Source: Cognatishimia maritima (lineage in GTDB: Bacteria; Pseudomonadota; Alphaproteobacteria; Rhodobacterales; Rhodobacteraceae). Taken from it: a DNA stretch of 64,000 bases. The stretch covers positions 682,001-746,000 of the forward strand of contig NZ_FQWM01000001.1 of assembly GCF_900129685.1 (NCBI RefSeq), read 5' to 3'. This document shows, piece by piece, positions 1 to 64,000 of the stretch; within the stretch, counting starts at the first letter, position 1; the number at the start of each line of letters is the position of its first letter. The notes beneath the pieces were generated by a model, which was not told where the DNA came from, did not search any database, and worked only from the letters and a program-made list of their open reading frames with translations. A program made the translations under genes and the position numbers.

Positions 1-345
1 ATAACCGATGGAACCGTCAACGTTCACTTTGATCAGAACAGGCTCTACTGCTTCTGGGTCTTGCAGATATGTCGCTGCATAAGATGATGCGCCCAACCAT
101 GCCATGTCGATGGTGCCGCCCAACAGGCCTTGGATCACGCCGTTATAATCCGCAGGCGCGAACAGTTTGGTTTCAACACCCAGCGCTTCGGTGGTGTAGT
201 CTGCCAGACACTGGTAAGAGTTCATACGGTCCTGCGCGTTTTCACCACCCAGAATGCCGATACGGAATTCAGTGATGTCTGCGGCAAAAGCACCGGTGGT
301 CAGGGCAGTCGTGGCGACAAGCGCCATTGCAAAGGTCTTTTTCAT
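1..345 (-). CDS. phnD: phosphonate ABC transporter substrate-binding protein PhnD (partial, 3' end outside window)
   Basis: The reading frame opens with ATG at 345 on the minus strand and runs off the left edge after 115 codons. It starts with a Sec signal peptide (MKKTFAMALVATTALTTGAFA), followed by a mature start ADITEFRIGILGGEN and the stretch LGGTIDMAWLGASSYA, which is typical of the PhnD periplasmic binding-protein fold that captures phosphonates for the PhnCDE importer. It lies 57 bases downstream of phnC in the same direction, the usual phnC-phnD order, and phnE is expected beyond the edge. The C-terminal part and ligand specificity (alkylphosphonate, 2-aminoethylphosphonate or phosphite) cannot be judged here. 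Confidence 0.9.
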   Translation of the reverse strand, partial: MKKTFAMALVATTALTTGAFAADITEFRIGILGGENAQDRMNSYQCLADYTTEALGVETKLFAPADYNGVIQGLLGGTIDMAWLGASSYAATYLQDPEAVEPVLIKVNVDGSIGY

Positions 346-402
346 CAGTTTCTCCATTAGGTTAGATGAAGGTCGCCTGCATGAGGCGCAGGGTTTACTG
401 GC

Positions 403-1218
403 TCAGATGAAGGCTTCCGCCTCGCGGACTTCCGGTCTGTCCAGGGTCTCAATTTCTGTCGATGTGGCGGCTTCGGAGAAATCCGAACCGGCCCCATAGA
501 TGTCGCGTGCAACGCCGGTGGTCAGTTGCTCTGGCGTGCCATCAAAAACGATGCGCCCGTCGCGCATGCCGATCACACGGTCGCAATACCGGCGCGCGGT
601 GTCGAGCGTATGAAGGTTCGCAATCACCATGCGCCCGTCTTCTTCGTGAATGGTCCGCAACGACTGCATCACAACCTGCGCGTTCATCGGGTCAAGCGAG
701 GCAATCGGTTCATCTGCCAAGATAATTTTGGGGTCCTGCATCAGGGCGCGCGCAATCGCGACGCGCTGTTGCTGGCCACCCGACAGCGCTTCGGCGCGCT
801 TTGGGGCCTGTTCAGCGATGCCCAGACGATCGAGAATTTCAATCGCTCGGTGGATGTCAGACTGGGGATACAGATTGAACATGGTCGCCAATGTCGAGCG
901 TTTGTTCAGCGTGCCATGCAAAACGTTTGAAACAACGTCCATGCGCGGCACAAGGTTGAATTGCTGAAAGATCATCGCGCAGCGCGATTGCCAGTCTCGC
1001 TTCGCTGCGCCCCGCAACGCGGTGATCTCTTCGCCTTCAAAGGTGATTGTTCCGCTGGTCGCGTCACTCAGCCGGTTGACCATGCGCAGAAGCGTGGATT
1101 TGCCCGCCCCTGACCGGCCAATGATGCCGATCATTGTCGGCTTATCGACCGTGATATTGGCCGCGTCTACAGCCGTGTTTTGCCCAAATTGCTTGGTCAG
1201 CGCGTCTATCTTCAGCAT
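403..1218 (-). CDS. phnC: phosphonate ABC transporter ATP-binding protein PhnC
   Basis: Cytoplasmic ATPase of the phosphonate importer, 271 residues, the normal family length. The Walker A motif GRSGAGKST lies at residues 34-42, the ABC signature LSGGQQQR at 145-152, Walker B IILADEP at 165-171 followed by the D-loop SLDP, and the switch His in IANLHT. It is the first gene of the visible operon and is followed by phnD. A candidate Pho box lies about 80 bases upstream, so induction under phosphate limitation is likely but inferred. The start is the only upstream Met consistent with the family N-terminus ([11 protein letters not shown]). Confidence 0.96.
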
Positions 1219-1293
1219 ATTGCCCCCATGTCCGAAGGCTGGCTAACGGCTGAAAACAACAGTCACGTGACATAAATATTTCGGTTTTGTTGC

Positions 1294-1316
1294 ATTTTAT
1301 GACGAAACGCTGACAA
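1294..1316 (-). promoter_or_regulatory. candidate Pho box upstream of phnC
   Basis: Read on the minus strand, TGTCA at 1315-1311 is followed exactly 11 bases later by CGTCA at 1304-1300 and then by an A/T run. Direct TGTCA repeats at 11-base spacing are the known PhoB operator pattern. It sits 80-95 bases upstream of the phnC start. A further TGTCA occurs at 1272-1268. The match is partial, so this is a prediction. Confidence 0.4.
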
Positions 1317-1423
1317 AACACGCCTTAAGCTGCGCTGAAGCATTGCTTTCAACTAATCCGTGCATGATGCCTGCGCGTTACAAATTTGTTACAACTGCCG
1401 CAATGTCGCGCTATCGTGGCTTT

Positions 1424-1717
1424 ATGAGTTTTCGTTTCACTCTCTGTCTGAGCCTCGGGCTGACACTGCCAACACTCGCCCTCGCCAATTTGGTCGAGGT
1501 ATCCTGCGATGACAGCGCGCGGATGGTCAAAACATTGGAACGGGTCATGGGCGCACAGCGTCAGGGCATGGGGCTGCGCGACCCAGAGACCATGCTGGAG
1601 GTCTGGGTGACCCCGCGAAACGGAGACTGGCTGATCGTGCAGAATTACGCCAACGGCACATCGTGCATCGTCGCAATGGGCGAACATTGGGAGGCGATCC
1701 CAGCAGACCCCGTTTAG
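1424..1717 (+). CDS. small secreted hypothetical protein
   Basis: A 97-residue protein that I do not recognise by function. I place the start at ATG 1424 because the product then begins with a clear signal peptide (MSFRFTLCLSLGLTLPTLALA). An in-frame start at 1343 would add 27 residues that do not look like part of it. The mature part is about 76 residues, with two cysteines (VSCDDS and TSCIV) that could form a disulfide in the periplasm, and a GDWLIVQNYANG segment. It is divergent from phnC and stands alone before the tRNA gene. Small proteins with this pattern are common in roseobacters, but no role is known to me. Confidence 0.7.
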   Translation: MSFRFTLCLSLGLTLPTLALANLVEVSCDDSARMVKTLERVMGAQRQGMGLRDPETMLEVWVTPRNGDWLIVQNYANGTSCIVAMGEHWEAIPADPV

Positions 1718-2140
1718 CGCTTGGCTTATGTGAGGCGATCTTTTGTTGGGGCGGGTCAAGGCGATAACGCTTCAATGCGGGCGTAATCATTGTCACGCAG
1801 CTATAAAGCCGGCGCATTCATGCGGTTTGAGCTGGCCGCATGTTCCAGCTTCCTGATTTGCCCAAAGCAAATGTCCTCTAACGGATGGAATCGGAGTGAA
1901 CACGTGTCCTATGCCCAAGTTTAAACTCGCGCCCAAAAGGGCTACCGGTTCAAGAGATCTGCGCACCAATCAATATCAAAGGGGTCCCTGGCCATTGCCG
2001 AGCGGTTTGGTCTGATGTCGCAAGTCAGATTGCTTACGAAAGGGCGAGCACGCAGGGGTCTTAAAGTGATCCACCAAGTACTATTTGGAAAGGTGTACCA
2101 CACCCAAATACCACCATAAAAATCAAACATTTAAGGTTTA
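1718..2140. other. intergenic region without a supported gene
   Basis: No open frame here has a plausible ribosome-binding site or recognisable product. The last 60 bases before the tRNA gene contain short GT-rich near-repeats on the minus strand (TTTGGGTGTGG and TACTTGGTGG) that look like, but do not prove, recombinase arm-type sites of an old insertion downstream of the tRNA. Confidence 0.4.
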
Positions 2141-2230
2141 TGGCGGAGACGAAGGGATTCGAACCCTCGATACCGTTTCCGGTATACTCCCTTAGCAGGG
2201 GAGCGCCTTCGACCACTCGGCCACGTCTCC
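2141..2230 (-). tRNA. tRNA-Ser (GCU)
   Basis: On the minus strand the sequence folds as a class II tRNA. The acceptor stem pairs GGAGACG (2230-2224) with CGTCTCC (2151-2145), then discriminator G and an encoded CCA (2143-2141). The D-arm region reads TGGCCGAGTGG, the anticodon loop CTGCTAA gives anticodon GCU (serine AGC/AGU codons), a long variable arm pairs TACCG with CGGTA, and the T-loop is GGTTCGAATCC. The length of 90 bases with CCA is normal for tRNA-Ser. Confidence 0.96.
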
Positions 2231-2617
2231 GAGGACGGGTAGTAATGATTAGCCCCATGAAGGACAAGCGGTTTTTGTGACTTTTTTACGTCGCTGACGG
2301 CACGGGTCGGAAATACATCAGGCGACCGTGGGATCGGTCGCCTGATGTGTGGAGTTCGGCCTTGGATGCGGTCCTGATGGACGAATGGCCATCGCTAAAA
2401 ACATAGGAATTGACCTATTTTCGGATGGCGTGTGCCGTGATGGTTCGATCATTCTGACCTGGCCCAAGGCCTTCTGCCCAAACGATCGGCAATTGACCTT
2501 GTACCTTCGTGCCAAAGCTGGGCTTTGGCATTTCGCTGCAGCAGTGCCAGGGATTGGCTGCAAAAACAGGGTAGCGCTTGCCAAATCGGCGATCCATCAT
2601 TCATATTGAATTTATCC
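2231..2617. other. intergenic region between tRNA-Ser and the LysR gene
   Basis: No gene is supported here. Open frames on both strands lack recognisable products. The region holds the strong inverted repeat at 2315-2348, listed separately. The promoter of the tRNA (leftward) and that of the LysR gene (rightward) must lie in it, but no consensus boxes stand out. Confidence 0.4.
2315..2348. repeat. perfect 13-bp inverted repeat (hairpin)
   Basis: The arms ACATCAGGCGACC (2315-2327) and GGTCGCCTGATGT (2336-2348) are exact reverse complements around an 8-base loop. No T-run follows on either strand and no gene ends here, so a simple terminator is unlikely. It may be an operator, the end of a lost mobile element, or a structured leader. 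Confidence 0.6.
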
Positions 2618-3547
2618 ATGAAAAATCAAAATATATATAAGGTCGACGCACATCTCCTTCGGGTTTTCCTGAAGGTCTGTGAACTCCACTCGGTCAGTCG
2701 GGCAGCGGATGTATTTGACCTGAACCAATCGACCGTCAGCAATATGATGGATCGCTTGCGACAGGCGGTGGGGTTTCGTCTGTTTGAGAAGGTTGGCCGA
2801 AACATAGTGCCGACAGAGGACGCCAAAGACCTAATCCCACGTGCGGCACGTATCGTGTCAGCCATTGAAGGACTACCCGAGGCCGGTACCTATGACCCCT
2901 CGCAGGACAGCCGCCCGATCACGATTGTCGGAAATCTGAACTCGATGCTGGGCGTTCTGCAGTGCATTCAGGACGCCGTGCGCGCAGAATGTCCAAGCCG
3001 CCATGTCAGGTTCTTGGAACTTGGCAGCAGGGATCAGCTTGAGGAACGGTTGGAAGATGGCAATGTCGATTTCGCGATATCTGTGCGCACACCGCGCTAC
3101 CCACCGTCCCTCTCTGCGCATCTACTGTTTGAAGATCGCTCGGTGGTCTATTTTGACGGCAAAATGCGCAGCGCCCCGACCACACGTGCCGAGTATTTTC
3201 GAAGCGGTCACGGCGTATTGGATTTTGGCGGCTATGTCCGCAGTACCGTCGACAATGATGTGCGTGGGTTACAGGCCCACCGACGGATTGTCTGTTCGGC
3301 CTCTAATGCATCGGTGCTGGCGCATATGATTGCAGGCACAGACCTTTTGGCGAGCATGCCAAGCCATCTGCGTCTGAATGTGTTCAAGTCGCTTAGCTGG
3401 GCGCCACTCCCGCTGTCACCGAACACGACGCTGAAATTCGACCTTTTGTGGCATAAGCGGAACGCCAATTCTTCGCGCCACAAATGGATTAAGAACATCA
3501 TCCTAGAGGCTGATACCCAGGGCGCGACACAGGCTATTTTGGACTGA
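2618..3547 (+). CDS. LysR-family transcriptional regulator
   Basis: A 309-residue one-component regulator with an N-terminal winged helix-turn-helix at about residues 9-68 (recognition helix around LNQSTVSNMMDRLR) and a C-terminal substrate-binding domain (from about residue 95). The order HLLRVFLKVCELHSVSRAAD resembles the NodD/LeuO-like branch. The start is ATG 2618, since it gives the standard LTTR N-terminus; an upstream in-frame ATG at 2525 would add a 31-residue tail unlike the family. The next gene, a nucleoside hydrolase, converges with it, so the target is not obvious from context. The effector is unknown. Confidence 0.9.
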   Translation: MKNQNIYKVDAHLLRVFLKVCELHSVSRAADVFDLNQSTVSNMMDRLRQAVGFRLFEKVGRNIVPTEDAKDLIPRAARIVSAIEGLPEAGTYDPSQDSRPITIVGNLNSMLGVLQCIQDAVRAECPSRHVRFLELGSRDQLEERLEDGNVDFAISVRTPRYPPSLSAHLLFEDRSVVYFDGKMRSAPTTRAEYFRSGHGVLDFGGYVRSTVDNDVRGLQAHRRIVCSASNASVLAHMIAGTDLLASMPSHLRLNVFKSLSWAPLPLSPNTTLKFDLLWHKRNANSSRHKWIKNIILEADTQGATQAILD

Positions 3548-3553
3548 AGCCAC

Positions 3554-4480
3554 TCACGATAGGCGGGCAAGCGCCTCAAGGAAAAGTCCTTTCACCGCCG
3601 CTGCTTCAACCGCCGTATAAACCGCAGTGGGCGCGCGGCCATCTTTGGCCGTTTGTGTCGCGCCCGACTTGTCGCCATCACATGACACAGTGATCCCGAC
3701 GTTTTCTGCTGTGAAAAGATGCGGATGGGTGCAGGCAATGACAGCCGCCGGATCATGCAGAGAGCAGCCATCCAACTTGCCAACCGACTTATAGAAGGCG
3801 AGGTAGAAGTGGCTCATATCCTGCAGCATGCCGCCCAGTTTGGGGGCCGCCGCCGCGATGTCTCTAAAATCATTGGCTGTGCAGAGAATGCGGTGGGTGA
3901 CATCAAGCCCAACCATTTCGACCCGCGCGCCGCTGGCAAAGACAACCTCTGCCGCATGGGGATCGTGATAGATATTGGCCTCTGCATGCGGTGTGATATT
4001 GCCGCCTTCGCGATAGCTGCCGCCCATCAGGACGATGCGTTTGACGTTCCTCGCAAACGCTGGGTCTTGTTGGATGGCTTTGGCAATATTGGTCAGCGGG
4101 CCGATGGGACACAGTACCAGTTCGCCCTTGTGTTCCCGCGCCATGCGGCACAGAAAATCAACCGCGCCTTCGTCTATGGCTTTGCCTTTTGGAGTGACTG
4201 CCGGAATATCACCAAACCCTTCATCGCCATGTACATGGAATGACGGTTTGAAAGGAGGCAATTGCAAAGGCGTTTTCTCGCCAGCAGCGACCGGCACATC
4301 CAAGCCCGCAGCCTCAACCAGACGCAGCGCATTGCGGGTGGCCATCTCGACCGTGACATTGCCGAAAATTGTGGTCAGCCCCAAAAGGTCAATATCCGTC
4401 GCCGCGGCGGCATAGAAAATGGCCATGGCATCATCTACGCCAGGGTCTGTGTCGATGATCAATTTGACTTTGTCTGACAT
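3554..4480 (-). CDS. inosine-uridine preferring nucleoside hydrolase family protein
   Basis: A 308-residue enzyme of the IUNH family, which splits the N-glycosidic bond of ribonucleosides to free base and ribose for salvage. The calcium-binding signature DTDPGVDDA is at residues 10-18, and later family blocks are visible (GPLTNIA, the MGGSYREGGNITPHAEANI region, and VGLDVTH). Length is standard. It follows ychF in the same direction with a 69-base gap and meets the LysR gene tail to tail. Purine or pyrimidine preference cannot be set from sequence alone. Confidence 0.93.
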   Translation of the reverse strand: MSDKVKLIIDTDPGVDDAMAIFYAAAATDIDLLGLTTIFGNVTVEMATRNALRLVEAAGLDVPVAAGEKTPLQLPPFKPSFHVHGDEGFGDIPAVTPKGKAIDEGAVDFLCRMAREHKGELVLCPIGPLTNIAKAIQQDPAFARNVKRIVLMGGSYREGGNITPHAEANIYHDPHAAEVVFASGARVEMVGLDVTHRILCTANDFRDIAAAAPKLGGMLQDMSHFYLAFYKSVGKLDGCSLHDPAAVIACTHPHLFTAENVGITVSCDGDKSGATQTAKDGRAPTAVYTAVEAAAVKGLFLEALARLS

Positions 4481-4549
4481 ATCGCTGGCTTCCTAAACAA
4501 GGAAGGGAGGCTGCGCGCCTCCCCTTTGAAAACGCAAATTTGAACCGGA

Positions 4550-5647
4550 TCAGGTGTTGAACAAGAAGTGCATGACATCACCGTCCTGCACAATATAGCT
4601 TTTGCCTTCGGCGCGCATCTTGCCCGCTTCTTTGGCCCCCTGTTCGCCATTGTATGTGATGTAGTCGTCATAGGCGATTGTTTCAGCCCGGATAAAGCCA
4701 CGTTCAAAATCACCATGGATAACACCTGCCGCCTGCGGCGCTGCGGTGCCTTTTTTGATGGTCCAAGCGCGGGCTTCTTTCGGGCCGACGGTGAAATAGG
4801 TTTCCAGCTGCAAAAGATCATGCCCAGCGCGGATCAGGCGATCCAGCCCTGCTTCTTCCAGACCCATTTCGCTAAGGAACATTTCTGCTTCTTCGGCATC
4901 CAACTGGCTGATCTCTTCTTCGATCTGTGCCGAGATAATCACATGCGTGTTGCCCTGCTTGGCGGCCATTTCAGCCACGGCAGCGGAATGGGCATTGCCG
5001 GTCGCAGCGTCTGCCTCACCCACGTTGCAAACATAAAGGACTGGTTTGGTGGACAAGAGCTGCAGGCTCTTCCACATCTTTTCGTCTTCTTTGTCGATCT
5101 CAACCGTGCGCGCGGGGCGGTCGTTTTCAATCGCCTCTTGTGCCATGGCCAGCAGACGGTCCTGCTCTTTGGCTTCCTTGTCGTTGCCCTTGAGTTTGCG
5201 CACCAGACCCTGACGGCGCTTTTCGATGCTTTCCAAGTCAGCAAGCATCAATTCCGTTTCGATGGTTTCGGCATCTGCAACCGGATCAACGCGGTCGTCG
5301 ACATGGGTTACGTCATCATCGTCAAAGCAGCGCAGGACGTGGGCAATCGCGTCGGTTTCGCGGATGTTCGCCAAGAACTGGTTGCCAAGGCCCTCGCCTT
5401 TGGACGCGCCTTTCACAAGGCCCGCGATATCCACAAAGGTCATGCGCGTTGGGATGATCTGCTTGGAACTGGCGATCGCCGCCAGCTTGTCCAGCCGGTC
5501 ATCAGGCACGGCCACATCGCCAACGTTGGGTTCAATGGTACAGAACGGGAAGTTCGCAGCCTGTGCAGCCGCGGTTTTGGTCAGCGCGTTAAACGTGGTG
5601 GATTTGCCGACATTCGGCAGCCCAACGATCCCAACTTTAAAGCCCAT
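4550..5647 (-). CDS. ychF: redox-regulated ATPase/GTPase YchF (OLA1 family)
   Basis: A 365-residue Obg-related P-loop NTPase. The G1 motif GLPNVGKST is at residues 9-17, the switch/G3 region VDIAGLVKGASKGEGLG follows, and the usual NKxD is replaced by the YchF-type NVGE (CNVGEAD), which in this family goes with ATP preference. A coiled-coil segment spans about residues 130-185 and the C-terminal TGS domain ends in GDVMHFLFNT, the typical YchF ending. It is a cytoplasmic, ribosome-associated protein implicated in stress responses. A hairpin (GGGAGGC/GCCTCCC at 4505-4523) lies just after the gene but lacks a T-run. Confidence 0.97.
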   Translation of the reverse strand: MGFKVGIVGLPNVGKSTTFNALTKTAAAQAANFPFCTIEPNVGDVAVPDDRLDKLAAIASSKQIIPTRMTFVDIAGLVKGASKGEGLGNQFLANIRETDAIAHVLRCFDDDDVTHVDDRVDPVADAETIETELMLADLESIEKRRQGLVRKLKGNDKEAKEQDRLLAMAQEAIENDRPARTVEIDKEDEKMWKSLQLLSTKPVLYVCNVGEADAATGNAHSAAVAEMAAKQGNTHVIISAQIEEEISQLDAEEAEMFLSEMGLEEAGLDRLIRAGHDLLQLETYFTVGPKEARAWTIKKGTAAPQAAGVIHGDFERGFIRAETIAYDDYITYNGEQGAKEAGKMRAEGKSYIVQDGDVMHFLFNT

Positions 5648-5754
5648 GCTGGCCTCCTGTCACATGTTCGTGCTGCTCTTATGCAAGGTTTGGGCATGGC
5701 GCAAGCCGTGTTACCCTTTGCCCAGTTCATTCATCTGTAAAAGTGGAGGTGCCG

Positions 5755-6174
5755 ATGTCTTTTACCCCGTATATTTTCTTTGACGGCAATTGCTCTGACG
5801 CGATTGATTTCTATGCCGAGGTGTTTGGCGCGGACAATGTGATGAAGATGCCCTATTCCGAGGCCCCGCCGGATGTCGGTCTGCCGCCCTCTGAAAGCCG
5901 GTTCATGCATGCTCAGATAAATGTGGGCGATACGGTTCTGATGTGCAGCGACAACCCAGAAGGCGCGCCATCCATGCCGCAATCGGGTTTTGCTGTCGCG
6001 CATGAGACCAAGACGGTTGAGGACGCAAAGGAAAAGTTCGCCAAACTGCTGGATGGCGGAGAGGTCACCATGCCCTTTGAACCCACTTTCTTTTCGACAG
6101 GCTTTGGCATGTTAAAAGACAAGTTTGGCACCCATTGGATGATCATGGTGGCAGAAGCCCCCGCCCAGGACTAA
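5755..6174 (+). CDS. VOC/PhnB-like family protein
   Basis: A 139-residue single-domain protein of the vicinal oxygen chelate superfamily, closest in pattern to the PhnB/3-demethylubiquinone methyltransferase-like group (MSFTPYIFFDGNCSDAIDFYAEVFG at the N-terminus, DKFGTHWMIMV near the C-terminus). The start is ATG 5755, because GGAGG lies five bases upstream; a GTG at 5743 would overlap that site. It is divergent from ychF and 73 bases before trpA. Members bind small ligands or a metal, but no specific reaction can be assigned. Confidence 0.85.
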   Translation: MSFTPYIFFDGNCSDAIDFYAEVFGADNVMKMPYSEAPPDVGLPPSESRFMHAQINVGDTVLMCSDNPEGAPSMPQSGFAVAHETKTVEDAKEKFAKLLDGGEVTMPFEPTFFSTGFGMLKDKFGTHWMIMVAEAPAQD

Positions 6175-6247
6175 AGCACAGCCGAACGGCCATTGATTTT
6201 CCGAAACGAAACAGGCAAACCCCTAGCAAGATTTGTAAGGGGCACCC

Positions 6248-7039
6248 ATGACTCGCATCGACGCCAAATTCGCAGACCTGAAAGCCACAAATAAGAAAGC
6301 CTTTGTGGCCTACGTCATGGCGGGTGATCCGAATTACGACACTTCGCTAGAGATCGTCAAAGGTCTTCCCGGCGCAGGCGTCGACGTGATCGAACTGGGC
6401 TTGCCTTTCACCGACCCAATGGCCGATGGCCCAACCATCCAATTGGCTGGGCAACGTGCGCTGGAAGGCGGCATGACGCTAGAACGTACCCTGCAGCTGG
6501 CGCGCGAGTTCCGTGAAACTGACGACACAACGCCAATTGTGATGATGGGCTATTACAACCCGATCTATAGCCGAGGCGTCGACAAATTTCTGGTCGATGC
6601 CAAAGAGGCCGGGATTGACGGGTTGATCGTTGTGGACCTGCCACCCGAAGAAGACGAAGAACTGTGCATCCCAGCCCAAGCGGCCGGGCTGAACTTTATC
6701 CGCCTTGCAACCCCCACGACCGACGACAAACGCCTGCCGAAGGTACTGCAAAACACCTCTGGCTTTGTCTATTACGTCTCGATCACCGGCATCACCGGCG
6801 CGGCCAATGCGCAAGCGACCAATGTTGGACCAGAGGTCGCGCGTATCAAATCCAGCACGGACCTGCCCGTGATTGTGGGCTTTGGCATCAAAACACCCGA
6901 GGCGTCACAAGAGATTGCCTCAGTCGCGGATGGCGCTGTGGTCGGGTCTGCCATTGTCGGAGAGATCGCATCGGGCAAACCGGTCTCCGAGGTTCTGGAA
7001 TTTGTGAAGACACTCGCCGACGGCGCGCATCGGGCCTGA
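6248..7039 (+). CDS. trpA: tryptophan synthase alpha chain TrpA
   Basis: A 263-residue TIM-barrel enzyme that cleaves indole-3-glycerol phosphate to indole and glyceraldehyde 3-phosphate, passing indole to TrpB. The catalytic Glu49 ([11 protein letters not shown]) and Asp60 (MADGPTIQ) fall at the canonical positions. The phosphate-binding region (VGFGIKTPE) and the flexible loop after SITGITGA are present. It is separated from trpB and trpF, which lie 10 kb away on the other strand. A GTAAGGGG sequence precedes the ATG. A strong double hairpin follows the stop codon. Confidence 0.97.
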
Positions 7040-7051
7040 GTTTGATTTTGA

Positions 7052-7130
7052 GGGCTGCGCCTGACCCTGGGTGGGTGCGAAGCGCCCTCCCGTGGGGAGG
7101 GTCGGGCGCTGCCCGGCTTGTCAGCCGGGC
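7052..7130 (+). repeat. double-hairpin intergenic repeat, copy A (after trpA)
   Basis: A long imperfect stem pairs 7052-7068 with 7098-7114 (two mismatches in 17), directly joined to a second hairpin GCCCGGCT (7111-7118) / AGCCGGGC (7123-7130) with a 4-base loop. The inner text GGGTGGG...TGAAGC-like matches the two other copies at 19405-19478 and 24422-24520. It probably also ends transcription of trpA or protects its mRNA. Confidence 0.7.
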
Positions 7131-7140
7131 CTAACATTTC

Positions 7141-7461
7141 TTAGTCCAACAGACTTTCCAACCGGATCGCACAGAGAAAATCATTCTCTGTCAAACCGCC
7201 CGCTTCATGGCTTGTGTAAACCACCTCGCAATAGCCCCATCCAAAGCTGATATCTGCGTGGTGCCCCATCTTGTCCGAATGCCACGCCACAAGGTTCGCC
7301 ATCTGGGTCGCCTTGGCGAAGCCTTTAAATTCATAGCGCTTGAAAATCGTGCTCTCACGCTGCGCCCACCCCGGCAGGTTTGTCAGCCCATCGTCGATCT
7401 GGGCCTGATCCAAAACACCGGTCCCCTGCGAACACGGCACACATTGCGTTGCTGTTGTCAT
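7141..7461 (-). CDS. phhB: 4a-hydroxytetrahydrobiopterin dehydratase (PhhB/PCD)
   Basis: A 106-residue pterin-4a-carbinolamine dehydratase that regenerates the pterin cofactor used by phenylalanine hydroxylase. The family pattern is visible: WAQRESTIFKRYEFKGFAKATQMAN, WHSDKMGHHADISFGWGYCEVVYTSH, with the catalytic histidines in HHADI and TSHEAGGLTENDF. The start is ATG 7461, one base after the phhA stop codon, which indicates translational coupling in a phhA-phhB operon. An upstream in-frame start would overlap phhA and add a foreign basic tail. Confidence 0.94.
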   Translation of the reverse strand: MTTATQCVPCSQGTGVLDQAQIDDGLTNLPGWAQRESTIFKRYEFKGFAKATQMANLVAWHSDKMGHHADISFGWGYCEVVYTSHEAGGLTENDFLCAIRLESLLD

Positions 7462-7462
7462 T

Positions 7463-8263
7463 TTATGATGCTTTCTTTTCAACTGGAGGATAAGTCGGCG
7501 CAAAAAGCCCCTTAGCTTGCGCGGCTTTGATATCGGCCATCAGGTCACGGTCTGCTGCTGCAAACAGATCATTCATATCCTCAATCACAAAATAGATCGG
7601 CTGATGAATGTCGATCCGATAGGGCGTGCGCAGGATGTCTTCGATATTGAACGGGCGGATGGTGGGTTCGCCGGACAAAACCGCATGCGGCAGCTCAGTC
7701 TTGGAAGACGCAAGTCCCGACCCAAGCGCTTTCAACTGCCCGTTTTCTCGGGTCAGGCCAAATTCGATCGTGAACCAATAAAGCCGGATCAGCCAGCTAA
7801 AGTCGGTCTTCTCTGCTGTCAGCCCAGCGCGCCCGATGGCGTGGGAAAATTCGGCAAAACGCGCGTCGGTCAGCAAGGGCGTGTGGCCAAAGATTTCATG
7901 GAAGATATCGGGTTCTTCGATATAGTCGAAATCTTCCCGAGACCGGATAAAGCTTGCTGCCGGAAAGGTGCGGTCCGCCAGCATGCTGTAGAATTTATCA
8001 AACCCTATCAGTGCAGGCACGGGTTTCACCTGCCAGCCCGTTTCGCGCATCAAAACGGCAGAAATCTCGGGGCATTGCGGCACCTTGTCTTTTGGCATCG
8101 CGAGCTTTTTCAAACCCTGCAGATAGGGCTGCGCCATATGAGCCTGAACGGCACTTTCCTGCGCGGCATAAAGATCGCGCCATACGGCGTCTTCTTCGGG
8201 GGTATAGGCAATATATCCCGCCTCATTCGGGATCTTTGCCACGTATTTGGTAGATTTTGGCAT
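7463..8263 (-). CDS. phhA: phenylalanine 4-monooxygenase
   Basis: A 266-residue iron- and tetrahydropterin-dependent enzyme converting phenylalanine to tyrosine. The iron ligands His122 and His127 lie in FHEIFGHTPLL and Glu167 in WFTIEFGL, all in the family positions. It is a bacterial-type catalytic domain without a regulatory ACT domain. The start is ATG 8263 (MPKSTKYVAK); the 13 extra residues of a longer frame do not look native. It is followed at once by phhB and is divergent from an Lrp-type regulator, which probably controls it. Confidence 0.96.
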   Translation of the reverse strand: MPKSTKYVAKIPNEAGYIAYTPEEDAVWRDLYAAQESAVQAHMAQPYLQGLKKLAMPKDKVPQCPEISAVLMRETGWQVKPVPALIGFDKFYSMLADRTFPAASFIRSREDFDYIEEPDIFHEIFGHTPLLTDARFAEFSHAIGRAGLTAEKTDFSWLIRLYWFTIEFGLTRENGQLKALGSGLASSKTELPHAVLSGEPTIRPFNIEDILRTPYRIDIHQPIYFVIEDMNDLFAAADRDLMADIKAAQAKGLFAPTYPPVEKKAS

Positions 8264-8310
8264 CTGTTCGCTCCTCTCATCCCATATTTGCCGGAACCAC
8301 ATGAAAAAAC

Positions 8311-8341
8311 TTGCCAGTTTTCCGCAATATCGCGCTATAAT
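8311..8341 (+). promoter_or_regulatory. candidate sigma70-type promoter for the Lrp-family gene
   Basis: TTGCCA (8311-8316) and a perfect TATAAT (8336-8341) are separated by 19 bases, slightly long. The operator-like palindrome begins at the last base of the -10 box, a layout expected for autorepression. Confidence 0.4.
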
Positions 8342-8357
8342 GGGTAAAATTTACCCA
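8341..8357. promoter_or_regulatory. perfect 8+1+8 palindrome, probable Lrp-type operator
   Basis: TGGGTAAA (8341-8348) and TTTACCCA (8350-8357) are exact reverse complements around one A. It lies between the divergent phhA and Lrp/AsnC-family genes, overlapping the presumed transcription start of the regulator. Lrp/AsnC proteins bind such A/T-centred dyads. Confidence 0.6.
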
Positions 8358-8384
8358 CACATCACCTCCTGAGGGGAAAATTCC

Positions 8385-8843
8385 GTGAAACTCGAAGGTA
8401 AAGACAAGGAAATCCTGCGTGTTTTGCAAAAAGACGGCAAGATCAGCCTACAAGCTTTGGCTGAGGCGGTGAACCTGTCGACCTCTCCCTGTTGGCGGCG
8501 GGTCAAGCGGCTGGAGGAAAGCGGTTTGATAGACCGCTATGCCGCCATTCTGAACCCCCGCAAATTGGGCTTGCACGCGCAGGCCTACATGCATGTCTCG
8601 CTTCTGGATCACACCGAGGCCACGATTGAAGCCTTCGACCGCTTTGTGCAGACCGAAGATCAGATCACCGAATGCTGCTCGATCACCGGATCAAACGACT
8701 ACATGCTGAAGGTCGTCGCCGAAGGGCCCGAAGCGTTGGAGACCTTCATTATGAAACGCGTGCTGCGATTGGGTATTGTGCGCTCATCGCACACAAACTT
8801 CGTCCTGCGCCGCACGAAATCCAGCACCGCCCTGCCCGTCTAA
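8385..8843 (+). CDS. Lrp/AsnC-family transcriptional regulator (putative phh regulator)
   Basis: A 152-residue regulator with an N-terminal AsnC-type helix-turn-helix (about residues 4-62; ILRVLQKDGKISLQALAEAVNLS) and a C-terminal RAM effector domain. The start is GTG 8385 with GAGGGG nine bases upstream. It is divergent from phhA-phhB, an arrangement in which such regulators usually sense an aromatic amino acid and activate the hydroxylase operon. That link is inferred from position and from the palindrome in the shared promoter region. Confidence 0.93.
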   Translation: MKLEGKDKEILRVLQKDGKISLQALAEAVNLSTSPCWRRVKRLEESGLIDRYAAILNPRKLGLHAQAYMHVSLLDHTEATIEAFDRFVQTEDQITECCSITGSNDYMLKVVAEGPEALETFIMKRVLRLGIVRSSHTNFVLRRTKSSTALPV

Positions 8844-8921
8844 TCAAACCCTCAGGCGCTTGGCAAACTCTCCGAAGTCTGCTCTGCTGTCCGGGCGACA
8901 GAACCAAGGGAGGAACACGCG

Positions 8922-9302
8922 ATGAAACGCATGAAGGATTTTCTCGACGAAGCGAATGAAGTGGTGCCAAAGGCCACGCCCGAAGAAGGGATCGCCATTC
9001 ACGCCAAGGGTGACGCGGTGTTCATCGACGTGCGCGACAGCAACAGCCTGCGCGACAGCGGCACAATCGCCGGTGCCCTGCACATCCCGCGGGGCATGGT
9101 GGAACTCTCTGCGGACCCTGACACGCCATTTCACAAACCAGAACTGCAAAAAGACGCGCATCTTTGCCTTGTTTGCGGCGGCGGCGTCATGGCAGCGATG
9201 GCGGGTAAGACCCTGAAAGAAATGGGCTATACCAACGTCACCAACGTCGGTGGCATCAACGCTTGGAAAGAGGCTGGCGGTCCGACGGAAGATGTGGAGT
9301 AA
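8922..9302 (+). CDS. rhodanese-like domain protein
   Basis: A 126-residue single rhodanese domain. The motifs AVFIDVRDSNSLRDSGTIAGALHIPRG and a Cys in the active-site loop (LVCGGGVMAAMAG) are visible, so it can probably carry a persulfide, although the loop is CGGGVM rather than the classic CxxGxR. A strong AAGGGAGG precedes the ATG. It is first of three overlapping genes: its last 11 bases overlap the next frame. Confidence 0.88.
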   Translation: MKRMKDFLDEANEVVPKATPEEGIAIHAKGDAVFIDVRDSNSLRDSGTIAGALHIPRGMVELSADPDTPFHKPELQKDAHLCLVCGGGVMAAMAGKTLKEMGYTNVTNVGGINAWKEAGGPTEDVE

Positions 9303-9798
9303 CACCCCAAAAATTGCCGTGAAACTGCGCCGCATCTGCGGCGCGGTCTTGCTGTTACTGCTGGCGACACAGACCTCTGTCTTCGCAGGAGAATTGGATG
9401 GGAAGGTCTTCAAAGGATTGATAGGCCCCAGCGCCAACCCAGACTTGGAAGACAGCCTGCATTTTTCAGACGGGCATTTCTGGTCAGACATCTGCACGCG
9501 CTGTGGCTTTCAACCGGGTCCCTACCAAAGCAAGACAACTGAGGAAGGTACAACCTTTCAAGGTGTTCTGCAAAGCGACAGCCGTGGTCAGTTCACCTAC
9601 GATGGATTGATCCACCCTAACGGCAGCATCGATGTGACCATTAAATGGGAACGCAAACGCTGGTATTGGACCACGCGCCGCGAGATTGCTTTCCGGGGTC
9701 AATTACAAGATGCTCAACCGGCCTCCGCGCTGAAAGAAACGCTTGCGGCGATGCACCGTCAAAACCCCAATGAGAACCCGCTGTGCGCGCGCTTCTAG
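9292..9798 (+). CDS. secreted hypothetical protein
   Basis: A 168-residue protein that I do not recognise. The chosen start, ATG 9292, gives a signal peptide (basic KIAVKLRR, hydrophobic AVLLLLLATQTSVFA). The mature part contains SDICTRCGFQPGPY with two nearby cysteines and alternating polar beta-like segments (FQGVLQSDSRGQFTYDGLIHPNGSIDVTIKWERKRWYW). It overlaps the rhodanese gene by 11 bases and the following membrane protein by 16 bases, so all three are made from one transcript. A periplasmic role beside the membrane protein is likely, but the function is unknown. Confidence 0.7.
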   Translation: MWSNTPKIAVKLRRICGAVLLLLLATQTSVFAGELDGKVFKGLIGPSANPDLEDSLHFSDGHFWSDICTRCGFQPGPYQSKTTEEGTTFQGVLQSDSRGQFTYDGLIHPNGSIDVTIKWERKRWYWTTRREIAFRGQLQDAQPASALKETLAAMHRQNPNENPLCARF

Positions 9799-10436
9799 CA
9801 GGCATCTGGTCTAAGAGACGCGCATTGTTATTTTACGCGGCACTCTTGTTGATTGGCTGGATCATGGGCGAAGCGCTACACGACTTCGCAGTCCCGGAAA
9901 TGCGCCCGATGAATGAACCGCAGATTCACCGCATGGTCATGGTTGCGCTTGTGGTCTTCATTCTTGCGGCCGCGATCCCCTTTGTGCCGGGGGCAGAAAT
10001 TGGCTTTGCCCTGCTTTTTCTGTTTGGCGGCCAGGCGTCGCTTTTGGTCTTTCTTGGAATGACCGGCGCAATGCTACTGGCCTATGTGGTTGCGCGGATT
10101 GTTCCGGCCCATTTGATCAGCAATTTTGCCCTATGGCTCGGCCTGACCGGCACCGCGAAGTTGCTGTCGGACCGATCGACCAAAGGCGAAGCGTCGATCC
10201 AAAAGCTTACGAAAAATATGCAAGGTCGCTTGGGTAAGTTCGCGCTGAACAATCGGTATTTGCTGTTAATGCTATTGCTGAATACACCGGGCAACTCTCT
10301 TCTTGGTGGCGGCGGAGGGCTGGCATTTCTGGCAGGTTCGTCCGGCCTTTATCGCTTTGTGCCATTTGCGATCAGCGTGATGCTTGCCGTCGCGCCGGTG
10401 CCGTTGGCCTTTGCTTTGATGGATGGCGTTGGCTAA
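9783..10436 (+). CDS. integral membrane protein, VTT/TVP38-like
   Basis: A 217-residue polytopic protein starting at GTG 9783 inside the end of the previous gene. About five to six hydrophobic segments are visible (residues 14-32, 50-65, 70-105, 155-170, 175-215). The block PFVPGAEIGFALLFLFGG and the glycine-rich re-entrant-like LLGGGGGLAFLAG recall the VTT/DedA superfamily, but the signature is weak. It is the last gene of the rhodanese operon. A transport or scramblase-type role is a guess. Confidence 0.7.
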   Translation: MRALLAGIWSKRRALLFYAALLLIGWIMGEALHDFAVPEMRPMNEPQIHRMVMVALVVFILAAAIPFVPGAEIGFALLFLFGGQASLLVFLGMTGAMLLAYVVARIVPAHLISNFALWLGLTGTAKLLSDRSTKGEASIQKLTKNMQGRLGKFALNNRYLLLMLLLNTPGNSLLGGGGGLAFLAGSSGLYRFVPFAISVMLAVAPVPLAFALMDGVG

Positions 10437-10451
10437 CGCTTCCTAGGCGCC

Positions 10452-11150
10452 TCAGACATAGGGATTACGTTGGGGCCGCAGCGTGATCTCTGTGACACAG
10501 GCCGTATTGGGCAAGGAAATCGCGCCGTAAATCGCCTGCGCGATATCCTCGACTTGGATCATTTTGGCAGGGTCCTTGCCTTCATACCCATCACGGCTGG
10601 TATTCACAAAACCCGGATGCACGACAGTGACGCCAATGCCGTCTTCGCGGACATCCTCAAACAGAGCCTTGGCAAAACCCGCCTGCGCGTGGCGCAAGGC
10701 GCAATGGATGGCGTGGCGGGACCAGCCCAACCAAGACGTCGGGCCACAGATGTAAACCACAGACCCTTGTGTTTTTTGCAGTGCTGGCAGCACATAGGCC
10801 GTCAACCGGATCGTTGCGCGAAGCACGTCGTCTATGGATTGATCCCAATCCGCAAACCGTTCCGTTGAGACTTTGCCGTAGGTGAATTTTGCGGCGCAAT
10901 GCACGAAAGCGTCCAAACGCGGTTGCCCGAGCGCCCAATCTGCGAGGTTTGCCAATTCATCCATGTCCCCCATTTCGGCAAAGAAACACGTGGCTGATCC
11001 ACCAGCGGCTTGAATGGCGGCAACCGTCTGCTGCAGCCGGTCTTCATCTCTGCCGTGGGCCAAAATATGCCACCCCTCGCGCGCCAGCCGAATGGCCGTG
11101 CCCTGCCCTATGCCGCTTGACGCACCGGTGATAAGAGCTGTTTTTGGCAT
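10452..11150 (-). CDS. SDR-family protein lacking the catalytic Tyr and Lys
   Basis: A 232-residue Rossmann-fold short-chain dehydrogenase/reductase. The nucleotide-binding motif TGASSGIG is intact at residues 8-15, and the distal PGFVNT block is present. The active-site segment that should read YxxxK is HCALR (residues 149-153), and the Ser normally 13 residues before Tyr is Gly. It therefore probably binds NAD(P)(H) but cannot catalyse by the standard route. It may be a binding or regulatory protein, or a decaying enzyme. It faces the preceding operon tail to tail and is divergent from the sulfotransferase-like gene. Confidence 0.88.
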   Translation of the reverse strand: MPKTALITGASSGIGQGTAIRLAREGWHILAHGRDEDRLQQTVAAIQAAGGSATCFFAEMGDMDELANLADWALGQPRLDAFVHCAAKFTYGKVSTERFADWDQSIDDVLRATIRLTAYVLPALQKTQGSVVYICGPTSWLGWSRHAIHCALRHAQAGFAKALFEDVREDGIGVTVVHPGFVNTSRDGYEGKDPAKMIQVEDIAQAIYGAISLPNTACVTEITLRPQRNPYV

Positions 11151-11292
11151 ATCTGGGACCTCCGCATTTGCGCCCTTAGTTTAGCACAGACTCCGCCAAC
11201 ACCACATCCTTTGCCCGGCAACACCCAGCGCCCCTTTGACAGCGGCAATGGTCCAAGCAATAGTCAGGGCAACACAGACGCAGGCTAAGACG

Positions 11293-11904
11293 GTGCAAAT
11301 TTACTTCAAACAAAACTTGGCATTTCTGGCAGTTCCCAAAACCGGCACAACCGCCTACGAAATGGCGCTGCGTGGTGAGGCCGACATCATCTTTGCCAAA
11401 CGCCGCAAGCATATGACAGCCGGGCAATTTCAGCGTCGCATGATGCCGTTTCTAAAAGGGTTCTATGATCTGGAACCCGAACGCATGGCGATCATGCGCG
11501 ACCCGATTGAACAGATCCGCAGTTGGTATCGCTATCGCACGGACCCCAAACGCAATAGCCGCACCGAAGGGCTGAGTTTTGACGAATTTGTCTTGGCAAC
11601 AATGCAAGATCCAGAGCCGCCCCTTGCGGCCATTGGCAGCCAATACGGATTTCTGACCATGGCCGACGGCCACCAACCGCTTGAACATCTTTTTGCCTAT
11701 GGACATCAAAACCTTATTCGCGGCTGGCTCTCTGACCGGTTTGGAAAAGATTTGAAGTTCCCGGAAAAAAACGTCTCACCAGACCGTCCAGCGCCGCTTT
11801 CGCCCAAGGTTGAACATCGTCTTCGACAGGCGCGCGCAGCGGAATTTGAACTGTATGATCGGATTTTGCAGGCCGGAGGCCATCTAAATCCAAATAAGCG
11901 CTAA
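11293..11904 (+). CDS. sulfotransferase-family-like protein
   Basis: A 203-residue protein whose N-terminus carries the 5'-phosphosulfate loop pattern [16 protein letters not shown], followed by [16 protein letters not shown], the 3'-phosphate-binding arrangement of PAPS-dependent sulfotransferases. The acceptor is unknown. The start is uncertain: GTG 11293 places the loop at the family-typical distance from the N-terminus, while an in-frame ATG at 11236 is possible. No strong ribosome-binding site distinguishes them. It precedes rplY but is 119 bases away and probably separate. Confidence 0.78.
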
Positions 11905-12023
11905 AATCACAGCAAATTCACGATTTTCGGACTTTCCACACATTTGATTCTGCGCTATGGGCCGGGCTTCACGCGGGGTTACAGCCTTGGAGGAACCCTG
12001 CCCTAACATATTGGAGAATTCAA

Positions 12024-12683
12024 ATGGCTGGACAGATCCCTGATCTTCACGCCGAGGTCCGTACGGGGACAGGCAAGGGCGCCGCTCGTCAAGCACGTCG
12101 CGATGGTATGGTTCCTGGTGTTGTATACGGCGGTGACGCTGACCCACTGGCAATCAATATTCCTTTCAATGTTCTGTTGAAGAAACTGAAAGATGGCCGC
12201 TTCCTGTCGACGCTTTTCAACCTGAAAGTTGAAGGCCAAGAAGACGTGCGTGTGATCTGCCGGAACGTGCAGCGCCACGTGGTCAAAGACCTGCCAACGC
12301 ACCTCGACCTGCTGCGTCTGAAACGGACGTCTAAGATCAACCTCTTTATTCCGGTTGAGTTCATCAACGAAGAAGACGCCCCAGGCATCAAAAAGGGTGG
12401 CGTTCTGACTGTTGTTCGTAACGAAGTCGAGCTGAACGTGACCGCAGGCGATATCCCAGAGAAAATCGTTGTGGACATGGCCGGTGCAGAAGTGGGCGAC
12501 ACGTTCACCATCTCTGGTGTTGAACTGCCAGCAGGCGCAAAACCAACCATCGACCGCGATTTCGTGATCGGCAACCTGTCCGCGCCATCCGCGCTGCGTT
12601 CTGAAGACGACGAAGAAGAGGTCGATCCAGAAGCAGTCGAAGTGATCGAAGGCGCTTCTGAGGACGCTGCGGCAGAGGAATAA
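12024..12683 (+). CDS. rplY: 50S ribosomal protein L25/general stress protein Ctc
   Basis: A 219-residue two-domain L25 (Ctc/TL5 type) that binds 5S rRNA. The N-terminal domain (about 1-95; [25 protein letters not shown]) is followed by the beta-rich C-terminal domain and an acidic tail ([18 protein letters not shown]). GGAG lies upstream of the ATG. In related genomes pth follows directly; here a terminator and three reversed genes separate the two. Confidence 0.97.
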
Positions 12684-12715
12684 TCCTCCGCGCGCTCCCT
12701 TAGTGGACCAAATAG

Positions 12716-12747
12716 AAACGCGGCCCTGATTTGGGGCCGCGTTTTTT
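12716..12747 (+). terminator. Rho-independent terminator after rplY
   Basis: AAACGCGGCCC (12716-12726) pairs with GGGCCGCGTTT (12734-12744) around a 7-base loop and runs into a six-T tract. Confidence 0.9.
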
Positions 12748-12822
12748 GTTGGTGAGAGCGCATTCGCCGTGGATTTCAGGTGCCCGCGTTGACTTACCTC
12801 GACTTTTCGACGCGCAAGCGCC

Positions 12823-13314
12823 TTAAACAAATTGAAACACGCCTGTGTCCCTGTAAGCTTTCCAATGGAAAAAAGTTGGATACTCGGTCTGCACAAACTC
12901 CTTGCGGCAAATTTCATCAAAGCGTGCAAAGCGAATTTCAGAGACTTCTGAGAAATCGGGAGCATAGTCGGCATTGACGAGATAACCATGCGCTAACAAC
13001 GAAATGTTCTGCACAATATCCCCGTTTGGATACGTGTGACGCTCTGAAATCGGGTCCGAAGACAATCCGAAAGCTGTTGTGTCCCTCAATTTAGCACGCG
13101 CTTCTTCCCAAGCCTCGCGATGAACCACATCCAACAAACTTTCACCGACTTCCATGGAACCGCCCGGCAATCCCCAATCTCCGCTGTCAGTCCGTCGAAT
13201 GATAAGAAACTTTCCTTCATTATTCTCGATAAGAACCCGCGCTCCGATTGCTAACAAAGTCTGAGAACCGACTTTAGCTCGAAGCCTTCCAAGATAGCTT
13301 TCTGAAAAATGCAT
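12823..13314 (-). CDS. NUDIX hydrolase
   Basis: A 163-residue NUDIX-fold pyrophosphohydrolase. The Nudix box spans residues 51-73 (GGSMEVGESLLDVVHREAWEEA), with the metal-binding REAWEE glutamates present. ALLAIGARVLIENNEGKFLIIRR and DWGLPGG are also typical. Base composition is visibly lower in G+C than the flanking rplY and pth, suggesting transfer. It is one of three minus-strand genes placed between rplY and pth. The substrate (nucleoside diphosphate derivative) is unknown. Confidence 0.93.
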   Translation of the reverse strand: MHFSESYLGRLRAKVGSQTLLAIGARVLIENNEGKFLIIRRTDSGDWGLPGGSMEVGESLLDVVHREAWEEARAKLRDTTAFGLSSDPISERHTYPNGDIVQNISLLAHGYLVNADYAPDFSEVSEIRFARFDEICRKEFVQTEYPTFFHWKAYRDTGVFQFV

Positions 13315-13381
13315 GTAAGAACCCGCAAGGTGAAATAACGAATACTAACAAAACTTCGTTCTTTGACCACGGTTTTGCAGT

Positions 13382-13810
13382 TTAGCTCACTTCAATTTTT
13401 CTCAACCCAAGGGATTGGAAAAACCGCAGCAGATACCCATCGGGATCAGCGACAACAAACTGCCGATTGCCCGCTTCGCTGTCTCCCACGCGGTACCATT
13501 TGTCTTCTGGTGGAAGGAACAAGGCAATGCCGTGGCGCTCAAGCGCCCCTACCAACGGCGCGATGGTCGCAACTTCGATCTGAACGTTCAACCCACGCCC
13601 AAAGGGGTATCCTTCCGGCGCATGACCATCGTCAAATGTGCGTCCCCGTCCGATCTGATCGATCATCAATTCCGCGCCCTCTCGCCGTAGATAGGCAAAC
13701 CCCTCTTCCGGGCGGTCGTAGACGCATTCAAAGCCCAGAACATCGCAGTAGAACGCTTTGGAGCGCGCATAATCGCTGACTGCAAACTCCGGGACAAGTG
13801 CATTCCCCAT
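13382..13810 (-). CDS. VOC-family (glyoxalase/bleomycin-resistance-like) protein
   Basis: A 142-residue protein with the paired beta-alpha-beta-beta-beta pattern of bleomycin-resistance-type VOC proteins (LVPEFAVSDYARSKAFYCDVLGFECVYDRPEEGFAYLRREG; C-terminal RQFVVADPDGYLLRFFQSLG). The conserved Glu/His positions of glyoxalases are only partly evident (FVVADPDGYLLRF), so drug binding rather than metal catalysis is plausible. The start is ATG 13810; a second in-frame ATG 12 bases upstream is possible. It lies in the three-gene insert between rplY and pth. Confidence 0.86.
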   Translation of the reverse strand: MGNALVPEFAVSDYARSKAFYCDVLGFECVYDRPEEGFAYLRREGAELMIDQIGRGRTFDDGHAPEGYPFGRGLNVQIEVATIAPLVGALERHGIALFLPPEDKWYRVGDSEAGNRQFVVADPDGYLLRFFQSLGLRKIEVS

Positions 13811-13836
13811 GGTTAAACCCACTTTCCAAAAAGTTC

Positions 13837-14508
13837 CTAAACCCGCATGAACCCCAAGGTGCGGCCATGGGAGGTCGCGGGATCATAGGTCAGACCCGAG
13901 GCCGACATACAATCCACTATTTCTTTGATGGTTCTGGTTTTGTATTTCTTTGGGTGCAATTCCAACACAACGAATTTCACAAATCGCGGCCAGGGCTTTT
14001 TGAACAGCTCCGCCTCTGCGCCCTCGACATCCAGCATGACAAAACGCGGACGGATGGTCAGCAACAGAGGGCGCAGACGCAGCGCTGGAACCGGCACCAT
14101 GTCATCATGCGTCACGCCATTCGGCAGTGTTGCCCCGCCCCAAAAGAGGCTCCCGGCACGGAAATTCACCGTCTCTTCGTGGTGGCCATTGCCAACCAGC
14201 GCCCCATGCATCACCTGCACGGCCTTACAGCCATTGCGCGCCAGATTGGCTTGCAGCGGTGCCAACATCTGGGGGTTGGCTTCGACGCTGACAACATGTT
14301 CGGCCCCTGCCAGATTGGCGCAGATCGCACTGACGTAACCAAGCCCCGCACCGACCTCTAGAACTCGCATTCCGGGTTTGATCCGCATGCGGGCAGCATG
14401 GCTTTCGCTGCCTTCATAGTCACCGCTGGCAACTTTATGTTCAATTGCCGTGCCAAGCAGCCAGTCGGGCAGTTCAATCTCGATATCGTCGATGGAGAAT
14501 ACGCGCAT
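13837..14508 (-). CDS. FkbM-family SAM-dependent methyltransferase
   Basis: A 223-residue methyltransferase. The SAM-binding motif I is VLEVGAGLGYVSAICA, motif II is VVSVEANPQMLAPLQANLARNG, and MLDVEGAEAELFKK is the FkbM signature. The start is ATG 14508, six bases after AGAGG; in-frame ATGs at 14529 and 14556 are less well placed. The substrate is unknown; FkbM enzymes methylate hydroxyls on polyketides, sugars or lipids. It is divergent from pth. Confidence 0.9.
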   Translation of the reverse strand: MRVFSIDDIEIELPDWLLGTAIEHKVASGDYEGSESHAARMRIKPGMRVLEVGAGLGYVSAICANLAGAEHVVSVEANPQMLAPLQANLARNGCKAVQVMHGALVGNGHHEETVNFRAGSLFWGGATLPNGVTHDDMVPVPALRLRPLLLTIRPRFVMLDVEGAEAELFKKPWPRFVKFVVLELHPKKYKTRTIKEIVDCMSASGLTYDPATSHGRTLGFMRV

Positions 14509-14649
14509 CTCGGCCTCTTTTGGGGGCATTCTGTTGCCATCCGTGACGGCGCGCAACCGCTAATGAAGATTGAACAATTCCTCTCTGCCGCCTAGGGTCA
14601 GCGCAAAGACGACGCCCTACACGACGGGGCTGGAAAAGGACGGACGAAG

Positions 14650-15324
14650 ATGAAACTTTTCGTGGGGCTTGGCAATCCCGGGCCAAAATACGCGGGCAAT
14701 CGCCACAATATCGGCTTTATGGCGCTGGATCGTCTGGCCGAGGACCACGGCTTTGCCCCTTGGCGCAAAAAGTTTCAGGCGCAGGTGAGTGAGGGCAAAC
14801 TGGGGTCCGAGAAAGTCGTCCTGCTGAAGCCAGAGACCTTTATGAACCTGTCGGGCCAATCGGTGGGCGAGGCCATGCGGTTTTACAAACTTGAAAGCAC
14901 CGATGTCACCGTATTTCACGATGAATTGGATCTTGCACCGGGCAAATGCCGCGTCAAGTCAGGCGGCGGGCATGCGGGCCACAATGGTCTGCGGTCCATC
15001 CACCAACATATCGGTCCGCACTATGACCGTGTGCGGCTGGGCATCGGCCATCCCGGCCATAAGGATGCTGTCGCGGGCTACGTGCTGCGGGATTTTTCGA
15101 AGGCCGACGGGGAGTGGCTCGACGACCTGATCCGTGGTATCTCTGACGGGGCTGTCCATCTTGCCGAAGGTGACGCGGGCAAGTTTATGAACGCTGTCGT
15201 CCTGCGCGTCGCCCCGCCGCGGTCCTCAACCAGCCAGCCCAAGGCAAAGGCCACAAAAGCGCCAGAGCCAGAACCAACCGATGACCGCACGCCAATGCAA
15301 AAGCTGATGGATAAGTTTCGCTAA
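14650..15324 (+). CDS. pth: peptidyl-tRNA hydrolase
   Basis: A 224-residue cytoplasmic enzyme that frees tRNA from stalled peptidyl-tRNA. The start LFVGLGNPGPKYAGNRHNIGF holds the catalytic His20-type residue. KPETFMNLSG and FHDELDLAPGKCRVK with the catalytic Asp, and GGHAGHNGLRSI, are all present. Beyond about residue 185 there is a Pro/Ala/Lys-rich tail ending in PMQKLMDKFR, common in alphaproteobacterial Pth. AAAGGACGG precedes the ATG. Confidence 0.97.
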   Translation: MKLFVGLGNPGPKYAGNRHNIGFMALDRLAEDHGFAPWRKKFQAQVSEGKLGSEKVVLLKPETFMNLSGQSVGEAMRFYKLESTDVTVFHDELDLAPGKCRVKSGGGHAGHNGLRSIHQHIGPHYDRVRLGIGHPGHKDAVAGYVLRDFSKADGEWLDDLIRGISDGAVHLAEGDAGKFMNAVVLRVAPPRSSTSQPKAKATKAPEPEPTDDRTPMQKLMDKFR

Positions 15325-15352
15325 CGCCCACCCCCACCAAAGGCGACCGACA

Positions 15353-15724
15353 ATGCAGAAAGACCCCGAAATCAATGTTTTAGGTGACAAATTGGAAGCC
15401 TGTTCGACCGACCCGGTGACCGGGTTTTTCCGCGACGGGCATTGCAATACCTGCGACGCAGATACAGGCAGCCATACGGTCTGTGCGGTGATGACGGCGG
15501 AATTTCTAGCGTTCTCGAAATATGTAGGCAATGACCTGTCGACCCCGCGCCCTGACTTTGGGTTTGCCGGTCTAAAACCCGGCGACCGCTGGTGCCTCTG
15601 CGCCGCGCGTTTCCTACAGGCCCATGATGAAGGCTGCGCGCCCAAGGTGCATTTGGTGGCCACCCATGGGCGTGCGCTCGAAATCGTGCCCCTGCGCGTC
15701 TTGCAAGAACATTCAGCCACCTAA
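15353..15724 (+). CDS. DUF2237-family protein
   Basis: A 123-residue conserved protein of unknown function. The family blocks are clear: INVLGDKLEACSTDPVTGFFRDGHC, GSHTVCAVMTAEFLAFSKYVGNDLSTP, FAGLKPGDRWCLCAARFLQA, VHLVATHGRALEIVPL. Several conserved cysteines could bind a metal. It starts 28 bases after pth, so it may share that transcript, and it overlaps the end of the convergent LuxR-type gene by four bases. Confidence 0.9.
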   Translation: MQKDPEINVLGDKLEACSTDPVTGFFRDGHCNTCDADTGSHTVCAVMTAEFLAFSKYVGNDLSTPRPDFGFAGLKPGDRWCLCAARFLQAHDEGCAPKVHLVATHGRALEIVPLRVLQEHSAT

Positions 15725-16200
15725 TCCTGCATTAGGTCTTCGACAAAAAGGCTCAGCAATTGGGTGCGCCCACTGACCCCTGCCTTGCGATAGATCGCAT
15801 TGCTTTGGGCCTTGACTGTGCCTTCTGATGTTTCCCGGACCGAGGCGATCTCTGCCAAGCTAAGGCCTTTGATCGAATACAGCGCCACATCGCGTTCTGC
15901 GTTTGTCAGGCCCCAAGCCTCGAATTTTTCGTCCAAATGGTCGCGGAAGGTCGATTGCAGCACGCGCAGGCTTTCTTCGGCTTTGGCTCGCATCCGCATG
16001 GCATTGCGCAAAGCATTGATGGCAAAGATCGTGCCCAAAAGCAGCCCAACAGCCGCTCCGATTTCAAGCATCTCGCGCAATTGCCAACTGATCGGGACAG
16101 AACGTGTTCCGAAAACTGTGAAGAAAATATCAGAGACAAAGAAAAGCGCGCAGGCGATCTGAATGAAAATCAGCGCAAATAGAATAGCGTTGTTGGTCAA
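15721..16200 (-). CDS. membrane-anchored LuxR-type (GerE) transcriptional regulator
   Basis: A 159-residue protein with two predicted transmembrane helices (about residues 5-29 and 45-64), a charged, likely coiled linker (NAMRMRAKAEESLRVLQSTFRDHLDEKFE), and a C-terminal GerE-type helix-turn-helix (about 95-155; LTNAERDVALYSIKGLSLAEIASVRETSEGTVKAQSNAIYRKAG). There is no receiver or autoinducer domain, so a signal would have to come through the membrane segment. It is immediately downstream of two secreted acidic PepSY-like genes on the same strand, and may respond to or control them. That link is inferred. Confidence 0.9.
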   Translation of the reverse strand: MTNNAILFALIFIQIACALFFVSDIFFTVFGTRSVPISWQLREMLEIGAAVGLLLGTIFAINALRNAMRMRAKAEESLRVLQSTFRDHLDEKFEAWGLTNAERDVALYSIKGLSLAEIASVRETSEGTVKAQSNAIYRKAGVSGRTQLLSLFVEDLMQD

Positions 16201-16249
16201 AACGCGATCTCCGCAGCAAAGGCGACTACCAAAGATGGCTTAGGCACGT

Positions 16250-16621
16250 TCACGTGTCATCCTCTTCGTCATCGTCATCCTCTTCTTCGTCTTCTGCTTC
16301 CTCCTCGTCGTCCTCTGTTTCGTCCTCATCGTCTTCTTCTAGCGCGTCGTCCTCATCTTCATCGTCGGGAAACCAATCCTCATCGACCTTGATGTAGTCG
16401 CGCAGAACTTCACCGGTGCTGCGGTTAATGACGATCTCACGTTCTAGGTTGCCTTTTTCAGCCTCAATGCGAATGCGGCCAAGCCAAGTGCGTTCAGTTT
16501 CAAAGATTTCAAACCCTTCCGTCCGCAATTGGCTGATAATGCGATCGACATGAGGGTTGGCAAAGGCCGGTGTCGCCATGGCCAAAGCAAGTGCCGCTGC
16601 CCATAGATGCCGGTGTTTCAT
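16250..16621 (-). CDS. secreted PepSY-like protein with acidic C-terminal tail
   Basis: A 123-residue protein with a signal peptide cleaved near ATPAFA/NPH. A small PepSY-like domain follows (about residues 24-80; VDRIISQLRTEGFEIFETERTWLGRIRIEAEKGNLEREIVINRSTGEVLRDYI), then a tail of about 37 residues that is almost all Asp and Glu. PepSY domains are associated with inhibition or sensing in the periplasm. The tail should bind cations. It is a paralogue of the next gene upstream, 114 bases away. Function unknown. Confidence 0.85.
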   Translation of the reverse strand: MKHRHLWAAALALAMATPAFANPHVDRIISQLRTEGFEIFETERTWLGRIRIEAEKGNLEREIVINRSTGEVLRDYIKVDEDWFPDDEDEDDALEEDDEDETEDDEEEAEDEEEDDDDEEDDT

Positions 16622-16735
16622 GCTGTCTCCTTCAACGGCGCAGGCCAGCGGCGCTCGGGGGGCGTGCTGACCAGCATGAGGTTAATCAGGGCTTACATGG
16701 GGACGCAAGGCGAAGCCCTGCCCCATTACTGAAAT

Positions 16736-17125
16736 TTAGTCGTCGTCTTCATCCTCGTCGTCTTCATCATCATCTTCTTCGTCGTCCTCCTCCTCATCCT
16801 CTTCGTCCTCATCATCTTCCTCATCAACGTCGCCATCGTGATCATCGTCTTCGTCGTGATCATCGTCATCATCGTCATCGTCTTCAGACAAAGGCTCTAT
16901 TTCCGTTTCCAACAGGTCTTCGCTTTCGGTGTCATAGACATACTCGTAGCGCATATCGCCAAATGTCGCTTCGATGACCGTCGTGCTGCCTTCGGTCTCT
17001 ATTTCGATATCGGTGTATCCCTTCGACAAAAGATCCGTGACAATCGGGCCAGCAAAGCTTTGGGCGGCGGCCCATGTTGTCATTCCAAATGTCAAAGCCG
17101 TTGTGGTTATCAGAAGTTTTTTCAT
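16736..17125 (-). CDS. secreted PepSY-like protein with extreme Asp/Glu tail
   Basis: A 129-residue paralogue of the preceding gene. The signal peptide is MKKLLITTTALTFGMTTWAAA. The PepSY-like segment (about 22-75) contains IVTDLLSKGYTDIEIETEGSTTVIEATFGDMRYEYVYDTESEDLLETE. From about residue 80 to the end nearly every residue is Asp or Glu with a few His and Gly (DDHDEDDDHDGDVDEEDDED), encoded by a GAY/GAR-rich tract prone to slippage. It probably stays extended and binds divalent cations. Four GGTTTA half-sites lie upstream at 17215-17270. Confidence 0.85.
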   Translation of the reverse strand: MKKLLITTTALTFGMTTWAAAQSFAGPIVTDLLSKGYTDIEIETEGSTTVIEATFGDMRYEYVYDTESEDLLETEIEPLSEDDDDDDDDHDEDDDHDGDVDEEDDEDEEDEEEDDEEDDDEDDEDEDDD

Positions 17126-17214
17126 CGAGCATCTCCAATTCGATTTTGGTCAAGCAAGTGTCCCTGCCGTTCCTCAGAATTGCCGCGCCATGCTGCGTTT
17201 CACTATTGGGCTTA

Positions 17215-17270
17215 GGTTTAGAAAGACTGCCCTAAACCATGAGCCCACGGCCATAAACTTTGGTTTATGG
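17215..17270. promoter_or_regulatory. two nested inverted repeats with shared GTTTA half-sites
   Basis: GGTTTAG (17215-17221) and CTAAACC (17232-17238) form one dyad. CCATAAAC (17251-17258) and GTTTATGG (17263-17270) form another. The four arms share the core GTTTA/TAAAC. The array is 90-145 bases upstream of the acidic PepSY gene (transcribed leftward) and is a good operator candidate. Confidence 0.5.
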
Positions 17271-17283
17271 GGGAAAAACCACG

Positions 17284-17310
17284 AAAAAAGGCGCGCCGAA
17301 GCGCACCTTT
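17284..17310 (-). terminator. terminator after trpB
   Basis: On the minus strand AAAGGTGCGC and GCGCGCCTTT form a ten-pair stem (one G-U) around a TTCG tetraloop, followed by T's. Confidence 0.75.
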
Positions 17311-17342
17311 TCATTCAATCCAACACCTGAATTGGCGAGATG

Positions 17343-18581
17343 TTATTCGCTGTCTTTCATGTCAAACCCAAGGTGGCGGGCGACGGTAAAGATGTCTTTG
17401 TCGCCCCGGCCACACATGTTCATCACCAAAATGTGGTCTTTGGGCAGCGTCGGTGCGAGCTTCATCACATGGGCCAAAGCGTGGCTTGGCTCCAAAGCTG
17501 GGATGATGCCTTCGGTCCGGCAAGCGAATTGGAAAGCCTCCAGCGCTTCTTTGTCGGTGATCGAGACGTATTTCGCGCGGCCAATTTCGTGCAGCCATGC
17601 GTGCTCTGGCCCGATGCCCGGATAATCCAGCCCTGCTGAGATTGAGAACCCTTCGAGGATCTGCCCATCATCATCCTGCAACAGATAGGTGCGGTTACCG
17701 TGCAAGACACCGGGACGTCCGCCTGTCAGGGACGCGCAGTGTTCCATCTTTTGGTTCACACCTTTGCCGCCCGCCTCGACGCCGATGATATTCACGCTTT
17801 CGTCATCCAAGAACGGGAAGAACAGACCCATCGCATTCGATCCACCGCCAATCGCCGCAATCACGGTATCAGGCAGACGGCCTTCGCCTTCTTGCTCGGC
17901 CAGCTGCCAGCGGACTTCTTTGCCAATGATGGATTGGAAATCACGCACCATGGCAGGATATGGGTGCGGACCGGCCACCGTGCCGATGCAATAGAAGGTG
18001 TCCGCGACATTGGTCACCCAGTCACGCAGCGCGTCGTTCATTGCGTCTTTCAGCGTGCCACGGCCAGAGGTCACAGGCACAACTTCGGCCCCCAATAGGC
18101 GCATGCGGAAAACGTTTGGCGCTTGGCGTTCCACATCATGCGCGCCCATGTAGACCACACATTTCAGACCAAACTTGGCGCAGACCGTTGCCGTCGCAAC
18201 GCCGTGCTGGCCTGCACCGGTTTCGGCAATAATGCGGGTCTTGCCCATGCGGCGCGCCAGAATGATCTGCCCTAGCACGTTGTTGATTTTGTGCGCGCCG
18301 GTGTGGTTCAGCTCGTCACGCTTAAGGTAAATTTTCGCCCCGCCAAGTTCTTCGGTCATGCGCGGTGCGAAATAGAGCGGGCTTGGTCGACCTACGTAAT
18401 GCGCCCAAAGGTCGTCCATCTCGGCCCAGAACGTCGTGTCGTCTTTGGCCTTTTCGTATTCCGCCTCCAGATCAAGGATCAGAGGCATCAGGGTCTCAGA
18501 CACGAAACGCCCGCCGAAATCACCAAAACGGCCCTTTTCGTCGGGACCGTTCATGAAGCTGTTGAAAAGATCGTTGGCCAT
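17343..18581 (-). CDS. trpB: tryptophan synthase beta chain TrpB
   Basis: A 412-residue PLP enzyme condensing indole and serine to tryptophan. The PLP Lys98 is in [12 protein letters not shown], the phosphate-binding glycine loop is GGGSNAMG, and the Glu of the family is in AETGAGQHG. It is preceded by trpF 80 bases upstream in the same direction, while trpA is 10 kb away. The length and ends match the family. Confidence 0.98.
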
Positions 18582-18661
18582 GGATGCCTCATTTACTCAT
18601 CGTTACTGAGTGTCTTAGGGCGAAAGCCCGGAAACTTCCATGGCAAATTGGGCGCAACCTG

Positions 18662-19327
18662 TCAGGAAAGTTTCGGCGCAGGTGCCGTTTGGGCGGCTTT
18701 GATAAAGGCGCGGATCAGGTCAGGGTCCTTGACACCCGGCGCGCTTTCCACACCTGAGGAAAGATCAACCTGCTTCGCGCCGGTCATCTGAATGGCCTCG
18801 GCCACATTGTCGACCGTCAGCCCACCGGCGAGCATCCACGGTTTCGGCCAGAACTTACGTTTGACCAGCCGCCAGTCAAAAGTCAGTCCGTTGCCCCCCA
18901 GCATCTTGGCGTCCTTGGGCGGCTTCGCATCCACCAGCAACTGATCGGCCACCTCGCCGAAAACATCAATCAGCTTGGTGTCTTCTTCGGTCGCGATGCC
19001 AAAGGCCTTGATGACCGGCAGACCATAAAGTTCACGCACCTCGGCCACACGTTCTGGCGTTTCATGGCCATGCAGTTGGATCATATCCAGCGGCACTTTG
19101 GTCAAGAGGTCGTCAAGGAAAGTGTTGTCCACATTCACGGTCAGGCCGACTTTGGCGACACCAATCGGCGTTTCCAACGCAAGGTCGCGCGCCTGATCGA
19201 AATCCACGTAGCGCGGGGATTTGGCGAAGAAATTAAACCCCACATAGGCAGCACCGGCTTCGGCGGCGACTTTGATGTGCTCGGCTTCTTTCAGGCCACA
19301 GATTTTGACGCGTGTTTTCAACTTCAT
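18662..19327 (-). CDS. trpF: phosphoribosylanthranilate isomerase TrpF
   Basis: A 221-residue TIM-barrel enzyme of tryptophan synthesis (Amadori rearrangement of PRA to CdRP). [25 protein letters not shown] holds the catalytic Cys, [18 protein letters not shown] holds the catalytic Asp, and [13 protein letters not shown] with [15 protein letters not shown] are the phosphate-binding loops. It probably forms a transcription unit with trpB downstream. Confidence 0.97.
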
Positions 19328-19404
19328 TCTCTCTCAGGCGATCTGTTATCTGTCTTATCTGGTCAATGAAGAACGTAAAACCCCAAGTTCCGCCGGACGA
19401 TAGA

Positions 19405-19478
19405 CCAGCCCCCGACCGCGGGTGGGGGTGAAGCCCCCGCCCTAGAGGGCGGTCGGGGGCTGGCCGGCGTTACCGGCC
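19405..19478. repeat. double-hairpin intergenic repeat, copy B
   Basis: CCAGCCCCCGACCGC (19405-19419) and GCGGTCGGGGGCTGG (19449-19463) are a perfect 15-bp inverted repeat. It is joined to a second hairpin GGCCGG/CCGGCC (19462-19467 and 19473-19478). The text between the long arms (GGGTGGGGGTGAAGCCC) recurs almost exactly in copy C at 24422-24520 in the opposite orientation. Confidence 0.85.
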
Positions 19479-19492
19479 TATAGCGTTCAAAC

Positions 19493-19518
19493 AAAAACGC
19501 CCCGGACATTCCGAGGCG
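19493..19518 (-). terminator. terminator after lapA
   Basis: On the minus strand CGCCTCGGA and TCCGGGGCG pair around a 3-base loop and run into TTTTTG. Confidence 0.75.
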
Positions 19519-19540
19519 CTTCATCGAACATTCACTCAGT

Positions 19541-19891
19541 TCAACTCGCTTCGTCCAAAAGCGCCAGAACCTCGTCTTTGTTTTCTTCCTGACGCCCTTT
19601 CAAGCGGCGCACTTCGCGTTTGGTTTGCTGCAACTCGCGTTGCGCCCGGCCCGCGGCAGCACGGATTTTATATTCGCGCATCCACTCCCAGACGAAGCCA
19701 ATCAATAGCCCCGCGATAATGCTGCCCAAAATGACAACAAACAGCGGCAGCGAAATTGAATAATGCAGCCCCACCAGATCGGCCAAGGCCTCTGGCAAAA
19801 GTTTCAAGGTCACCACACCACGATTGGCGAGGGCCACAGAAATCAGAACCACGCCCAGCGTGGCTAAGAAGGCATAGCGAATATAGCGCAT
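19541..19891 (-). CDS. lapA: LapA-domain inner-membrane protein
   Basis: A 116-residue protein with two transmembrane helices (about residues 5-24 and 45-68) and a cytoplasmic coiled coil (RAAAGRAQRELQQTKREVRRLKGRQEENKDE). This is the DUF1049/LapA layout, which in enterobacteria helps assemble lipopolysaccharide and control LpxC turnover. It starts directly after the ihfB stop codon with no gap, so the two are translationally coupled, as in other Rhodobacterales. The role here is inferred from the family. Confidence 0.88.
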   Translation of the reverse strand: MRYIRYAFLATLGVVLISVALANRGVVTLKLLPEALADLVGLHYSISLPLFVVILGSIIAGLLIGFVWEWMREYKIRAAAGRAQRELQQTKREVRRLKGRQEENKDEVLALLDEAS

Positions 19892-20176
19892 TTAGGCTTT
19901 CCCGTTCAGACGATCCCGAAGGAGTTTCCCTGTCTTAAAGAACGGAACGTGTTTTTCTTCAACTGCGACAGATTCACCCGTGCGCGGATTGCGACCGACG
20001 CGGGCATCGCGTTGTTTGACAGAGAAGGCCCCAAAGCCACGCAGTTCCACGCGATCACCACGCGACATGGCTTCGGTGATTTCGTCAAAAATAGTATTCA
20101 CAATACGCTCAACGTCACGCTGATAAAGATGCGGGTTTTCGTCGGCGATTTTTTGAATGAGTTCCGATCGGATCAT
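19892..20176 (-). CDS. ihfB: integration host factor subunit beta
   Basis: A 94-residue HU/IHF-family DNA-bending protein. [33 protein letters not shown] is the dimerisation region and [22 protein letters not shown] is the DNA-intercalating arm with the key Pro. It normally follows rpsA; here a helicase gene lies between them. A 240-base gap separates it from the helicase, so it probably has its own promoter. Confidence 0.97.
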
Positions 20177-20416
20177 CGAAGTCCTCTCCCCAGGGTCGTG
20201 CTTTTGTTTTTCTTAGCATTGACGATGAATATAGAGAAAACGTCGCCAAACGGAAACATTAAGTCAGGCTTACGCCGCGCAAACCCCTGATTTTCTACAA
20301 AAATACCCGTGAATGCCGGAAATTGAGCAATGCTATGCCGATGACAGGCCGCGCCTTCTGCGACTGCGAACAATGCCGCAGCGCAGAAAGTGACTGTCGA
20401 TTCGGATCACCCGCCG

Positions 20417-22354
20417 CTATTTGGCGCGTTTGGGCCGGGCTTCTCCGCCTTTGGATTTGGCAAAGGCCTTTGTTGCCGCGCGGGCTTTATTCTTTTTGCT
20501 ATTGGGTTTGCCTTTGGGCGGTGGCGGGCCTTTCGGCTTTTGACCGGCAGGTTTGCCCGCTCTGGGGGTCCGGTCTTTCCACGCTTCTTCATCACGTGGT
20601 TTGCGCGGCGTCCCCTCGCCTTTGCGATGTGGCTTTGGCTCTGATCTTTCCGCCGATCTGTCAAACTCGCGATCCCGACCCGGCTTTTTGAACTTTGGCG
20701 GGCCTTCGCGCTTTGGACCTCGGTCCTTGAAGTTACGGTCTTTGAAATTGCGCTGTGGGCGTTCAGAACGTTCAGCGCGCTCCAGATTTGGTTCGCCAGC
20801 CACCTGCGTGATCTTCGCGTCCTCGACCTTTTGATCCGGTCCAATCGCTTTGAGGAAACCCTCAGCGCTTGACTTCAGAACCTGCACATAGGTTTCCGTT
20901 TCCTGAATGCGGATCGCGCCGAGATCGTCTTTGGTCAGGTTGCCAGCTTTACAAAGCATCGGCAGCAGGCGTCGCACTTCGGCGCCAGCCGCTCGACCAC
21001 CAGAGACAGAGAACCAGACGCTCGGGCCGAAATCCTCTTTCCGGCGCGGTTTGCTTTCGGTGAACGCATTCAACTCTTCTGGAGCAGAGCGCGACAGCTG
21101 ACGCAGGCGCAAATAGGCCGCGGCAAGTTGTTCTGCCGAGAAGGCGCTGACCAGAGCGTCAACCGTTTCGCGTTCGCTTTCGTTCACGGGTGTGGTCCAG
21201 GCCTCATCCGCCAGCATACGTTCTTCTTCGCGGGCGGACACCTCTTCTGCACTTGGGGCACTGCCCCAGCTTGCATCCAGTTTCGCCATCGACAGAATGC
21301 GTTGTGCTTTCTTCGAAGACCGTTTTGTCACAATCAGTGCGCTGGTGCCCTTGCGCCCAGCCCGGCCTGTCCGGCCAGAGCGGTGCAGCAGGGTTTCATG
21401 GCTGCCCGGCAGTTCAGCGTGCACAACCAAATCAAGGTTCGGCAGGTCAATCCCGCGCGCGGCGACATCTGTGGCGACACAGACATTGGCGCGCCCATCG
21501 CGCATCGCTTGCAGCGCGTTTGTGCGTTCCGCCTGTGTCAGTTCGCCAGACAGGCAGACCACGCGGAACCCACGGTTTGAAAGCCGGGTCGTCAAACGGT
21601 TTACGGTCGCACGCGTATTGCCAAACACAATCGCATTGGGTGCATCATAATAAAGCAGTGTATTGATCACGGCGTTTTCCACGTCGCGGTCCACCACGTT
21701 CATCGCGCGATATTCAATATCGGCGTGCTGCTTGCTTTCAGATTTCGCCACCACACGGATCGCGTCATTCTGATATTTCTGCGCCAGCGTGGTTATCATT
21801 TTTGGCACGGTGGCAGAGAACAAAAGCGTCTGGCGGTCGGCTGGGCACTCGCTCAGAATGAACTCAAGATCATCGCGGAACCCGAGATCAAGCATTTCGT
21901 CTGCTTCATCCAGCACCACAGCGCGCACAGCGGACAGGTCAATCGCGCCCTTTTCGATGTGGTCACGCAAGCGGCCCGGCGTGGCGACAACGATATGTGT
22001 GCCTCGGTCCAATGTCCGCCGTTCGGTGCGAATATCCATGCCGCCCACGGTCGATGCCAAAATCGCTCCGGCTTTGGCATAAAGCCACTCCAGTTCGCGT
22101 TTCACTTGCAAGGCCAACTCGCGGGTTGGGGCGACGACCAAAGCCAAAGGTGCTTCGGCGCGCTGGAAACGGTCGCCTTCACCAAGCAGAGTTGGTGCGA
22201 TGGCCAGACCGAAACCAATGGTCTTACCAGAGCCGGTTTGCGCCGAGACCAACAGGTCTTTGCCCGCATAATCATCGCTGATGACGGCCTGTTGTACAGG
22301 CGTCAGGGTTTCATAGCCGCGGTCATCTAACGCGTCTTGCAGGGTTTGTTTCAC
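20417..22354 (-). CDS. DEAD-box RNA helicase, DbpA-like
   Basis: A 645-residue ATP-dependent RNA helicase. The N-terminal core holds the Q motif (TLTPVQQAVI), AQTGSGKT, VLDEADEMLD, SAT and HRSGRTGRAG. A DbpA-type RNA-binding domain follows at about 450-540 (SVWFSVSGGRAAGAEVRRLLPML), then a long Arg/Lys/Pro-rich disordered tail. The start is GTG 22354 with AGAGAAG just upstream; an ATG at 22405 would add 17 unlike residues. DbpA proteins act in 50S assembly, fitting its place after rpsA. A specific rRNA target is not shown. Confidence 0.93.
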   Translation of the reverse strand: MKQTLQDALDDRGYETLTPVQQAVISDDYAGKDLLVSAQTGSGKTIGFGLAIAPTLLGEGDRFQRAEAPLALVVAPTRELALQVKRELEWLYAKAGAILASTVGGMDIRTERRTLDRGTHIVVATPGRLRDHIEKGAIDLSAVRAVVLDEADEMLDLGFRDDLEFILSECPADRQTLLFSATVPKMITTLAQKYQNDAIRVVAKSESKQHADIEYRAMNVVDRDVENAVINTLLYYDAPNAIVFGNTRATVNRLTTRLSNRGFRVVCLSGELTQAERTNALQAMRDGRANVCVATDVAARGIDLPNLDLVVHAELPGSHETLLHRSGRTGRAGRKGTSALIVTKRSSKKAQRILSMAKLDASWGSAPSAEEVSAREEERMLADEAWTTPVNESERETVDALVSAFSAEQLAAAYLRLRQLSRSAPEELNAFTESKPRRKEDFGPSVWFSVSGGRAAGAEVRRLLPMLCKAGNLTKDDLGAIRIQETETYVQVLKSSAEGFLKAIGPDQKVEDAKITQVAGEPNLERAERSERPQRNFKDRNFKDRGPKREGPPKFKKPGRDREFDRSAERSEPKPHRKGEGTPRKPRDEEAWKDRTPRAGKPAGQKPKGPPPPKGKPNSKKNKARAATKAFAKSKGGEARPKRAK

Positions 22355-22437
22355 TATAGATCTTCTCTTTGTGTAGGGTGTCTGCGCGATGCGCAGGAAG
22401 ACCATTCGCCGACCACCGACACTAGATCCTCAATAAG

Positions 22438-22463
22438 AAAGGCCCCGCCCAGTGGGCGAGGCC
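22438..22463 (-). terminator. hairpin terminator after rpsA
   Basis: On the minus strand GGCCTCGCCC and GGGCGGGGCC pair around a 3-base loop, followed by a short pyrimidine run (TTTC). Confidence 0.65.
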
Positions 22464-22494
22464 AATGTTTGCTTTAGCCCTAAGGCCAGTCGAC

Positions 22495-24171
22495 TTATTC
22501 GTCGCCCTTCAGAGCTGCGCCAAGGATATCGCCCAAGGACGCGCCAGAGTCAGAAGAACCGTACTGTTCGACAGCTTCTTTTTCTTCCGCGATTTCGCGC
22601 GCTTTGATCGAGAGACCCAGACGGCGTGTCTTGCTGTCGACATTGGTGACGCGAACGTCAACTTTGTCGCCAACATTGAAGCGCTCTGGACGCTGGTCCG
22701 CACGGTCACGTGCCAGATCGGAGCGGCGGATGAAGGACTTCATGCCTTCGTATTCCACTTCGATGCCGCCATCTTCGATCGCGGTCACTTCGACAGTCAC
22801 GATAGAGCCACGCTTCACGCCGCCAACTGCGTCAGCGAACTTGTCGCCGCCCAGTGCTTTGATGGAGAGAGAGATACGCTCTTTTTCAACGTCAACTTCG
22901 GACACAACCGCTTTGACGACGTCGCCTTTGCGGTAGTTCTGGATCGCGTCTTCGCCGCGCTCATCCCAAGAGATGTCGGACAGGTGAACCATGCCGTCGA
23001 TGTCGCCTGGCAGGCCAATGAACAGACCGAATTCGGTGATGTTCTTGACTTCGCCTTCAACCTCGGTGCCCTCTGGGTGGGTTTCGTCAAAGACTTCCCA
23101 TGGGTTGCGCATTGTCTGCTTGAGACCAAGGGAAACGCGGCGCTTCGCACCGTCGATTTCCAGAACCATGACTTCGACCTCTTGAGACGTAGACACGATT
23201 TTGCCTGGGTGTACGTTTTTCTTGGTCCAAGACATCTCAGAGACGTGCACCAGACCTTCAACACCGGCTTCCAGCTCAACAAATGCACCGTAGTCGGTGA
23301 TGTTGGTGACGCGACCAGTGTGGACGGATTCCAGTGGGTATTTCGCTGCAACCAGATCCCATGGATCTTCCATCAGCTGTTTCATGCCCAAGGAGATACG
23401 GTGGGTTTCTTTGTTGATCTTGATGACCTGAACCTTAACGGTTTCACCGATGGACAGGATCTCGGATGGGTGGTTCACACGGCGCCATGCCATGTCGGTG
23501 ACGTGCAACAGGCCGTCAACGCCGCCCAAGTCAACGAACGCACCGTATTCGGTGATGTTCTTGACCACACCGTCAACCGCTTGGCCTTCGGACAGGTTGC
23601 CGATGACTTCTGCGCGCTGCTCGGCGCGGGACTCTTCGAGGATCGCGCGACGGGAGACAACGATGTTGCCACGGCGACGGTCCATCTTCAGGATTTGGAA
23701 TGGCTGCTTCAGGCCCATCAGAGGGCCCGCGTCGCGTACTGGACGCACGTCAACTTGGGAACCAGGCAAGAACGCAACTGCGCCGCCCAGATCAACAGTG
23801 AAGCCACCTTTGACGCGACCGAAGATCGCGCCTTCAACGCGCGCATCGTCTGCGTATGCTTTTTCCAGGCGATCCCATGCTTCTTCGCGACGTGCCATCT
23901 CACGAGAGATAACCGCTTCGCCACGCGCGTTTTCTGCGGCGCGCAGGAAGACTTCAACTTCGTCGCCAACGGAAACTTCAGGAGCTTCGCCAGGGTTTGC
24001 GAATTCTTTAAGTTCGACGCGGCCTTCCATTTTGTAGCCTACGTCGATGATGGCCTGACCCGCTTCGATTGCGATGATCTTGCCTTTAACAACGGACCCC
24101 TCTTCTGGGGTGTCCATTTCGAAGCTTTCGTTCAGAAGGGCTTCGAATTCTTCCATAGATGTCATTGCCAT
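22495..24171 (-). CDS. rpsA: 30S ribosomal protein S1
   Basis: A 558-residue protein with six S1 RNA-binding repeats, recognised by repeated blocks such as GAFVDLGGVDGLLHVTDMAW and YGAFVELEAGVEGLVHVSEM, each beginning GxVxxITxxGxFV. It binds mRNA on the small subunit. The start is ATG 24171 (MAMTSMEEFEALLNESFE), matching alphaproteobacterial S1; an in-frame ATG nine bases upstream is possible. The usual cmk-rpsA adjacency is broken by an inserted KAP NTPase and a GNAT gene. Confidence 0.97.
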   Translation of the reverse strand: MAMTSMEEFEALLNESFEMDTPEEGSVVKGKIIAIEAGQAIIDVGYKMEGRVELKEFANPGEAPEVSVGDEVEVFLRAAENARGEAVISREMARREEAWDRLEKAYADDARVEGAIFGRVKGGFTVDLGGAVAFLPGSQVDVRPVRDAGPLMGLKQPFQILKMDRRRGNIVVSRRAILEESRAEQRAEVIGNLSEGQAVDGVVKNITEYGAFVDLGGVDGLLHVTDMAWRRVNHPSEILSIGETVKVQVIKINKETHRISLGMKQLMEDPWDLVAAKYPLESVHTGRVTNITDYGAFVELEAGVEGLVHVSEMSWTKKNVHPGKIVSTSQEVEVMVLEIDGAKRRVSLGLKQTMRNPWEVFDETHPEGTEVEGEVKNITEFGLFIGLPGDIDGMVHLSDISWDERGEDAIQNYRKGDVVKAVVSEVDVEKERISLSIKALGGDKFADAVGGVKRGSIVTVEVTAIEDGGIEVEYEGMKSFIRRSDLARDRADQRPERFNVGDKVDVRVTNVDSKTRRLGLSIKAREIAEEKEAVEQYGSSDSGASLGDILGAALKGDE

Positions 24172-24550
24172 GTGGCGCACATATCCTTTGTTACACTTTT
24201 CTGGCCGCGCGGTTGTCTCCGCCGGTCTTGGTTTCGTTACATCTGACGGCGCATGCTAAAGCGTTGCAAACACTGGTGAAAAAAACACAAACAACAAGGG
24301 CCGAAGGTTTCCCTTTGGCCCTGCTCACCAGAATTGCGACTCTTAACGGTCGTCAGACAAGGGCGCGTATAGGCGGGAATGGGCTTGTTTGCAAGGGGTT
24401 TGGGACAGCATCGAATGATCCGCCCGGCCGCACGCCGGGCAGCCCCCGACCGCCCCTCTTTGTCGAAGGCAGACCTTTGGTTTGACGGCGAGGGCTTCAC
24501 CCCCACCCGCGGTCGGGAGCGGCCCTTTGGATCAACAAATGCATTCAGCT
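24172..24550. other. intergenic region upstream of rpsA
   Basis: No gene is supported. The region carries the rpsA promoter/leader and repeat copy C at 24422-24520, listed separately. Confidence 0.5.
24422..24520. repeat. double-hairpin intergenic repeat, copy C (inverted, expanded loop)
   Basis: GCCCGGC (24422-24428) / GCCGGGC (24434-24440) forms the short hairpin. AGCCCCCGACCGC (24441-24453) pairs with GCGGTCGGGAGC (24509-24520) as the long stem. Relative to copy B it is reversed and carries about 25 extra bases in the loop, but GGGCTTCACCCCCACCCGCGG is the near-exact complement of the same region in copy B. Confidence 0.8.
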
Positions 24551-25915
24551 CTATCTTTCCACCTCGATACTATGGACGGCATCGAGCATATCTTGATGGG
24601 AAGGAATGTAATGTTCAGCCAAAGCTTTTAGTTTAGCCCAAGAATAATAATCTCGTCCGTCATTTGGTAGGGGATAGCGCTCTCTTGGTAGTGCAAATAA
24701 TTCCGGGGATTCCCTTTTGAGCCTATGGTCGTCTTCACAAACGAGATCGCGCTGAAATGAATTTTCTGCTGCTTTAGCGATTTTTTCACCGACGGCGGGA
24801 GTTAGGTACGCTCGTGGTAAGTGTGACGAAGAGGAAGTGTGCTTGAGGCGCTGGCCCGCTTCCTTAGATTGAAAAGCTAAATATACCAGCAACGAGGCAT
24901 CCACGGGACGGTCGGAATAGCATCGTAAAGTGAGACCTACCTTACGGAGAATTCGCCGAATTTGACGAGGTGTTAGTTTAAGAAGGACGGCCAATTTTGC
25001 GGCTAATTCCGCCGCATGTTCGACACTAAATTGATCGTCTTGCCCAAAAAGAATGGACACTTCCATCTCAGAAAGAGCAATTAGCCGAGTTGCCGCTTCC
25101 AGATCATCTTCATCCACGGGCAGCCTCAACCGAATATCCACAAACTTATCGAGGTACTGCTCCCCTTCCCCCAACTTCCCAAACCGATGGTCCGCAACAC
25201 TTTGCAAGTAGTCTGCGTTCACGAACAAGCAGAAGACAAATCCATCCTGCGCAAACACCAACTTCATCGCTTCTAAGAAGGCAATCGCGTAATCTGGATG
25301 ACATCGATCCAACTCATCAACCAAGATTACAACACGCTTATTCTTGGCATCTTTGGTCAAAGCATCTCGAAGCGCCTTCAACTGCTCGGGTATCTCCTGA
25401 GTGCGCACCCGCTCGGCAATAACCTGCGCGGCAATTAGATCACCAGCCACCTTCGACAGACCATCTCCGAACTCTTCAACAGCACCCTGCAGGGCTTCTT
25501 TGTCATCCCCAATCGCATCGCTGGCTTGCCCAGTGACCAGATCGATCACCTCATCCGCGCCTTGCCGCAAACCCAGACGCAGGACAGAACGCAGTGCAAC
25601 TCCGCCAAATTTTTTGCTTTTCTCGAGCAACTGCTTGCCGGTTGCTGTTTCATTCTCAGGCAATGCTGCAACAAGCGCTGCAATGAAGGTCAGCACCGGA
25701 TCACCCGAGTGATCTGACAACAGTGCATCGACCTCGACAACCACTTCTCCTTCGGCCTGTAAATGCTTCGCCCAGCGTTCCCGAAAGAATGTCTTGCCGC
25801 GCCCGTAGCCCGCCTCAATCGAAATGACCTTCGTGTCGTCTATCGATTTAACAAGATTGCCAAATGTGTTCCCAATTTCCTCAAATCCAGGGAGGTCACC
25901 TTCCCAAATGCTCAT
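24551..25915 (-). CDS. KAP-family P-loop NTPase
   Basis: A 454-residue NTPase. Walker A is AGYGRGKTFF at about 35-44, Walker B is VVILVDELDRCHPDYAIAFLEAMK at about 195-218, and FVFCLFVNADYL with TPRQIRRILRKV are further KAP blocks. No transmembrane helices are seen, unlike many KAP proteins. KAP NTPases include phage-exclusion protein PifA and other membrane-linked signalling proteins. It stands alone between rpsA and a GNAT gene, and its 3' third is clearly A/T-richer than the neighbours, indicating recent acquisition. A defence role is possible but unproved. Confidence 0.85.
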   Translation of the reverse strand: MSIWEGDLPGFEEIGNTFGNLVKSIDDTKVISIEAGYGRGKTFFRERWAKHLQAEGEVVVEVDALLSDHSGDPVLTFIAALVAALPENETATGKQLLEKSKKFGGVALRSVLRLGLRQGADEVIDLVTGQASDAIGDDKEALQGAVEEFGDGLSKVAGDLIAAQVIAERVRTQEIPEQLKALRDALTKDAKNKRVVILVDELDRCHPDYAIAFLEAMKLVFAQDGFVFCLFVNADYLQSVADHRFGKLGEGEQYLDKFVDIRLRLPVDEDDLEAATRLIALSEMEVSILFGQDDQFSVEHAAELAAKLAVLLKLTPRQIRRILRKVGLTLRCYSDRPVDASLLVYLAFQSKEAGQRLKHTSSSSHLPRAYLTPAVGEKIAKAAENSFQRDLVCEDDHRLKRESPELFALPRERYPLPNDGRDYYSWAKLKALAEHYIPSHQDMLDAVHSIEVER

Positions 25916-26003
25916 GTAATTGCCTTAACTATTTCTTCGAAAACAAATTTGGTTAAAACGCTTTGATATAGCAAGTTTCCAGTTCCCGAGGTCGACCAAA
26001 AGA

Positions 26004-26417
26004 ATGAAGTTTGAAATCCAATCCATCACCGCCCAAGAAACCTTGCCCTTGCGTCAAAAAGCACTTTGGCCAGGCCATCTCATTGAGCAATCCATGGTCG
26101 ACGGAGATGAGACTGCCCTTCATTTTGGTGGATATCTGGATCGGAAACTGGTCTGCGTCGCCTCACTATTTCACGAGCCGCCCGGCATCCGCTTGCGTAA
26201 ATTTGCAACCGATCCGGCGTTTCAGGGTCAGGGATTTGGCAGCCAGATGCTGAGACAGCTCTTGCACGAGGCGCAGGCAACAGGGGCAAAAACGTTCTGG
26301 TTTGACGCCCGAGAAAGTGCGCTGCCGTTTTATCAGCGCAACGGCTATACCCCTGACGGGGAAAGGTTTTTCAAGGCTGATATCCCCTATCGGCGCATCG
26401 TGCGGGCGCTGACGTAA
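26004..26417 (+). CDS. GNAT-family N-acetyltransferase
   Basis: A 137-residue acetyltransferase. The acetyl-CoA-binding motif A is LRKFATDPAFQGQGFGSQMLRQLL (R/QxxGxG/A pattern as QGQGFG), and motif B is KTFWFDARESALPFYQRNGY. The substrate is unknown. It converges with cmk (four bases between stops) and is divergent from the KAP NTPase, so together they form the two-gene insert between cmk and rpsA. Confidence 0.9.
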   Translation: MKFEIQSITAQETLPLRQKALWPGHLIEQSMVDGDETALHFGGYLDRKLVCVASLFHEPPGIRLRKFATDPAFQGQGFGSQMLRQLLHEAQATGAKTFWFDARESALPFYQRNGYTPDGERFFKADIPYRRIVRALT

Positions 26418-26421
26418 CGAA

Positions 26422-27042
26422 TTAGCGACCTGTTTTCCCCATGATCGCTGTCAACGCCATCGCCACAGCTGCGTCGATATCCAGCGTCGACGTATCAATC
26501 AAAACCGCGTCCTCTGCGGGTTTTAACGGGGCTTCGGCCCGGTTCATATCGCGCTCGTCCCGCGCTTTGACGTCCGCCAAAACGTCCTCGCGAGACACGT
26601 CATGCCCGCTTGCGGTCAACTCCAGATAGCGCCGCTCGGCGCGGACTTCGGCAGAGGCCGTTACAAACAGTTTCACTTCGGCATCCGGGCAAATCACCGT
26701 TCCGATGTCGCGGCCATCCAGAACCGCCCCACCCAAACGGCGCGCAAAGGCGCGTTGGAAATCCACAAGGGCCGCGCGGACCTCGGCAATCACCGCGACT
26801 TTGGAGGCGGCTTGCGCCACGTCTGGCGTCCGTAGATTGGTCGCTTCCAGATCAGCAGCGGTCAATGACGTCGCAGCCTCAACCGCCTCGACCCCGGCTA
26901 GGACCTTGGCCCCAACGGCGCGATAGAGAAGCCCGGTGTCCAGATGCGCAAAGCCAAGTTTCTTGGCCACGGCCTTGGAAATCGTGCCTTTGCCTGCCGC
27001 GGCAGGCCCATCAATTGCGACGGTGATCCGGGTGTCAGCCAT
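26422..27042 (-). CDS. cmk: cytidylate kinase
   Basis: A 206-residue (d)CMP kinase. The P-loop is [15 protein letters not shown] at residues 9-23, and [34 protein letters not shown] and [23 protein letters not shown] are family blocks. The start is ATG 27042, which overlaps the end of aroA by eight bases; a longer frame would lie further inside aroA. The aroA-cmk pair is a standard operon leading to rpsA. Confidence 0.96.
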
Positions 27043-28387
27043 TGTTGCGCACCAGCTGCGCGCCAAGGCCACCCATCAGACCTTCGAAAATCGGGAAGGA
27101 GGTCGCAATCGGCCCGCCGTCATCCACGCTGACCGGTTTTTGTGTCGCCATGCCCATGACCATGAAACTCATCGCGATGCGGTGATCCAACACGCTTTCA
27201 CAGGTCGCGCCGCCGGGCACGTTGCCATGCCCCAAGCCTTTGACAATCCACCAATCGTCGCCCTCTTCGACCTCAACCCCATTCAAGCGCAGGCCTTTGG
27301 CCATGGCGTCGATCCGGTCAGATTCCTTCACGCGCAACTCCTTGACGCCTTTCATCACGGTGTCACCTTCTGCAAAAGAGGCCACGACCGACAGCACCGG
27401 GTATTCGTCAATCATGCTGGCCGCGCGGGCTGGATCGACCTCGATACCTTTGAGGTCCGGCGAGAACTTTGCCCGCAGGTCTGCCACCGGCTCCCCGCCC
27501 TCTTCGCGTTCGTTTTCGTAAGTCAGGTCCGCGCCCATTTCACGCAGGGTTGTGAACAGCCCCGCCCGCGTTGGGTTCAGACCGATATTGGGCACCAGCA
27601 CATCAGAGCCGGGCGTGATGATCGCGGCACAAACCGGGAAAGCCGCCGAAGATGGGTCGCGCGGCACCACAATGTTCTGCGCCTTCAATTCCGGCTGACC
27701 GGTCAGGGTGATCACACGGCCCTCATCGGTTTCTTCGACGGTCAGTTCCGCGCCAAAGCCCTGCAGCATGCGTTCGGTGTGATCGCGCGTGGCTTCTTTT
27801 TCAATCACAACGGTTTTGCCCGGCGCATTCAGCCCCGCCAGCAACACAGCCGATTTTACCTGAGCCGAGGGCATCGGCACTTCGTAGCGCACCGGGACAG
27901 GGTCGGCTGCGCCCACAATCGTCATTGGCAAGCGCCCACCAGAGCGCCCGACGGCCTGTGCACCAAACAATGCAATCGGGTCCGTGACGCGCGCCATCGG
28001 ACGTTTGTTCAGGGATGCGTCGCCAGTGAATGTCGCCGTGATGCCGGTCGTCGCCATGCAGCCCATGATCAGTCGCACACCGGTGCCAGAGTTACCGCAG
28101 TCGATGACATTCTCTGGCTCCGCAAAGCCGCCAACGCCGACGCCATGCACAGTCCATTCACCGCCGCCATGTTCGATGACCTCTGCGCCAAAGGCACGCA
28201 TCGCTTTCGCGGTGTCCAGAACGTCCTCGCCCTCCAGCAATCCCGTGATATGGGTTTCACCCACCGAAAGCGCACCCAGGATCAGAGACCGGTGCGAAAT
28301 CGACTTGTCGCCCGGCACATTGGCCTCCCCCTTCAGGGGGCCACAGGGGCGGGATGTCATTGGAATGGGGGTGCCGTGGCCAGACAT
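27035..28387 (-). CDS. aroA: 3-phosphoshikimate 1-carboxyvinyltransferase (EPSP synthase, class II-like)
   Basis: A 450-residue shikimate-pathway enzyme joining PEP to shikimate 3-phosphate. [22 protein letters not shown] is the N-terminal site, [13 protein letters not shown] the PEP/glyphosate loop, and [16 protein letters not shown] and [12 protein letters not shown] the C-terminal sites. The sequence is class II in type (GVRL rather than AMRPL). The residue aligned with CP4 EPSPS Ala100 is Gly in this loop. The start is ATG 28387 with GAGGATC upstream; an in-frame ATG at 28486 would add 33 unlike residues. Confidence 0.96.
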
Positions 28388-28556
28388 ATGCGCGATCCTC
28401 AAACTGTCGTTTGTTAGGCTGTTAGCGCAGAAGATTGCGAAGGTCCATGGGGCAGCGCCATGATCGCAACGCCGATCCGCATTCACCTTTGCATAATTAC
28501 TCTGGGGTGAATGGCGCGGCGCGCCAGAGGGGCAAAGCCCCTGCCTCTGCTCTCCC

Positions 28557-29288
28557 TCAGCCCAGCCGCTTGAACGTCAGATAATGCGGCTTACGGCCTT
28601 CACGGAAAGCTTTTTGTTCATAGCGGGTGGAAATCCAATCCGCCCACGGCTCTCGCCAATCGGCAGGGCGTTCGGCCAGCCATTCAAACCCCGCTTTGGG
28701 CACTTCTTCCAAGGTCTGACGCACGTAGTCTTCGATGTCCGTCGCCACGCGGAAAATCGCGCCGGGTTTTAGCGCCTTTGCCAGCGGCTCCAGATGTTCG
28801 GGCGTCACAAAGCGACGACGATGGTGGCGCTTTTTCGGCCATGGGTCGGGATACAGCAAAAAGGCGCGGGAGATGGATGCGTCAGGCAAAACATCAAACA
28901 TGTCGCGCGCATCGCCGGGATGGACGCGGATATTGTCGGCCCCCGCCTCTCGGATCTTGCCCAGCAGCATGGCAACGCCATTGATGTAAGGCTCACAGCC
29001 GATAAAGCCCACATCTGGGTTCTGGCTGGCTTGATGCACCATATGCTCGCCGCCGCCAAAGCCGACTTCAAGCCAGACGTCGCGATCGCCAAACAGCGCC
29101 TTCAGGTCAATCTCTGAGCGATCAGGGTTGTCTTCCCAAGTCACCTTGCCCGGCGACAGCGCCGCGAGGTCTTCGTCCAGATAGGCTTCCTGAGATTTGC
29201 GCAGGCCCTTGCCTTTGAACCGGCCATAGAAATTGCGCCATGGCGCGCCAGAAGGGTGTTTGTCGCTGTGCTTTGGGTCGTCAGACAT
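28557..29288 (-). CDS. trmB: tRNA (guanine-N7-)-methyltransferase
   Basis: A 243-residue SAM-dependent enzyme that makes m7G46 in t[19 protein letters not shown] is the SAM site, [13 protein letters not shown] and [12 protein letters not shown] follow, and [18 protein letters not shown] is the TrmB signature. The C-terminus has the family block SWTRYEQK-like [18 protein letters not shown]. It follows metK in the same direction after a terminator. Confidence 0.96.
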
Positions 29289-29363
29289 ATCGGGCCTCTT
29301 TCAGGTGGCGCCCATGTGCCGTAACGAACCAAGCGGGTCAAGGCCAGCCGTCCGATCAAACGC

Positions 29364-29391
29364 AAAACGCGGCCCCGAAGGACCGCGTTTT
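29364..29391 (-). terminator. terminator after metK
   Basis: AAAACGCGG (29364-29372) and CCGCGTTTT (29383-29391) pair around a CCCCGAAGGA loop region, giving T-rich ends on both strands. Confidence 0.85.
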
Positions 29392-29408
29392 GATCAATGT
29401 TAATTGAC

Positions 29409-30590
29409 CTAGATCGCGGATGTCAGCGCGTCGGCCAGATCGGTGCGTTCCCAGCTAAAGCCGCCGTCTGCATCGGGCTTGCGGCCAAAGTGGCCATAGG
29501 CTGCGGTGCGTTGATAGATCGGCTTGTTCATCTGAAGATGCTCGCGAATGCCGCGCGGGGTCAGATCCATGACTTGCGCCACGGCTTTTTCGATCTGCTT
29601 GGCCGAGACTTTGCCGGTGCCGTGGGTTTCAGCATAGATCGATAGCGGGCGCGAAACGCCGATAGCATAGGATAGCTGTAGCGTGCATTTGTCAGCAAGA
29701 CCCGCAGCGACGACATTCTTTGCCAGATAGCGCGCGGCATAGGCTGCGGACCGGTCAACTTTCGTTGGGTCTTTGCCAGAAAACGCGCCGCCGCCATGCG
29801 GGGCGGCACCGCCGTAGGTGTCCACGATGATCTTGCGGCCCGTCAGACCGGCATCGCCATCAGGCCCACCGATCACAAACTTACCGGTCGGATTGACGTG
29901 CCAGACGGTGTCATCCGTCAACCAACCCTCAGGCAGCGCTTCCTCGATATAAGGCGCGACGATGGCGCGGATGTCTTCGCTGGTCAGGCTTTCGTCCAAG
30001 TGCTGCGTCGACAGCACCAAAGAACTTACGCCGACCGGCTTGCCATTTGCATAGCGCACCGACAGCTGAGATTTCGCATCCGGGCCAAGCACCGGCTGTT
30101 CACCGGTTTTACGCGCCTTTGCCAAGCGGCGCAGGATCGCGTGGGCGTATTGGATCGGCGCAGGCATCAAGTCCGGCGTTTCGTTGGTCGCATAACCAAA
30201 CATGATCCCCTGATCCCCGGCACCTTCGTCCTTATCGGCGCGGGCATCCACCCCTTGGGCGATATGCGCGGATTGTTCGTGCAAAAGATTGGTGATTTCC
30301 ACCGTCTCGTGGTGGAACTTGTCCTGCTCGTACCCGATGTCTTTGATACAAGCGCGGGCGATCTCGTCGATCTTGCCCATATAATCTTTAAGTTTCTCCT
30401 GATCCGAGAGGCCCACCTCGCCACCGATCACAACGCGATCAGTTGTGGCAAAGGTTTCGCAGGCAACGCGCGCTTCGGGTTCTTCGGCCAAGAGGGCGTC
30501 AAGAACGGCGTCAGAAATGCGGTCGCAGACCTTATCAGGATGGCCCTCCGAGACGGACTCGGAAGTGAAAACATAGTTCTGTCTGGCCAT
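29409..30590 (-). CDS. metK: S-adenosylmethionine synthase
   Basis: A 393-residue enzyme making SAM from methionine and [18 protein letters not shown] holds the ATP-site His, [15 protein letters not shown] the methionine-site signature, and [27 protein letters not shown] the second signature. The start is ATG 30590, twelve bases inside a longer frame, because the SAM/SAH riboswitch element ends at its ribosome-binding site. Expression is therefore expected to fall when SAM or SAH is high. Confidence 0.98.
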
Positions 30591-30594
30591 GAAG

Positions 30595-30641
30595 TGCTCC
30601 ATTAGGTTTCATCTGCCACGCCAGGAAGCCGTTGTGACAGA
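30595..30641 (-). promoter_or_regulatory. SAM/SAH riboswitch upstream of metK
   Basis: On the minus strand CUGUCAC (30641-30635 region) pairs with GUGGCAG as a seven-pair stem enclosing AACGGCUUCCUGGC. It is followed by UAAUGGAGCA, whose GGAG is the metK ribosome-binding site and can pair with the loop pyrimidines as a pseudoknot. The loop CACAACGGCUUCCUGGCGUG and the AUGGAGCA end match the SAM/SAH class as I know it. The element ends five bases before the start codon. Confidence 0.85.
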
Positions 30642-30680
30642 CAGCAAGTAAGGCCCACTTAGGGTGCCCCACGGGTAAGG

Positions 30681-32183
30681 TCAATTGCTATTGCGTCGTC
30701 TTTTGATCCAAAGGCCTAAAAGCGCAACGGTCAAGAGTATGGAAATCGGAAAATCTCTGGTGTGGCTATAAAACGTGGGCGCTGCTGGTGGCGGCAAGGG
30801 AACGTCCAGAAAGCCAGCTTCATTCAGCGGCAAGGCCTTCACAATGCGGCCTTTGTCATCAATCAGCGCAGAGATGCCGGTATTGGCCGCGCGCAACATG
30901 GGCAACCCCTGCTCAATGGCGCGCATGCGCGATTGCACCAAATGCTGTTGCGGGCCAGCAAAGCTGCCAAACCACGCGTCATTTGTCAGATGCAGCAGGA
31001 AATCCGGGCGTTCGGGTGAACGCGCGACATCCTGCGGAAAAACTGCTTCATAGCATATCAGGACCAAAGCACGCCCTAAGGGGCCAAGGTCCATCAGATC
31101 AGCCGTTGACCCTGCCGAGAAGCCACGCCCCTCAGATGCAGCCAGCCCGTGAATACCGAGTTGCGCGAGCCAGTCGCCAAAAGGCACGTATTCACCAAAG
31201 GGGACAAGGTGCTGTTTGTCGTAGGTCTGGGTGATCTCGCCTTTTTCATTCGTCAGGACCGCCGCGTTATACAGTCTGAACCCCTCAAACCGATTGGCCC
31301 CGATAACCATGGGGGTGCCGTTTGTGGCACTGGCGATCTCGGCCAATATGTCTGCCCCGCCCGGCAATGATGCGGGCAGGCTTGTTTCTGGCCAAACGAT
31401 CAGATCAGGCGCCCCAGGTGCCGTGCTGAAGTCCAAGGCGCGATCATAAAAGACCTGAATGTAGTCTGGGTCCCACTTCAGATGCTGGGGCGCATTGGGT
31501 TGGACTAGGCGGACGGTTGCGGCGTTTGCATCTGGAGAGATCGCCGTTTCGCTGGCCGGTAGGGGCCAAAGCAACGCGGTACCAATCATGGCAGAAACAA
31601 GCGCTAGTTTGCGTGTGCCCCCGCGAGCGCAGATTGATTGCGAAAGCGCAAAAGCGGTTGCCAGAAAAAGCAGATTGACCCCATGAGAACCAACAAGTGC
31701 TGCCCCCTGCCCGAGCCATGTATCCACTGCCCCGTAGGCAGGCATCGCCCATGGAAAACCTGTGAAGACATAGGCGCGCGCTAATTCCGCAAGCGGCATG
31801 GTCATCAACAAAGCGATGGACCCAAGCCGGTGTGAAATCGCAAAGGCCACACCCCAAAACAGCGCCAGTCCGCCCGCCATGAACAGCACCGCAAAGGGTG
31901 CCATCCACGCATGGCGCGCGGCATCAACCAGAAAGGGAGAGACCAGCCAATGCAGGCTCAGAACGAAATAACCAAGACCAAAGCGCCATCCGATCCATGC
32001 GGCACCGCGCATCGTCGCAGCACGCCGCAGGGAATAGAAGCCCAAAGCGAAACCGATCAAAGACACAAGCGGCACCCCAAACGGGGCTTGCCCCAGGCTG
32101 GCGATCAGCCCGAGGGCAAAAGGGAACCGCAGTAGCAGTTCCCAGTTCAGTGTAAAAGGTTCAGCTTTCTTATTCCGCCACAT
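30681..32183 (-). CDS. lnt: apolipoprotein N-acyltransferase
   Basis: A 500-residue inner-membrane enzyme adding the third acyl chain to lipoproteins. About six transmembrane helices occupy residues 15-215, and a periplasmic nitrilase-fold domain follows. The catalytic triad is visible as Glu (LIVWPETSLPA), Lys (QTYDKQHLVPFGEYVP) and Cys (LVLICYEAVFP), with LTNDAWFG after it. A last helix sits at the C-terminus. It overlaps the end of corC by 14 bases, so the two are coupled. Confidence 0.96.
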   Translation of the reverse strand: MWRNKKAEPFTLNWELLLRFPFALGLIASLGQAPFGVPLVSLIGFALGFYSLRRAATMRGAAWIGWRFGLGYFVLSLHWLVSPFLVDAARHAWMAPFAVLFMAGGLALFWGVAFAISHRLGSIALLMTMPLAELARAYVFTGFPWAMPAYGAVDTWLGQGAALVGSHGVNLLFLATAFALSQSICARGGTRKLALVSAMIGTALLWPLPASETAISPDANAATVRLVQPNAPQHLKWDPDYIQVFYDRALDFSTAPGAPDLIVWPETSLPASLPGGADILAEIASATNGTPMVIGANRFEGFRLYNAAVLTNEKGEITQTYDKQHLVPFGEYVPFGDWLAQLGIHGLAASEGRGFSAGSTADLMDLGPLGRALVLICYEAVFPQDVARSPERPDFLLHLTNDAWFGSFAGPQQHLVQSRMRAIEQGLPMLRAANTGISALIDDKGRIVKALPLNEAGFLDVPLPPPAAPTFYSHTRDFPISILLTVALLGLWIKRRRNSN

Positions 32184-33069
32184 GCTGCTGCGCTTCGGTC
32201 AGCAGGACCCGCAGGCGCTTGATCCGGCGCGGGTCGGCGTCGACGACTTCAAATTCGGTACCATCCGGGTGCACGACCAATTCGCCCCGCGCAGGCACAC
32301 GGCCTGCCAGCATGAACACAAGTCCGCCGAGGGTATCGACCTCTTCAGCGTCGATGTCTTCATGCGCACTGAGGGATCGCCCGATTTCACCTTCGAACTC
32401 TTCCAGCGGTGCCTTGGCAAGCGCGTTGAAACAGCCCGGCGCTTCCTCGACCCACAGGACGTCCTCGGCCTGATCGTGTTCGTCTTCGATCTCGCCGACG
32501 ACCTGTTCAATCAGGTCTTCGATGGTCACAAGGCCATCCACGCCACCGTATTCATCGATCACCAGCGCCATATGCCGTCGTTCGGTCTGCATCTTGGTCA
32601 GCAAAACACCAATCGGCATCGAAGGCGGCACAAACAGCAAGGGGCGCACCAAGGCGCGCAGCACAAACTGCCCGCTAGAGCCGTTGAAACCAAATTTCAG
32701 CGCCAAATCCTTGAGATGCAAAAAGCCGACCGGCGTATCCAATGTGCCGTCATAGACCGGCAGACGGGTGAACCCGCTGGTACGGAAGGCATCCACAACT
32801 TCATCAAGGTCCATGGTCGCTGCAAGCGCGACAATGTCGGCCTTGGGCACAGCCACATCTTCAACCCGCATACGGCGCAGGTTGATCATGCCCGGCACCG
32901 GAGCGAACAATCTTTCCTGTTCAGGGTTTTGCGCATCCTCGCCTGCATCGGCAGGGCTGATCGCTTCGATCAGACGGCGGAAAAATCCTCCGCCCGTGTC
33001 ATTCTCTGTCGTGGTCTCAACTTGCGCGCTTTGCGCTGCGCTAGAGGACCCGTCGGTACTGTCGCCCAT
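32170..33069 (-). CDS. corC: CorC/TlyC-family CBS-domain protein
   Basis: A 299-residue cytoplasmic protein with a pair of CBS domains (about 65-190; VPKADIVALAATMDLDEVVDAFRTSGFTRLPVYDG, MALVIDEYGGVDGLVTIEDLIEQVVGEIEDEHD) and a C-terminal CorC_HlyC (FAD-binding-like) domain (about 205-295). It is linked to magnesium/cobalt efflux or membrane ion homeostasis. It has no transmembrane DUF21 domain. It sits in the conserved ybeY-corC-lnt order, overlapping lnt. Confidence 0.94.
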   Translation of the reverse strand: MGDSTDGSSSAAQSAQVETTTENDTGGGFFRRLIEAISPADAGEDAQNPEQERLFAPVPGMINLRRMRVEDVAVPKADIVALAATMDLDEVVDAFRTSGFTRLPVYDGTLDTPVGFLHLKDLALKFGFNGSSGQFVLRALVRPLLFVPPSMPIGVLLTKMQTERRHMALVIDEYGGVDGLVTIEDLIEQVVGEIEDEHDQAEDVLWVEEAPGCFNALAKAPLEEFEGEIGRSLSAHEDIDAEEVDTLGGLVFMLAGRVPARGELVVHPDGTEFEVVDADPRRIKRLRVLLTEAQQHVAE

Positions 33070-33090
33070 CTTACCTTTCCAATTGGGGGG

Positions 33091-33588
33091 CTACCCCGTT
33101 ATGTCCCTATATGGGTCAGCGATACCCATTTTGCCAAGTATCTTCGTTTCCAGAGCTTCCATCAAAGTGGCATCTTGGTCACGGATATGATCATAGCCCA
33201 ACAAATGTAGAATACCGTGTACCAATAAGTGCGTCACGTGATCTTCGAATCTTTTCCCAGCGTCGCGCGCTTCGCGATCACAGGTTTCAAAAGCAATCGC
33301 GATGTCGCCAAGTTCCGGGTCCGGACCTTCGGGAGATGCGGGATGGGTGCCGTCTACCTCTGCGCCGCGTTCCTCTGACGGCCAGGAAAGCACATTTGTC
33401 GGCGTGGGTTTTTCACGAAATTCGGCGTTGAGCTCCGCAATACGCGCGTCATCGCAGGCCATGATGCAGATTTCCCAATCCGCATCCAAGCCCAAGGCCG
33501 CAAAGACACCCATCGCCGCTTTGTCTGCCAAAGCATCCAAACCCACGTCTGCCCAACGGGCATCTTCAATGATCACATCCACCGTCAT
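33091..33588 (-). CDS. ybeY: endoribonuclease YbeY (16S rRNA 3'-end maturation)
   Basis: A 165-residue metalloprotein. The zinc-binding signature HGILHLLGYDH is near residue 130-140, and LNAEFREKPTPTNVLSWPSEE is the conserved central block. YbeY acts in rRNA processing and ribosome quality control. The start is ATG 33588; a longer in-frame stretch back to 33768 overlaps phoH and is not family-like. It lies 22 bases after the phoH stop. Confidence 0.95.
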   Translation of the reverse strand: MTVDVIIEDARWADVGLDALADKAAMGVFAALGLDADWEICIMACDDARIAELNAEFREKPTPTNVLSWPSEERGAEVDGTHPASPEGPDPELGDIAIAFETCDREARDAGKRFEDHVTHLLVHGILHLLGYDHIRDQDATLMEALETKILGKMGIADPYRDITG

Positions 33589-33610
33589 TGGCGCGCCATA
33601 CAGCGAGTCG

Positions 33611-34657
33611 TCAGTTCCGACGAGTGGTATTTCGCTCGACCATCGCTTTTTCGGCGTCCGCATCATATGCCTTGATGATCGCGGCAACCAATGGGTGGCG
33701 GACGACGTCATCTGCGGTGAAATAGTTAAAGCTGATGCCTTTGGTACCTCTGAGCAAACGTTCAGCATCGGCCAACCCCGACTGCACGCCGCGCGGCAGG
33801 TCCACCTGTGATCGGTCGCCGGTGATGGCCATGCGGCTGCCTTCGCCCAGACGGGTCAGGAACATCTTCATCTGCATGGTGCTGGCGTTCTGCGCTTCGT
33901 CCAGAACAACGAAAGCATTCGCCAAAGTCCGACCCCGCATAAAGGCCAGCGGCGCAATTTCGATGCGTTTTTCTTCGATCAGCTTGGCCAGCATCTTACC
34001 TGGCAGAAAATCATTCAGCGCATCATAAAGCGGCTGCATATAGGGATCGACTTTGTCTTTCATGTCGCCCGGCAGATAGCCCAGCTTTTCGCCCGCCTCG
34101 ACGGCAGGACGCGACAGGATGATCCGGTCGACCTCGCCCGAGATGAACATGCTGACACCCACCGCCACCGCGAGATAGGTTTTGCCCGTCCCTGCAGGGC
34201 CGATGCCAAAGGCGAGTTCGTTTTGAAAAAGGCTTTGGACATAGGCCTTTTGGGCGTCAGTCCGCGGTTCAACATGTTTCTTGCGGGTTTTGATTTCGAC
34301 AGGACCGCCCTTAAACATCTCAAGCTGGTCGCCATCGCGGACGCCTGTGCCTTTTTCGGCCTGACCCATGCGGATCTCACGGTCGATATCGCCGGGTTCC
34401 ACAGCTTTGCCGCTTTCCAAACGTTCATAGAGGGCTTGCAGAATGTCGCGTGCCTTGGCCTGCAGGGCCTCTTCGCCGTGGATCGCAAGCATATTGCCGC
34501 GCCGGATGATCTGAACACTCAGCTTCTGCTCTATGTCCGCCAGGTTGCGGTCAAACTCTCCGCAGAGGTCAATCAACAGACGATTATCCGGGAATTCCAT
34601 CAGAACTTCGGCGATGGCTTCGGTGACGGGCGGTGGGGTCAGGGCGCTGGTGGCCAA
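33611..34657 (-). CDS. PhoH-like ATPase (TTG start)
   Basis: A 348-residue PhoH-family P-loop ATPase. Walker A is GIGPAGTGKTYLAVA, Walker B is NAFVVLDEAQNAS, and EAGEKLGYLPGDMKDKVDPYMQPLYDAL with MAITGDRSQVDLP are family blocks. I place the start at TTG 34657 because GAGGAG lies six bases upstream and the product then begins LATSALTPP, as in related proteins. The only upstream ATG (34720) adds 21 unlike residues. It heads the phoH-ybeY-corC-lnt operon. Confidence 0.93.
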   Translation of the reverse strand: MATSALTPPPVTEAIAEVLMEFPDNRLLIDLCGEFDRNLADIEQKLSVQIIRRGNMLAIHGEEALQAKARDILQALYERLESGKAVEPGDIDREIRMGQAEKGTGVRDGDQLEMFKGGPVEIKTRKKHVEPRTDAQKAYVQSLFQNELAFGIGPAGTGKTYLAVAVGVSMFISGEVDRIILSRPAVEAGEKLGYLPGDMKDKVDPYMQPLYDALNDFLPGKMLAKLIEEKRIEIAPLAFMRGRTLANAFVVLDEAQNASTMQMKMFLTRLGEGSRMAITGDRSQVDLPRGVQSGLADAERLLRGTKGISFNYFTADDVVRHPLVAAIIKAYDADAEKAMVERNTTRRN

Positions 34658-34932
34658 ATACTTCTCCTCGCTAAGCGTTCCACTGAGTCTCAGCGTGACA
34701 ACTTGTGCGCCCCAGCGCAAGTGGGTCTATGCCGAATTTCACAGCGGCGTTACAAAAAATGCCACCGACAGGGCGTCGATGGCATTTCATTTTCGTCATT
34801 TATTTTCATGGGGTTAGAGGGATACTCTGACCCTTGTACTTTCACCCAACCTGCCGACGGCAACCGCCTAAGAATTGATCAAACTTGACCCTACGGCAAG
34901 GTATGTGGCGCGGTCTGAATCGATCCGAACCT

Positions 34933-35247
34933 TTAGGCCGGATCGTTAAAGAACGTGCCGTCTTTGTATCCGCCCGTTGCGGTGTTTGGCGGTGCGATGG
35001 GGGCGCAAACAGGTTTGCCATAGCGATCAAGCCGCGCATCCATATAGCCTTCGTTGCCGTCATCGATGATCCAGTGATGGCAGCCGTTCGGGTCAACCCA
35101 AATCCCGGCTTTGAGTTCGGTCAGCGGTTTGGCGTCATAGCCACTGTCGACGGTCTTGTCGGTGATTTCGCCGCCGCTTTCCTCGCCAAAACAGCCCGCC
35201 AGCGCGGTAATTGTTACCAAGGCAACGCAGATTTTTCCAAATTTCAT
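34933..35247 (-). CDS. small lipoprotein with IWVDP..C motif
   Basis: A 104-residue protein with a lipoprotein signal (ITALAGC lipobox, lipidated Cys at about 19). Residues 48-81 (beginning GIWVDPNGCHHW and ending GKPVC) form a motif with two cysteines that recurs in the OmpA-like protein just upstream. It is 12 bases from that gene, so the two are co-transcribed. It should be an envelope protein; no specific function is recognised. Confidence 0.8.
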   Translation of the reverse strand: MKFGKICVALVTITALAGCFGEESGGEITDKTVDSGYDAKPLTELKAGIWVDPNGCHHWIIDDGNEGYMDARLDRYGKPVCAPIAPPNTATGGYKDGTFFNDPA

Positions 35248-35259
35248 ATCCCGTCCCCC

Positions 35260-35799
35260 TTAGCGAATACACATGATTTCAACACGCCGGTTTTCAGCCC
35301 GACCTTTGGAGGTCTTGTTGCTGGCACGTGGCATGCGTTCGCCATAGGCGCGGATGTCGGCGATTTCGGCCCCGGCGCTTTGGCCGACCTTGGCAACGGC
35401 AGCCGCCCGGCGGAAGCTGAGCGCCATATTGGCTTCGTCGCTGCCACGGCTATCGGTGTGGCCCATGACGATGTAATATTGCGCCCCGGCGCTTTGGAAG
35501 AATTCTTTGATCTTGGCGCGGCCAGAGGCGCTTAGCCCGGCACTGCCCGAGGCGAAGAACTGATCGGAACTGAGTTCGCCACACATTTTGCCATCGCGGC
35601 AAACCGGAAGGCCCTGTCGTGTGAGGTGCGGGCTCATGTAGCCCTCTGCCCCGTCGTCCATGACCCAGTGTTCACAGCCATCCGGGTCAACCCAGATGCC
35701 TGGCGTGTAATCCTGTGCACGGACGGTTTTCGTTTCCTGTGCAAATGAAGTGCCGGCGGTCGCCGCCAAGGCGAAGCTGGCGACAACTGCGCCCCGCAT
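35260..35799 (-). CDS. OmpA-family protein with IWVDP..C motif
   Basis: A 179-residue secreted or outer-membrane protein. After a signal peptide (MRGAVVASFALAATAGTSFA) residues 34-67 carry the GIWVDPDGCEHW...GLPVC motif shared with the downstream lipoprotein. The C-terminal OmpA-like peptidoglycan-binding domain follows (about 85-178; YIVMGHTDSRGSDEANMALSFRRAAAVAK, YGERMP, NRRVEI). The start is ATG 35799; upstream in-frame ATG 35889 would bury the signal peptide. It likely anchors the envelope to peptidoglycan. Confidence 0.88.
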   Translation of the reverse strand: MRGAVVASFALAATAGTSFAQETKTVRAQDYTPGIWVDPDGCEHWVMDDGAEGYMSPHLTRQGLPVCRDGKMCGELSSDQFFASGSAGLSASGRAKIKEFFQSAGAQYYIVMGHTDSRGSDEANMALSFRRAAAVAKVGQSAGAEIADIRAYGERMPRASNKTSKGRAENRRVEIMCIR

Positions 35800-36015
35800 C
35801 ACCCCACGCGCACCAGCAATGAAGCCTACTGCCACGATAATATCCCCTGACTGCCCAGACACCCCGCGCAAACCACGAAGCACCCCCAAGTTATGATTAT
35901 CGTCAGTTTAGCAAAATTTTGAGCGCTGTGAAGAAATAATACTAGATATGGTGGTCATACCTAGAAAACACGCGCGGCGTGTCTTAGGTGCAGCAGGTCA
36001 CCCTCGCCCGATGGA

Positions 36016-37341
36016 TCAGGCGATGGCCACGCCTTTCAAGGAGTTTGTGCCGCTTTCGACAATTTTCACCTTGCGAATATCCCCGATCTGCGCGCCCGAC
36101 CCGGCCACGTGAACGGCGTGAAGGTAATCAGACTTGCCCACCATTTGATCCTCAAACCGGCCTTCTTTTTCAAAAAGAACCGAAACCTCACGTCCGACCA
36201 TTGCGTCCTGCAGCTCTTTTTGTTGCTGCGATAGCAAGGCTTGCAGGCGCTGAAGGCGTTCGCTCGCTTCCGCGTCGTCCACCAATGGGCGTTCTGCCGC
36301 CGGGGTGCCTGGACGGGTGGAGTATTTGAAGGAATAGGCCTGGCCGTATTTGACCTCTTTGATCAAATCGAGCGTCGCCTGAAAATCTTCTTCGGTTTCT
36401 TCCGGGAAGCCAACAATGAAGTCGCCTGACAACAACAGATCAGGGCGCGCGGCGCGGATGCGCTCGATCAGGCGGATGTAGCTTTCTGCGGTGTGGCTGC
36501 GGTTCATGCGTTTCAGGATTTTGTCGCTGCCGGATTGCACCGGCAGGTGAAGGTAAGGCATCAGCTTTGCGCATTCGCCATGGGCCGCGATCAAATCATC
36601 CTGCATGTCATTCGGGTGGCTGGTGGTGAAACGGATGCGTTCCAGCCCGTCAATTTCGTTCAACTTCCAGATCAGATCGGCCAAGGACCATGTGCTGCCG
36701 TTCAGCCCAGCGCCGTGGTAGGCGTTGACGTTTTGCCCGAGCAGAGTGATCTCACGCACACCGCGTTCGACCAGATCCTGCGCTTCGGAAATCACGCGCT
36801 CTGCCGGGCGCGAAACCTCTGCCCCGCGGGTGTAAGGCACCACGCAGAAAGCACAGAATTTGTCACAGCCTTCCTGTACCGTCAGAAACGCCGCTGGCGC
36901 GCGCTTGGCTTTGGAGCGTCCCTTGAGTTTCTCAAACTTATCTTCTTCAGGGAAATCCGTATCAAGCGCCTTTTCACCGGCACGGGTCTTTTCTTCCATC
37001 TCGGGCAGGCGATGATAGGCCTGCGGGCCGACAACCAGATCCACCAATGGCTGGCGGCGCATGATTTCCTCGCCTTCAGCCTGCGCGACACAGCCTGCTA
37101 CACCAATTTTCAGGTCAGGTTTGTCCGCTTTCATACCCTTGAAGCGCCCGAGTTCAGAATAGACCTTCTCGGCGGCCTTTTCGCGGATGTGGCAGGTGTT
37201 CAGCAGGATCATATCCGCGTCTTCGGGTGTTTCCGTCGTCTCATAGCCTGCCCCGCCCATGGCTTCGGCCATGCGCTCGCTGTCATAGACATTCATCTGG
37301 CAGCCATAGGTCTTGATAAACAGTTTCTTGGTATCGGCCAT
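36016..37341 (-). CDS. miaB: tRNA-2-methylthio-N6-dimethylallyladenosine synthase MiaB
   Basis: A 441-residue radical SAM methylthiotransferase. The N-terminal UPF0004 domain has three cluster cysteines ([27 protein letters not shown]). The radical SAM CxxxCxxC is CDKFCAFC with VPYTRGAE, and the C-terminal TRAM domain spans about 375-438. It modifies A37 of tRNAs reading UNN codons. It belongs to the miaB-phoH-ybeY neighbourhood; two envelope genes are inserted after it. Confidence 0.97.
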
Positions 37342-37429
37342 GATACAGTTCCCGCAGTTTCAGGGGGCTACCTACATCAGTTTCACACCCGCTTGCAATG
37401 CACGTCGATTTCGCCGAGTTTATCCACAA

Positions 37430-38329
37430 ATGAGAGCAGTCACATCCAATTCAGACCCTTTGCGGTTCACCTCGTTCCAAGAGCTTTTGGCCACGGACAA
37501 ATCCCTGATTTCCAAAGGGCCGTTGGCGTTGATCTTTGTGGAAGATGAAGTTGAAATTGACACCACCCTGCGCCACCACGTCGGGCTGGGTTTTCAGCAG
37601 GTCATCGCTTTTATGCCGGCAGCGTTCAAAATGGCCTATGACGTCAGCGAAGATGTGATCCGTGTCGATTGTGAGCAGACCAGTGGGCAAGCGATGATTG
37701 ATATGGTCAACCTGGTCGCCAAACAAGCACCGGGCGTTTGGCTGTATTATTGCTTTAACGCGGAATATTTACTGTTCCCGTTTTGCGAGACCCGCACCGT
37801 TGGCGAGATGCTGCAATTCCATGCACAGGAACGTCGCGCGGCGATGCTGACCTATGTTGTTGACCTTTACGCGGGCAATCTGTGGGAGCATCCAAATGCG
37901 GTCTCGATCGACAACGCGCTGATGGACAAAACGGGCTACTACGCGCTGTCGCGCCCGGACCCGGAGAACCACAACCACCCTAAAGAGCGGCAGTTGAACT
38001 TTTATGGCGGGCTGCGCTGGCGGTTTGAAGAGCATATTCCCGAAGTGCGCCGCCGGATTGACCGGGTTTCGATATTCCAAGCGACCGAGGGTGTAGAACT
38101 TAAGTCTGACTTCACAATGAGTGATGAGGAAATGAACACCTTTGCTTGCGCATGGCACAACAATCTGACGGCGGCAGTCTGTTCCTTCCGCACCGCCAAG
38201 GCGTTGAAAACAAATGCAGGCAGTACCTTTGATATTCAAAGTTTCACCTGGCACAATACAGTGCCGTTTGAATGGCACTCTCGGCAATTGCTAGATTTGG
38301 GGTTGATGGAACCCGGGCAGTGGTTCTGA
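37430..38329 (+). CDS. glycosyltransferase-family-2-like protein
   Basis: A 299-residue protein common in roseobacters. LALIFVEDEVEIDTTLRHHVGLGFQQVIAF resembles the start of a GT-A fold nucleotide-sugar domain, and QERRAAMLTYVVDLYAGNLW lies in the middle. The metal-binding DxD motif is not obvious, so activity is uncertain. I chose ATG 37430; a longer frame from 37313 overlaps the miaB start region. It is divergent from miaB and ends at a bidirectional terminator. Confidence 0.7.
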   Translation: MRAVTSNSDPLRFTSFQELLATDKSLISKGPLALIFVEDEVEIDTTLRHHVGLGFQQVIAFMPAAFKMAYDVSEDVIRVDCEQTSGQAMIDMVNLVAKQAPGVWLYYCFNAEYLLFPFCETRTVGEMLQFHAQERRAAMLTYVVDLYAGNLWEHPNAVSIDNALMDKTGYYALSRPDPENHNHPKERQLNFYGGLRWRFEEHIPEVRRRIDRVSIFQATEGVELKSDFTMSDEEMNTFACAWHNNLTAAVCSFRTAKALKTNAGSTFDIQSFTWHNTVPFEWHSRQLLDLGLMEPGQWF

Positions 38330-38352
38330 AGAAGCGCCCTACCCGCAAATGC

Positions 38353-38381
38353 AAAACGCCGCCCCGAGGGACGGCGTTTTT
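38353..38381 (+). terminator. bidirectional terminator between convergent genes
   Basis: AAAACGCCG (38353-38361) pairs with CGGCGTTTT (38372-38380), followed by T's on the plus strand and preceded by A's that serve the minus-strand TadG-like gene. Confidence 0.85.
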
Positions 38382-38399
38382 GTTTTGTGGGTACTGCTC

Positions 38400-40193
38400 T
38401 TATTGGATCAAGCGCAGGCGCTGAATGGACGACGCGATTGACACAAAGGTGTCAACCAGTTCCTCGCCTGTAACCTCAAAGAAGTGGCTTTCTGAGGAGG
38501 CGCAGGTGCGGATTTCCTCTGCGGCGACGTCGCTCGTTTCCAAGGCGACGGTATAGACCACCACGCCTTGCGATTTGGCCAGTTCACATTGGTAGAGGAA
38601 CAGCTCGATGTTTTCGAGTTGATCGGACTCCACGACGCTATCCTCAGCAGGACGAACATCCAGTTCCGTGTCGTTGTTTTCTGTGTCCAACTCGTCCGCA
38701 GGACGCACCTGAGCACCAGTCCGACCGTCCGTCAGAAGCACGATGAACTTGCTGCTGTCGTCGGCATCCCAACCCAGCGGGCGGTTTTTGTAGGCGTCTG
38801 GCACCTCACCCTTGAGGTTCATGTACTCGAAGTACGGCTGGCTGGCAGGGTCTAGCGTCGCCAAAGCATATTTCATGCCATAGTTCGTGCCGGTGCCGTC
38901 AAACAGGCGGATATTGTCGATGAAGCTGTGCAGTTTGGTTTCGTCATCCTGCGCATATTGAATCGCCATGTCGTCATCAGGGCACCAGCCCCAGTTTTGG
39001 CTGACCTCGTCAAAGTCCCAGTTCACGAAGTGCGGTGTTTGCTCTCCATTCCCTACGGGCATGCCTGTTGTCAGGAAGTCGTTGTACTGGAATTCAATGC
39101 AAGAACTTTCATTGTTCGGCACGATCTGCGCGTAGAAGTCGACAAACTCAACAACTTCATCAGTTTTTCTGAATTCGGTTGGGCCGTCGACTGGATCGCC
39201 ATATTCATTGAAAAAGGTTGTCGGCTGAATCCCGCCTTTGATGGTGGCACCAAGGAAATAGGATGTGCCCCCTGTCTCACCCGGCGCGCTTAGGTCACCG
39301 AGAACGTCGGGGAATAGCTCTGCAAAATAGTCGAGCGCATAGAGGTAGTAGGTGTCCAGATCGTCTTTGTTGAACAGATCGACGTCATTGTCAGGAAAGT
39401 TGTCGATCTTGACCGAGTAGTCTTCGAAGCCATCGTTGTCCAAATCGAACCAAAACACGACGTTCGAAATATCCTGACCCCATTCGTTGACCTCGAAATA
39501 GTTCTCGCTGGTGGTCGTGCCAAAGCGTTCGCCACCCAGTTCTTCGAACATGGTCGAACCCGGATTTGTCTGGCCCGCAAATGGCACCACATTGATCGAC
39601 GTGTGATAGTCGTTCACCAAGCCTGTTTCTGGGTCAACGTTGCGTTCTAGCGATTTAGAAATAAAGCGTTTTGAGGCAAGTTGCATCAAAGACAGGCGGT
39701 TGTTGACGCCCATACTACCCGAGATATCCAGCACAACCGAAATTTCGGTGCTTGGTGTACGCTCCATCGCGGCGGAAACAACATTGATGTCGAGGCTATT
39801 GATCCCATTCAGGTGCATCAACTGCGTCACGTAGTTGGATTCAATCGTCGCTGACACAGTTTTCTCAAACGGGTCTTCCTGCACGTATGTGCCGGTCAGG
39901 TATTCGCCCAGACCCGCGCTGTTCAGGTAGTCATCCACGACGCTTTCAGCGTCCAGTGGCTGCGATAGGTCAGCGGCCGCCAGAACCGCGTTGTCCAAAG
40001 ACATCTGCAGGTGTGCACGGTCGCGGTGATAGCTCATCATGTCCACGCCGATCCCGCCAACAAGCAGGATGATCAGAAAGATGAAAACGGAGAGGAAGAC
40101 CATCGATCCATCCTCTGACCGGCGGAATGCCCGCAGAGTACGGCGCATATCCTGGCCTGATTTTTGTTCGGAACACATAGCCTGAGCCATCAT
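38400..40193 (-). CDS. TadG-like protein with von Willebrand A domain
   Basis: A 597-residue protein. RRSEDGSMVFLSVFIFLIILLVGGIGVDMM at about 25-53 is a TadE/TadG-type pilin-like N-terminal helix. A vWA domain begins at about 150 with the MIDAS motif DISGSMG (Asp156, Ser158, Ser160) and continues to the C-terminus (FIVLLTDGRTG, VVVYTVALET). A large Asp/Asn-rich insertion lies inside the vWA fold. TadG proteins attach to the Tad pilus envelope machinery, but no other tad genes are here. It may be an adhesin or envelope anchor. Confidence 0.88.
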   Translation of the reverse strand: MMAQAMCSEQKSGQDMRRTLRAFRRSEDGSMVFLSVFIFLIILLVGGIGVDMMSYHRDRAHLQMSLDNAVLAAADLSQPLDAESVVDDYLNSAGLGEYLTGTYVQEDPFEKTVSATIESNYVTQLMHLNGINSLDINVVSAAMERTPSTEISVVLDISGSMGVNNRLSLMQLASKRFISKSLERNVDPETGLVNDYHTSINVVPFAGQTNPGSTMFEELGGERFGTTTSENYFEVNEWGQDISNVVFWFDLDNDGFEDYSVKIDNFPDNDVDLFNKDDLDTYYLYALDYFAELFPDVLGDLSAPGETGGTSYFLGATIKGGIQPTTFFNEYGDPVDGPTEFRKTDEVVEFVDFYAQIVPNNESSCIEFQYNDFLTTGMPVGNGEQTPHFVNWDFDEVSQNWGWCPDDDMAIQYAQDDETKLHSFIDNIRLFDGTGTNYGMKYALATLDPASQPYFEYMNLKGEVPDAYKNRPLGWDADDSSKFIVLLTDGRTGAQVRPADELDTENNDTELDVRPAEDSVVESDQLENIELFLYQCELAKSQGVVVYTVALETSDVAAEEIRTCASSESHFFEVTGEELVDTFVSIASSIQRLRLIQ

Positions 40194-40652
40194 TTGTTCT
40201 TCCTTTCCTATCCCATTCGACCCCGCGACAGACAGCGAATTGCGCGTGTGATCATTGAACGAATCTAGAAGGAGAACCCGTCACCAATTGGTTCGGAATG
40301 CGGCGAAAAAACGAAAACTGGTGCGTTATTTTTTGGGTTGCGCGGCTGCGACGCAGGCCAAAACACTTCGGAACGTCGCCAGACTAAGAATTTACATAAA
40401 AGCCAGATTATTAAGTGCTTTTGTCGCGTCGGCCGGTTTCGATTGCGTTGCAAAATATTGGCAATTGTAGGCAATTCAGCGTGTGCGACGCTGCTGTGAC
40501 GTTGAGAATTGTGGCAGAAACAGGACCAACCGACAGCGCTTTTGCGTTTCGCTCTTCAACCTGTGCGAGAGCCGCAATTTCGCGTCAAGCCGATCAATAT
40601 GACACGAAAAACAAAGCCCCGCAGTGTGTTGCAGGGCTTTGCTGTAGTTATA
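40194..40652. other. intergenic region between the TadG-like and BCCT genes
   Basis: No gene with a credible start and product is seen. The right-hand end holds the BCCT terminator at 40606-40641; the left-hand end must contain the promoter of the TadG-like gene. The middle is A/T-richer than average. Confidence 0.5.
40606..40641 (-). terminator. Rho-independent terminator after the BCCT gene
   Basis: On the minus strand CAAAGCCCTGCA pairs with TGCGGGGCTTTG (one mismatch) around a 6-base loop and runs into TTTTT. Confidence 0.85.
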
Positions 40653-41870
40653 TCAGTGAACCGCATCAATCTTGTGGAAATCAAGCGTGTTCTCTTCGGG
40701 TGAGGCGTTGATCGCCATGACCTCTTGCCGCTTATTCAGCACGATATAGAGGATGCAGGCCACGTAGATCCCTACCACAATTGCGCCGACCCATTGGATC
40801 TGCAGCCACTGACTTTGGAACGCCAAGGTCAAACCAAACAGCGCCGCGACGTTGATCGCGATATAGGTTGGCCGCCCAAAACGTTTCACCGTGATCGACA
40901 GGTTGTCTGAGTAGAGACGGATCAAGCTGTCCAATGAGTTCACGACAAAGGTGATCCCGACGATGATCATGCAGAGATTCACGAGCCCTGCGGTTTCGAT
41001 GCCATTCTCATAGTAGAAGTACAGAACCGAGAACCAGATCGCCAAGGGGATCGAGGGGATGACAAGCAGCGCCAATAGCAGCGTCTGGGTGCGCAAGCCG
41101 CCCACAAAGCGCGACGTGAACTGACCGATCATGATCGACCATGCGAACCACCAGAACAGGTAGAATTCGTGATAGTCGTTAATGGGTGCTGCAAATCGGT
41201 GGATATTGCCGAAATAACCGCTGGTCAGCTCTGCCAGATTTCCGGCCAAACCGCCAAAACCCATTTTGGCATAAAGCCACATGAAGATCACAAGCGCCGC
41301 AAAGAGGAAGCTTGAGGCAAGGCTGAGCACGCGCACGTATTTGATATCAGTGCTAGAATAGGCCGCTGCCAGGATCGTCAGGAAGACAATCACGTAGAAC
41401 GCGGGCACAACGGTTTCCCCATCGCCGATTTCCGGGATGTAGAATGGCAGGTAGATCAAGAACAAGCTGGCCGTGAAGGCACAGGTGCCAACGATAACGA
41501 TGTTGTTGATGATCCGCACCGCTGGAATTTCAAAGAACTTCACCCGAGGTTCGATCACACAGAAATAGAAACTGGTGAGGAAATAGAAACTCCAGATCAG
41601 AAAACCCCAGAACCCAAACTCTATCGAAAGCGGGTTGGTAAAGGCGTATTCGGCGTTTTCCGGGTCGGCGTAGACCGGGAATTCCCCAAGTGGGAACATG
41701 ATCAAACCGACATCCAGACCCGATGTAAAAAGGATAGCGATAAAGGTAAAAAGTGGCACCGGCGCGACCCCGATCGCCCGAACGTTCCACCATTTCACCA
41801 CGCAAAACGCGACCATCACCAAAGCCATGATGATCCCGAATGTGATTATGACTGACAAAATGCTTTCCAA
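40653..41870 (-). CDS. BCCT-family (betaine/choline/carnitine-type) transporter, short form
   Basis: About 405 residues with some ten hydrophobic helices. FYLFWWFAWSIMIGQFTSRFVGG is the BCCT signature region (aromatic box of helix 8), and NSLDSLIRLYSDN resembles the later conserved helix. Family members usually exceed 480 residues, so this is a compact or divergent member. The start is unsettled: TTG 41870 has GGAGGG close upstream, while ATG 41882 and GTG 41918 in the same frame lack one. Substrate is probably a quaternary amine or related osmolyte such as DMSP, by family only. Confidence 0.85.
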   Translation of the reverse strand: MESILSVIITFGIIMALVMVAFCVVKWWNVRAIGVAPVPLFTFIAILFTSGLDVGLIMFPLGEFPVYADPENAEYAFTNPLSIEFGFWGFLIWSFYFLTSFYFCVIEPRVKFFEIPAVRIINNIVIVGTCAFTASLFLIYLPFYIPEIGDGETVVPAFYVIVFLTILAAAYSSTDIKYVRVLSLASSFLFAALVIFMWLYAKMGFGGLAGNLAELTSGYFGNIHRFAAPINDYHEFYLFWWFAWSIMIGQFTSRFVGGLRTQTLLLALLVIPSIPLAIWFSVLYFYYENGIETAGLVNLCMIIVGITFVVNSLDSLIRLYSDNLSITVKRFGRPTYIAINVAALFGLTLAFQSQWLQIQWVGAIVVGIYVACILYIVLNKRQEVMAINASPEENTLDFHKIDAVH

Positions 41871-42039
41871 GTGTCCCTCCATTATTGTCGTTATTGTTGG
41901 TGCATCAACAAAGGCCACAGCACTATCGTAATCATGCCCCTTCCCCCCAGATCAGCACGACACAGCGAACCTGAGCGCGCAAAGGCGCAGGTCTCCCGCC
42001 GCGGGAATCGCGTTCCCATTCTCTCAGTGAACGATGTTG

Positions 42040-42456
42040 TTACTTGCGACGCAAGCGGATCACGACGTCAACCTTGGATACCTCTGCCCCTTGGGGCACC
42101 TCAGGCAAGGCGACGATCCGCAATTGATCAGACGGGGCATCGACCAATGTGCGGTCATCTTCCCAGAAAAAATGCGGGTGATCGTGGGTGTTGGTGTCAA
42201 AATAGCTTTTGGAGCCGTCAACGGTGATTTCCTGCATCAGCCCGGCATCGCAGAAGGCGCGCAGCGTATTGTAGACCGTGGCGAGCGACACTTGCTCTCC
42301 GTGATCCTGCACATCGGCATAAAGGCTTTCGGCGGTCACGTGACGATCACGCCCATCCCCAACCAGCAAAGACGCCAAGGCCACACGCTGCCGCGTTGGG
42401 CGGACGCCCCCGCGCATCAACCATTGTGTGCCTACTTTGACTGGATCGGTCTGCAT
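42040..42456 (-). CDS. irr: iron response regulator Irr (Fur family)
   Basis: A 138-residue Fur-superfamily regulator. VTAESLYADVQDHGEQVSLATVYNTLRAFCDAGL is the winged helix and dimer region. NTHDHPHFFWEDD replaces the HHH haem/metal motif of rhizobial Irr but keeps the histidines at HDHPH, as in Rhodobacterales. Irr represses haem synthesis and iron-using genes when iron is low. It is divergent from fabA, the arrangement typical of this order. Confidence 0.93.
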   Translation of the reverse strand: MQTDPVKVGTQWLMRGGVRPTRQRVALASLLVGDGRDRHVTAESLYADVQDHGEQVSLATVYNTLRAFCDAGLMQEITVDGSKSYFDTNTHDHPHFFWEDDRTLVDAPSDQLRIVALPEVPQGAEVSKVDVVIRLRRK

Positions 42457-42483
42457 ATGCCTGAACCTGCTATTTGATCATAT

Positions 42484-42495
42484 GACTCTAGAGTC
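42484..42495. promoter_or_regulatory. perfect 12-bp palindrome in the irr-fabA promoter region
   Basis: GACTCTAGAGTC lies between the divergent irr and fabA starts, 28 bases upstream of irr. It contains CTAG, a rare tetramer in proteobacteria. It may be an operator for Irr itself or for a fatty-acid regulator. Confidence 0.4.
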
Positions 42496-42638
42496 TTGAC
42501 CCGGTGAATTCAATTGGAAAACAAGTCCAGAGACCTCCAACGCGCCGCTTGCGAAGATCACCAGCCGCTCTTGCACCCTCAGCAATCCCGGTGATACAGG
42601 GAGATAACGACAGAAAATAACAAAGGGGACATGCCTGC

Positions 42639-43148
42639 ATGGCCGATTTTCCAACCAGCTTCGACAAAGAGGACCTTCTGAAATGCGCACGGGGCGAATT
42701 GTTCGGACCCGGAAACGCGCAGTTGCCTGCGCCTCCGATGTTGATGATGGACCGCATCACCGAAATCTCTGGTGACGGCGGCGCGCATGGCAAAGGACAT
42801 GTGCTGGCGGAATTCGACATCACCCCCGACCTTTGGTTCTTTGAATGCCATTTCCCCGGCAATCCGATTATGCCCGGCTGTCTGGGTCTGGATGGCCTGT
42901 GGCAGCTGACCGGCTTCAACCTCGGCTGGCGCGGCTGGCAGGGTCGTGGCTATGCGCTGGGTGTGGGCGAAGTGAAACTGAAGGGCATGGTGCGCCCTGA
43001 AAGCAAACTGCTGACCTATGAGATCGACTTTACCAAAGCCGTGCAAACCCGTCGTCTGACCATGGGCGTGGCTGATGGCATCGTGAAAATCGACGGTGAA
43101 ATGGCCTATGAAGTCAAAGACATGAAGGTTGCGCTGTCTGAAGCGTAA
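42639..43148 (+). CDS. fabA: 3-hydroxydecanoyl-ACP dehydratase/isomerase FabA
   Basis: A 169-residue hot-dog-fold enzyme that dehydrates 3-hydroxydecanoyl-ACP and isomerises the product to the cis-3 form, starting unsaturated fatty acid synthesis. His71 ([14 protein letters not shown]) and Asp85 ([10 protein letters not shown]) are the catalytic pair. Its usual partner fabB follows, but with two reversed genes between them. Confidence 0.97.
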
Positions 43149-43171
43149 TTGCTGTTTGTATACCTGTTCAG

Positions 43172-43196
43172 AGGCCGCCGTTAGGCGGCCTTTTTT
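43172..43196 (+). terminator. terminator after fabA
   Basis: AGGCCGCC (43172-43179) and GGCGGCCT (43184-43191) pair around GTTA and run into six T's. The right arm lies inside the 3' end of the convergent membrane-protein gene. Confidence 0.9.
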
Positions 43197-43588
43197 ATGC
43201 GGTTCACGTTCTTGCGCCATGTGATTGCGAGGTAGAAAATACCCGCGAGTCCTGCCAGTTCCATGATCAGAAAGAACCCATCGTCCAAGTCGTTTGTGCC
43301 CAGTGAGATTTGCCCAAGCGCAGCGATAGCCGCTATTGCCACATTGCCCCAACGCGCAAGGCTTTGTGGCAATATCTGCGACAGGATCACCATCACGATC
43401 ATCAGCTCAACCGCGATGGCTCCGGCAAGCATCACCTGTTCTGTCACCTGTCGACCATTCATGAACCCCGAAGCCATCGCGTCGAGAACGCCGGGGCGAA
43501 ACAACTCGTGCACGTCGCGAAAGAGGATATTGAGAAGCACAAAGGTCCAGAGCGTGGACAGAAGTATGCGACGGCGGTCATCAGTCAT
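43181..43588 (-). CDS. small four-helix membrane protein (DUF6326-like)
   Basis: A 135-residue protein with four predicted transmembrane helices (about residues 8-24, 45-75, 80-98, 103-122). LWTFVLLNILFRDVHELFRPG is the recognisable N-terminal block of a small conserved family of unknown function. Its start overlaps the stop of the upstream SDR gene by four bases (ATGA), so the two form an operon that interrupts fabA-fabB. Confidence 0.78.
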   Translation of the reverse strand: MTDDRRRILLSTLWTFVLLNILFRDVHELFRPGVLDAMASGFMNGRQVTEQVMLAGAIAVELMIVMVILSQILPQSLARWGNVAIAAIAALGQISLGTNDLDDGFFLIMELAGLAGIFYLAITWRKNVNRIKKAA

Positions 43589-44472
43589 TTTGGAACCTCA
43601 GCTTTAGAGTTGAAAAGAGATGGCACGCCACCAACCAAGGCTTCACTGGCGGTCCAAAGGTCTTCGGCCATGTTCATATCTGCACCCCAAGGTTTGGTGA
43701 CTTCTACTTTGCAATCGTCGAAATATTCGCCGGAGAGTCCTTCGACATCTGGCGACATCGCCAGATAAAGGCTTGTCGCGGCTCCTTGATTGGGATTGCG
43801 GAAGAACGGCGATGCTAACCGATGCAGGGCACTGACCCACCATCCATTCTGGCGCCCCAAACCTGTCGTCACCTCACCCGGATGCAGCGCGTTCACGGTG
43901 ATCGCGCTGCCTTCAAGCCGTTTCGCCAAAGCGCGCATGAAAAGAATATTGGCCAGTTTTGAATGGCCGTAGGCTTTCAAGGGACGAAAGCCCTTGGCCC
44001 AGGCCAAATCGTCCAGTCGAAGGGTCTTACACATCAGATAAGCGCCGGACGCAACGACGACAACTCTTGCAGCGGGCGCTCTGAGGAGCGCAGGCATCAA
44101 CAGGTGCGTCAAAAGAAAATGTCCGAGGTGGTTTACCGCGAACATCTCTTCGATGCCATCTGGGCGCACCACATGTTTGGTATTCAGAATGCCTGCGTTG
44201 TTGATCAAGACATCAAGCGCTAGACCTTTCGCCTCAAACGCAGATGCGGCCTGCCGGACCGACGCGAAATCACCCAGATCACAAAGAAGGACCTCCACTT
44301 CGATCTCTGGGTTCACCTTGCGCAGGTCCTCTTGCAACGTCCGCGCCTTGGCAGCGTTGCGGCAAAGCAAATGCAAATTTGCCCCTGCCTTTGCCAAATT
44401 CACGGCCGTCGCGCGCCCGATCCCATTTGTTGGACCGGTAATCAATACTGTCTTGCCACTCATATCCTGCAT
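43585..44472 (-). CDS. short-chain dehydrogenase/reductase
   Basis: A 295-residue SDR with an intact active site: the cofactor motif TGPTNGIG, the structural NNAG, the catalytic Ser in VVVASGAY and the YGHSK tetrad core. It resembles the retinol-dehydrogenase-like group. The start is ATG 44472, six bases after GGGGAGGGG. Its substrate is unknown. It overlaps the small membrane-protein gene and is divergent from fabB. Confidence 0.92.
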   Translation of the reverse strand: MQDMSGKTVLITGPTNGIGRATAVNLAKAGANLHLLCRNAAKARTLQEDLRKVNPEIEVEVLLCDLGDFASVRQAASAFEAKGLALDVLINNAGILNTKHVVRPDGIEEMFAVNHLGHFLLTHLLMPALLRAPAARVVVVASGAYLMCKTLRLDDLAWAKGFRPLKAYGHSKLANILFMRALAKRLEGSAITVNALHPGEVTTGLGRQNGWWVSALHRLASPFFRNPNQGAATSLYLAMSPDVEGLSGEYFDDCKVEVTKPWGADMNMAEDLWTASEALVGGVPSLFNSKAEVPK

Positions 44473-44699
44473 CTGCCCCTCCCCGCGACTAAACGCGCCA
44501 TGACCTAAATCTTGATGCCGATGGCACGGTGCACAACGCCAAGGAGCGCATTACACTTATGCAGATTTGTATCTTGGGCCTGCGCAAGACATCAGGATGC
44601 AAACTGCCGCTTGGCGCGTATCTTACCTTTCTATCACCAAGCCTTGCCGCTCCCGCGTGGTTGCCCTAAACAAGTTTAAAATAACAAAGGAGTGCGCGT

Positions 44700-45929
44700 A
44701 TGCGTCGTGTCGTCGTCACCGGCTTGGGGATTGTGAGTTCAATCGGAAACAACGCAGAAGAAGTTGTTGCCAGCTTACGTGCGGGCAAGTCCGGGATCGA
44801 AGCCAGCCCAGAGATGGTCGAGCACGGGTTCCGCAGCCAGATCGCGGGTACGTTGAAGATTGATGTCTCTGAACATGTCGACAAACGCACCCTGCGCTTT
44901 ATGGGGCCGGGCGCGGCCTATGCGCATATCGCGATGAGCCAAGCGATTGCCGATGCTGGGCTGTCAGATGATCTGGTTGTGAACGAACGCACGGGATTGG
45001 TTGCGGGGTCTGGTGGCCCGTCCACCTCTGCCATGCTGACGGCGCATCAGACGGTGCTGAAATCTGGCGCAACAAAGCGTATTGGGCCTTTCGCTGTGCC
45101 TAAATGTATGAGTTCAACGATCTCCGCGAACCTTGCGACAGCCTTTAAGATCAAGGGCATCAACTATTCGATCACCTCGGCCTGTTCGACCTCGTTGCAC
45201 TGCATCGGCAATGCGGCAGAGCAGATCATGATGGGCAAGCAAGACGTAATGTTCGCGGGCGGCGGTGAAGAGTTGGACTGGACTTTGTCTTGCCTCTTTG
45301 ACGCGATGGGCGCGATGTCCTCGAAGAAAAACGACGAGCCCACCAAAGCATCTCGCGCGTTTGACCAAGATCGCGATGGCTTTGTGATCACTGGCGGTGG
45401 CGGCATTGTGGTGCTGGAAGATCTGGACCACGCGCTTGCACGCGGCGCGAAGATTTACGCCGAAGTCACCGGCTTTGCAGCAACATCTGACGGGCATGAC
45501 ATGGTTGCGCCCTCTGGCGAAGGCGGCGAACGCGCAATGCGTCTGGCACTGCAGACCCTGCCCGAAGGCCGCAAGGTCAGCTATATCAACGCACATGGCA
45601 CCTCGACCCCAGTGGGTGATGTCGGAGAAGTCCAAGCTGTGCGCCGCGTCTTTGGCGAGGGCAATGTGCCTCCGATCAGCTCGACAAAATCCATGACCGG
45701 GCACGGTCAGGGGGCCGCAGGCGCGATGGAAGCCATCTTCTGCCTTCTAATGCTGGACAATGATTTCATTACCCCATCGATCAACGTCGACAATCTGGCC
45801 GAGGGCATCCTGCCCGGCGAGATTGCGACCGACTATGTTGAAAACGCAGGGCTTGATAGCGTCATGACCAATAGCTTTGGCTTTGGTGGCACCAACGGGT
45901 CGATGATCCTTTCAAAGTATAACGGCTAA
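44700..45929 (+). CDS. fabB: 3-oxoacyl-ACP synthase I (FabB)
   Basis: A 409-residue ketosynthase that elongates unsaturated and saturated acyl-ACP. The active Cys162 is in TSACSTSLHCIG, and the two histidines are in INAHGTSTPVGD and SMTGHGQGAAGA. AAAGGAGTGCGC precedes the ATG. fabI follows after 15 bases. Confidence 0.97.
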   Translation: MRRVVVTGLGIVSSIGNNAEEVVASLRAGKSGIEASPEMVEHGFRSQIAGTLKIDVSEHVDKRTLRFMGPGAAYAHIAMSQAIADAGLSDDLVVNERTGLVAGSGGPSTSAMLTAHQTVLKSGATKRIGPFAVPKCMSSTISANLATAFKIKGINYSITSACSTSLHCIGNAAEQIMMGKQDVMFAGGGEELDWTLSCLFDAMGAMSSKKNDEPTKASRAFDQDRDGFVITGGGGIVVLEDLDHALARGAKIYAEVTGFAATSDGHDMVAPSGEGGERAMRLALQTLPEGRKVSYINAHGTSTPVGDVGEVQAVRRVFGEGNVPPISSTKSMTGHGQGAAGAMEAIFCLLMLDNDFITPSINVDNLAEGILPGEIATDYVENAGLDSVMTNSFGFGGTNGSMILSKYNG

Positions 45930-45944
45930 GCGGGGAAGACCGAG

Positions 45945-46736
45945 ATGTCTGGACAGCTTCAGGGAAAACGCGGCCTGATTATGGGCGTGGCCAACGAACG
46001 CTCTATCGCTTGGGGCATTGCCAAAGCCATGGCCGAGGCCGGGGCGGAATTGGCGTTCACCCATCAGGGTGAGGCCTTTGGCAAGCGGCTTGAACCGCTG
46101 GCGCAATCGGTTGGCAGCGACTTTATGGTCGATGTTGACGTCACCAACGATGACAGTCTGGATCATGCCTTTGCCGAATTGCAGGACCGCTGGGAAACGT
46201 TGGATTTCGTTGTGCACGCGATTGCATTTTCCGACAAAAACGAACTCACGGGCCGGTTCCTTAATACGTCGCGTGCGAACTTCAAAAACTCGCTCGATAT
46301 CTCGGCTTATTCGTTTATCGAGGTCGCTCGTCGCGCCTATCCAATGATGAAGGAGAACGGCGGCACCTTGCTGACGTTGACGTATCAAGGGTCCAATCGC
46401 GTGACGCCGTTCTACAACGTGATGGGCGTGGCAAAGGCGGCTTTGGAATCAACTACACGCTATCTGGCCAACGATCTTGGCCCCGACGGTATCCGCGTGA
46501 ATGCGATTTCTCCGGGTCCGATGAAAACTTTGGCCGGCGCGGCCATTGGTGGCGGGCGCAAGACATATCGTCAGACCGAAGCGAACGCGCCATTGCGGGC
46601 CAATGCGACTTTGGAAGCGGTTGGTGGCACGGCGGTTTACCTTGCCTCTGATGCCGGTGCCTGCACGACCGGAGAGATCATCCGCGTTGACGGCGGCTAT
46701 CACGTCCTAGGGATGCCTCAGCCAGAAAACCTCTGA
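45945..46736 (+). CDS. fabI: enoyl-ACP reductase FabI
   Basis: A 263-residue NADH-dependent reductase completing each elongation cycle. The cofactor region is GVANERSIAWGIA, and the catalytic pair is Tyr157 and Lys164 in TYQGSNRVTPFYNVMGVAKAAL (Y-x6-K). It is the target of triclosan in the family. It ends at a strong terminator and closes the fab cluster. Confidence 0.97.
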   Translation: MSGQLQGKRGLIMGVANERSIAWGIAKAMAEAGAELAFTHQGEAFGKRLEPLAQSVGSDFMVDVDVTNDDSLDHAFAELQDRWETLDFVVHAIAFSDKNELTGRFLNTSRANFKNSLDISAYSFIEVARRAYPMMKENGGTLLTLTYQGSNRVTPFYNVMGVAKAALESTTRYLANDLGPDGIRVNAISPGPMKTLAGAAIGGGRKTYRQTEANAPLRANATLEAVGGTAVYLASDAGACTTGEIIRVDGGYHVLGMPQPENL

Positions 46737-46759
46737 AACGGGCTGGGAAACCTATCAAG

Positions 46760-46785
46760 AAGCCCGGTCTGTACCGGGCTTTTTT
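46760..46785 (+). terminator. Rho-independent terminator after fabI
   Basis: AAGCCCGGT and ACCGGGCTT pair around CTGT and run into six T's. Confidence 0.92.
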
Positions 46786-46817
46786 GTTTCTTGTGCGGGC
46801 CGCCCGCTGAGGGAAAA

Positions 46818-47135
46818 CTAAGCAAATTCTGGCGCTGACACGGGGGTGTTCATCGCTTCCGCCAATGTCTGCCTCCACTTCATCACGCGGTAGGATTTGC
46901 GCAGCCCCGTCGGCCAATAGGGATCAGCGCGCACACAATCGATAACTTCGGCTTCGTCTTCCGCGTTCACGACCCAAAGCCCGCCCGCTTCGTTGTTGTG
47001 CAAGTCCGACAGGTCGCCCGCTGCGGCGATCCTGCCAGAGTTTCGCTGCAGGAACTGCACGTGCAAAGGGAGATAGCTGAGGCGCAACGATTTCTCGGTC
47101 CCCAAATTGTTCTCAAACAACACGACATATTTCAC
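46818..47135 (-). CDS. YciI-like family protein
   Basis: A 105-residue protein of the YCII/dimeric alpha-beta barrel group (MKYVVLFENNLGTEKSLR at the start, AEDEAEVIDCVRADPYWPTGL near the middle, with the conserved Asp-Pro before the tail). Function unknown; some members bind small molecules. It is divergent from a LysR-family gene, which may regulate it. Confidence 0.85.
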   Translation of the reverse strand: MKYVVLFENNLGTEKSLRLSYLPLHVQFLQRNSGRIAAAGDLSDLHNNEAGGLWVVNAEDEAEVIDCVRADPYWPTGLRKSYRVMKWRQTLAEAMNTPVSAPEFA

Positions 47136-47224
47136 AGCCTATCCTCCCAAATTTTGCCTGTCGCTTTGATAGCACAGCATATTTGAAGCTTGTTCCGGCA
47201 TTTATGCTATGTCATTCTGCAAAA

Positions 47225-48100
47225 ATGCAGGAATTTGACTGGAACGACCTTCGTCACCTCCTCGCCGTGCATCGCACAGGGTCCTACTCAGAAGCTGGGC
47301 GCAGGTTAGGCGTCAGCGAGACCACGGTCTCGCGTCGCATCGCGGCAATCGAGGCGGCTTTGCGTGTGAAGCTGATTCAGAAACGCGGTAGTGCCGGATA
47401 TGAGATGACGGACATTGGCCACTTGGTTCTGGAACATGCGGAAGCCATCGAACAGCAATCCGGGAAAATTCTTGAGCTTTCTGGTGGCCAAGCCGCGACA
47501 GTGGGAACAGTGCGGCTAAGCGCGGTACCGCTGGTGATTAACCGCATTCTTGTTCCTGAACTGCATAGGCTGCACCGTCGACATCCAGAACTTGTGCTGG
47601 AACTGATCCCGGACACACGCAATATCGATCTGACCAAACGCGAAGCGGATTTGGCCATTCGCCTTGCCCGTCCCCAAACGGGTGGATTGAAAACCTCCGC
47701 ACGCCGGATCGGACAGCTACAATATGCCGTTTTTGGTCGAGCGGGATTGGAAAGCGATAAATCCAATCGCTCTGACTGGATCATTTACGACGACAGTCAA
47801 GCGTCTTTTCCTCAGGCCATCTGGCTGAACACTGCGCTTGGTTTGGGAAAAGATGCGGCCTCTCCACTGCGCGTTGGCAATGCGGAAACCGCAATTGAAG
47901 CCATTGCTGCCGGCGTTGGAAAATCCATTCTACCGCGACGGGTGGCCGCGATGGACGCCCGCCTTCGGGAATTGGTGCGCCCCACTGGAACGCCCCCTTT
48001 ACCAACACGGGATGTCTGGCTTTTGTCACACAGCAGCCAGACAGGCTCTGTCGCCGTGAGTGCCGTCAAGGATTGGCTTGACGACATCCCATGGTCGTAA
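47225..48100 (+). CDS. LysR-family transcriptional regulator
   Basis: A 291-residue LTTR. The N-terminal wHTH spans about 5-62 (WNDLRHLLAVHRTGSYSEAGRRLGVSETTVSRRIAAIE) and a C-terminal effector domain follows. The start is ATG 47225; an upstream ATG at 47183 would add 14 residues not seen in the family. It is divergent from the YciI-like gene and ends one base before the convergent FKBP gene. The effector is unknown. Confidence 0.92.
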   Translation: MQEFDWNDLRHLLAVHRTGSYSEAGRRLGVSETTVSRRIAAIEAALRVKLIQKRGSAGYEMTDIGHLVLEHAEAIEQQSGKILELSGGQAATVGTVRLSAVPLVINRILVPELHRLHRRHPELVLELIPDTRNIDLTKREADLAIRLARPQTGGLKTSARRIGQLQYAVFGRAGLESDKSNRSDWIIYDDSQASFPQAIWLNTALGLGKDAASPLRVGNAETAIEAIAAGVGKSILPRRVAAMDARLRELVRPTGTPPLPTRDVWLLSHSSQTGSVAVSAVKDWLDDIPWS

Positions 48101-48529
48101 TTAGGCGATCGACACAAGTTCCAAAGCGAACGTCAGGTCTTTGCCAGCCAAGTCGTGGTTCGCGTCCAGCGTGACGGTTTCCTCGTCAAACTGTGCGACT
48201 TTCACGGGCAGCACATGCCCATCTGGCGACTGCATTTGCAGCGTCATGCCTTGCTCCAGCGGAATCTCGGCAGGGATCTGCGCGCGCGGCACGTCCTGAC
48301 GCATTTCTTCGCGGACCGGGCCATAGGCATCGGCACAGGGGATGTTGACGGTTTTCTTTTCGCCAACGGCCATACCTGTCACGCCGTCATCAAAGCCTTT
48401 GATGACCTGACCTGATCCAAGGGTGAATTCCAGCGGCTCGCGTCCCTCTGAACTGTCAAAAACGCTCCCGTCGTCCAGAGTGCCCGTGTAGTGAATGCGG
48501 ATGGTATCGCCCGATTTTGCCGCTGTCAT
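48101..48529 (-). CDS. FKBP-type peptidyl-prolyl isomerase, SlyD-like
   Basis: A 142-residue prolyl isomerase/chaperone. IRIHYTGTLDDGSVFDSSEGREPLEFTLGSGQVIKGFDDGVTGMAVGEKKTV is the FKBP core split by an IF (insert-in-flap) domain (about 70-120). There is no His-rich metal-binding tail, unlike E. coli SlyD. Cytoplasmic. It meets the LysR gene tail to tail with no spacing. Confidence 0.93.
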   Translation of the reverse strand: MTAAKSGDTIRIHYTGTLDDGSVFDSSEGREPLEFTLGSGQVIKGFDDGVTGMAVGEKKTVNIPCADAYGPVREEMRQDVPRAQIPAEIPLEQGMTLQMQSPDGHVLPVKVAQFDEETVTLDANHDLAGKDLTFALELVSIA

Positions 48530-48674
48530 TGTCTTTCCTATCTTTGGTTTCGCCCGCGTCGGTCGGGCACAAGAAGGGCCACCCTACTCTGACGTGGGGT
48601 CATTGCCAACCGGGCGATTGACTTTGGGATTTGCGCCTCCAAACTGCACGAGGGCCGTTGCGAAGGAAGAGGTC

Positions 48675-49358
48675 ATGCCAATCACAACTTGCGTTTTTGA
48701 CGCCTATGGTACGCTGTTTGACGTGGCTGCGGCGGCGCGCATTGCGGCGGGTGAGCCTGGGATGGAAGCCTTGCAAGAGCGCTGGCCCCAGATAGCAAGG
48801 GACTGGCGGTTGAAGCAGTTGCAATATTCTTGGCTGCGCGCAATCACCGGGGACCACACTGAATTTTGGCAAGTGACGCAGGACGGGCTGGATTGGGCGC
48901 TAGAGGCAGCGGGGCTAACAGACGAAAGCATTCGCGCTCGTCTTTTGCAGCTTTATTGGGAGTTGCCCGCCTACCCCGAGGTACCGCAGATGCTCACCAC
49001 GCTGAAAGACAAGGGTTTGCAGACAGCGATCCTGTCTAATGGTGACCCTAAGATGCTGGGCGCAGCAATCCAAAGCGCCCAGCTTGGACCGCTTTTGGAC
49101 GACAGTCTTAGTGTCGAAGAGGTTGGTATCTTCAAACCCGACGCGCGCGTTTATGACATTGTCCTCAAACGGTTCTCCTGCCAGCCAGACGAGGTGCTTT
49201 TTGTCTCCTCCAACGGTTGGGATGTTGCGGGTGCCGCGGGGTTTGGTTTTGTCACAACCTGGGTCAATCGCGCACAGGAACCAGTTGATCGCTTGCCACA
49301 CCGGCCCCATCATCTATTGTCCGACCTCAGCGACATCCCTGCCCTGACGGAGACCTAA
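48675..49358 (+). CDS. haloacid dehalogenase, type II
   Basis: A 227-residue HAD-superfamily enzyme. The nucleophile motif I is CVFDAYGTLFD, motif II is ILSNGDPKML, and the motif III Lys is in FKPDARVYD, followed by FVSSNGWDVAGAAGFGF. This matches L-2-haloacid dehalogenases, which hydrolyse 2-haloalkanoic acids. The start is ATG 48675 after GGAAGAGG. It overlaps the following alpha/beta hydrolase by one base (TAATG). Confidence 0.92.
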   Translation: MPITTCVFDAYGTLFDVAAAARIAAGEPGMEALQERWPQIARDWRLKQLQYSWLRAITGDHTEFWQVTQDGLDWALEAAGLTDESIRARLLQLYWELPAYPEVPQMLTTLKDKGLQTAILSNGDPKMLGAAIQSAQLGPLLDDSLSVEEVGIFKPDARVYDIVLKRFSCQPDEVLFVSSNGWDVAGAAGFGFVTTWVNRAQEPVDRLPHRPHHLLSDLSDIPALTET

Positions 49359-50188
49359 TGCCCAACTTTAAGACCTCTGACGGATTGACGTTGTATTATT
49401 CGGATCAGGGGGACGGCATCCCTGTCTTGTGTCTTGCTGGTCTCAGCCGAAATTCCAGCGATTTCAGCTATATCGATGGGCTGCTTGATGGCGTGCGCCT
49501 GATCAAGATGGACTACCGCGGGCGCGGGCGTTCGGACTGGGCGAATGATCACAGCAGCTATAACATTCCGCGCGAAAGCATGGATGCGATCGAATTGATG
49601 GATCATCTGGAGATCGAGAAATTTGCCGTGCTTGGAACCTCTCGTGGCGGGCTGTGCGCGATCACCATTGGCGCCCTCACAAAGGACAGGCTGCTGGGGG
49701 TTGCGTTCAACGATATCGGCCCCGTGGTTGAGGCGGAAGGACTTGCCTATATCGACGACTACCTTGGTCTCCCGCCGGACTGGGAAACCATTGCCGAGGC
49801 CGCGATCAAAAGGCCAAAGACAATGCCCGGCTTTGTGAATGTACCTAAAGCGCGCTGGCGTGAAGAGGCAGAAAAACACTATCGCCAAACCGAAAACGGG
49901 CTAGCGCTGAGCTATGACCCCAAGTTGCGCGACGCCATTATGGAAGCAAAGCAGCTTGAAGTGCCCGACCTGTGGCCATTTTTCAAGTCGCTTGAAGATA
50001 TCCCATTGGCCTTCCTGCACGCGGAAAACTCGAACCTTCTAAGTGCGGAAACCTTTGCGGAACTGGCCGAGGCCTTTCCCGCTGCGATCATGGCAGAAGT
50101 CAAAGACCGCGGGCATATCCCCTTCTTGGATGAACCAGAATCGTTGGCTGCGTTGCGCGATTGGATCATGCGCTTACCTAAGGCCTAA
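49358..50188 (+). CDS. alpha/beta-fold hydrolase
   Basis: A 276-residue serine hydrolase. The oxyanion region is PVLCLAGLSRNSSDF, the nucleophile elbow is LGTSRGG with an intact Ser, and the His is in KDRGHIPFLDEPE. Its start overlaps the haloacid dehalogenase stop by one base, which suggests coupling. The substrate is unknown; esterase, epoxide or haloalkane activity are all possible. Confidence 0.92.
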   Translation: MPNFKTSDGLTLYYSDQGDGIPVLCLAGLSRNSSDFSYIDGLLDGVRLIKMDYRGRGRSDWANDHSSYNIPRESMDAIELMDHLEIEKFAVLGTSRGGLCAITIGALTKDRLLGVAFNDIGPVVEAEGLAYIDDYLGLPPDWETIAEAAIKRPKTMPGFVNVPKARWREEAEKHYRQTENGLALSYDPKLRDAIMEAKQLEVPDLWPFFKSLEDIPLAFLHAENSNLLSAETFAELAEAFPAAIMAEVKDRGHIPFLDEPESLAALRDWIMRLPKA

Positions 50189-50282
50189 GCGCCAAGTCTT
50201 GGCAGCAGGCGCCTATCGCACGGTTTGTAAATCACATTGCCTGCATTAGGTTGAGGGTATTGGATTTATGACAAGGTGCCGG

Positions 50283-51485
50283 ATGACCCGTTTCACGATT
50301 GCCTCTTTCAACGTCAAAAACCTGATCGGCGCTGACACCGAATACTACCGTTTCCAAAGCTACACGCCCGAGGAATACGCGTGGAAAGTCGATTGGATGG
50401 CCGACCAGCTTTTGACGATGGATGCCGATATCGTCGGCTTTCAGGAGATTTTCGAAGAAGCGGCCCTGCGAGATGTCATTGCCGAAGCGGACCGGCGTGG
50501 GGCGGAATTGAATGCGTCAGTTCTGCCGGGGCGCGACAAACGTTACCACCGGAAGGCTATTTTCAAGAAACTCGGTTCCAAGGGTTATGCCGATGCCGCC
50601 TTGGCCTTTGCGCCGAATATACATGACACGGGCCTGCCCGGAAACCGCCGCCCCGGTGTTGCAATCCTCAGCCGCTATGGCTTTGCTGAAGCACCGGAGA
50701 TCATTCAGGACTTGGACAGCCCAGTGAACATCCCCTTCCAGCAACTTGGCGGGAATGAGGCAGGAGGGATCACGATATCCACCCTCAGCCGCCCTATCCT
50801 GAAAGTGCGCATTCCGGTCGGCGATCAGGTAATCACGCTGTTCAATTGCCACCTCAAATCCAAACTCGGAGAGTTCATCACACCAGAAGGAGCGGACTTC
50901 GCGCCAGAGGCCGACTTGACCCACTATGATCCCATTGGCCGCGCCATGGGGGCAATGCGTGCGGCCGTGCGGCGAATGGCTGAGGCTTGGGTGCTGCGTC
51001 GAGAGATTGTTGCAGAACTGACGGCAGGCCATCCCGTCATGGTCACGGGCGACTTTAACGATGGCGAGCATGCTGTCAGTTCTGAAATCATTTCGGGCGA
51101 GACACCATTTAAGAACTATGCTTGGATGCTGCGCCACGATGCCGAAACGCCAAGAGATCGGTATTCTGAAGAGGAAGACGCACAAATCCGCGCGGATATC
51201 CTGAAGCTGCAATTGACGCCTGCCGAAAAATTCTTTGCCCGCAAAAGCCTGCGCGACATGGTTTACACCACGGCCTTTGGCGGCGTGCATGAAAGCATTG
51301 ATCAGATCTACCTCAGCCGCCATTTCCACCCGGATAATGACAGTCGCATTGGCGAGATGGAGTATTTTAGTGTCTTCAATGACCATTTGACGGATGGCAG
51401 TCACCCCGAAGCGCCGTATAACAAGCTCGCGTCCGATCACGGTCAGATCATGGCGCATATGCGAATGAATGAGACAAGCGCCTAG
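50283..51485 (+). CDS. endonuclease/exonuclease/phosphatase-family protein
   Basis: A 400-residue protein of the EEP (DNase I/exonuclease III-like) superfamily. FTIASFNVKNL gives the Asn, DIVGFQEIFEE the metal Glu, TGDFNDGEHA the Asp-Asn pair, and SDHGQIMAH the final Asp-His. The start is ATG 50283 with AAGG upstream; an in-frame ATG at 50268 is possible. It lacks a signal peptide. The substrate (nucleic acid, phosphoester or lipid) is not determined. pcaD follows six bases later. Confidence 0.88.
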   Translation: MTRFTIASFNVKNLIGADTEYYRFQSYTPEEYAWKVDWMADQLLTMDADIVGFQEIFEEAALRDVIAEADRRGAELNASVLPGRDKRYHRKAIFKKLGSKGYADAALAFAPNIHDTGLPGNRRPGVAILSRYGFAEAPEIIQDLDSPVNIPFQQLGGNEAGGITISTLSRPILKVRIPVGDQVITLFNCHLKSKLGEFITPEGADFAPEADLTHYDPIGRAMGAMRAAVRRMAEAWVLRREIVAELTAGHPVMVTGDFNDGEHAVSSEIISGETPFKNYAWMLRHDAETPRDRYSEEEDAQIRADILKLQLTPAEKFFARKSLRDMVYTTAFGGVHESIDQIYLSRHFHPDNDSRIGEMEYFSVFNDHLTDGSHPEAPYNKLASDHGQIMAHMRMNETSA

Positions 51486-51491
51486 GCAGAT

Positions 51492-52277
51492 ATGACTTTT
51501 CCCAGCGGAGATATTGTCCTGAACACAGAGGTGTCGGGGCCAAAAATCGGTGCGCCTGTGGTGCTGTTGCATTGTATGGGCGGCGACCTGCGTGTTTGGG
51601 ACAAGGTGCTGCCGCTGCTGCCAGAAACCAACCATGTGATCCGTGTCGATCTGCGGGGGCACGGCCTGTCGTCCTGCCCGCCTGCGCCCTATTCGATGGG
51701 CGGTATGATCCGCGATGTTGAACAGGTTTTAGAGCGCCTTCGGGTGCGCGATGCCGTGGTGGTTGGCATCGGTCTTGGCGGCATGATCGCGCAGGGTTTG
51801 GCCGTGAAGCGGCTGGATCAGGTGCGCGGGCTGGTGTTGTGCAACACCGCTGCAAAAATGGGCCATCCGCCGCATTGGCAGGCTATGATTGAAGACATTA
51901 AAGCCGGGCGACAGGATGATCTGGCGCAGCGCTTTATGCAGATCTGGTTTCATCGAGCGGCACGCGCGGAAGGCTTGCATCACGACATCCAAAAGACCTT
52001 TCAGTCCACGGCGGCCGATGCTCTGATGGGCGCATTTCAGGCGCTGATGGGCAGCGATTTCTACACACCGACCAGCGGCTTGCGCTTGCAAAGCTTGGGC
52101 ATCTCTGGAGCAGAGGATCGCTTTGTGCCACCGGACCTGATGCGCGAAACCATCGACCTTATTCCCGGCTCAGAATTCGCGCTTTTGCACAAGTCCGGCC
52201 ACCTGCCCCCTGTTGACCAACCCGATGCCTTTGCAAAGACACTGACGGGTTTCCTAAAACGCATCGGGCACGTCTAA
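51492..52277 (+). CDS. pcaD: 3-oxoadipate enol-lactonase-like protein, nucleophile Ser replaced by Gly
   Basis: A 261-residue alpha/beta hydrolase of the PcaD family, which hydrolyses the enol-lactone in protocatechuate degradation. The nucleophile elbow should be GxSxGG but reads GIGLGG, so residue 94 (codon GGT at 51771-51773) is Gly. A single A-to-G change from an AGT Ser codon would explain it. The acid (SGAEDRFVPP) and His (KSGHLPP) members of the triad remain. Catalysis is probably lost unless another residue substitutes. A shortened PcaB-like gene follows. Confidence 0.85.
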   Translation: MTFPSGDIVLNTEVSGPKIGAPVVLLHCMGGDLRVWDKVLPLLPETNHVIRVDLRGHGLSSCPPAPYSMGGMIRDVEQVLERLRVRDAVVVGIGLGGMIAQGLAVKRLDQVRGLVLCNTAAKMGHPPHWQAMIEDIKAGRQDDLAQRFMQIWFHRAARAEGLHHDIQKTFQSTAADALMGAFQALMGSDFYTPTSGLRLQSLGISGAEDRFVPPDLMRETIDLIPGSEFALLHKSGHLPPVDQPDAFAKTLTGFLKRIGHV

Positions 52278-52309
52278 GCCCATTTCACACAGAAAAGAAC
52301 TGAGACCCC

Positions 52310-53083
52310 ATGGCCGCATCTGTTTTCGACAGCCCCCTTTATGCCAAATCCTTCCCCTGCGGCGACGCCCGTCAGTTGTTTACAGACAGCGCCGCCGTGC
52401 GCGCTGTGTTACTGGTGGCGGGAACGGCGGCCAAAGCGCAGGGCGAACTGGGGCTGATCCCGCAAGACAGCGCCTTTTTCATCCACAGAAGCGCGATGGA
52501 AGTGCAGATCGACCCGGCTGGCTTGGCGCAAGCGCTGCCTTCCAAAGGGTTCGCACCCGCCGTGCTTGAAGCCTTTGAAAAAGCCATGGAATCGCCGGAG
52601 CATGCGAAGTTCATCGGGTTTGAAGTCGATTTGATTGCGCTTGAGGCCATCGCGCTAACACTGCGCTTGCGCCAGTACCTCAGCTATTGTGCGGGCAAGC
52701 TAGACGCGCTTCAACCAACTTGTCCAACGGTGGCGACGCGTTTGGACGAGCTCAAAACCGCCAAGGACGTCTGCATCGGTTTCGCATTTCCGGGTGACGC
52801 AGACGCACAGGTGGCCCCAGCAGTTGCAGCGGCGCTGAACCTGCCTTTGAAAGATGCCATGCCCTCACCGCTACCCATCCTTCACCTCTGTGCAAACATC
52901 AGCGCTGACCTCGCGCAGGATGCCCCGGACCACCCGACGCTCCGGCAGTTAGCGGGGCTGACGCGCGGTCTGTTTGCTGCGACCGAAGACGCACCTAGTT
53001 TGATGGAGCCCGTGACATTGCCACAAATCTGCCTCGCGGCGGCATCATCGCTTGAAATCGCAATCGCCAACGGCCAAGCTTAG
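52310..53083 (+). CDS. shortened PcaB-like (fumarase/aspartase superfamily) protein, probably inactive
   Basis: A 257-residue protein whose N-terminal 95 residues (MAASVFDSPLYAKSFPCGDA, IHRSAMEVQIDPAGLAQAL, ESPEHAKFIG) align with 3-carboxy-cis,cis-muconate cycloisomerase. Beyond that the family is not followed: the WGATSQDI region is replaced by IGFEVDLIALEA, and the GSSAMPHKxNP signature and the catalytic Ser loop are missing. Family members are 350 residues or more. It is intact as an open frame, so either it is a decayed pcaB or it has been repurposed. It follows the pcaD-like gene after 33 bases. Confidence 0.75.
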   Translation: MAASVFDSPLYAKSFPCGDARQLFTDSAAVRAVLLVAGTAAKAQGELGLIPQDSAFFIHRSAMEVQIDPAGLAQALPSKGFAPAVLEAFEKAMESPEHAKFIGFEVDLIALEAIALTLRLRQYLSYCAGKLDALQPTCPTVATRLDELKTAKDVCIGFAFPGDADAQVAPAVAAALNLPLKDAMPSPLPILHLCANISADLAQDAPDHPTLRQLAGLTRGLFAATEDAPSLMEPVTLPQICLAAASSLEIAIANGQA

Positions 53084-53119
53084 ACAGAGGCCCGTTCTGG
53101 CCAAATCCGAAAGGCCCCG

Positions 53120-54340
53120 ATGACGTCTCGCCTGTCCAATACCTTTGTGCTTTTCACCGTGGTGATTGACGCCATGGGCATCGGTTTGATGATGCCGATC
53201 ATGCCGGACCTGATCCGCGAGATCGAAGGCGGCGACATCGCAGGGGCTGCGATTTGGGGCGGCGTGTTGGCGACAGTCTTTGCGACAATGCTTTTTTTGT
53301 TTGGCCCCCTGGTCGGCAGTCTGTCTGACAGGTTTGGCCGTAGGCCGGTCTTGTTGACCGCCTTGATCGCAATGGGTTGTGCCAAGCTGCTGATGGCCCT
53401 TGCTGGCACGATCTGGATGCTGCTAGCGGGGCGCATTGTGGCGGGGGTTGCCGCGGCCACGCAATCAACGGCGTCTGCCTATATGGCCGATATTTCCCAC
53501 CCCGACGAAAAGGCCAAAAACTTTGGTCGCATTGGCGCGGCTTTTGGCGTTGGATTTGTGTTTGGCCCTGCCCTTGGCGGCGCGCTGGCCGAATTTGGCA
53601 CCCGCGCGCCATTCTACGCTGCTGCCTTCCTTGCGTTTTCCAACGCCCTATTGGGCCTGTTCGTGATGCAGGAAACCGTCGACCAAAGCCGCCGTCGACG
53701 CTTTGAATGGCGGCGGGCGAACCCGCTTGGGGCGCTGATTGCCATGTCGCGTCTGAAAGGGTTGAAAGAGCTTTTGTGGGTCTTTTTCCTCTATCAGGTT
53801 GCTTTGGCGGTCTACCCGGCAACTTGGTCCTTTTTCACCGCTGAAAGATATGGCTGGTCGCCGCAAACCATCGGCATTTCGCTGGCGTTTTTTGGCCTGA
53901 CCTATGCGCTTGTGCAGGGCACTTTGGTGCAGCCCTCCATAAAGCAGTTCGGGCATCGGGGTACGGTTATGTTGGGCCTGTTGCTTGAGGTTGGTGTTTT
54001 GGTGATCTTGTCGCTGATCACCGTGGGGTGGATCGCGCTTATCTTCACACCGATGGCGGCGGTGGCGGCCATTGGGCACCCCGCCATTCAGGGCATCATG
54101 TCACGCAAAATACCCGACGACGCGCAGGGCGAGTTGCAGGGCGTTTTGGCCTCTTTAGGGGCCATTTCGATGATCGTTGCGCCAATCGCAATGACCCGCG
54201 TCTTTGCGCATTTCTCTGGCCCCGGCGCGCCAGTTTATTTCCCCGGTGCCGCCTTTTTGCTTGCGGCCGCGCTGATGCTGATCGCGACGGTCGTGTTTTT
54301 GCTGCGGCCACGCGGCAACGTCGCGGCACGCTCGAACTAG
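53120..54340 (+). CDS. MFS transporter, TetA/TCR-like
   Basis: A 406-residue twelve-helix major facilitator. The loop 2-3 motif [14 protein letters not shown] is intact, along with [14 protein letters not shown] and [11 protein letters not shown]. These resemble the tetracycline-resistance antiporter branch. No drug specificity is assigned. An ArsR-type regulator gene follows 37 bases later and may be co-transcribed. Confidence 0.92.
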
Positions 54341-54376
54341 GGTAATGCTCTCTCGCGCTCTGCGTGCACCCATGCT

Positions 54377-54730
54377 ATGACAGAGAGCGAACAAGACGAC
54401 GAGACCCCGATGCAGAAAGCAGATATCCCGATCTCCGAAATGGAGCGCAACGCAGAAGCTGCGGCGAGCTACCTTAAGGCGCTGGCCCATGGCGGGCGCT
54501 TGATGATCCTCTGCCACCTGTGCAGCGGTGAGAAGTCTGTGGGGGAGCTGGAACAACTGCTGGATATGCGGCAGGCCGCCGTCAGCCAGATGTTGGCGCG
54601 TCTGCGCGATCAGGGTTTTGTGACAGCGCGTCGTGACGGCAAAACCATCTATTACACCCTGACCGATGACCGCACGGCCGAGGTGATAGGCATGATGTAT
54701 CGCCTGTTCTGCGCCCCGTCAGAGGACTGA
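54377..54730 (+). CDS. ArsR-family transcriptional regulator
   Basis: A 117-residue winged helix-turn-helix protein. KALAHGGRLMILCHLCSGEKSVGELEQLLDMRQAAVSQMLARLRDQGFVTARRDGKTIYY spans the whole DNA-binding domain. The metal-binding ELCVCDL motif of metal-sensing ArsR is absent, so it is more likely a redox or persulfide-type sensor (SqrR/BigR-like features: two Cys in ILCHLC). The start at ATG 54377 lies in a run of polar residues; a later start ATG at 54410 is possible. Confidence 0.88.
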   Translation: MTESEQDDETPMQKADIPISEMERNAEAAASYLKALAHGGRLMILCHLCSGEKSVGELEQLLDMRQAAVSQMLARLRDQGFVTARRDGKTIYYTLTDDRTAEVIGMMYRLFCAPSED

Positions 54731-54740
54731 ACGCGCGGCC

Positions 54741-57188
54741 ATGAGGTCCCTTCCAGACGCATTTGAAAATTGGTTCCGCCAAAAGGGCTGGCAGGTTCAC
54801 GATCATCAATTGCAGATGCTAAAGCGATCCCAGGACTCGGCGCTTTTGTTGATTGCGCCGACCGGTGGCGGAAAAACCCTAGCGGGGTTTCTCCCCACAT
54901 TGGTGGACTTGGCTGAGAACCCGCACGACGGGCTGCACACGCTCTATGTCTCTCCGCTTAAGGCTTTGGCAGCAGACATCAAACGCAACCTGCGCACGCC
55001 GGTCGACGAACTGGGGCTGGACATACGGATTGAGGACCGCACCGGAGACACGTCGAATTTTCGCAAAAAACGCCAACGCGCCGACCCGCCGCATATTCTG
55101 CTGACGACGCCCGAAAGCCTTGTGCTGATGACCAGCTATGAGGATGCGGCGCGCACGTTTCGCGGCCTCAAACGCGTGGTCGTCGATGAAATCCACGCCT
55201 TGGCGGAAAGCAAGCGCGGTGATCAGCTGATGTTGGCCCTGGCCCGGTTGCAAAGCCTCTGTCCTGATCTGAAACGCGTCGGCTTGTCGGCTACTGTGGA
55301 CCGCCCAGAAGACATCGCTGCGCTGCTGGCGCGCCATCCAGACCCTTGTGACATTCTGCAGGCAGACCCCGGCCCGGCGCCGGATATTGCCATGTTGGAA
55401 ACCGAAGAGGCCCCGCCGTGGTCTGGCGGCGGCGCGGCCTATGCGATCCCGGCGGTTCTGGAAACCATCAATCAGCACCGCACCACTTTGATCTTTCATA
55501 ACACCCGCGCGCAGGCCGAGATTTTCTTTCACAAGCTTTGGTTGGCCAATGATGAAGGGCTCCCTATTGGTATTCACCACGGCAGCCTTGATCGGGAACA
55601 GCGCCAAAAGGTCGAAGCGGCCATGGTGCGCGGTGACCTGCGCGCGATTGTCTGCACAGGCAGTCTTGATCTGGGCATCGATTGGGGGGATGTGGATCTG
55701 GTGGTGCAGATCGGCGCGCCCAAGAACGTCAAACGTTTGGTGCAGCGGATAGGCCGCGCCAACCACCGCTACAATGCGCCGTCGAAGGCGCTGCTTGTGC
55801 CCGCGAACCGTTTTGAGGTGATCGAATGCCAAGCCGCGCTGGATGCGGTGTTGGAGCGAGACCTTGATGGCGACCCGTGCGGCGAGGGGCCATTGGACGT
55901 GCTCTGCCAACATATCTTGCTGCGGGCTGCCTCTGGTCCGTTTCTAGCCGATGAACTTTATGCCGAGATGTCTTCCGTTGGCGCGTTCGCTGATCTGACC
56001 CGCGCGACTTTTGAGGCCTGCCTCGATTTCTGCGCCACCGGTGGCTATGCGCTGCGCGCCTATGATCAATGGCAGCGCCTTCAGCAGCGTCCCGATGGCG
56101 CGTGGCAGCTTCGTGACCCACGCACGGCCGCCAAAATCCGCATGAACGCAGGCACCATACAGGACGCCGACCTCCTGAAAGTGCGCATGAAACGTAGCCG
56201 CGGCGGCAAGCCCTTGGGCGAGGTCGAAGAGGCTTTCGCAGCTTCCCTTTTGCCCGGTGACACCTTTCTGATTGGCGGGCAAATCGTGAAATACGAAGGT
56301 CTGCGCGAGATGACGGTTGAGGTCAGCAAGGACTCTCGCAAAAAGCCCAGGGTGGCGGTCTTTGGTGGCACAAAATTTTCAACGTCAACGCAACTTTCGC
56401 ACCGTATCCTGCGCTTGCTACAACAGCCGGAATGGCCGGACCTGCCACAACACACTGTCGATTGGCTGACCTTGCAGCGTCAGGTCTCGCGCCTGCCAGA
56501 ACCCGGGCGGCTCCTAATTGAGACTTTTCCGCATGACGGGCGGCAGCACCTTTGTGTTTACGGCTTTGCGGGGCGCAACGCCCAGCAAACGCTTGGGTTG
56601 CTCCTGACCAAACGCATGGAAGACCTTGGGCTTGCGCCGCTTGGGTTTGTCTCAACCGACTACGCGACCTTGATCTGGGGGCTTGATCCGGTCACCGACG
56701 CCGCGCCGCTTTTGGATCGCAACGCGCTGCGGTCGGGGTTGGACGGCTGGCTTGCGGGCAACGCCCTGATGAAACGCACGTTTCGGGGTGTCGCGACTAT
56801 TGCCGGGCTGATTGAGCGCAATATCAAAGGGCAACGCAAATCCGGGCGTCAGGCGACGTTTTCCAGCGACATCCTGTACGACACATTGCTGAAATATGAC
56901 CCGGATCATCTGCTGATGAAAATCACGCGCACGCAGGCTATGCGCGGTCTGGTCGATTTCGAACGCATCGACGAGATGTTGGACCGCGTCGGCCCTCGCA
57001 TTGATTTGCTGGCATTGGATCGGGTGACACCCTTTGCCGCGCCGCTTTTGCTGGAGGTCGGCAAGGTCTATGTCGGCGGCAGCGCCGAAGAGCGTTTGCT
57101 GGCCGAAGAAGAAGCTGCTTTGATGGCGGCGGCGGGGCTGACTGACCCCTTGCCTCAGACCACGAATAAGGCCACCAAGAGCGCATGA
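54741..57188 (+). CDS. ligase-associated DNA damage response DEXH-box helicase
   Basis: An 815-residue Lhr-type superfamily 2 helicase. Motif I is LIAPTGGGKTLAG, motif II DEIH is in VVVDEIHALAESKRGDQL, motif III is GLSATVDRPED, motifs V and VI are TGSLDLGIDWGDVD and QRIGRANHR. A winged-helix and Lhr-core C-terminal part follow. In many bacteria it is encoded with an ATP-dependent DNA ligase, an MBL-fold exonuclease and PdeM. Only the helicase and PdeM are present here. Its last four bases overlap pdeM. Confidence 0.95.
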   Translation: MRSLPDAFENWFRQKGWQVHDHQLQMLKRSQDSALLLIAPTGGGKTLAGFLPTLVDLAENPHDGLHTLYVSPLKALAADIKRNLRTPVDELGLDIRIEDRTGDTSNFRKKRQRADPPHILLTTPESLVLMTSYEDAARTFRGLKRVVVDEIHALAESKRGDQLMLALARLQSLCPDLKRVGLSATVDRPEDIAALLARHPDPCDILQADPGPAPDIAMLETEEAPPWSGGGAAYAIPAVLETINQHRTTLIFHNTRAQAEIFFHKLWLANDEGLPIGIHHGSLDREQRQKVEAAMVRGDLRAIVCTGSLDLGIDWGDVDLVVQIGAPKNVKRLVQRIGRANHRYNAPSKALLVPANRFEVIECQAALDAVLERDLDGDPCGEGPLDVLCQHILLRAASGPFLADELYAEMSSVGAFADLTRATFEACLDFCATGGYALRAYDQWQRLQQRPDGAWQLRDPRTAAKIRMNAGTIQDADLLKVRMKRSRGGKPLGEVEEAFAASLLPGDTFLIGGQIVKYEGLREMTVEVSKDSRKKPRVAVFGGTKFSTSTQLSHRILRLLQQPEWPDLPQHTVDWLTLQRQVSRLPEPGRLLIETFPHDGRQHLCVYGFAGRNAQQTLGLLLTKRMEDLGLAPLGFVSTDYATLIWGLDPVTDAAPLLDRNALRSGLDGWLAGNALMKRTFRGVATIAGLIERNIKGQRKSGRQATFSSDILYDTLLKYDPDHLLMKITRTQAMRGLVDFERIDEMLDRVGPRIDLLALDRVTPFAAPLLLEVGKVYVGGSAEERLLAEEEAALMAAAGLTDPLPQTTNKATKSA

Positions 57189-57859
57189 AATCCGTGGAAT
57201 TCACACTGGCCGGTGCACAGCTGACGGCGCTTGGGTCTGGCGCGCTTTGGTGGCGCGCGCAAGACCTGTTGTGCGTCTCTGACCTCCACTTAGGAAAATC
57301 AGAGCGCATTTTGCGTCGAGGCGGCACTGCCCTGCCCCCCTATGATACGCGCGACACGCTGATCCGCTTGGAACAGGACCTGCGGCTCACCAATGCAAAA
57401 ACGGTTGTTTGCCTTGGCGACAGCTTTGACGACCTTGCGGTTCTGGACGCCCTGCCCGACAGCGAAAGCGATTGGATCAATCGGTTGCAGGCCGGGCGGC
57501 GTTGGGTCTGGATCGAAGGCAACCACGATCCCGGCCCGGTTGACCTGCCGGGCAGCCACCTTGCGGAACTACCATTGCCGCCCCTGACATTTCGGCACAT
57601 CGCCGAACCCGGACAAAGCGGCGAGATTTCGGGGCACTATCACCCAAAGGTGCTACTCCAGACGCGGCTGCGCGGGATATCCCGCCCGGCCTTTCTGTTT
57701 GATTCAGATCGGGTGATCATGCCCGCCTATGGCACCTATACCGGCGGCTTGCGCAGTTCGGATGAGGTGCTGCAAAGCCTCTTGCGCCCAGAGGCGCGGG
57801 CCATAGTCACCGGCCAGACACCGCGCATGGTTGCGCTTCCGCGTCCGAAACGGGGCTAA
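57185..57859 (+). CDS. pdeM: ligase-associated DNA damage response endonuclease PdeM
   Basis: A 224-residue calcineurin-like metallophosphoesterase. The five metal-ligand motifs are LLCVSDLHLGKSER, VCLGDSFDD, WIEGNHDPG, GEISGHYHPK and the C-terminal IMPAYGTYTGG region. It is a single-strand DNA endonuclease by family. It starts at an ATGA overlap with the helicase, so the two are translated together. The last 53 bases overlap the convergent LytTR gene. Confidence 0.94.
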   Translation: MKSVEFTLAGAQLTALGSGALWWRAQDLLCVSDLHLGKSERILRRGGTALPPYDTRDTLIRLEQDLRLTNAKTVVCLGDSFDDLAVLDALPDSESDWINRLQAGRRWVWIEGNHDPGPVDLPGSHLAELPLPPLTFRHIAEPGQSGEISGHYHPKVLLQTRLRGISRPAFLFDSDRVIMPAYGTYTGGLRSSDEVLQSLLRPEARAIVTGQTPRMVALPRPKRG

Positions 57860-58643
57860 GGTTCATGTCTTCGAGTGTGGATCGGTAGTTGCGGCTGACT
57901 GGCACATGGTCGCCGTTCTTTAGGACAACAAAGGCCTTGGACCCTTCTGTCCGCAGCCCCTGCATCGCGGCGCAGGCAACCCAATGAGAGCGATGCACCA
58001 TTGCGCCCGCCACGTCGTCCATTTCGGCCACCGCGTCCCGCATCCGCATGCGCAGCACATGTTCACCTGTATCGGCCATAACGTGCACAAAGTGGTCATT
58101 GGCAGAAAGGCGCAGAACCTCATGATGGTGCCCATCTGGCAGACGGCTGATCAAACGTGGGACCATGGGTTGCTCTGCTGGCGAAGGCACCTGCGGCGCT
58201 TGTTCCTCAATCTCAGACTGAACGCTTGATGAGATTGCTTCAGACAGCATGGCCCGGGCAGCGATCACCGCGAAAAAGACAAAACCGACCCAGACAAGCA
58301 GGTTGGCAAAGGTCACGGCTTCGGGACGTTCTGGATGGAACAAGCGCGCTAATAGGTAGACATCCGTGGCAATCAGAACGGTCCCGACGATGCCGAATAT
58401 AAACTTACCCTGCAGGTCATGACGGTCGCCTATGACGATGCGGCACAACGCTTGCGCGACGTAACCTAGGATAATCGATGTGGTTGTGATCGTTGTCCAA
58501 TAAAAGAAACGTTCCGCCAATGACATTGTTGCGAAGGTTCCAAAGGGACCTGCCAAAGTGCTCCCTGCGGTTGCGATGCACCAAATCGTCAGGGTCAGCT
58601 TGGAAAACAGCGTCTTGAAAGTGTCTTTAACAGTTTCCGTCAT
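57807..58643 (-). CDS. membrane-anchored LytTR transcriptional regulator
   Basis: A 278-residue protein with four predicted transmembrane helices (about 15-38, 45-68, 80-100, 110-132), a linker (SSVQSEIEEQAPQVPSPAEQPMVPRL), and a C-terminal LytTR DNA-binding domain (about 165-258; HHHEVLRLSANDHFVHVMADTGEHVLRMRMRDAVAEM). It has no receiver domain. The start is ATG 58643 with AAGG upstream; ATG 58688 would add 15 residues. The signal and targets are unknown. It overlaps the end of pdeM on the other strand. Confidence 0.9.
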   Translation of the reverse strand: MTETVKDTFKTLFSKLTLTIWCIATAGSTLAGPFGTFATMSLAERFFYWTTITTTSIILGYVAQALCRIVIGDRHDLQGKFIFGIVGTVLIATDVYLLARLFHPERPEAVTFANLLVWVGFVFFAVIAARAMLSEAISSSVQSEIEEQAPQVPSPAEQPMVPRLISRLPDGHHHEVLRLSANDHFVHVMADTGEHVLRMRMRDAVAEMDDVAGAMVHRSHWVACAAMQGLRTEGSKAFVVLKNGDHVPVSRNYRSTLEDMNLSPVSDAEAQPCAVSGR

Positions 58644-58775
58644 GTGCCTTGTCGTTCGGTCCTTTCGCATATGGCATCTCATACTCAATTAGGTCTCAAT
58701 TTGCTATGTCTTATACAACATTGATTTCTACGCGTTTTGGCGGTCCGCGTCGCGGGCCGAGGCCTGAAAAGAAAC

Positions 58776-58803
58776 AAAAAAACGCCGGTGAGGTTCACCG
58801 GCG
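58776..58803 (-). terminator. Rho-independent terminator after folD
   Basis: On the minus strand CGCCGGTGA and TCACCGGCG form a nine-pair stem with a 3-base loop, followed by TTTTTTTG. Confidence 0.92.
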
Positions 58804-58829
58804 CTTTTAAAAGCAATCTGGGCTGTTGT

Positions 58830-59720
58830 TTAGGCCGTCAGACCTTCGGGCTCTGCCAAACCATTTGCGCGGCAGCAGGCCGTCACTGTGTTTGCCAGCA
58901 GGCAGGCGATGGTCATTGGGCCGACGCCGCCTGGAACCGGGGTGATTGCGCCCGCGCGTTCGGCACAGGACGCGAAGTCAACATCGCCAACCAGTTTGTT
59001 CTTGCCGTCGCGTTCGATGCGGTTGATGCCCACGTCGATCACGGTCGCGCCTTCTTTGATCCAGTCGCCCGGCACCATTTCAGGGCGGCCAACAGCGGCG
59101 ACAACGATATCAGCGCGGCGCACAACCTCTGGCAGGTCCTTGGTGCGGGAATGCGCGATGGTCACGGTGCAGCTGTCACCCAGCAGCAACTGCGCCATGG
59201 GCTTGCCCACGATATTGGAACGGCCAATGACAACCGCGTCCATGCCCGAAAGGGAACCGTGGTAGTCGCGCAGCATCATCAAACAGCCCAGCGGCGTGCA
59301 AGGCACCATGGATTTCTGACCTGTGCCCAGAAGACCCACGTTGGAAATGTGGAAACCGTCGACGTCCTTTTCAGGCGCGATGGAGTTGATGATCAGGTCT
59401 TCGTTCAAATGGCCCGGCAAGGGCAATTGCACCAAAATACCATGCACGTTTGGATCGTTGTTCAACTGATCCACAACCGCCAGCAGGTCCGCCTCGGATG
59501 TGGCGGCGTCCAGCTTGTGTTCATAGCTGTTCATGCCCACTTCAACGGTCTGCTTACCCTTGGAGCGCACATAAACCTGAGACGCCGGGTCCTCGCCCAC
59601 CAGAACGACCGCCAGACCAGGGGTGATGCCGTGTTCTTCTTTCAAGCGCGCCACATGGCCCGCGACCTTTTCGCGAACGGTTGCCGCAAAGGCCTTACCG
59701 TCGATGATGTTTGCCGCCAT
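58830..59720 (-). CDS. folD: bifunctional methylene-THF dehydrogenase/methenyl-THF cyclohydrolase
   Basis: A 296-residue one-carbon enzyme interconverting 5,10-methylene-, methenyl- and 10-formyl-THF. [20 protein letters not shown] contains the catalytic Lys region, [10 protein letters not shown] and [17 protein letters not shown] are the substrate and NADP blocks, and [19 protein letters not shown] is the C-terminal signature. The start is ATG 59720 with CAGGAG upstream. The chorismate mutase gene precedes it and fhs lies just beyond, giving the C1 pathway in one block. Confidence 0.97.
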
Positions 59721-59752
59721 TTTCGTCTCCTGCGATTCTTTTGGGGTCAGCG

Positions 59753-60058
59753 TCATTTGCGCGCCAGACCAACCTCTTCTCGGTCAATCGACCAATCAAT
59801 CAACTGTCGCCAAAGCCGTTCGATCAGGTCCGGGTCAAGCCCCGTCGCCTCCGCGGCTTGGCGTGCATTGTGGACCACCTCTTCGACGCGCTCAGGAATG
59901 CGGGCTGGCCAGCCATTTCCCTGCTTCAATTCGGTCGCCCGATCTATGAACGCTGCCCTTAAAGTCAAAAGGTCCACAAGCTGCCTGTCCAATGTATCGA
60001 TCCCTTCGCGGACCTCTGCCATTGTGCTGCATTCTTGTGGGTTTTTTGCGACGCTCAT
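59753..60058 (-). CDS. AroQ-class chorismate mutase (PchB-like)
   Basis: A 101-residue all-helical chorismate mutase domain. [29 protein letters not shown] has the conserved Arg and Lys. [38 protein letters not shown] resembles the PchB (isochorismate pyruvate lyase) pattern, so mutase versus lyase activity is open. Between fhs and folD it is unrelated in pathway but probably co-transcribed. A strong hairpin lies just upstream. Confidence 0.9.
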
Positions 60059-60067
60059 CTTGATCTC

Positions 60068-60095
60068 CTGCGGCCCGAAAGCTCTCGGACCGCAG
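60068..60095 (-). other. hairpin between fhs and the chorismate mutase gene
   Basis: On the minus strand CTGCGGTCCGA and TCGGGCCGCAG pair over eleven positions (one G-U) around a 6-base loop. No T-run follows. It ends directly at the ribosome-binding site of the chorismate mutase gene (AGGAGATCAAG), so it could limit translation or mark an mRNA end. Confidence 0.6.
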
Positions 60096-60111
60096 TAGCT
60101 TTTCTGGTGGC

Positions 60112-61788
60112 TTAGAACAAGCCTTCGATCTGACCTTCTGCGTTCAGACGGATCGATTCCGACGCAGGAACACGTGGCAGACCTGGCATGGTCATGATCT
60201 CACCGCAGACAACCACGATGAAGCCTGCACCGGCGGAAAGGCGGACTTCACGCACTGGAACAGAGTGGCCAGTCGGCGCACCGCGCAGGTTTGGATCGGT
60301 GGAGAAGCTGTATTGGGTTTTCGCCATACAGACTGGCAGGTTGCCGTAGCCAGCTTCTTCCCATTCTTTCAGCTGATTGCGGATCTTCTTGTCGGCCAGA
60401 ACCTCGTCGGCGCGGTAGATGCGCTTGGCGATGGTTTCGACTTTCTCAAAGAGCGGCATATCGTCTGGATAGATCGGCGCGAAAGATGCCGCGCCGGAAT
60501 CCGCCAGTTCCACAACTTTTTCCGCCAGAGGTGCAGAACCTTCAGAGCCCAGCTCCCAGTGGCGGGACAGAATGGCTTCGACACCGTGTGTTGCACAGTA
60601 GTCTTTAACAGCTTGTACTTCTGCATCTGTGTCTGTCACGAAGTGGTTGATCGCAACCACAACAGGCACGCCGAAGGACTTCACGTTTTCGATGTGGCGA
60701 CCAAGGTTCGCGCAACCGTTTTTCACGGCATCAACGTTTTCTGCACCCAAGTCAGCTTTGGCAATGCCACCGTTCATCTTCATCGCGCGTACAGTCGCAA
60801 CCAGAACAACCGCGGATGGTGCGATGCCTGCTTTGCGGCATTTGATGTTCATGAACTTCTCGGCACCAAGGTCAGCACCAAAGCCCGCTTCGGTCACAAC
60901 GTAGTCTGCCACTTTCAACGCAGTCTTTGTCGCGATGACAGAGTTACAGCCGTGCGCGATGTTCGCGAATGGGCCGCCGTGTACGAAGGCTGGGTTGTTT
61001 TCCAGAGTTTGCACCAAGTTTGGCTGCATCGCGTCTTTCAGCAGAACGGTCATAGCGCCTTCGGCTTTGATGTCGCGGCAGTAAACCGGGGTTTTGTCGC
61101 GGCGGTAGGCAACGATGATGTCGCCCAGACGCTTTTCAAGGTCTTGCAAATCGTTTGCCAGGCAAAGGATCGCCATAACTTCGGACGCCACAGTGATGTC
61201 AAAGCCGGTTTCGCGTGGGAAGCCGTTGGATACGCCGCCAAGGGAGGCTGTGATCTGACGCAAGGCGCGGTCGTTCATGTCGACCACACGACGCCATGCA
61301 ACGCGGCGGATGTCGATTTCCTGCTCGTTGCCCCAGTAGATGTGGTTGTCGATCATCGCAGACAGAAGTGAGTGCGCAGAGGTGATCGCGTGGAAGTCAC
61401 CTGTGAAGTGCAGGTTCATCTCTTCCATTGGCACAACCTGTGCCATGCCGCCCCCGGCTGCGCCGCCCTTCATGCCGAAGTTCGGGCCGAGGGACGCTTC
61501 GCGAATACAGATCATCGCGTTTTTGCCGATGCGGTTCAAACCGTCACCCAGACCAACAGTGGTGGTGGTCTTACCTTCACCCGCAGGCGTTGGGTTGATC
61601 GCGGTCACGAGGATCAGCTTGCCATCTTCTTTGTCTTTAACAGAGTTGATGAAGTCTTGGCTGACCTTCGCCTTGTCGTGGCCGTAGGGCAGCAGGTCAT
61701 CATTTGAGATGCCGATCTTTGCGCCGATCTCTTGGATCGGCAGCTTGTTTGCCTCGCGGGCAATTTCAATGTCAGATTTATAGGCCAT
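60112..61788 (-). CDS. fhs: formate-tetrahydrofolate ligase
   Basis: A 558-residue ATP-dependent enzyme making 10-formyl-THF from formate. The P-loop [11 protein letters not shown] is at about 66-76, and [22 protein letters not shown] near the C-terminus is the substrate-binding block. FhS together with FolD lets the cell assimilate or use formate-derived C1 units. Codon use is smooth and highly expressed in style (alternate frames are long and open). Confidence 0.97.
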
Positions 61789-61961
61789 AACCGCATTACT
61801 CCTTCGGTGCGCCGAAACTTAGCCAAGGATTACCCTGCGATTCCACCCGACCTAGTCGCAAATCCGACATTTCGCGCTGAACTTGCGTCTCCGATAATCT
61901 CCGATGACGCGCATTGGAAACTTCTGGAAAGCCAATGAGCGCTGGAAAATCCTTAAATGAG

Positions 61962-61990
61962 AAAACCCCGGCGCAGGATGTCGCCGGGGT
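61962..61990 (-). terminator. Rho-independent terminator after ftsH
   Basis: On the minus strand ACCCCGGCG and CGCCGGGGT pair around an 8-base loop and run into TTTTC. Confidence 0.88.
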
Positions 61991-62014
61991 CTTGGAAGTG
62001 TCGCTTTTTACGCA

Positions 62015-63928
62015 TCAGGAGGTTGGTTCAGGTTCCATCCCACCATCAGATTTTCCGCGAGGCTTGGTTTTTGGGATCGCGGTCAAAGACGGTTTGTCCT
62101 CTTTTTCCGGCGCACCGTCGTCATCGTCACCCGCCTGCGGAGGTTCGCCACGCATAACGCGTTTGATCTCTTCTCCGGTGAGGGTTTCATATTCCAACAG
62201 CCCCTGCGCAAGGCGTTCCCATTCGTCCTTGTGATCCGTCAAAATCTGCACCGCACGTTCGTATCCAGTTTGGATGAAGCGCTTCACTTCTTCTTCGATC
62301 AGGACTTTGGTGTCCGCTGAAACCGAGAACCCACCGGTGTTGCCCTGATATCCCTCGTGGGCCTCGGCGTAGTCGATATTGCCGACTTTGTCCGACATGC
62401 CCCAACGCATCACCATCGCGCGCGCCAATTGGCTGGCTTGTTGGATGTCACCGGCTGGGCCGTTTGACACGTGGTCTTCGCCATATTTAAGGATTTCCGC
62501 AGCTTTGCCAGCCATGGTCATCGCGAGCTTTTGTTCGCACTCATCACGGTGCCAGTTCAGACGGTCCATTTCAGGCAGCGAAACAACCATACCCAAGGCA
62601 CCACCGCGTGGAATGATTGTGGCCTTATAGACCGGATCACATTCTGGCAGCTTCAAGCCAACCACAGCGTGGCCCGCCTCGTGGTAAGCCGTCTTTTCCT
62701 TCTGGTCCTGCGTCAGCACCATAGAGCGACGTTCGGCCCCCATCATCACCTTGTCTTTGGCGGATTCAAAATCCTCCATCGTGACAAACCGGCGTCCCAC
62801 GCGGGCGGCCATCAGCGCGGCCTCGTTCACAAGGTTCGCAAGGTCAGCACCAGAGAAGCCCGGCGTGCCGCGCGCGATAATGCGCAGGTCAACATCTGGC
62901 CCCAACGGTGTCTTGCGTGCGTGCACGGCGAGGATTTTCTCGCGGCCTTTGATGTCAGGGTTGCCAACCGTCACATTGCGATCAAAGCGGCCCGGACGCA
63001 GCAGCGCTGGGTCGAGCACGTCTTTACGGTTGGTGGCCGCAAGGATGATCACACCTTCGTTGGCTTCAAAGCCGTCCATCTCAACCAGCAATTGGTTCAG
63101 CGTTTGCTCACGTTCGTCGTTGCCACCGCCGTAGCCTGCACCACGGTGACGACCGACGGCGTCGATTTCATCGATAAAGACGATACAAGGCGCGTTCTTT
63201 TTGGCTTGTTCGAACATGTCGCGGACACGGGACGCACCCACACCAACAAACATTTCAACAAAGTCAGAACCAGAAATTGTGAAGAACGGCACACCTGCTT
63301 CGCCCGCAATGGCACGCGCCAGCAAGGTTTTACCAGTCCCCGGAGGGCCCACCAGCAGCGCACCCTTCGGGATTTTGCCGCCGAGGCGAGAGAACTTCTG
63401 CGGGTTGCGCAGGAATTCGACAATCTCTTCCAGCTCTTCCTTGGCTTCATCGATGCCGGCCACGTCATCAAAAGTCACGCGGCCATGCTTTTCGGTCAGC
63501 ATCTTGGCTTTGGATTTGCCAAAGCCCATCGCGCCGCCTTTGCCGCCGCCCTGCATGCGGTTCATAAAGTAGATCCACACACCGATCAGCAGCAGGAAGG
63601 GCAGAAGGGACAGGATAAAGGCCTGTAGGCCAGACTGTTCCTGTGATTTCGCCTGAACGTTCACGTCGTTTGCCAACAGAAGGTCAGTCACACGCGCATC
63701 CTCAGGGGCGATGGTGACATAGTCATTGCCATCTGATCCACGATAGATCACCTGCTCTCCGTCCAAGGTCACATTGGTGACGGTGCCATCTTCGACGGCA
63801 GTTACGAAGTCAGAATATGGAATATCGCGGTTCTGTAGTGCGCTGTTGTTGCCGCTGAACAGATTGAACAGAGCCAAAATCAGCACAATGAGCACAACCC
63901 AAAATGCTATATTGCGTGCGTTGCCCAA
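62015..63928 (-). CDS. ftsH: ATP-dependent zinc metalloprotease FtsH (TTG start)
   Basis: A 637-residue membrane-anchored AAA+ protease. Transmembrane helices are at about 5-25 and 95-115. The AAA domain (about 150-400) has [35 protein letters not shown] and the second region of homology around [18 protein letters not shown]. The zinc motif HEAGH is near residue 412. I place the start at TTG 63928, with GAGGAG seven bases upstream and the product beginning GNARNIAFW as in related proteins; the ATG at 63949 would add seven residues. Confidence 0.96.
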
Positions 63929-64000
63929 GGCAAGTCTCCTCAAAGTCAATTGCAGCCGGTCCTAGCACAGCTGTCATCTGTGATAAATAGACATCAATCC

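Follow-up and report, generated by a model that had tools for sequence, protein, structure and literature searches.

Delta-crystallin I is a lens protein, an inactive member of the fumarase/aspartase superfamily that is kept for a structural role. Pseudoenzymes are thus already known in this superfamily and in that of the alpha/beta hydrolases, where NDRG proteins represent them. NDRG3 is non-enzymatic with an alpha/beta-hydrolase fold; of its two nearest homologues by structure, one is reported to be PcaD, 2XUA (PMC7022630). HOD is reported to be a cofactor-free dioxygenase with a His/Asp base mechanism (PMC3961685). In the roseobacter R. nubinhibens, 4-hydroxybenzoate use has been shown to require a pcaB located outside the pca cluster (PMC12442348).

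We analyzed a window of 64,000 nucleotides of Cognatishimia maritima, the genome of which is designated G000 below. It encodes PcaD* (51492..52277, plus strand), a protein of 261 aa that has an alpha/beta-hydrolase fold and belongs to the family of PcaD (3-oxoadipate enol-lactonase), in a frame open along its whole length. For comparison, 295 family genomes were searched, one per genus; 249 of them, G000 included, gave a match with an E value no higher than 1e-30. Out of the other 248 matches 129 were read (the 131 best-scoring minus G267 and G253), a sample that leans to query-like sequences.

The nucleophile elbow of PcaD* reads VGIGLGGM. Gly94, with codon GGT at 51771..51773 (+), occupies the position of Ser in 124 of the 129 relatives; it aligns with the Ser of 2xua (Burkholderia xenovorans PcaD) and of 3om8 (a P. 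aeruginosa homologue), the closest solved structures by sequence among the matches listed. The nucleophilic Ser of GxSxGG is thus missing, while the acid and the His of the former triad are in place: Asp209 (52116..52118, +) is Asp in all 129 relatives, and His237 (52200..52202, +) is His in all 129 as well as in 7/7 Gly-type Cognatishimia copies. In these respects the preliminary description was accurate; it had proposed that Gly (in GIGLGG) replaces the nucleophile, that acid and His remain and that the frame is otherwise intact.

The top NCBIfam match of PcaD* is TIGR02427 (PcaD), at 208.9 bits, below the curated cut-off of 255.85. Ser-type syntenic relatives from other genera (L099, L161 and L094) scored above the cut-off, with 334.0, 346.5 and 302.3 bits; a Ser-bearing Cognatishimia protein, L067, was also below it, with 214.3 bits. 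An AlphaFold2 model of PcaD*, made from an alignment of 69 rows, had a mean pLDDT of 96.6 and matched 2xua best (Z 39.8, rmsd 1.3, 256 residues), which places the protein in the alpha/beta-hydrolase fold. Gly30, beside the usual oxyanion position, is retained. As the PcaD mechanism of hydrolysis needs Ser, loss of hydrolase activity is expected, and PcaD* would not perform Ser-His-Asp hydrolysis of 3-oxoadipate enol-lactone. With a catalytic residue substituted and the frame under purifying selection (see below), PcaD* is a candidate alpha/beta-hydrolase pseudoenzyme.

Glycine and the pocket in Cognatishimia

The search returned nine genomes of the genus, including Cognatishimia activa CECT 5113 (G001), Cognatishimia sp. 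1_MG-2023 (G006) and Cognatishimia sp. SS12 (G005). The pcaD frame was open in all nine; at the syntenic position seven had Gly at the elbow and two had Ser (L066, L067). The seven Gly codons were GGT (one copy), GGG (one), GGC (two) and GGA (three); since all four GGN codons are in use, Gly appears to be held at the protein level while the codon drifts. Judged from these sequences, Gly94 is an old state common to most of the genus; a private or recent mutation is ruled out by its presence in seven of the nine syntenic copies. The probability of a sequencing or assembly error at the 51771 codon, which the preliminary description had named as a way in which it could be wrong, is practically nil: nothing was found in favour of such an error, and it is ruled out by the other Cognatishimia genomes, in which this position is also Gly but is written with differing codons.

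Ser-type relatives encoded the nucleophile by TCN in 119 of 124 cases and by AGC in five; one relative had GCG (Ala) at the elbow. The earlier remark that GGT is one transition from AGT is therefore literally true and uninformative. As Ser relatives mostly use TCN, the ancestral Ser-to-Gly change probably took two steps, with AGT to GGT probably not being the path; the Ala codon GCG is a possible intermediate.

Yet another alpha/beta-hydrolase family of Cognatishimia has Gly at the elbow (GAGLGG/GTGLGG) and retains what appear to be the acid and the His, in 3/3 sequences (L026 1399-2100, L027 1372-2094, L028 1453-2154 (-)).

Residues lining the pocket have changed as well. Met132 of PcaD* (51885..51887, +) aligns with the Arg of 2xua and 3om8 and stands where 99% of the 124 Ser-type relatives have Arg; among the seven Gly-type Cognatishimia copies this position is Met in six and Asp in one. 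Ile151 (51942..51944, +) takes, in the sequence alignment, the place of an Arg found in 94% of Ser-type relatives and matched by Arg in 2xua and by Asn in 3om8. Arg151, Phe157 (93% of Ser-type) and Trp166 (93%) are each retained in none of the seven Gly-type copies. Arg132 and Arg151 would be the residues binding substrate carboxylates.

The seven Gly-type copies formed a single ten-row clade (SH-aLRT 96) with L066, L067 and the sister L031, which by its place among the named records (L088) is Cochlodiniinecator piscidefendens. These three Ser-bearing members are also without Arg132 and Arg151; as both arginines are already gone from them, the pocket was probably remodelled before Ser was lost in the Cognatishimia line. 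A lid stretch, PHW, is common to 7/7 Gly-type copies and L031. Ser-less proteins of other genera, by alignment, have Arg132 in 5/6 and Arg151 in 6/6; since they mostly keep the arginines, their history differs from that of the Cognatishimia line. L066 (G004) and L067 (G002) are on a very long branch, with Ser kept and both conserved arginines gone, and may represent a PcaD with a third function or with a regained Ser. That two genomes of the genus keep Ser counts against a repurposing of PcaD*.

Could PcaD* be an enzyme of another kind? His and Asp might serve as an acid-base dyad, as in HOD and AqdC, and an aromatic or keto acid might, for example, be deprotonated, decarboxylated or oxygenated. 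Among the 13 Ser-less sequences examined (seven from Cognatishimia and six others) His is present in 13 and Asp in 12, and the shared lid stretch suggests a new substrate; furthermore, HOD operates via H251-D126 and AqdC has a natural Ala at the elbow (PMC10548524). However, one Gly-type Cognatishimia copy, L064, has Asn at the acid position (Asp in the other six), and His and Asp may be structural: Ser-type relatives have 50 columns conserved at 98% or more, and 35 of these are the same in all seven Gly-type copies, so that the two residues do not stand out by being retained. HOD did not appear in the sequence and structure matches of PcaD*, but these lists were of limited length and its absence excludes nothing. 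We consider a dyad enzyme to be a minority possibility, one still to be reckoned with, and our preference is for binding or scaffolding over His-Asp chemistry.

Hydrolysis of an altered substrate, by another nucleophile or by a water-only mechanism, would agree with the intact fold and with the retention of Gly30 and the His-Asp pair. However, the 14 columns that are invariant in the seven Gly-type copies yet unlike the Ser-type consensus contain no Cys or Ser; the only Asp among them, residue 242, where most Ser-type rows carry Glu, lies a long way along the chain from position 94. That PcaD* is still a hydrolase of this sort thus seems to us very improbable.

The surrounding locus and related genera

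Upstream of PcaD*, on the same strand, are encoded a HAD type II hydrolase (48675..49358, +; the ORF is listed from 48495, with homology from about residue 61), a second alpha/beta hydrolase, ABH2, with Ser elbow GTSRGG (49358..50188, +) and, directly before pcaD, an endonuclease/exonuclease/phosphatase-family protein, EEP (PF03372; 50268..51485, +). HAD, ABH2, EEP and PcaD, together with FabB, FabI and FKBP, were present in 9/9 genus loci; Lhr and PdeM were also found in all nine. On the downstream side, beyond the PcaB-like gene treated in the next section, are an MFS transporter (53120..54340, +; a neighbour in 7/9 genus genomes) and an ArsR-family regulator (54377..54730, +; 8/9). The nearest models of the Tet-like transporter are those of tetracycline efflux; it reached the curated cut-off of none of the Tet models listed and probably serves ordinary efflux or uptake.

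In at least 21 of the 129 relatives the pcaD of this locus is followed by pcaH; 15 of these 21 have a HAD, ABH2 or EEP neighbour and 10 have a full pcaB. Full-length pcaB is at the locus in at least 64 of the 129, and both counts are lower bounds, as 29 loci came with only 1.5 kb of flank. Given relatives with pcaH and full pcaB at the locus, it is best read as a pca operon stripped to differing degrees; the Cognatishimia locus looks like a remnant of such an operon. PcaH is found somewhere in 180 of the 295 family genomes, and its absence is still compatible with a catechol branch. A full PcaB at the locus is commoner in genomes with PcaH (58/94) than in those without (6/35; Fisher p 8e-6, kinship ignored).

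The loci of Leisingera (L099), Ruegeria (L161) and L091 have an extra alpha/beta hydrolase of ~236 aa, with elbow GHSWAG, between pcaD and pcaB (L099 6767-7474, L161 6784-7494, L091 6767-7474).

Profile searches of the genomes gave no match to the PF00775 (intradiol) dioxygenase family in G000, G001, G003 and G006. In G000, then, neither the protocatechuate 3,4-dioxygenase nor the catechol 1,2-dioxygenase of this family was found, TIGR02422 had no match either, and no pathway of ortho ring cleavage, be it by pcaHG or by the catechol branch, is encoded along with PcaD*. A second intact pcaD elsewhere in the genome, raised in the preliminary description, did not appear above the TIGR02427 cut-off, the one further match being far below it at 80.9 bits; no other PcaD that might compensate was thus found in G000 above this cut-off. 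In four genomes of the genus (G002, G004, G005 and G007) there is a further pca cluster, apart from this locus, whose PcaD is of Ser type and exceeds the cut-off. In G008 PF00775 matched once, and a second PcaD-like gene, at 224.6 bits, stayed under the cut-off.

Gly at the elbow is no peculiarity of one genome, nor even of one genus: the 129 relatives had, besides 124 Ser, four Gly (L058, L176, L234 and L243) and one Ala (L218). A second set, for which 80 named loci were retained out of 155 confirmed ones, contained 73 Ser and seven Gly; it was drawn by two peptide patterns, one containing GLGG, and gives no frequency estimate. Its Gly cases were three Cognatishimia records and one uncultured Rhodobacteraceae of the same genus (L082-L085) and, outside Cognatishimia, Pseudodonghicola xiamenensis, P. 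flavimaris and Rhodobacteraceae bacterium Alg231_04. The two sets overlap, as P. flavimaris is the L176 genome and Alg231_04 is the L058 genome.

Ser was absent in 0/73 genomes with PcaH and a single PcaD versus 5/56 others (Fisher p 0.014, kinship ignored); the five Ser-less genomes outside the genus were three with PcaH and a second PcaD-like copy and two without PcaH. In all of these 56 genomes, five of them with Ser loss, this PcaD copy looks dispensable. The link between Ser loss and a missing full PcaB is weak: Ser was lost in 0/64 loci with full PcaB and in 5/65 without (Fisher p 0.058, kinship ignored), and, when the count was confined to the 100 loci whose flanks reach about 3 kb, in 0/53 versus 4/47 (p 0.045, kinship again ignored). 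Orphan copies of other genera, those with no PcaH in the genome and no full PcaB at the locus, have Ser in 27/29 cases; as most of them keep Ser, a nucleophile-free function need not be the ancestral state.

By parsimony, the elbow changed four times on a FastTree tree (143 rows, elbow unmasked, Ala counted with Gly) and six times on a quick IQ-TREE tree (59 chosen rows, two elbow residues masked). These trees, in which many forks are unsupported and which give no direction of change, are consistent with several independent losses of Ser. The longest end branches belong to two Ser-less PcaD with unusual elbows, GLGAGG in L234 (G251) and GHGMGG in L243 (G211); at the L234 locus the EEP gene is on the opposite side of pcaD.

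The PcaB-like gene and selection on both frames

Directly after PcaD* comes PcaBn (52310..53083, +), a 257-aa PcaB-like protein with the N-terminal part and core helices kept. The preliminary description had seen here a shortened PcaB-like gene directly downstream; the gene does adjoin pcaD, but it is not a simple truncation, as it has internal deletions in addition to lacking the end of the C-terminal part. In comparison with ten full-length relatives (442-452 aa), the GQxATPTSFG and SSTMPQKQNP regions are deleted in 6/6 PcaBn copies, and GATSQDI is replaced by other letters in 6/6; in the window, the stretch GFEVDLIAL (52616..52642, +) aligns with HWGATSQDI of full-length PcaB. The signature loop SSTMPQKQNP is present, with small variations, in all ten full-length relatives aligned. 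We take the three regions to be the catalytic motif regions of the fumarase/aspartase superfamily. Among the six PcaBn copies 56 columns are invariant, of which 46 fall in the first 124 residues.

A model of PcaBn had a mean pLDDT of 92.5, with CMLE structures 2fel, 1q5n and 1re5 as the best matches (Z 26-27); against 2fel, Z was 27.0 and rmsd 2.1 over 255 residues, an outcome favoured by the full PcaB rows held in the model alignment. Turkey delta-1 crystallin, 1i0a, was also among the structure matches. By this model, PcaBn is a compact PcaB core with the helical core of CMLE.

PcaBn follows PcaD* directly in 6/9 Cognatishimia genomes, all of them Gly-type. The earlier notion that the altered elbow and the altered PcaB support each other agrees with these counts, a gutted pcaB being found after pcaD in 6/7 Gly-type and 0/2 Ser-type genomes of the genus. 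PcaBn was not at the locus in G008 (Gly-type), G002 and G004, and the loci of the other six Ser-less copies (L058/L068, L132, L176, L218, L234 and L243) showed no PcaB. PcaBn as a mark of every Gly-type copy is ruled out by these cases, and a partnership of PcaD* and PcaBn is not general.

One could still speculate that the two proteins, once enzymes of a single catabolic operon, make a paired pseudoenzyme module, a ligand-binding or scaffold complex with active sites removed and scaffolds under selection. If so, the module might, for example, sense an acid derived from aromatics on behalf of the transporter and regulator encoded next to it, and the Ser losses repeated in other genera would reveal that ordinary PcaD conceals a function for which no nucleophile is needed. 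We think of this as rather unlikely.

For the closest pair of genomes, G000-G003, differences in PcaD* by codon position were 0.21/0.15/0.53, with omega 0.076; three further pairs had omega 0.057, 0.034 and 0.033, and the pair G006-G005 was saturated. The hypothesis of omega=1 was rejected in 5/5 pairs (likelihood-ratio 152-607). In PcaBn the codon-position differences of G000-G003 were 0.44/0.34/0.63, and omega=1 was rejected in 5/5 pairs (likelihood-ratio 36-412), with 3/5 fits saturated. The omega values are rough, since synonymous changes are near or at saturation, and the codon-position pattern is the firmer evidence. Both PcaD* and PcaBn evolve faster than their neighbours EEP and FabI; the rate of PcaD* is near that of ABH2 (closest pair 0.22/0.13/0.56). 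The raised rates relative to EEP and FabI also fit partial relaxation, and this counts against repurposing.

The same rates are to be expected under slow decay, with the operon remnant being lost, both proteins non-functional and the frames open only for lack of time; PcaBn is missing from the loci of G008, G002 and G004, and in the family some loci have pcaH and others lack it, and likewise for full pcaB, the pattern that stepwise loss would leave. However, third-position differences of 0.53-0.65 indicate long divergence, yet 9/9 PcaD and 6/6 PcaBn frames are open; omega=1 was rejected in all five pairs for both genes, saturation affecting one of the five PcaD* fits as well as the PcaBn fits mentioned above; and Gly94 is conserved through four codons. 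Slow decay is already largely contradicted, and we regard it as improbable. The preliminary description had argued against random decay and for either a specific loss or a changed role. This much is upheld by the four Gly codons, the nine open frames and omega of about 0.03-0.08; a recent single-codon lesion in one genome it is not.

Possible role and known systems

With slightly better than even confidence, we propose that a former pcaD, in a remnant of a pca operon, was repurposed in Cognatishimia as a stable, non-hydrolytic PcaD-fold protein beside a gutted PcaB. A conserved Gly, two frames under selection and a lid stretch altered in common all point to a kept, altered role. In the first step the pocket would have been remodelled by loss of the two arginines conserved in Ser-type PcaD; in the second the nucleophile Ser would have been replaced by Gly. 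The backbone of the elbow is strained and Gly would relax this strain, which might explain the recurrence of Gly; it may have been favoured once Ser was unneeded.

PcaD* most likely works without covalent hydrolysis, by binding either a small acid or lactone-like ligand or a partner protein. PcaBn, a helical scaffold without the signature motifs, probably has a related non-catalytic role, and the two may cooperate. Intact genes side by side with their active sites removed, in this marine bacterium and in most of its genus, suggest proteins kept for another job and not simply broken.

Across the family, one locus offers a natural separation-of-function series: pcaD with pcaHG and pcaB; pcaD with pcaB; pcaD alone; a remodelled pocket with Ser; pcaD with Gly. 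The series makes a second, nucleophile-independent role of a catabolic enzyme testable. For annotation, automatic ‘PcaD/PcaB’ labels in Cognatishimia do not amount to a working beta-ketoadipate pathway.

Among the matches listed in CC-licensed PMC literature we found no report of a Ser-less PcaD or of a PcaD/PcaB pseudoenzyme pair, so the PcaD*/PcaBn case itself is apparently unreported there; a search of the same literature found no activity data for any Ser-less PcaD member.

PcaD proper (TIGR02427; 2xua) and PcaD* are alike in fold, length, acid and His, and in the gene position, which is that of the pca operon in relatives; they are unlike in the change of Ser94 to Gly, in the lost Arg132 and Arg151, in the sub-cut-off score and in a genome without PF00775 dioxygenase. 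Eukaryotic NDRG proteins share with PcaD* the substitution of triad residues in a fold that is kept. However, in NDRG3 the whole triad is substituted and the pocket blocked, whereas PcaD* and its Gly-type relatives keep His and mostly Asp; PcaD* is also bacterial, operon-derived and far more PcaD-like in sequence.

HOD and AqdC presumably differ from PcaD* in substrate and in the position of the acid, and they were absent from the matches listed for PcaD*. The likeness is an alpha/beta-hydrolase fold in which His-Asp suffices and Ala can stand for the elbow Ser (PMC10548524).

PcaBn resembles full PcaB/CMLE (2fel, 1re5, 1q5n), its best structural matches, in the N-terminal part and the core helices; it differs in length (257 aa vs 442-452 aa) and in three motif regions, which are deleted or replaced. 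Delta-crystallin is full length (444 residues), whereas PcaBn has motif regions deleted.
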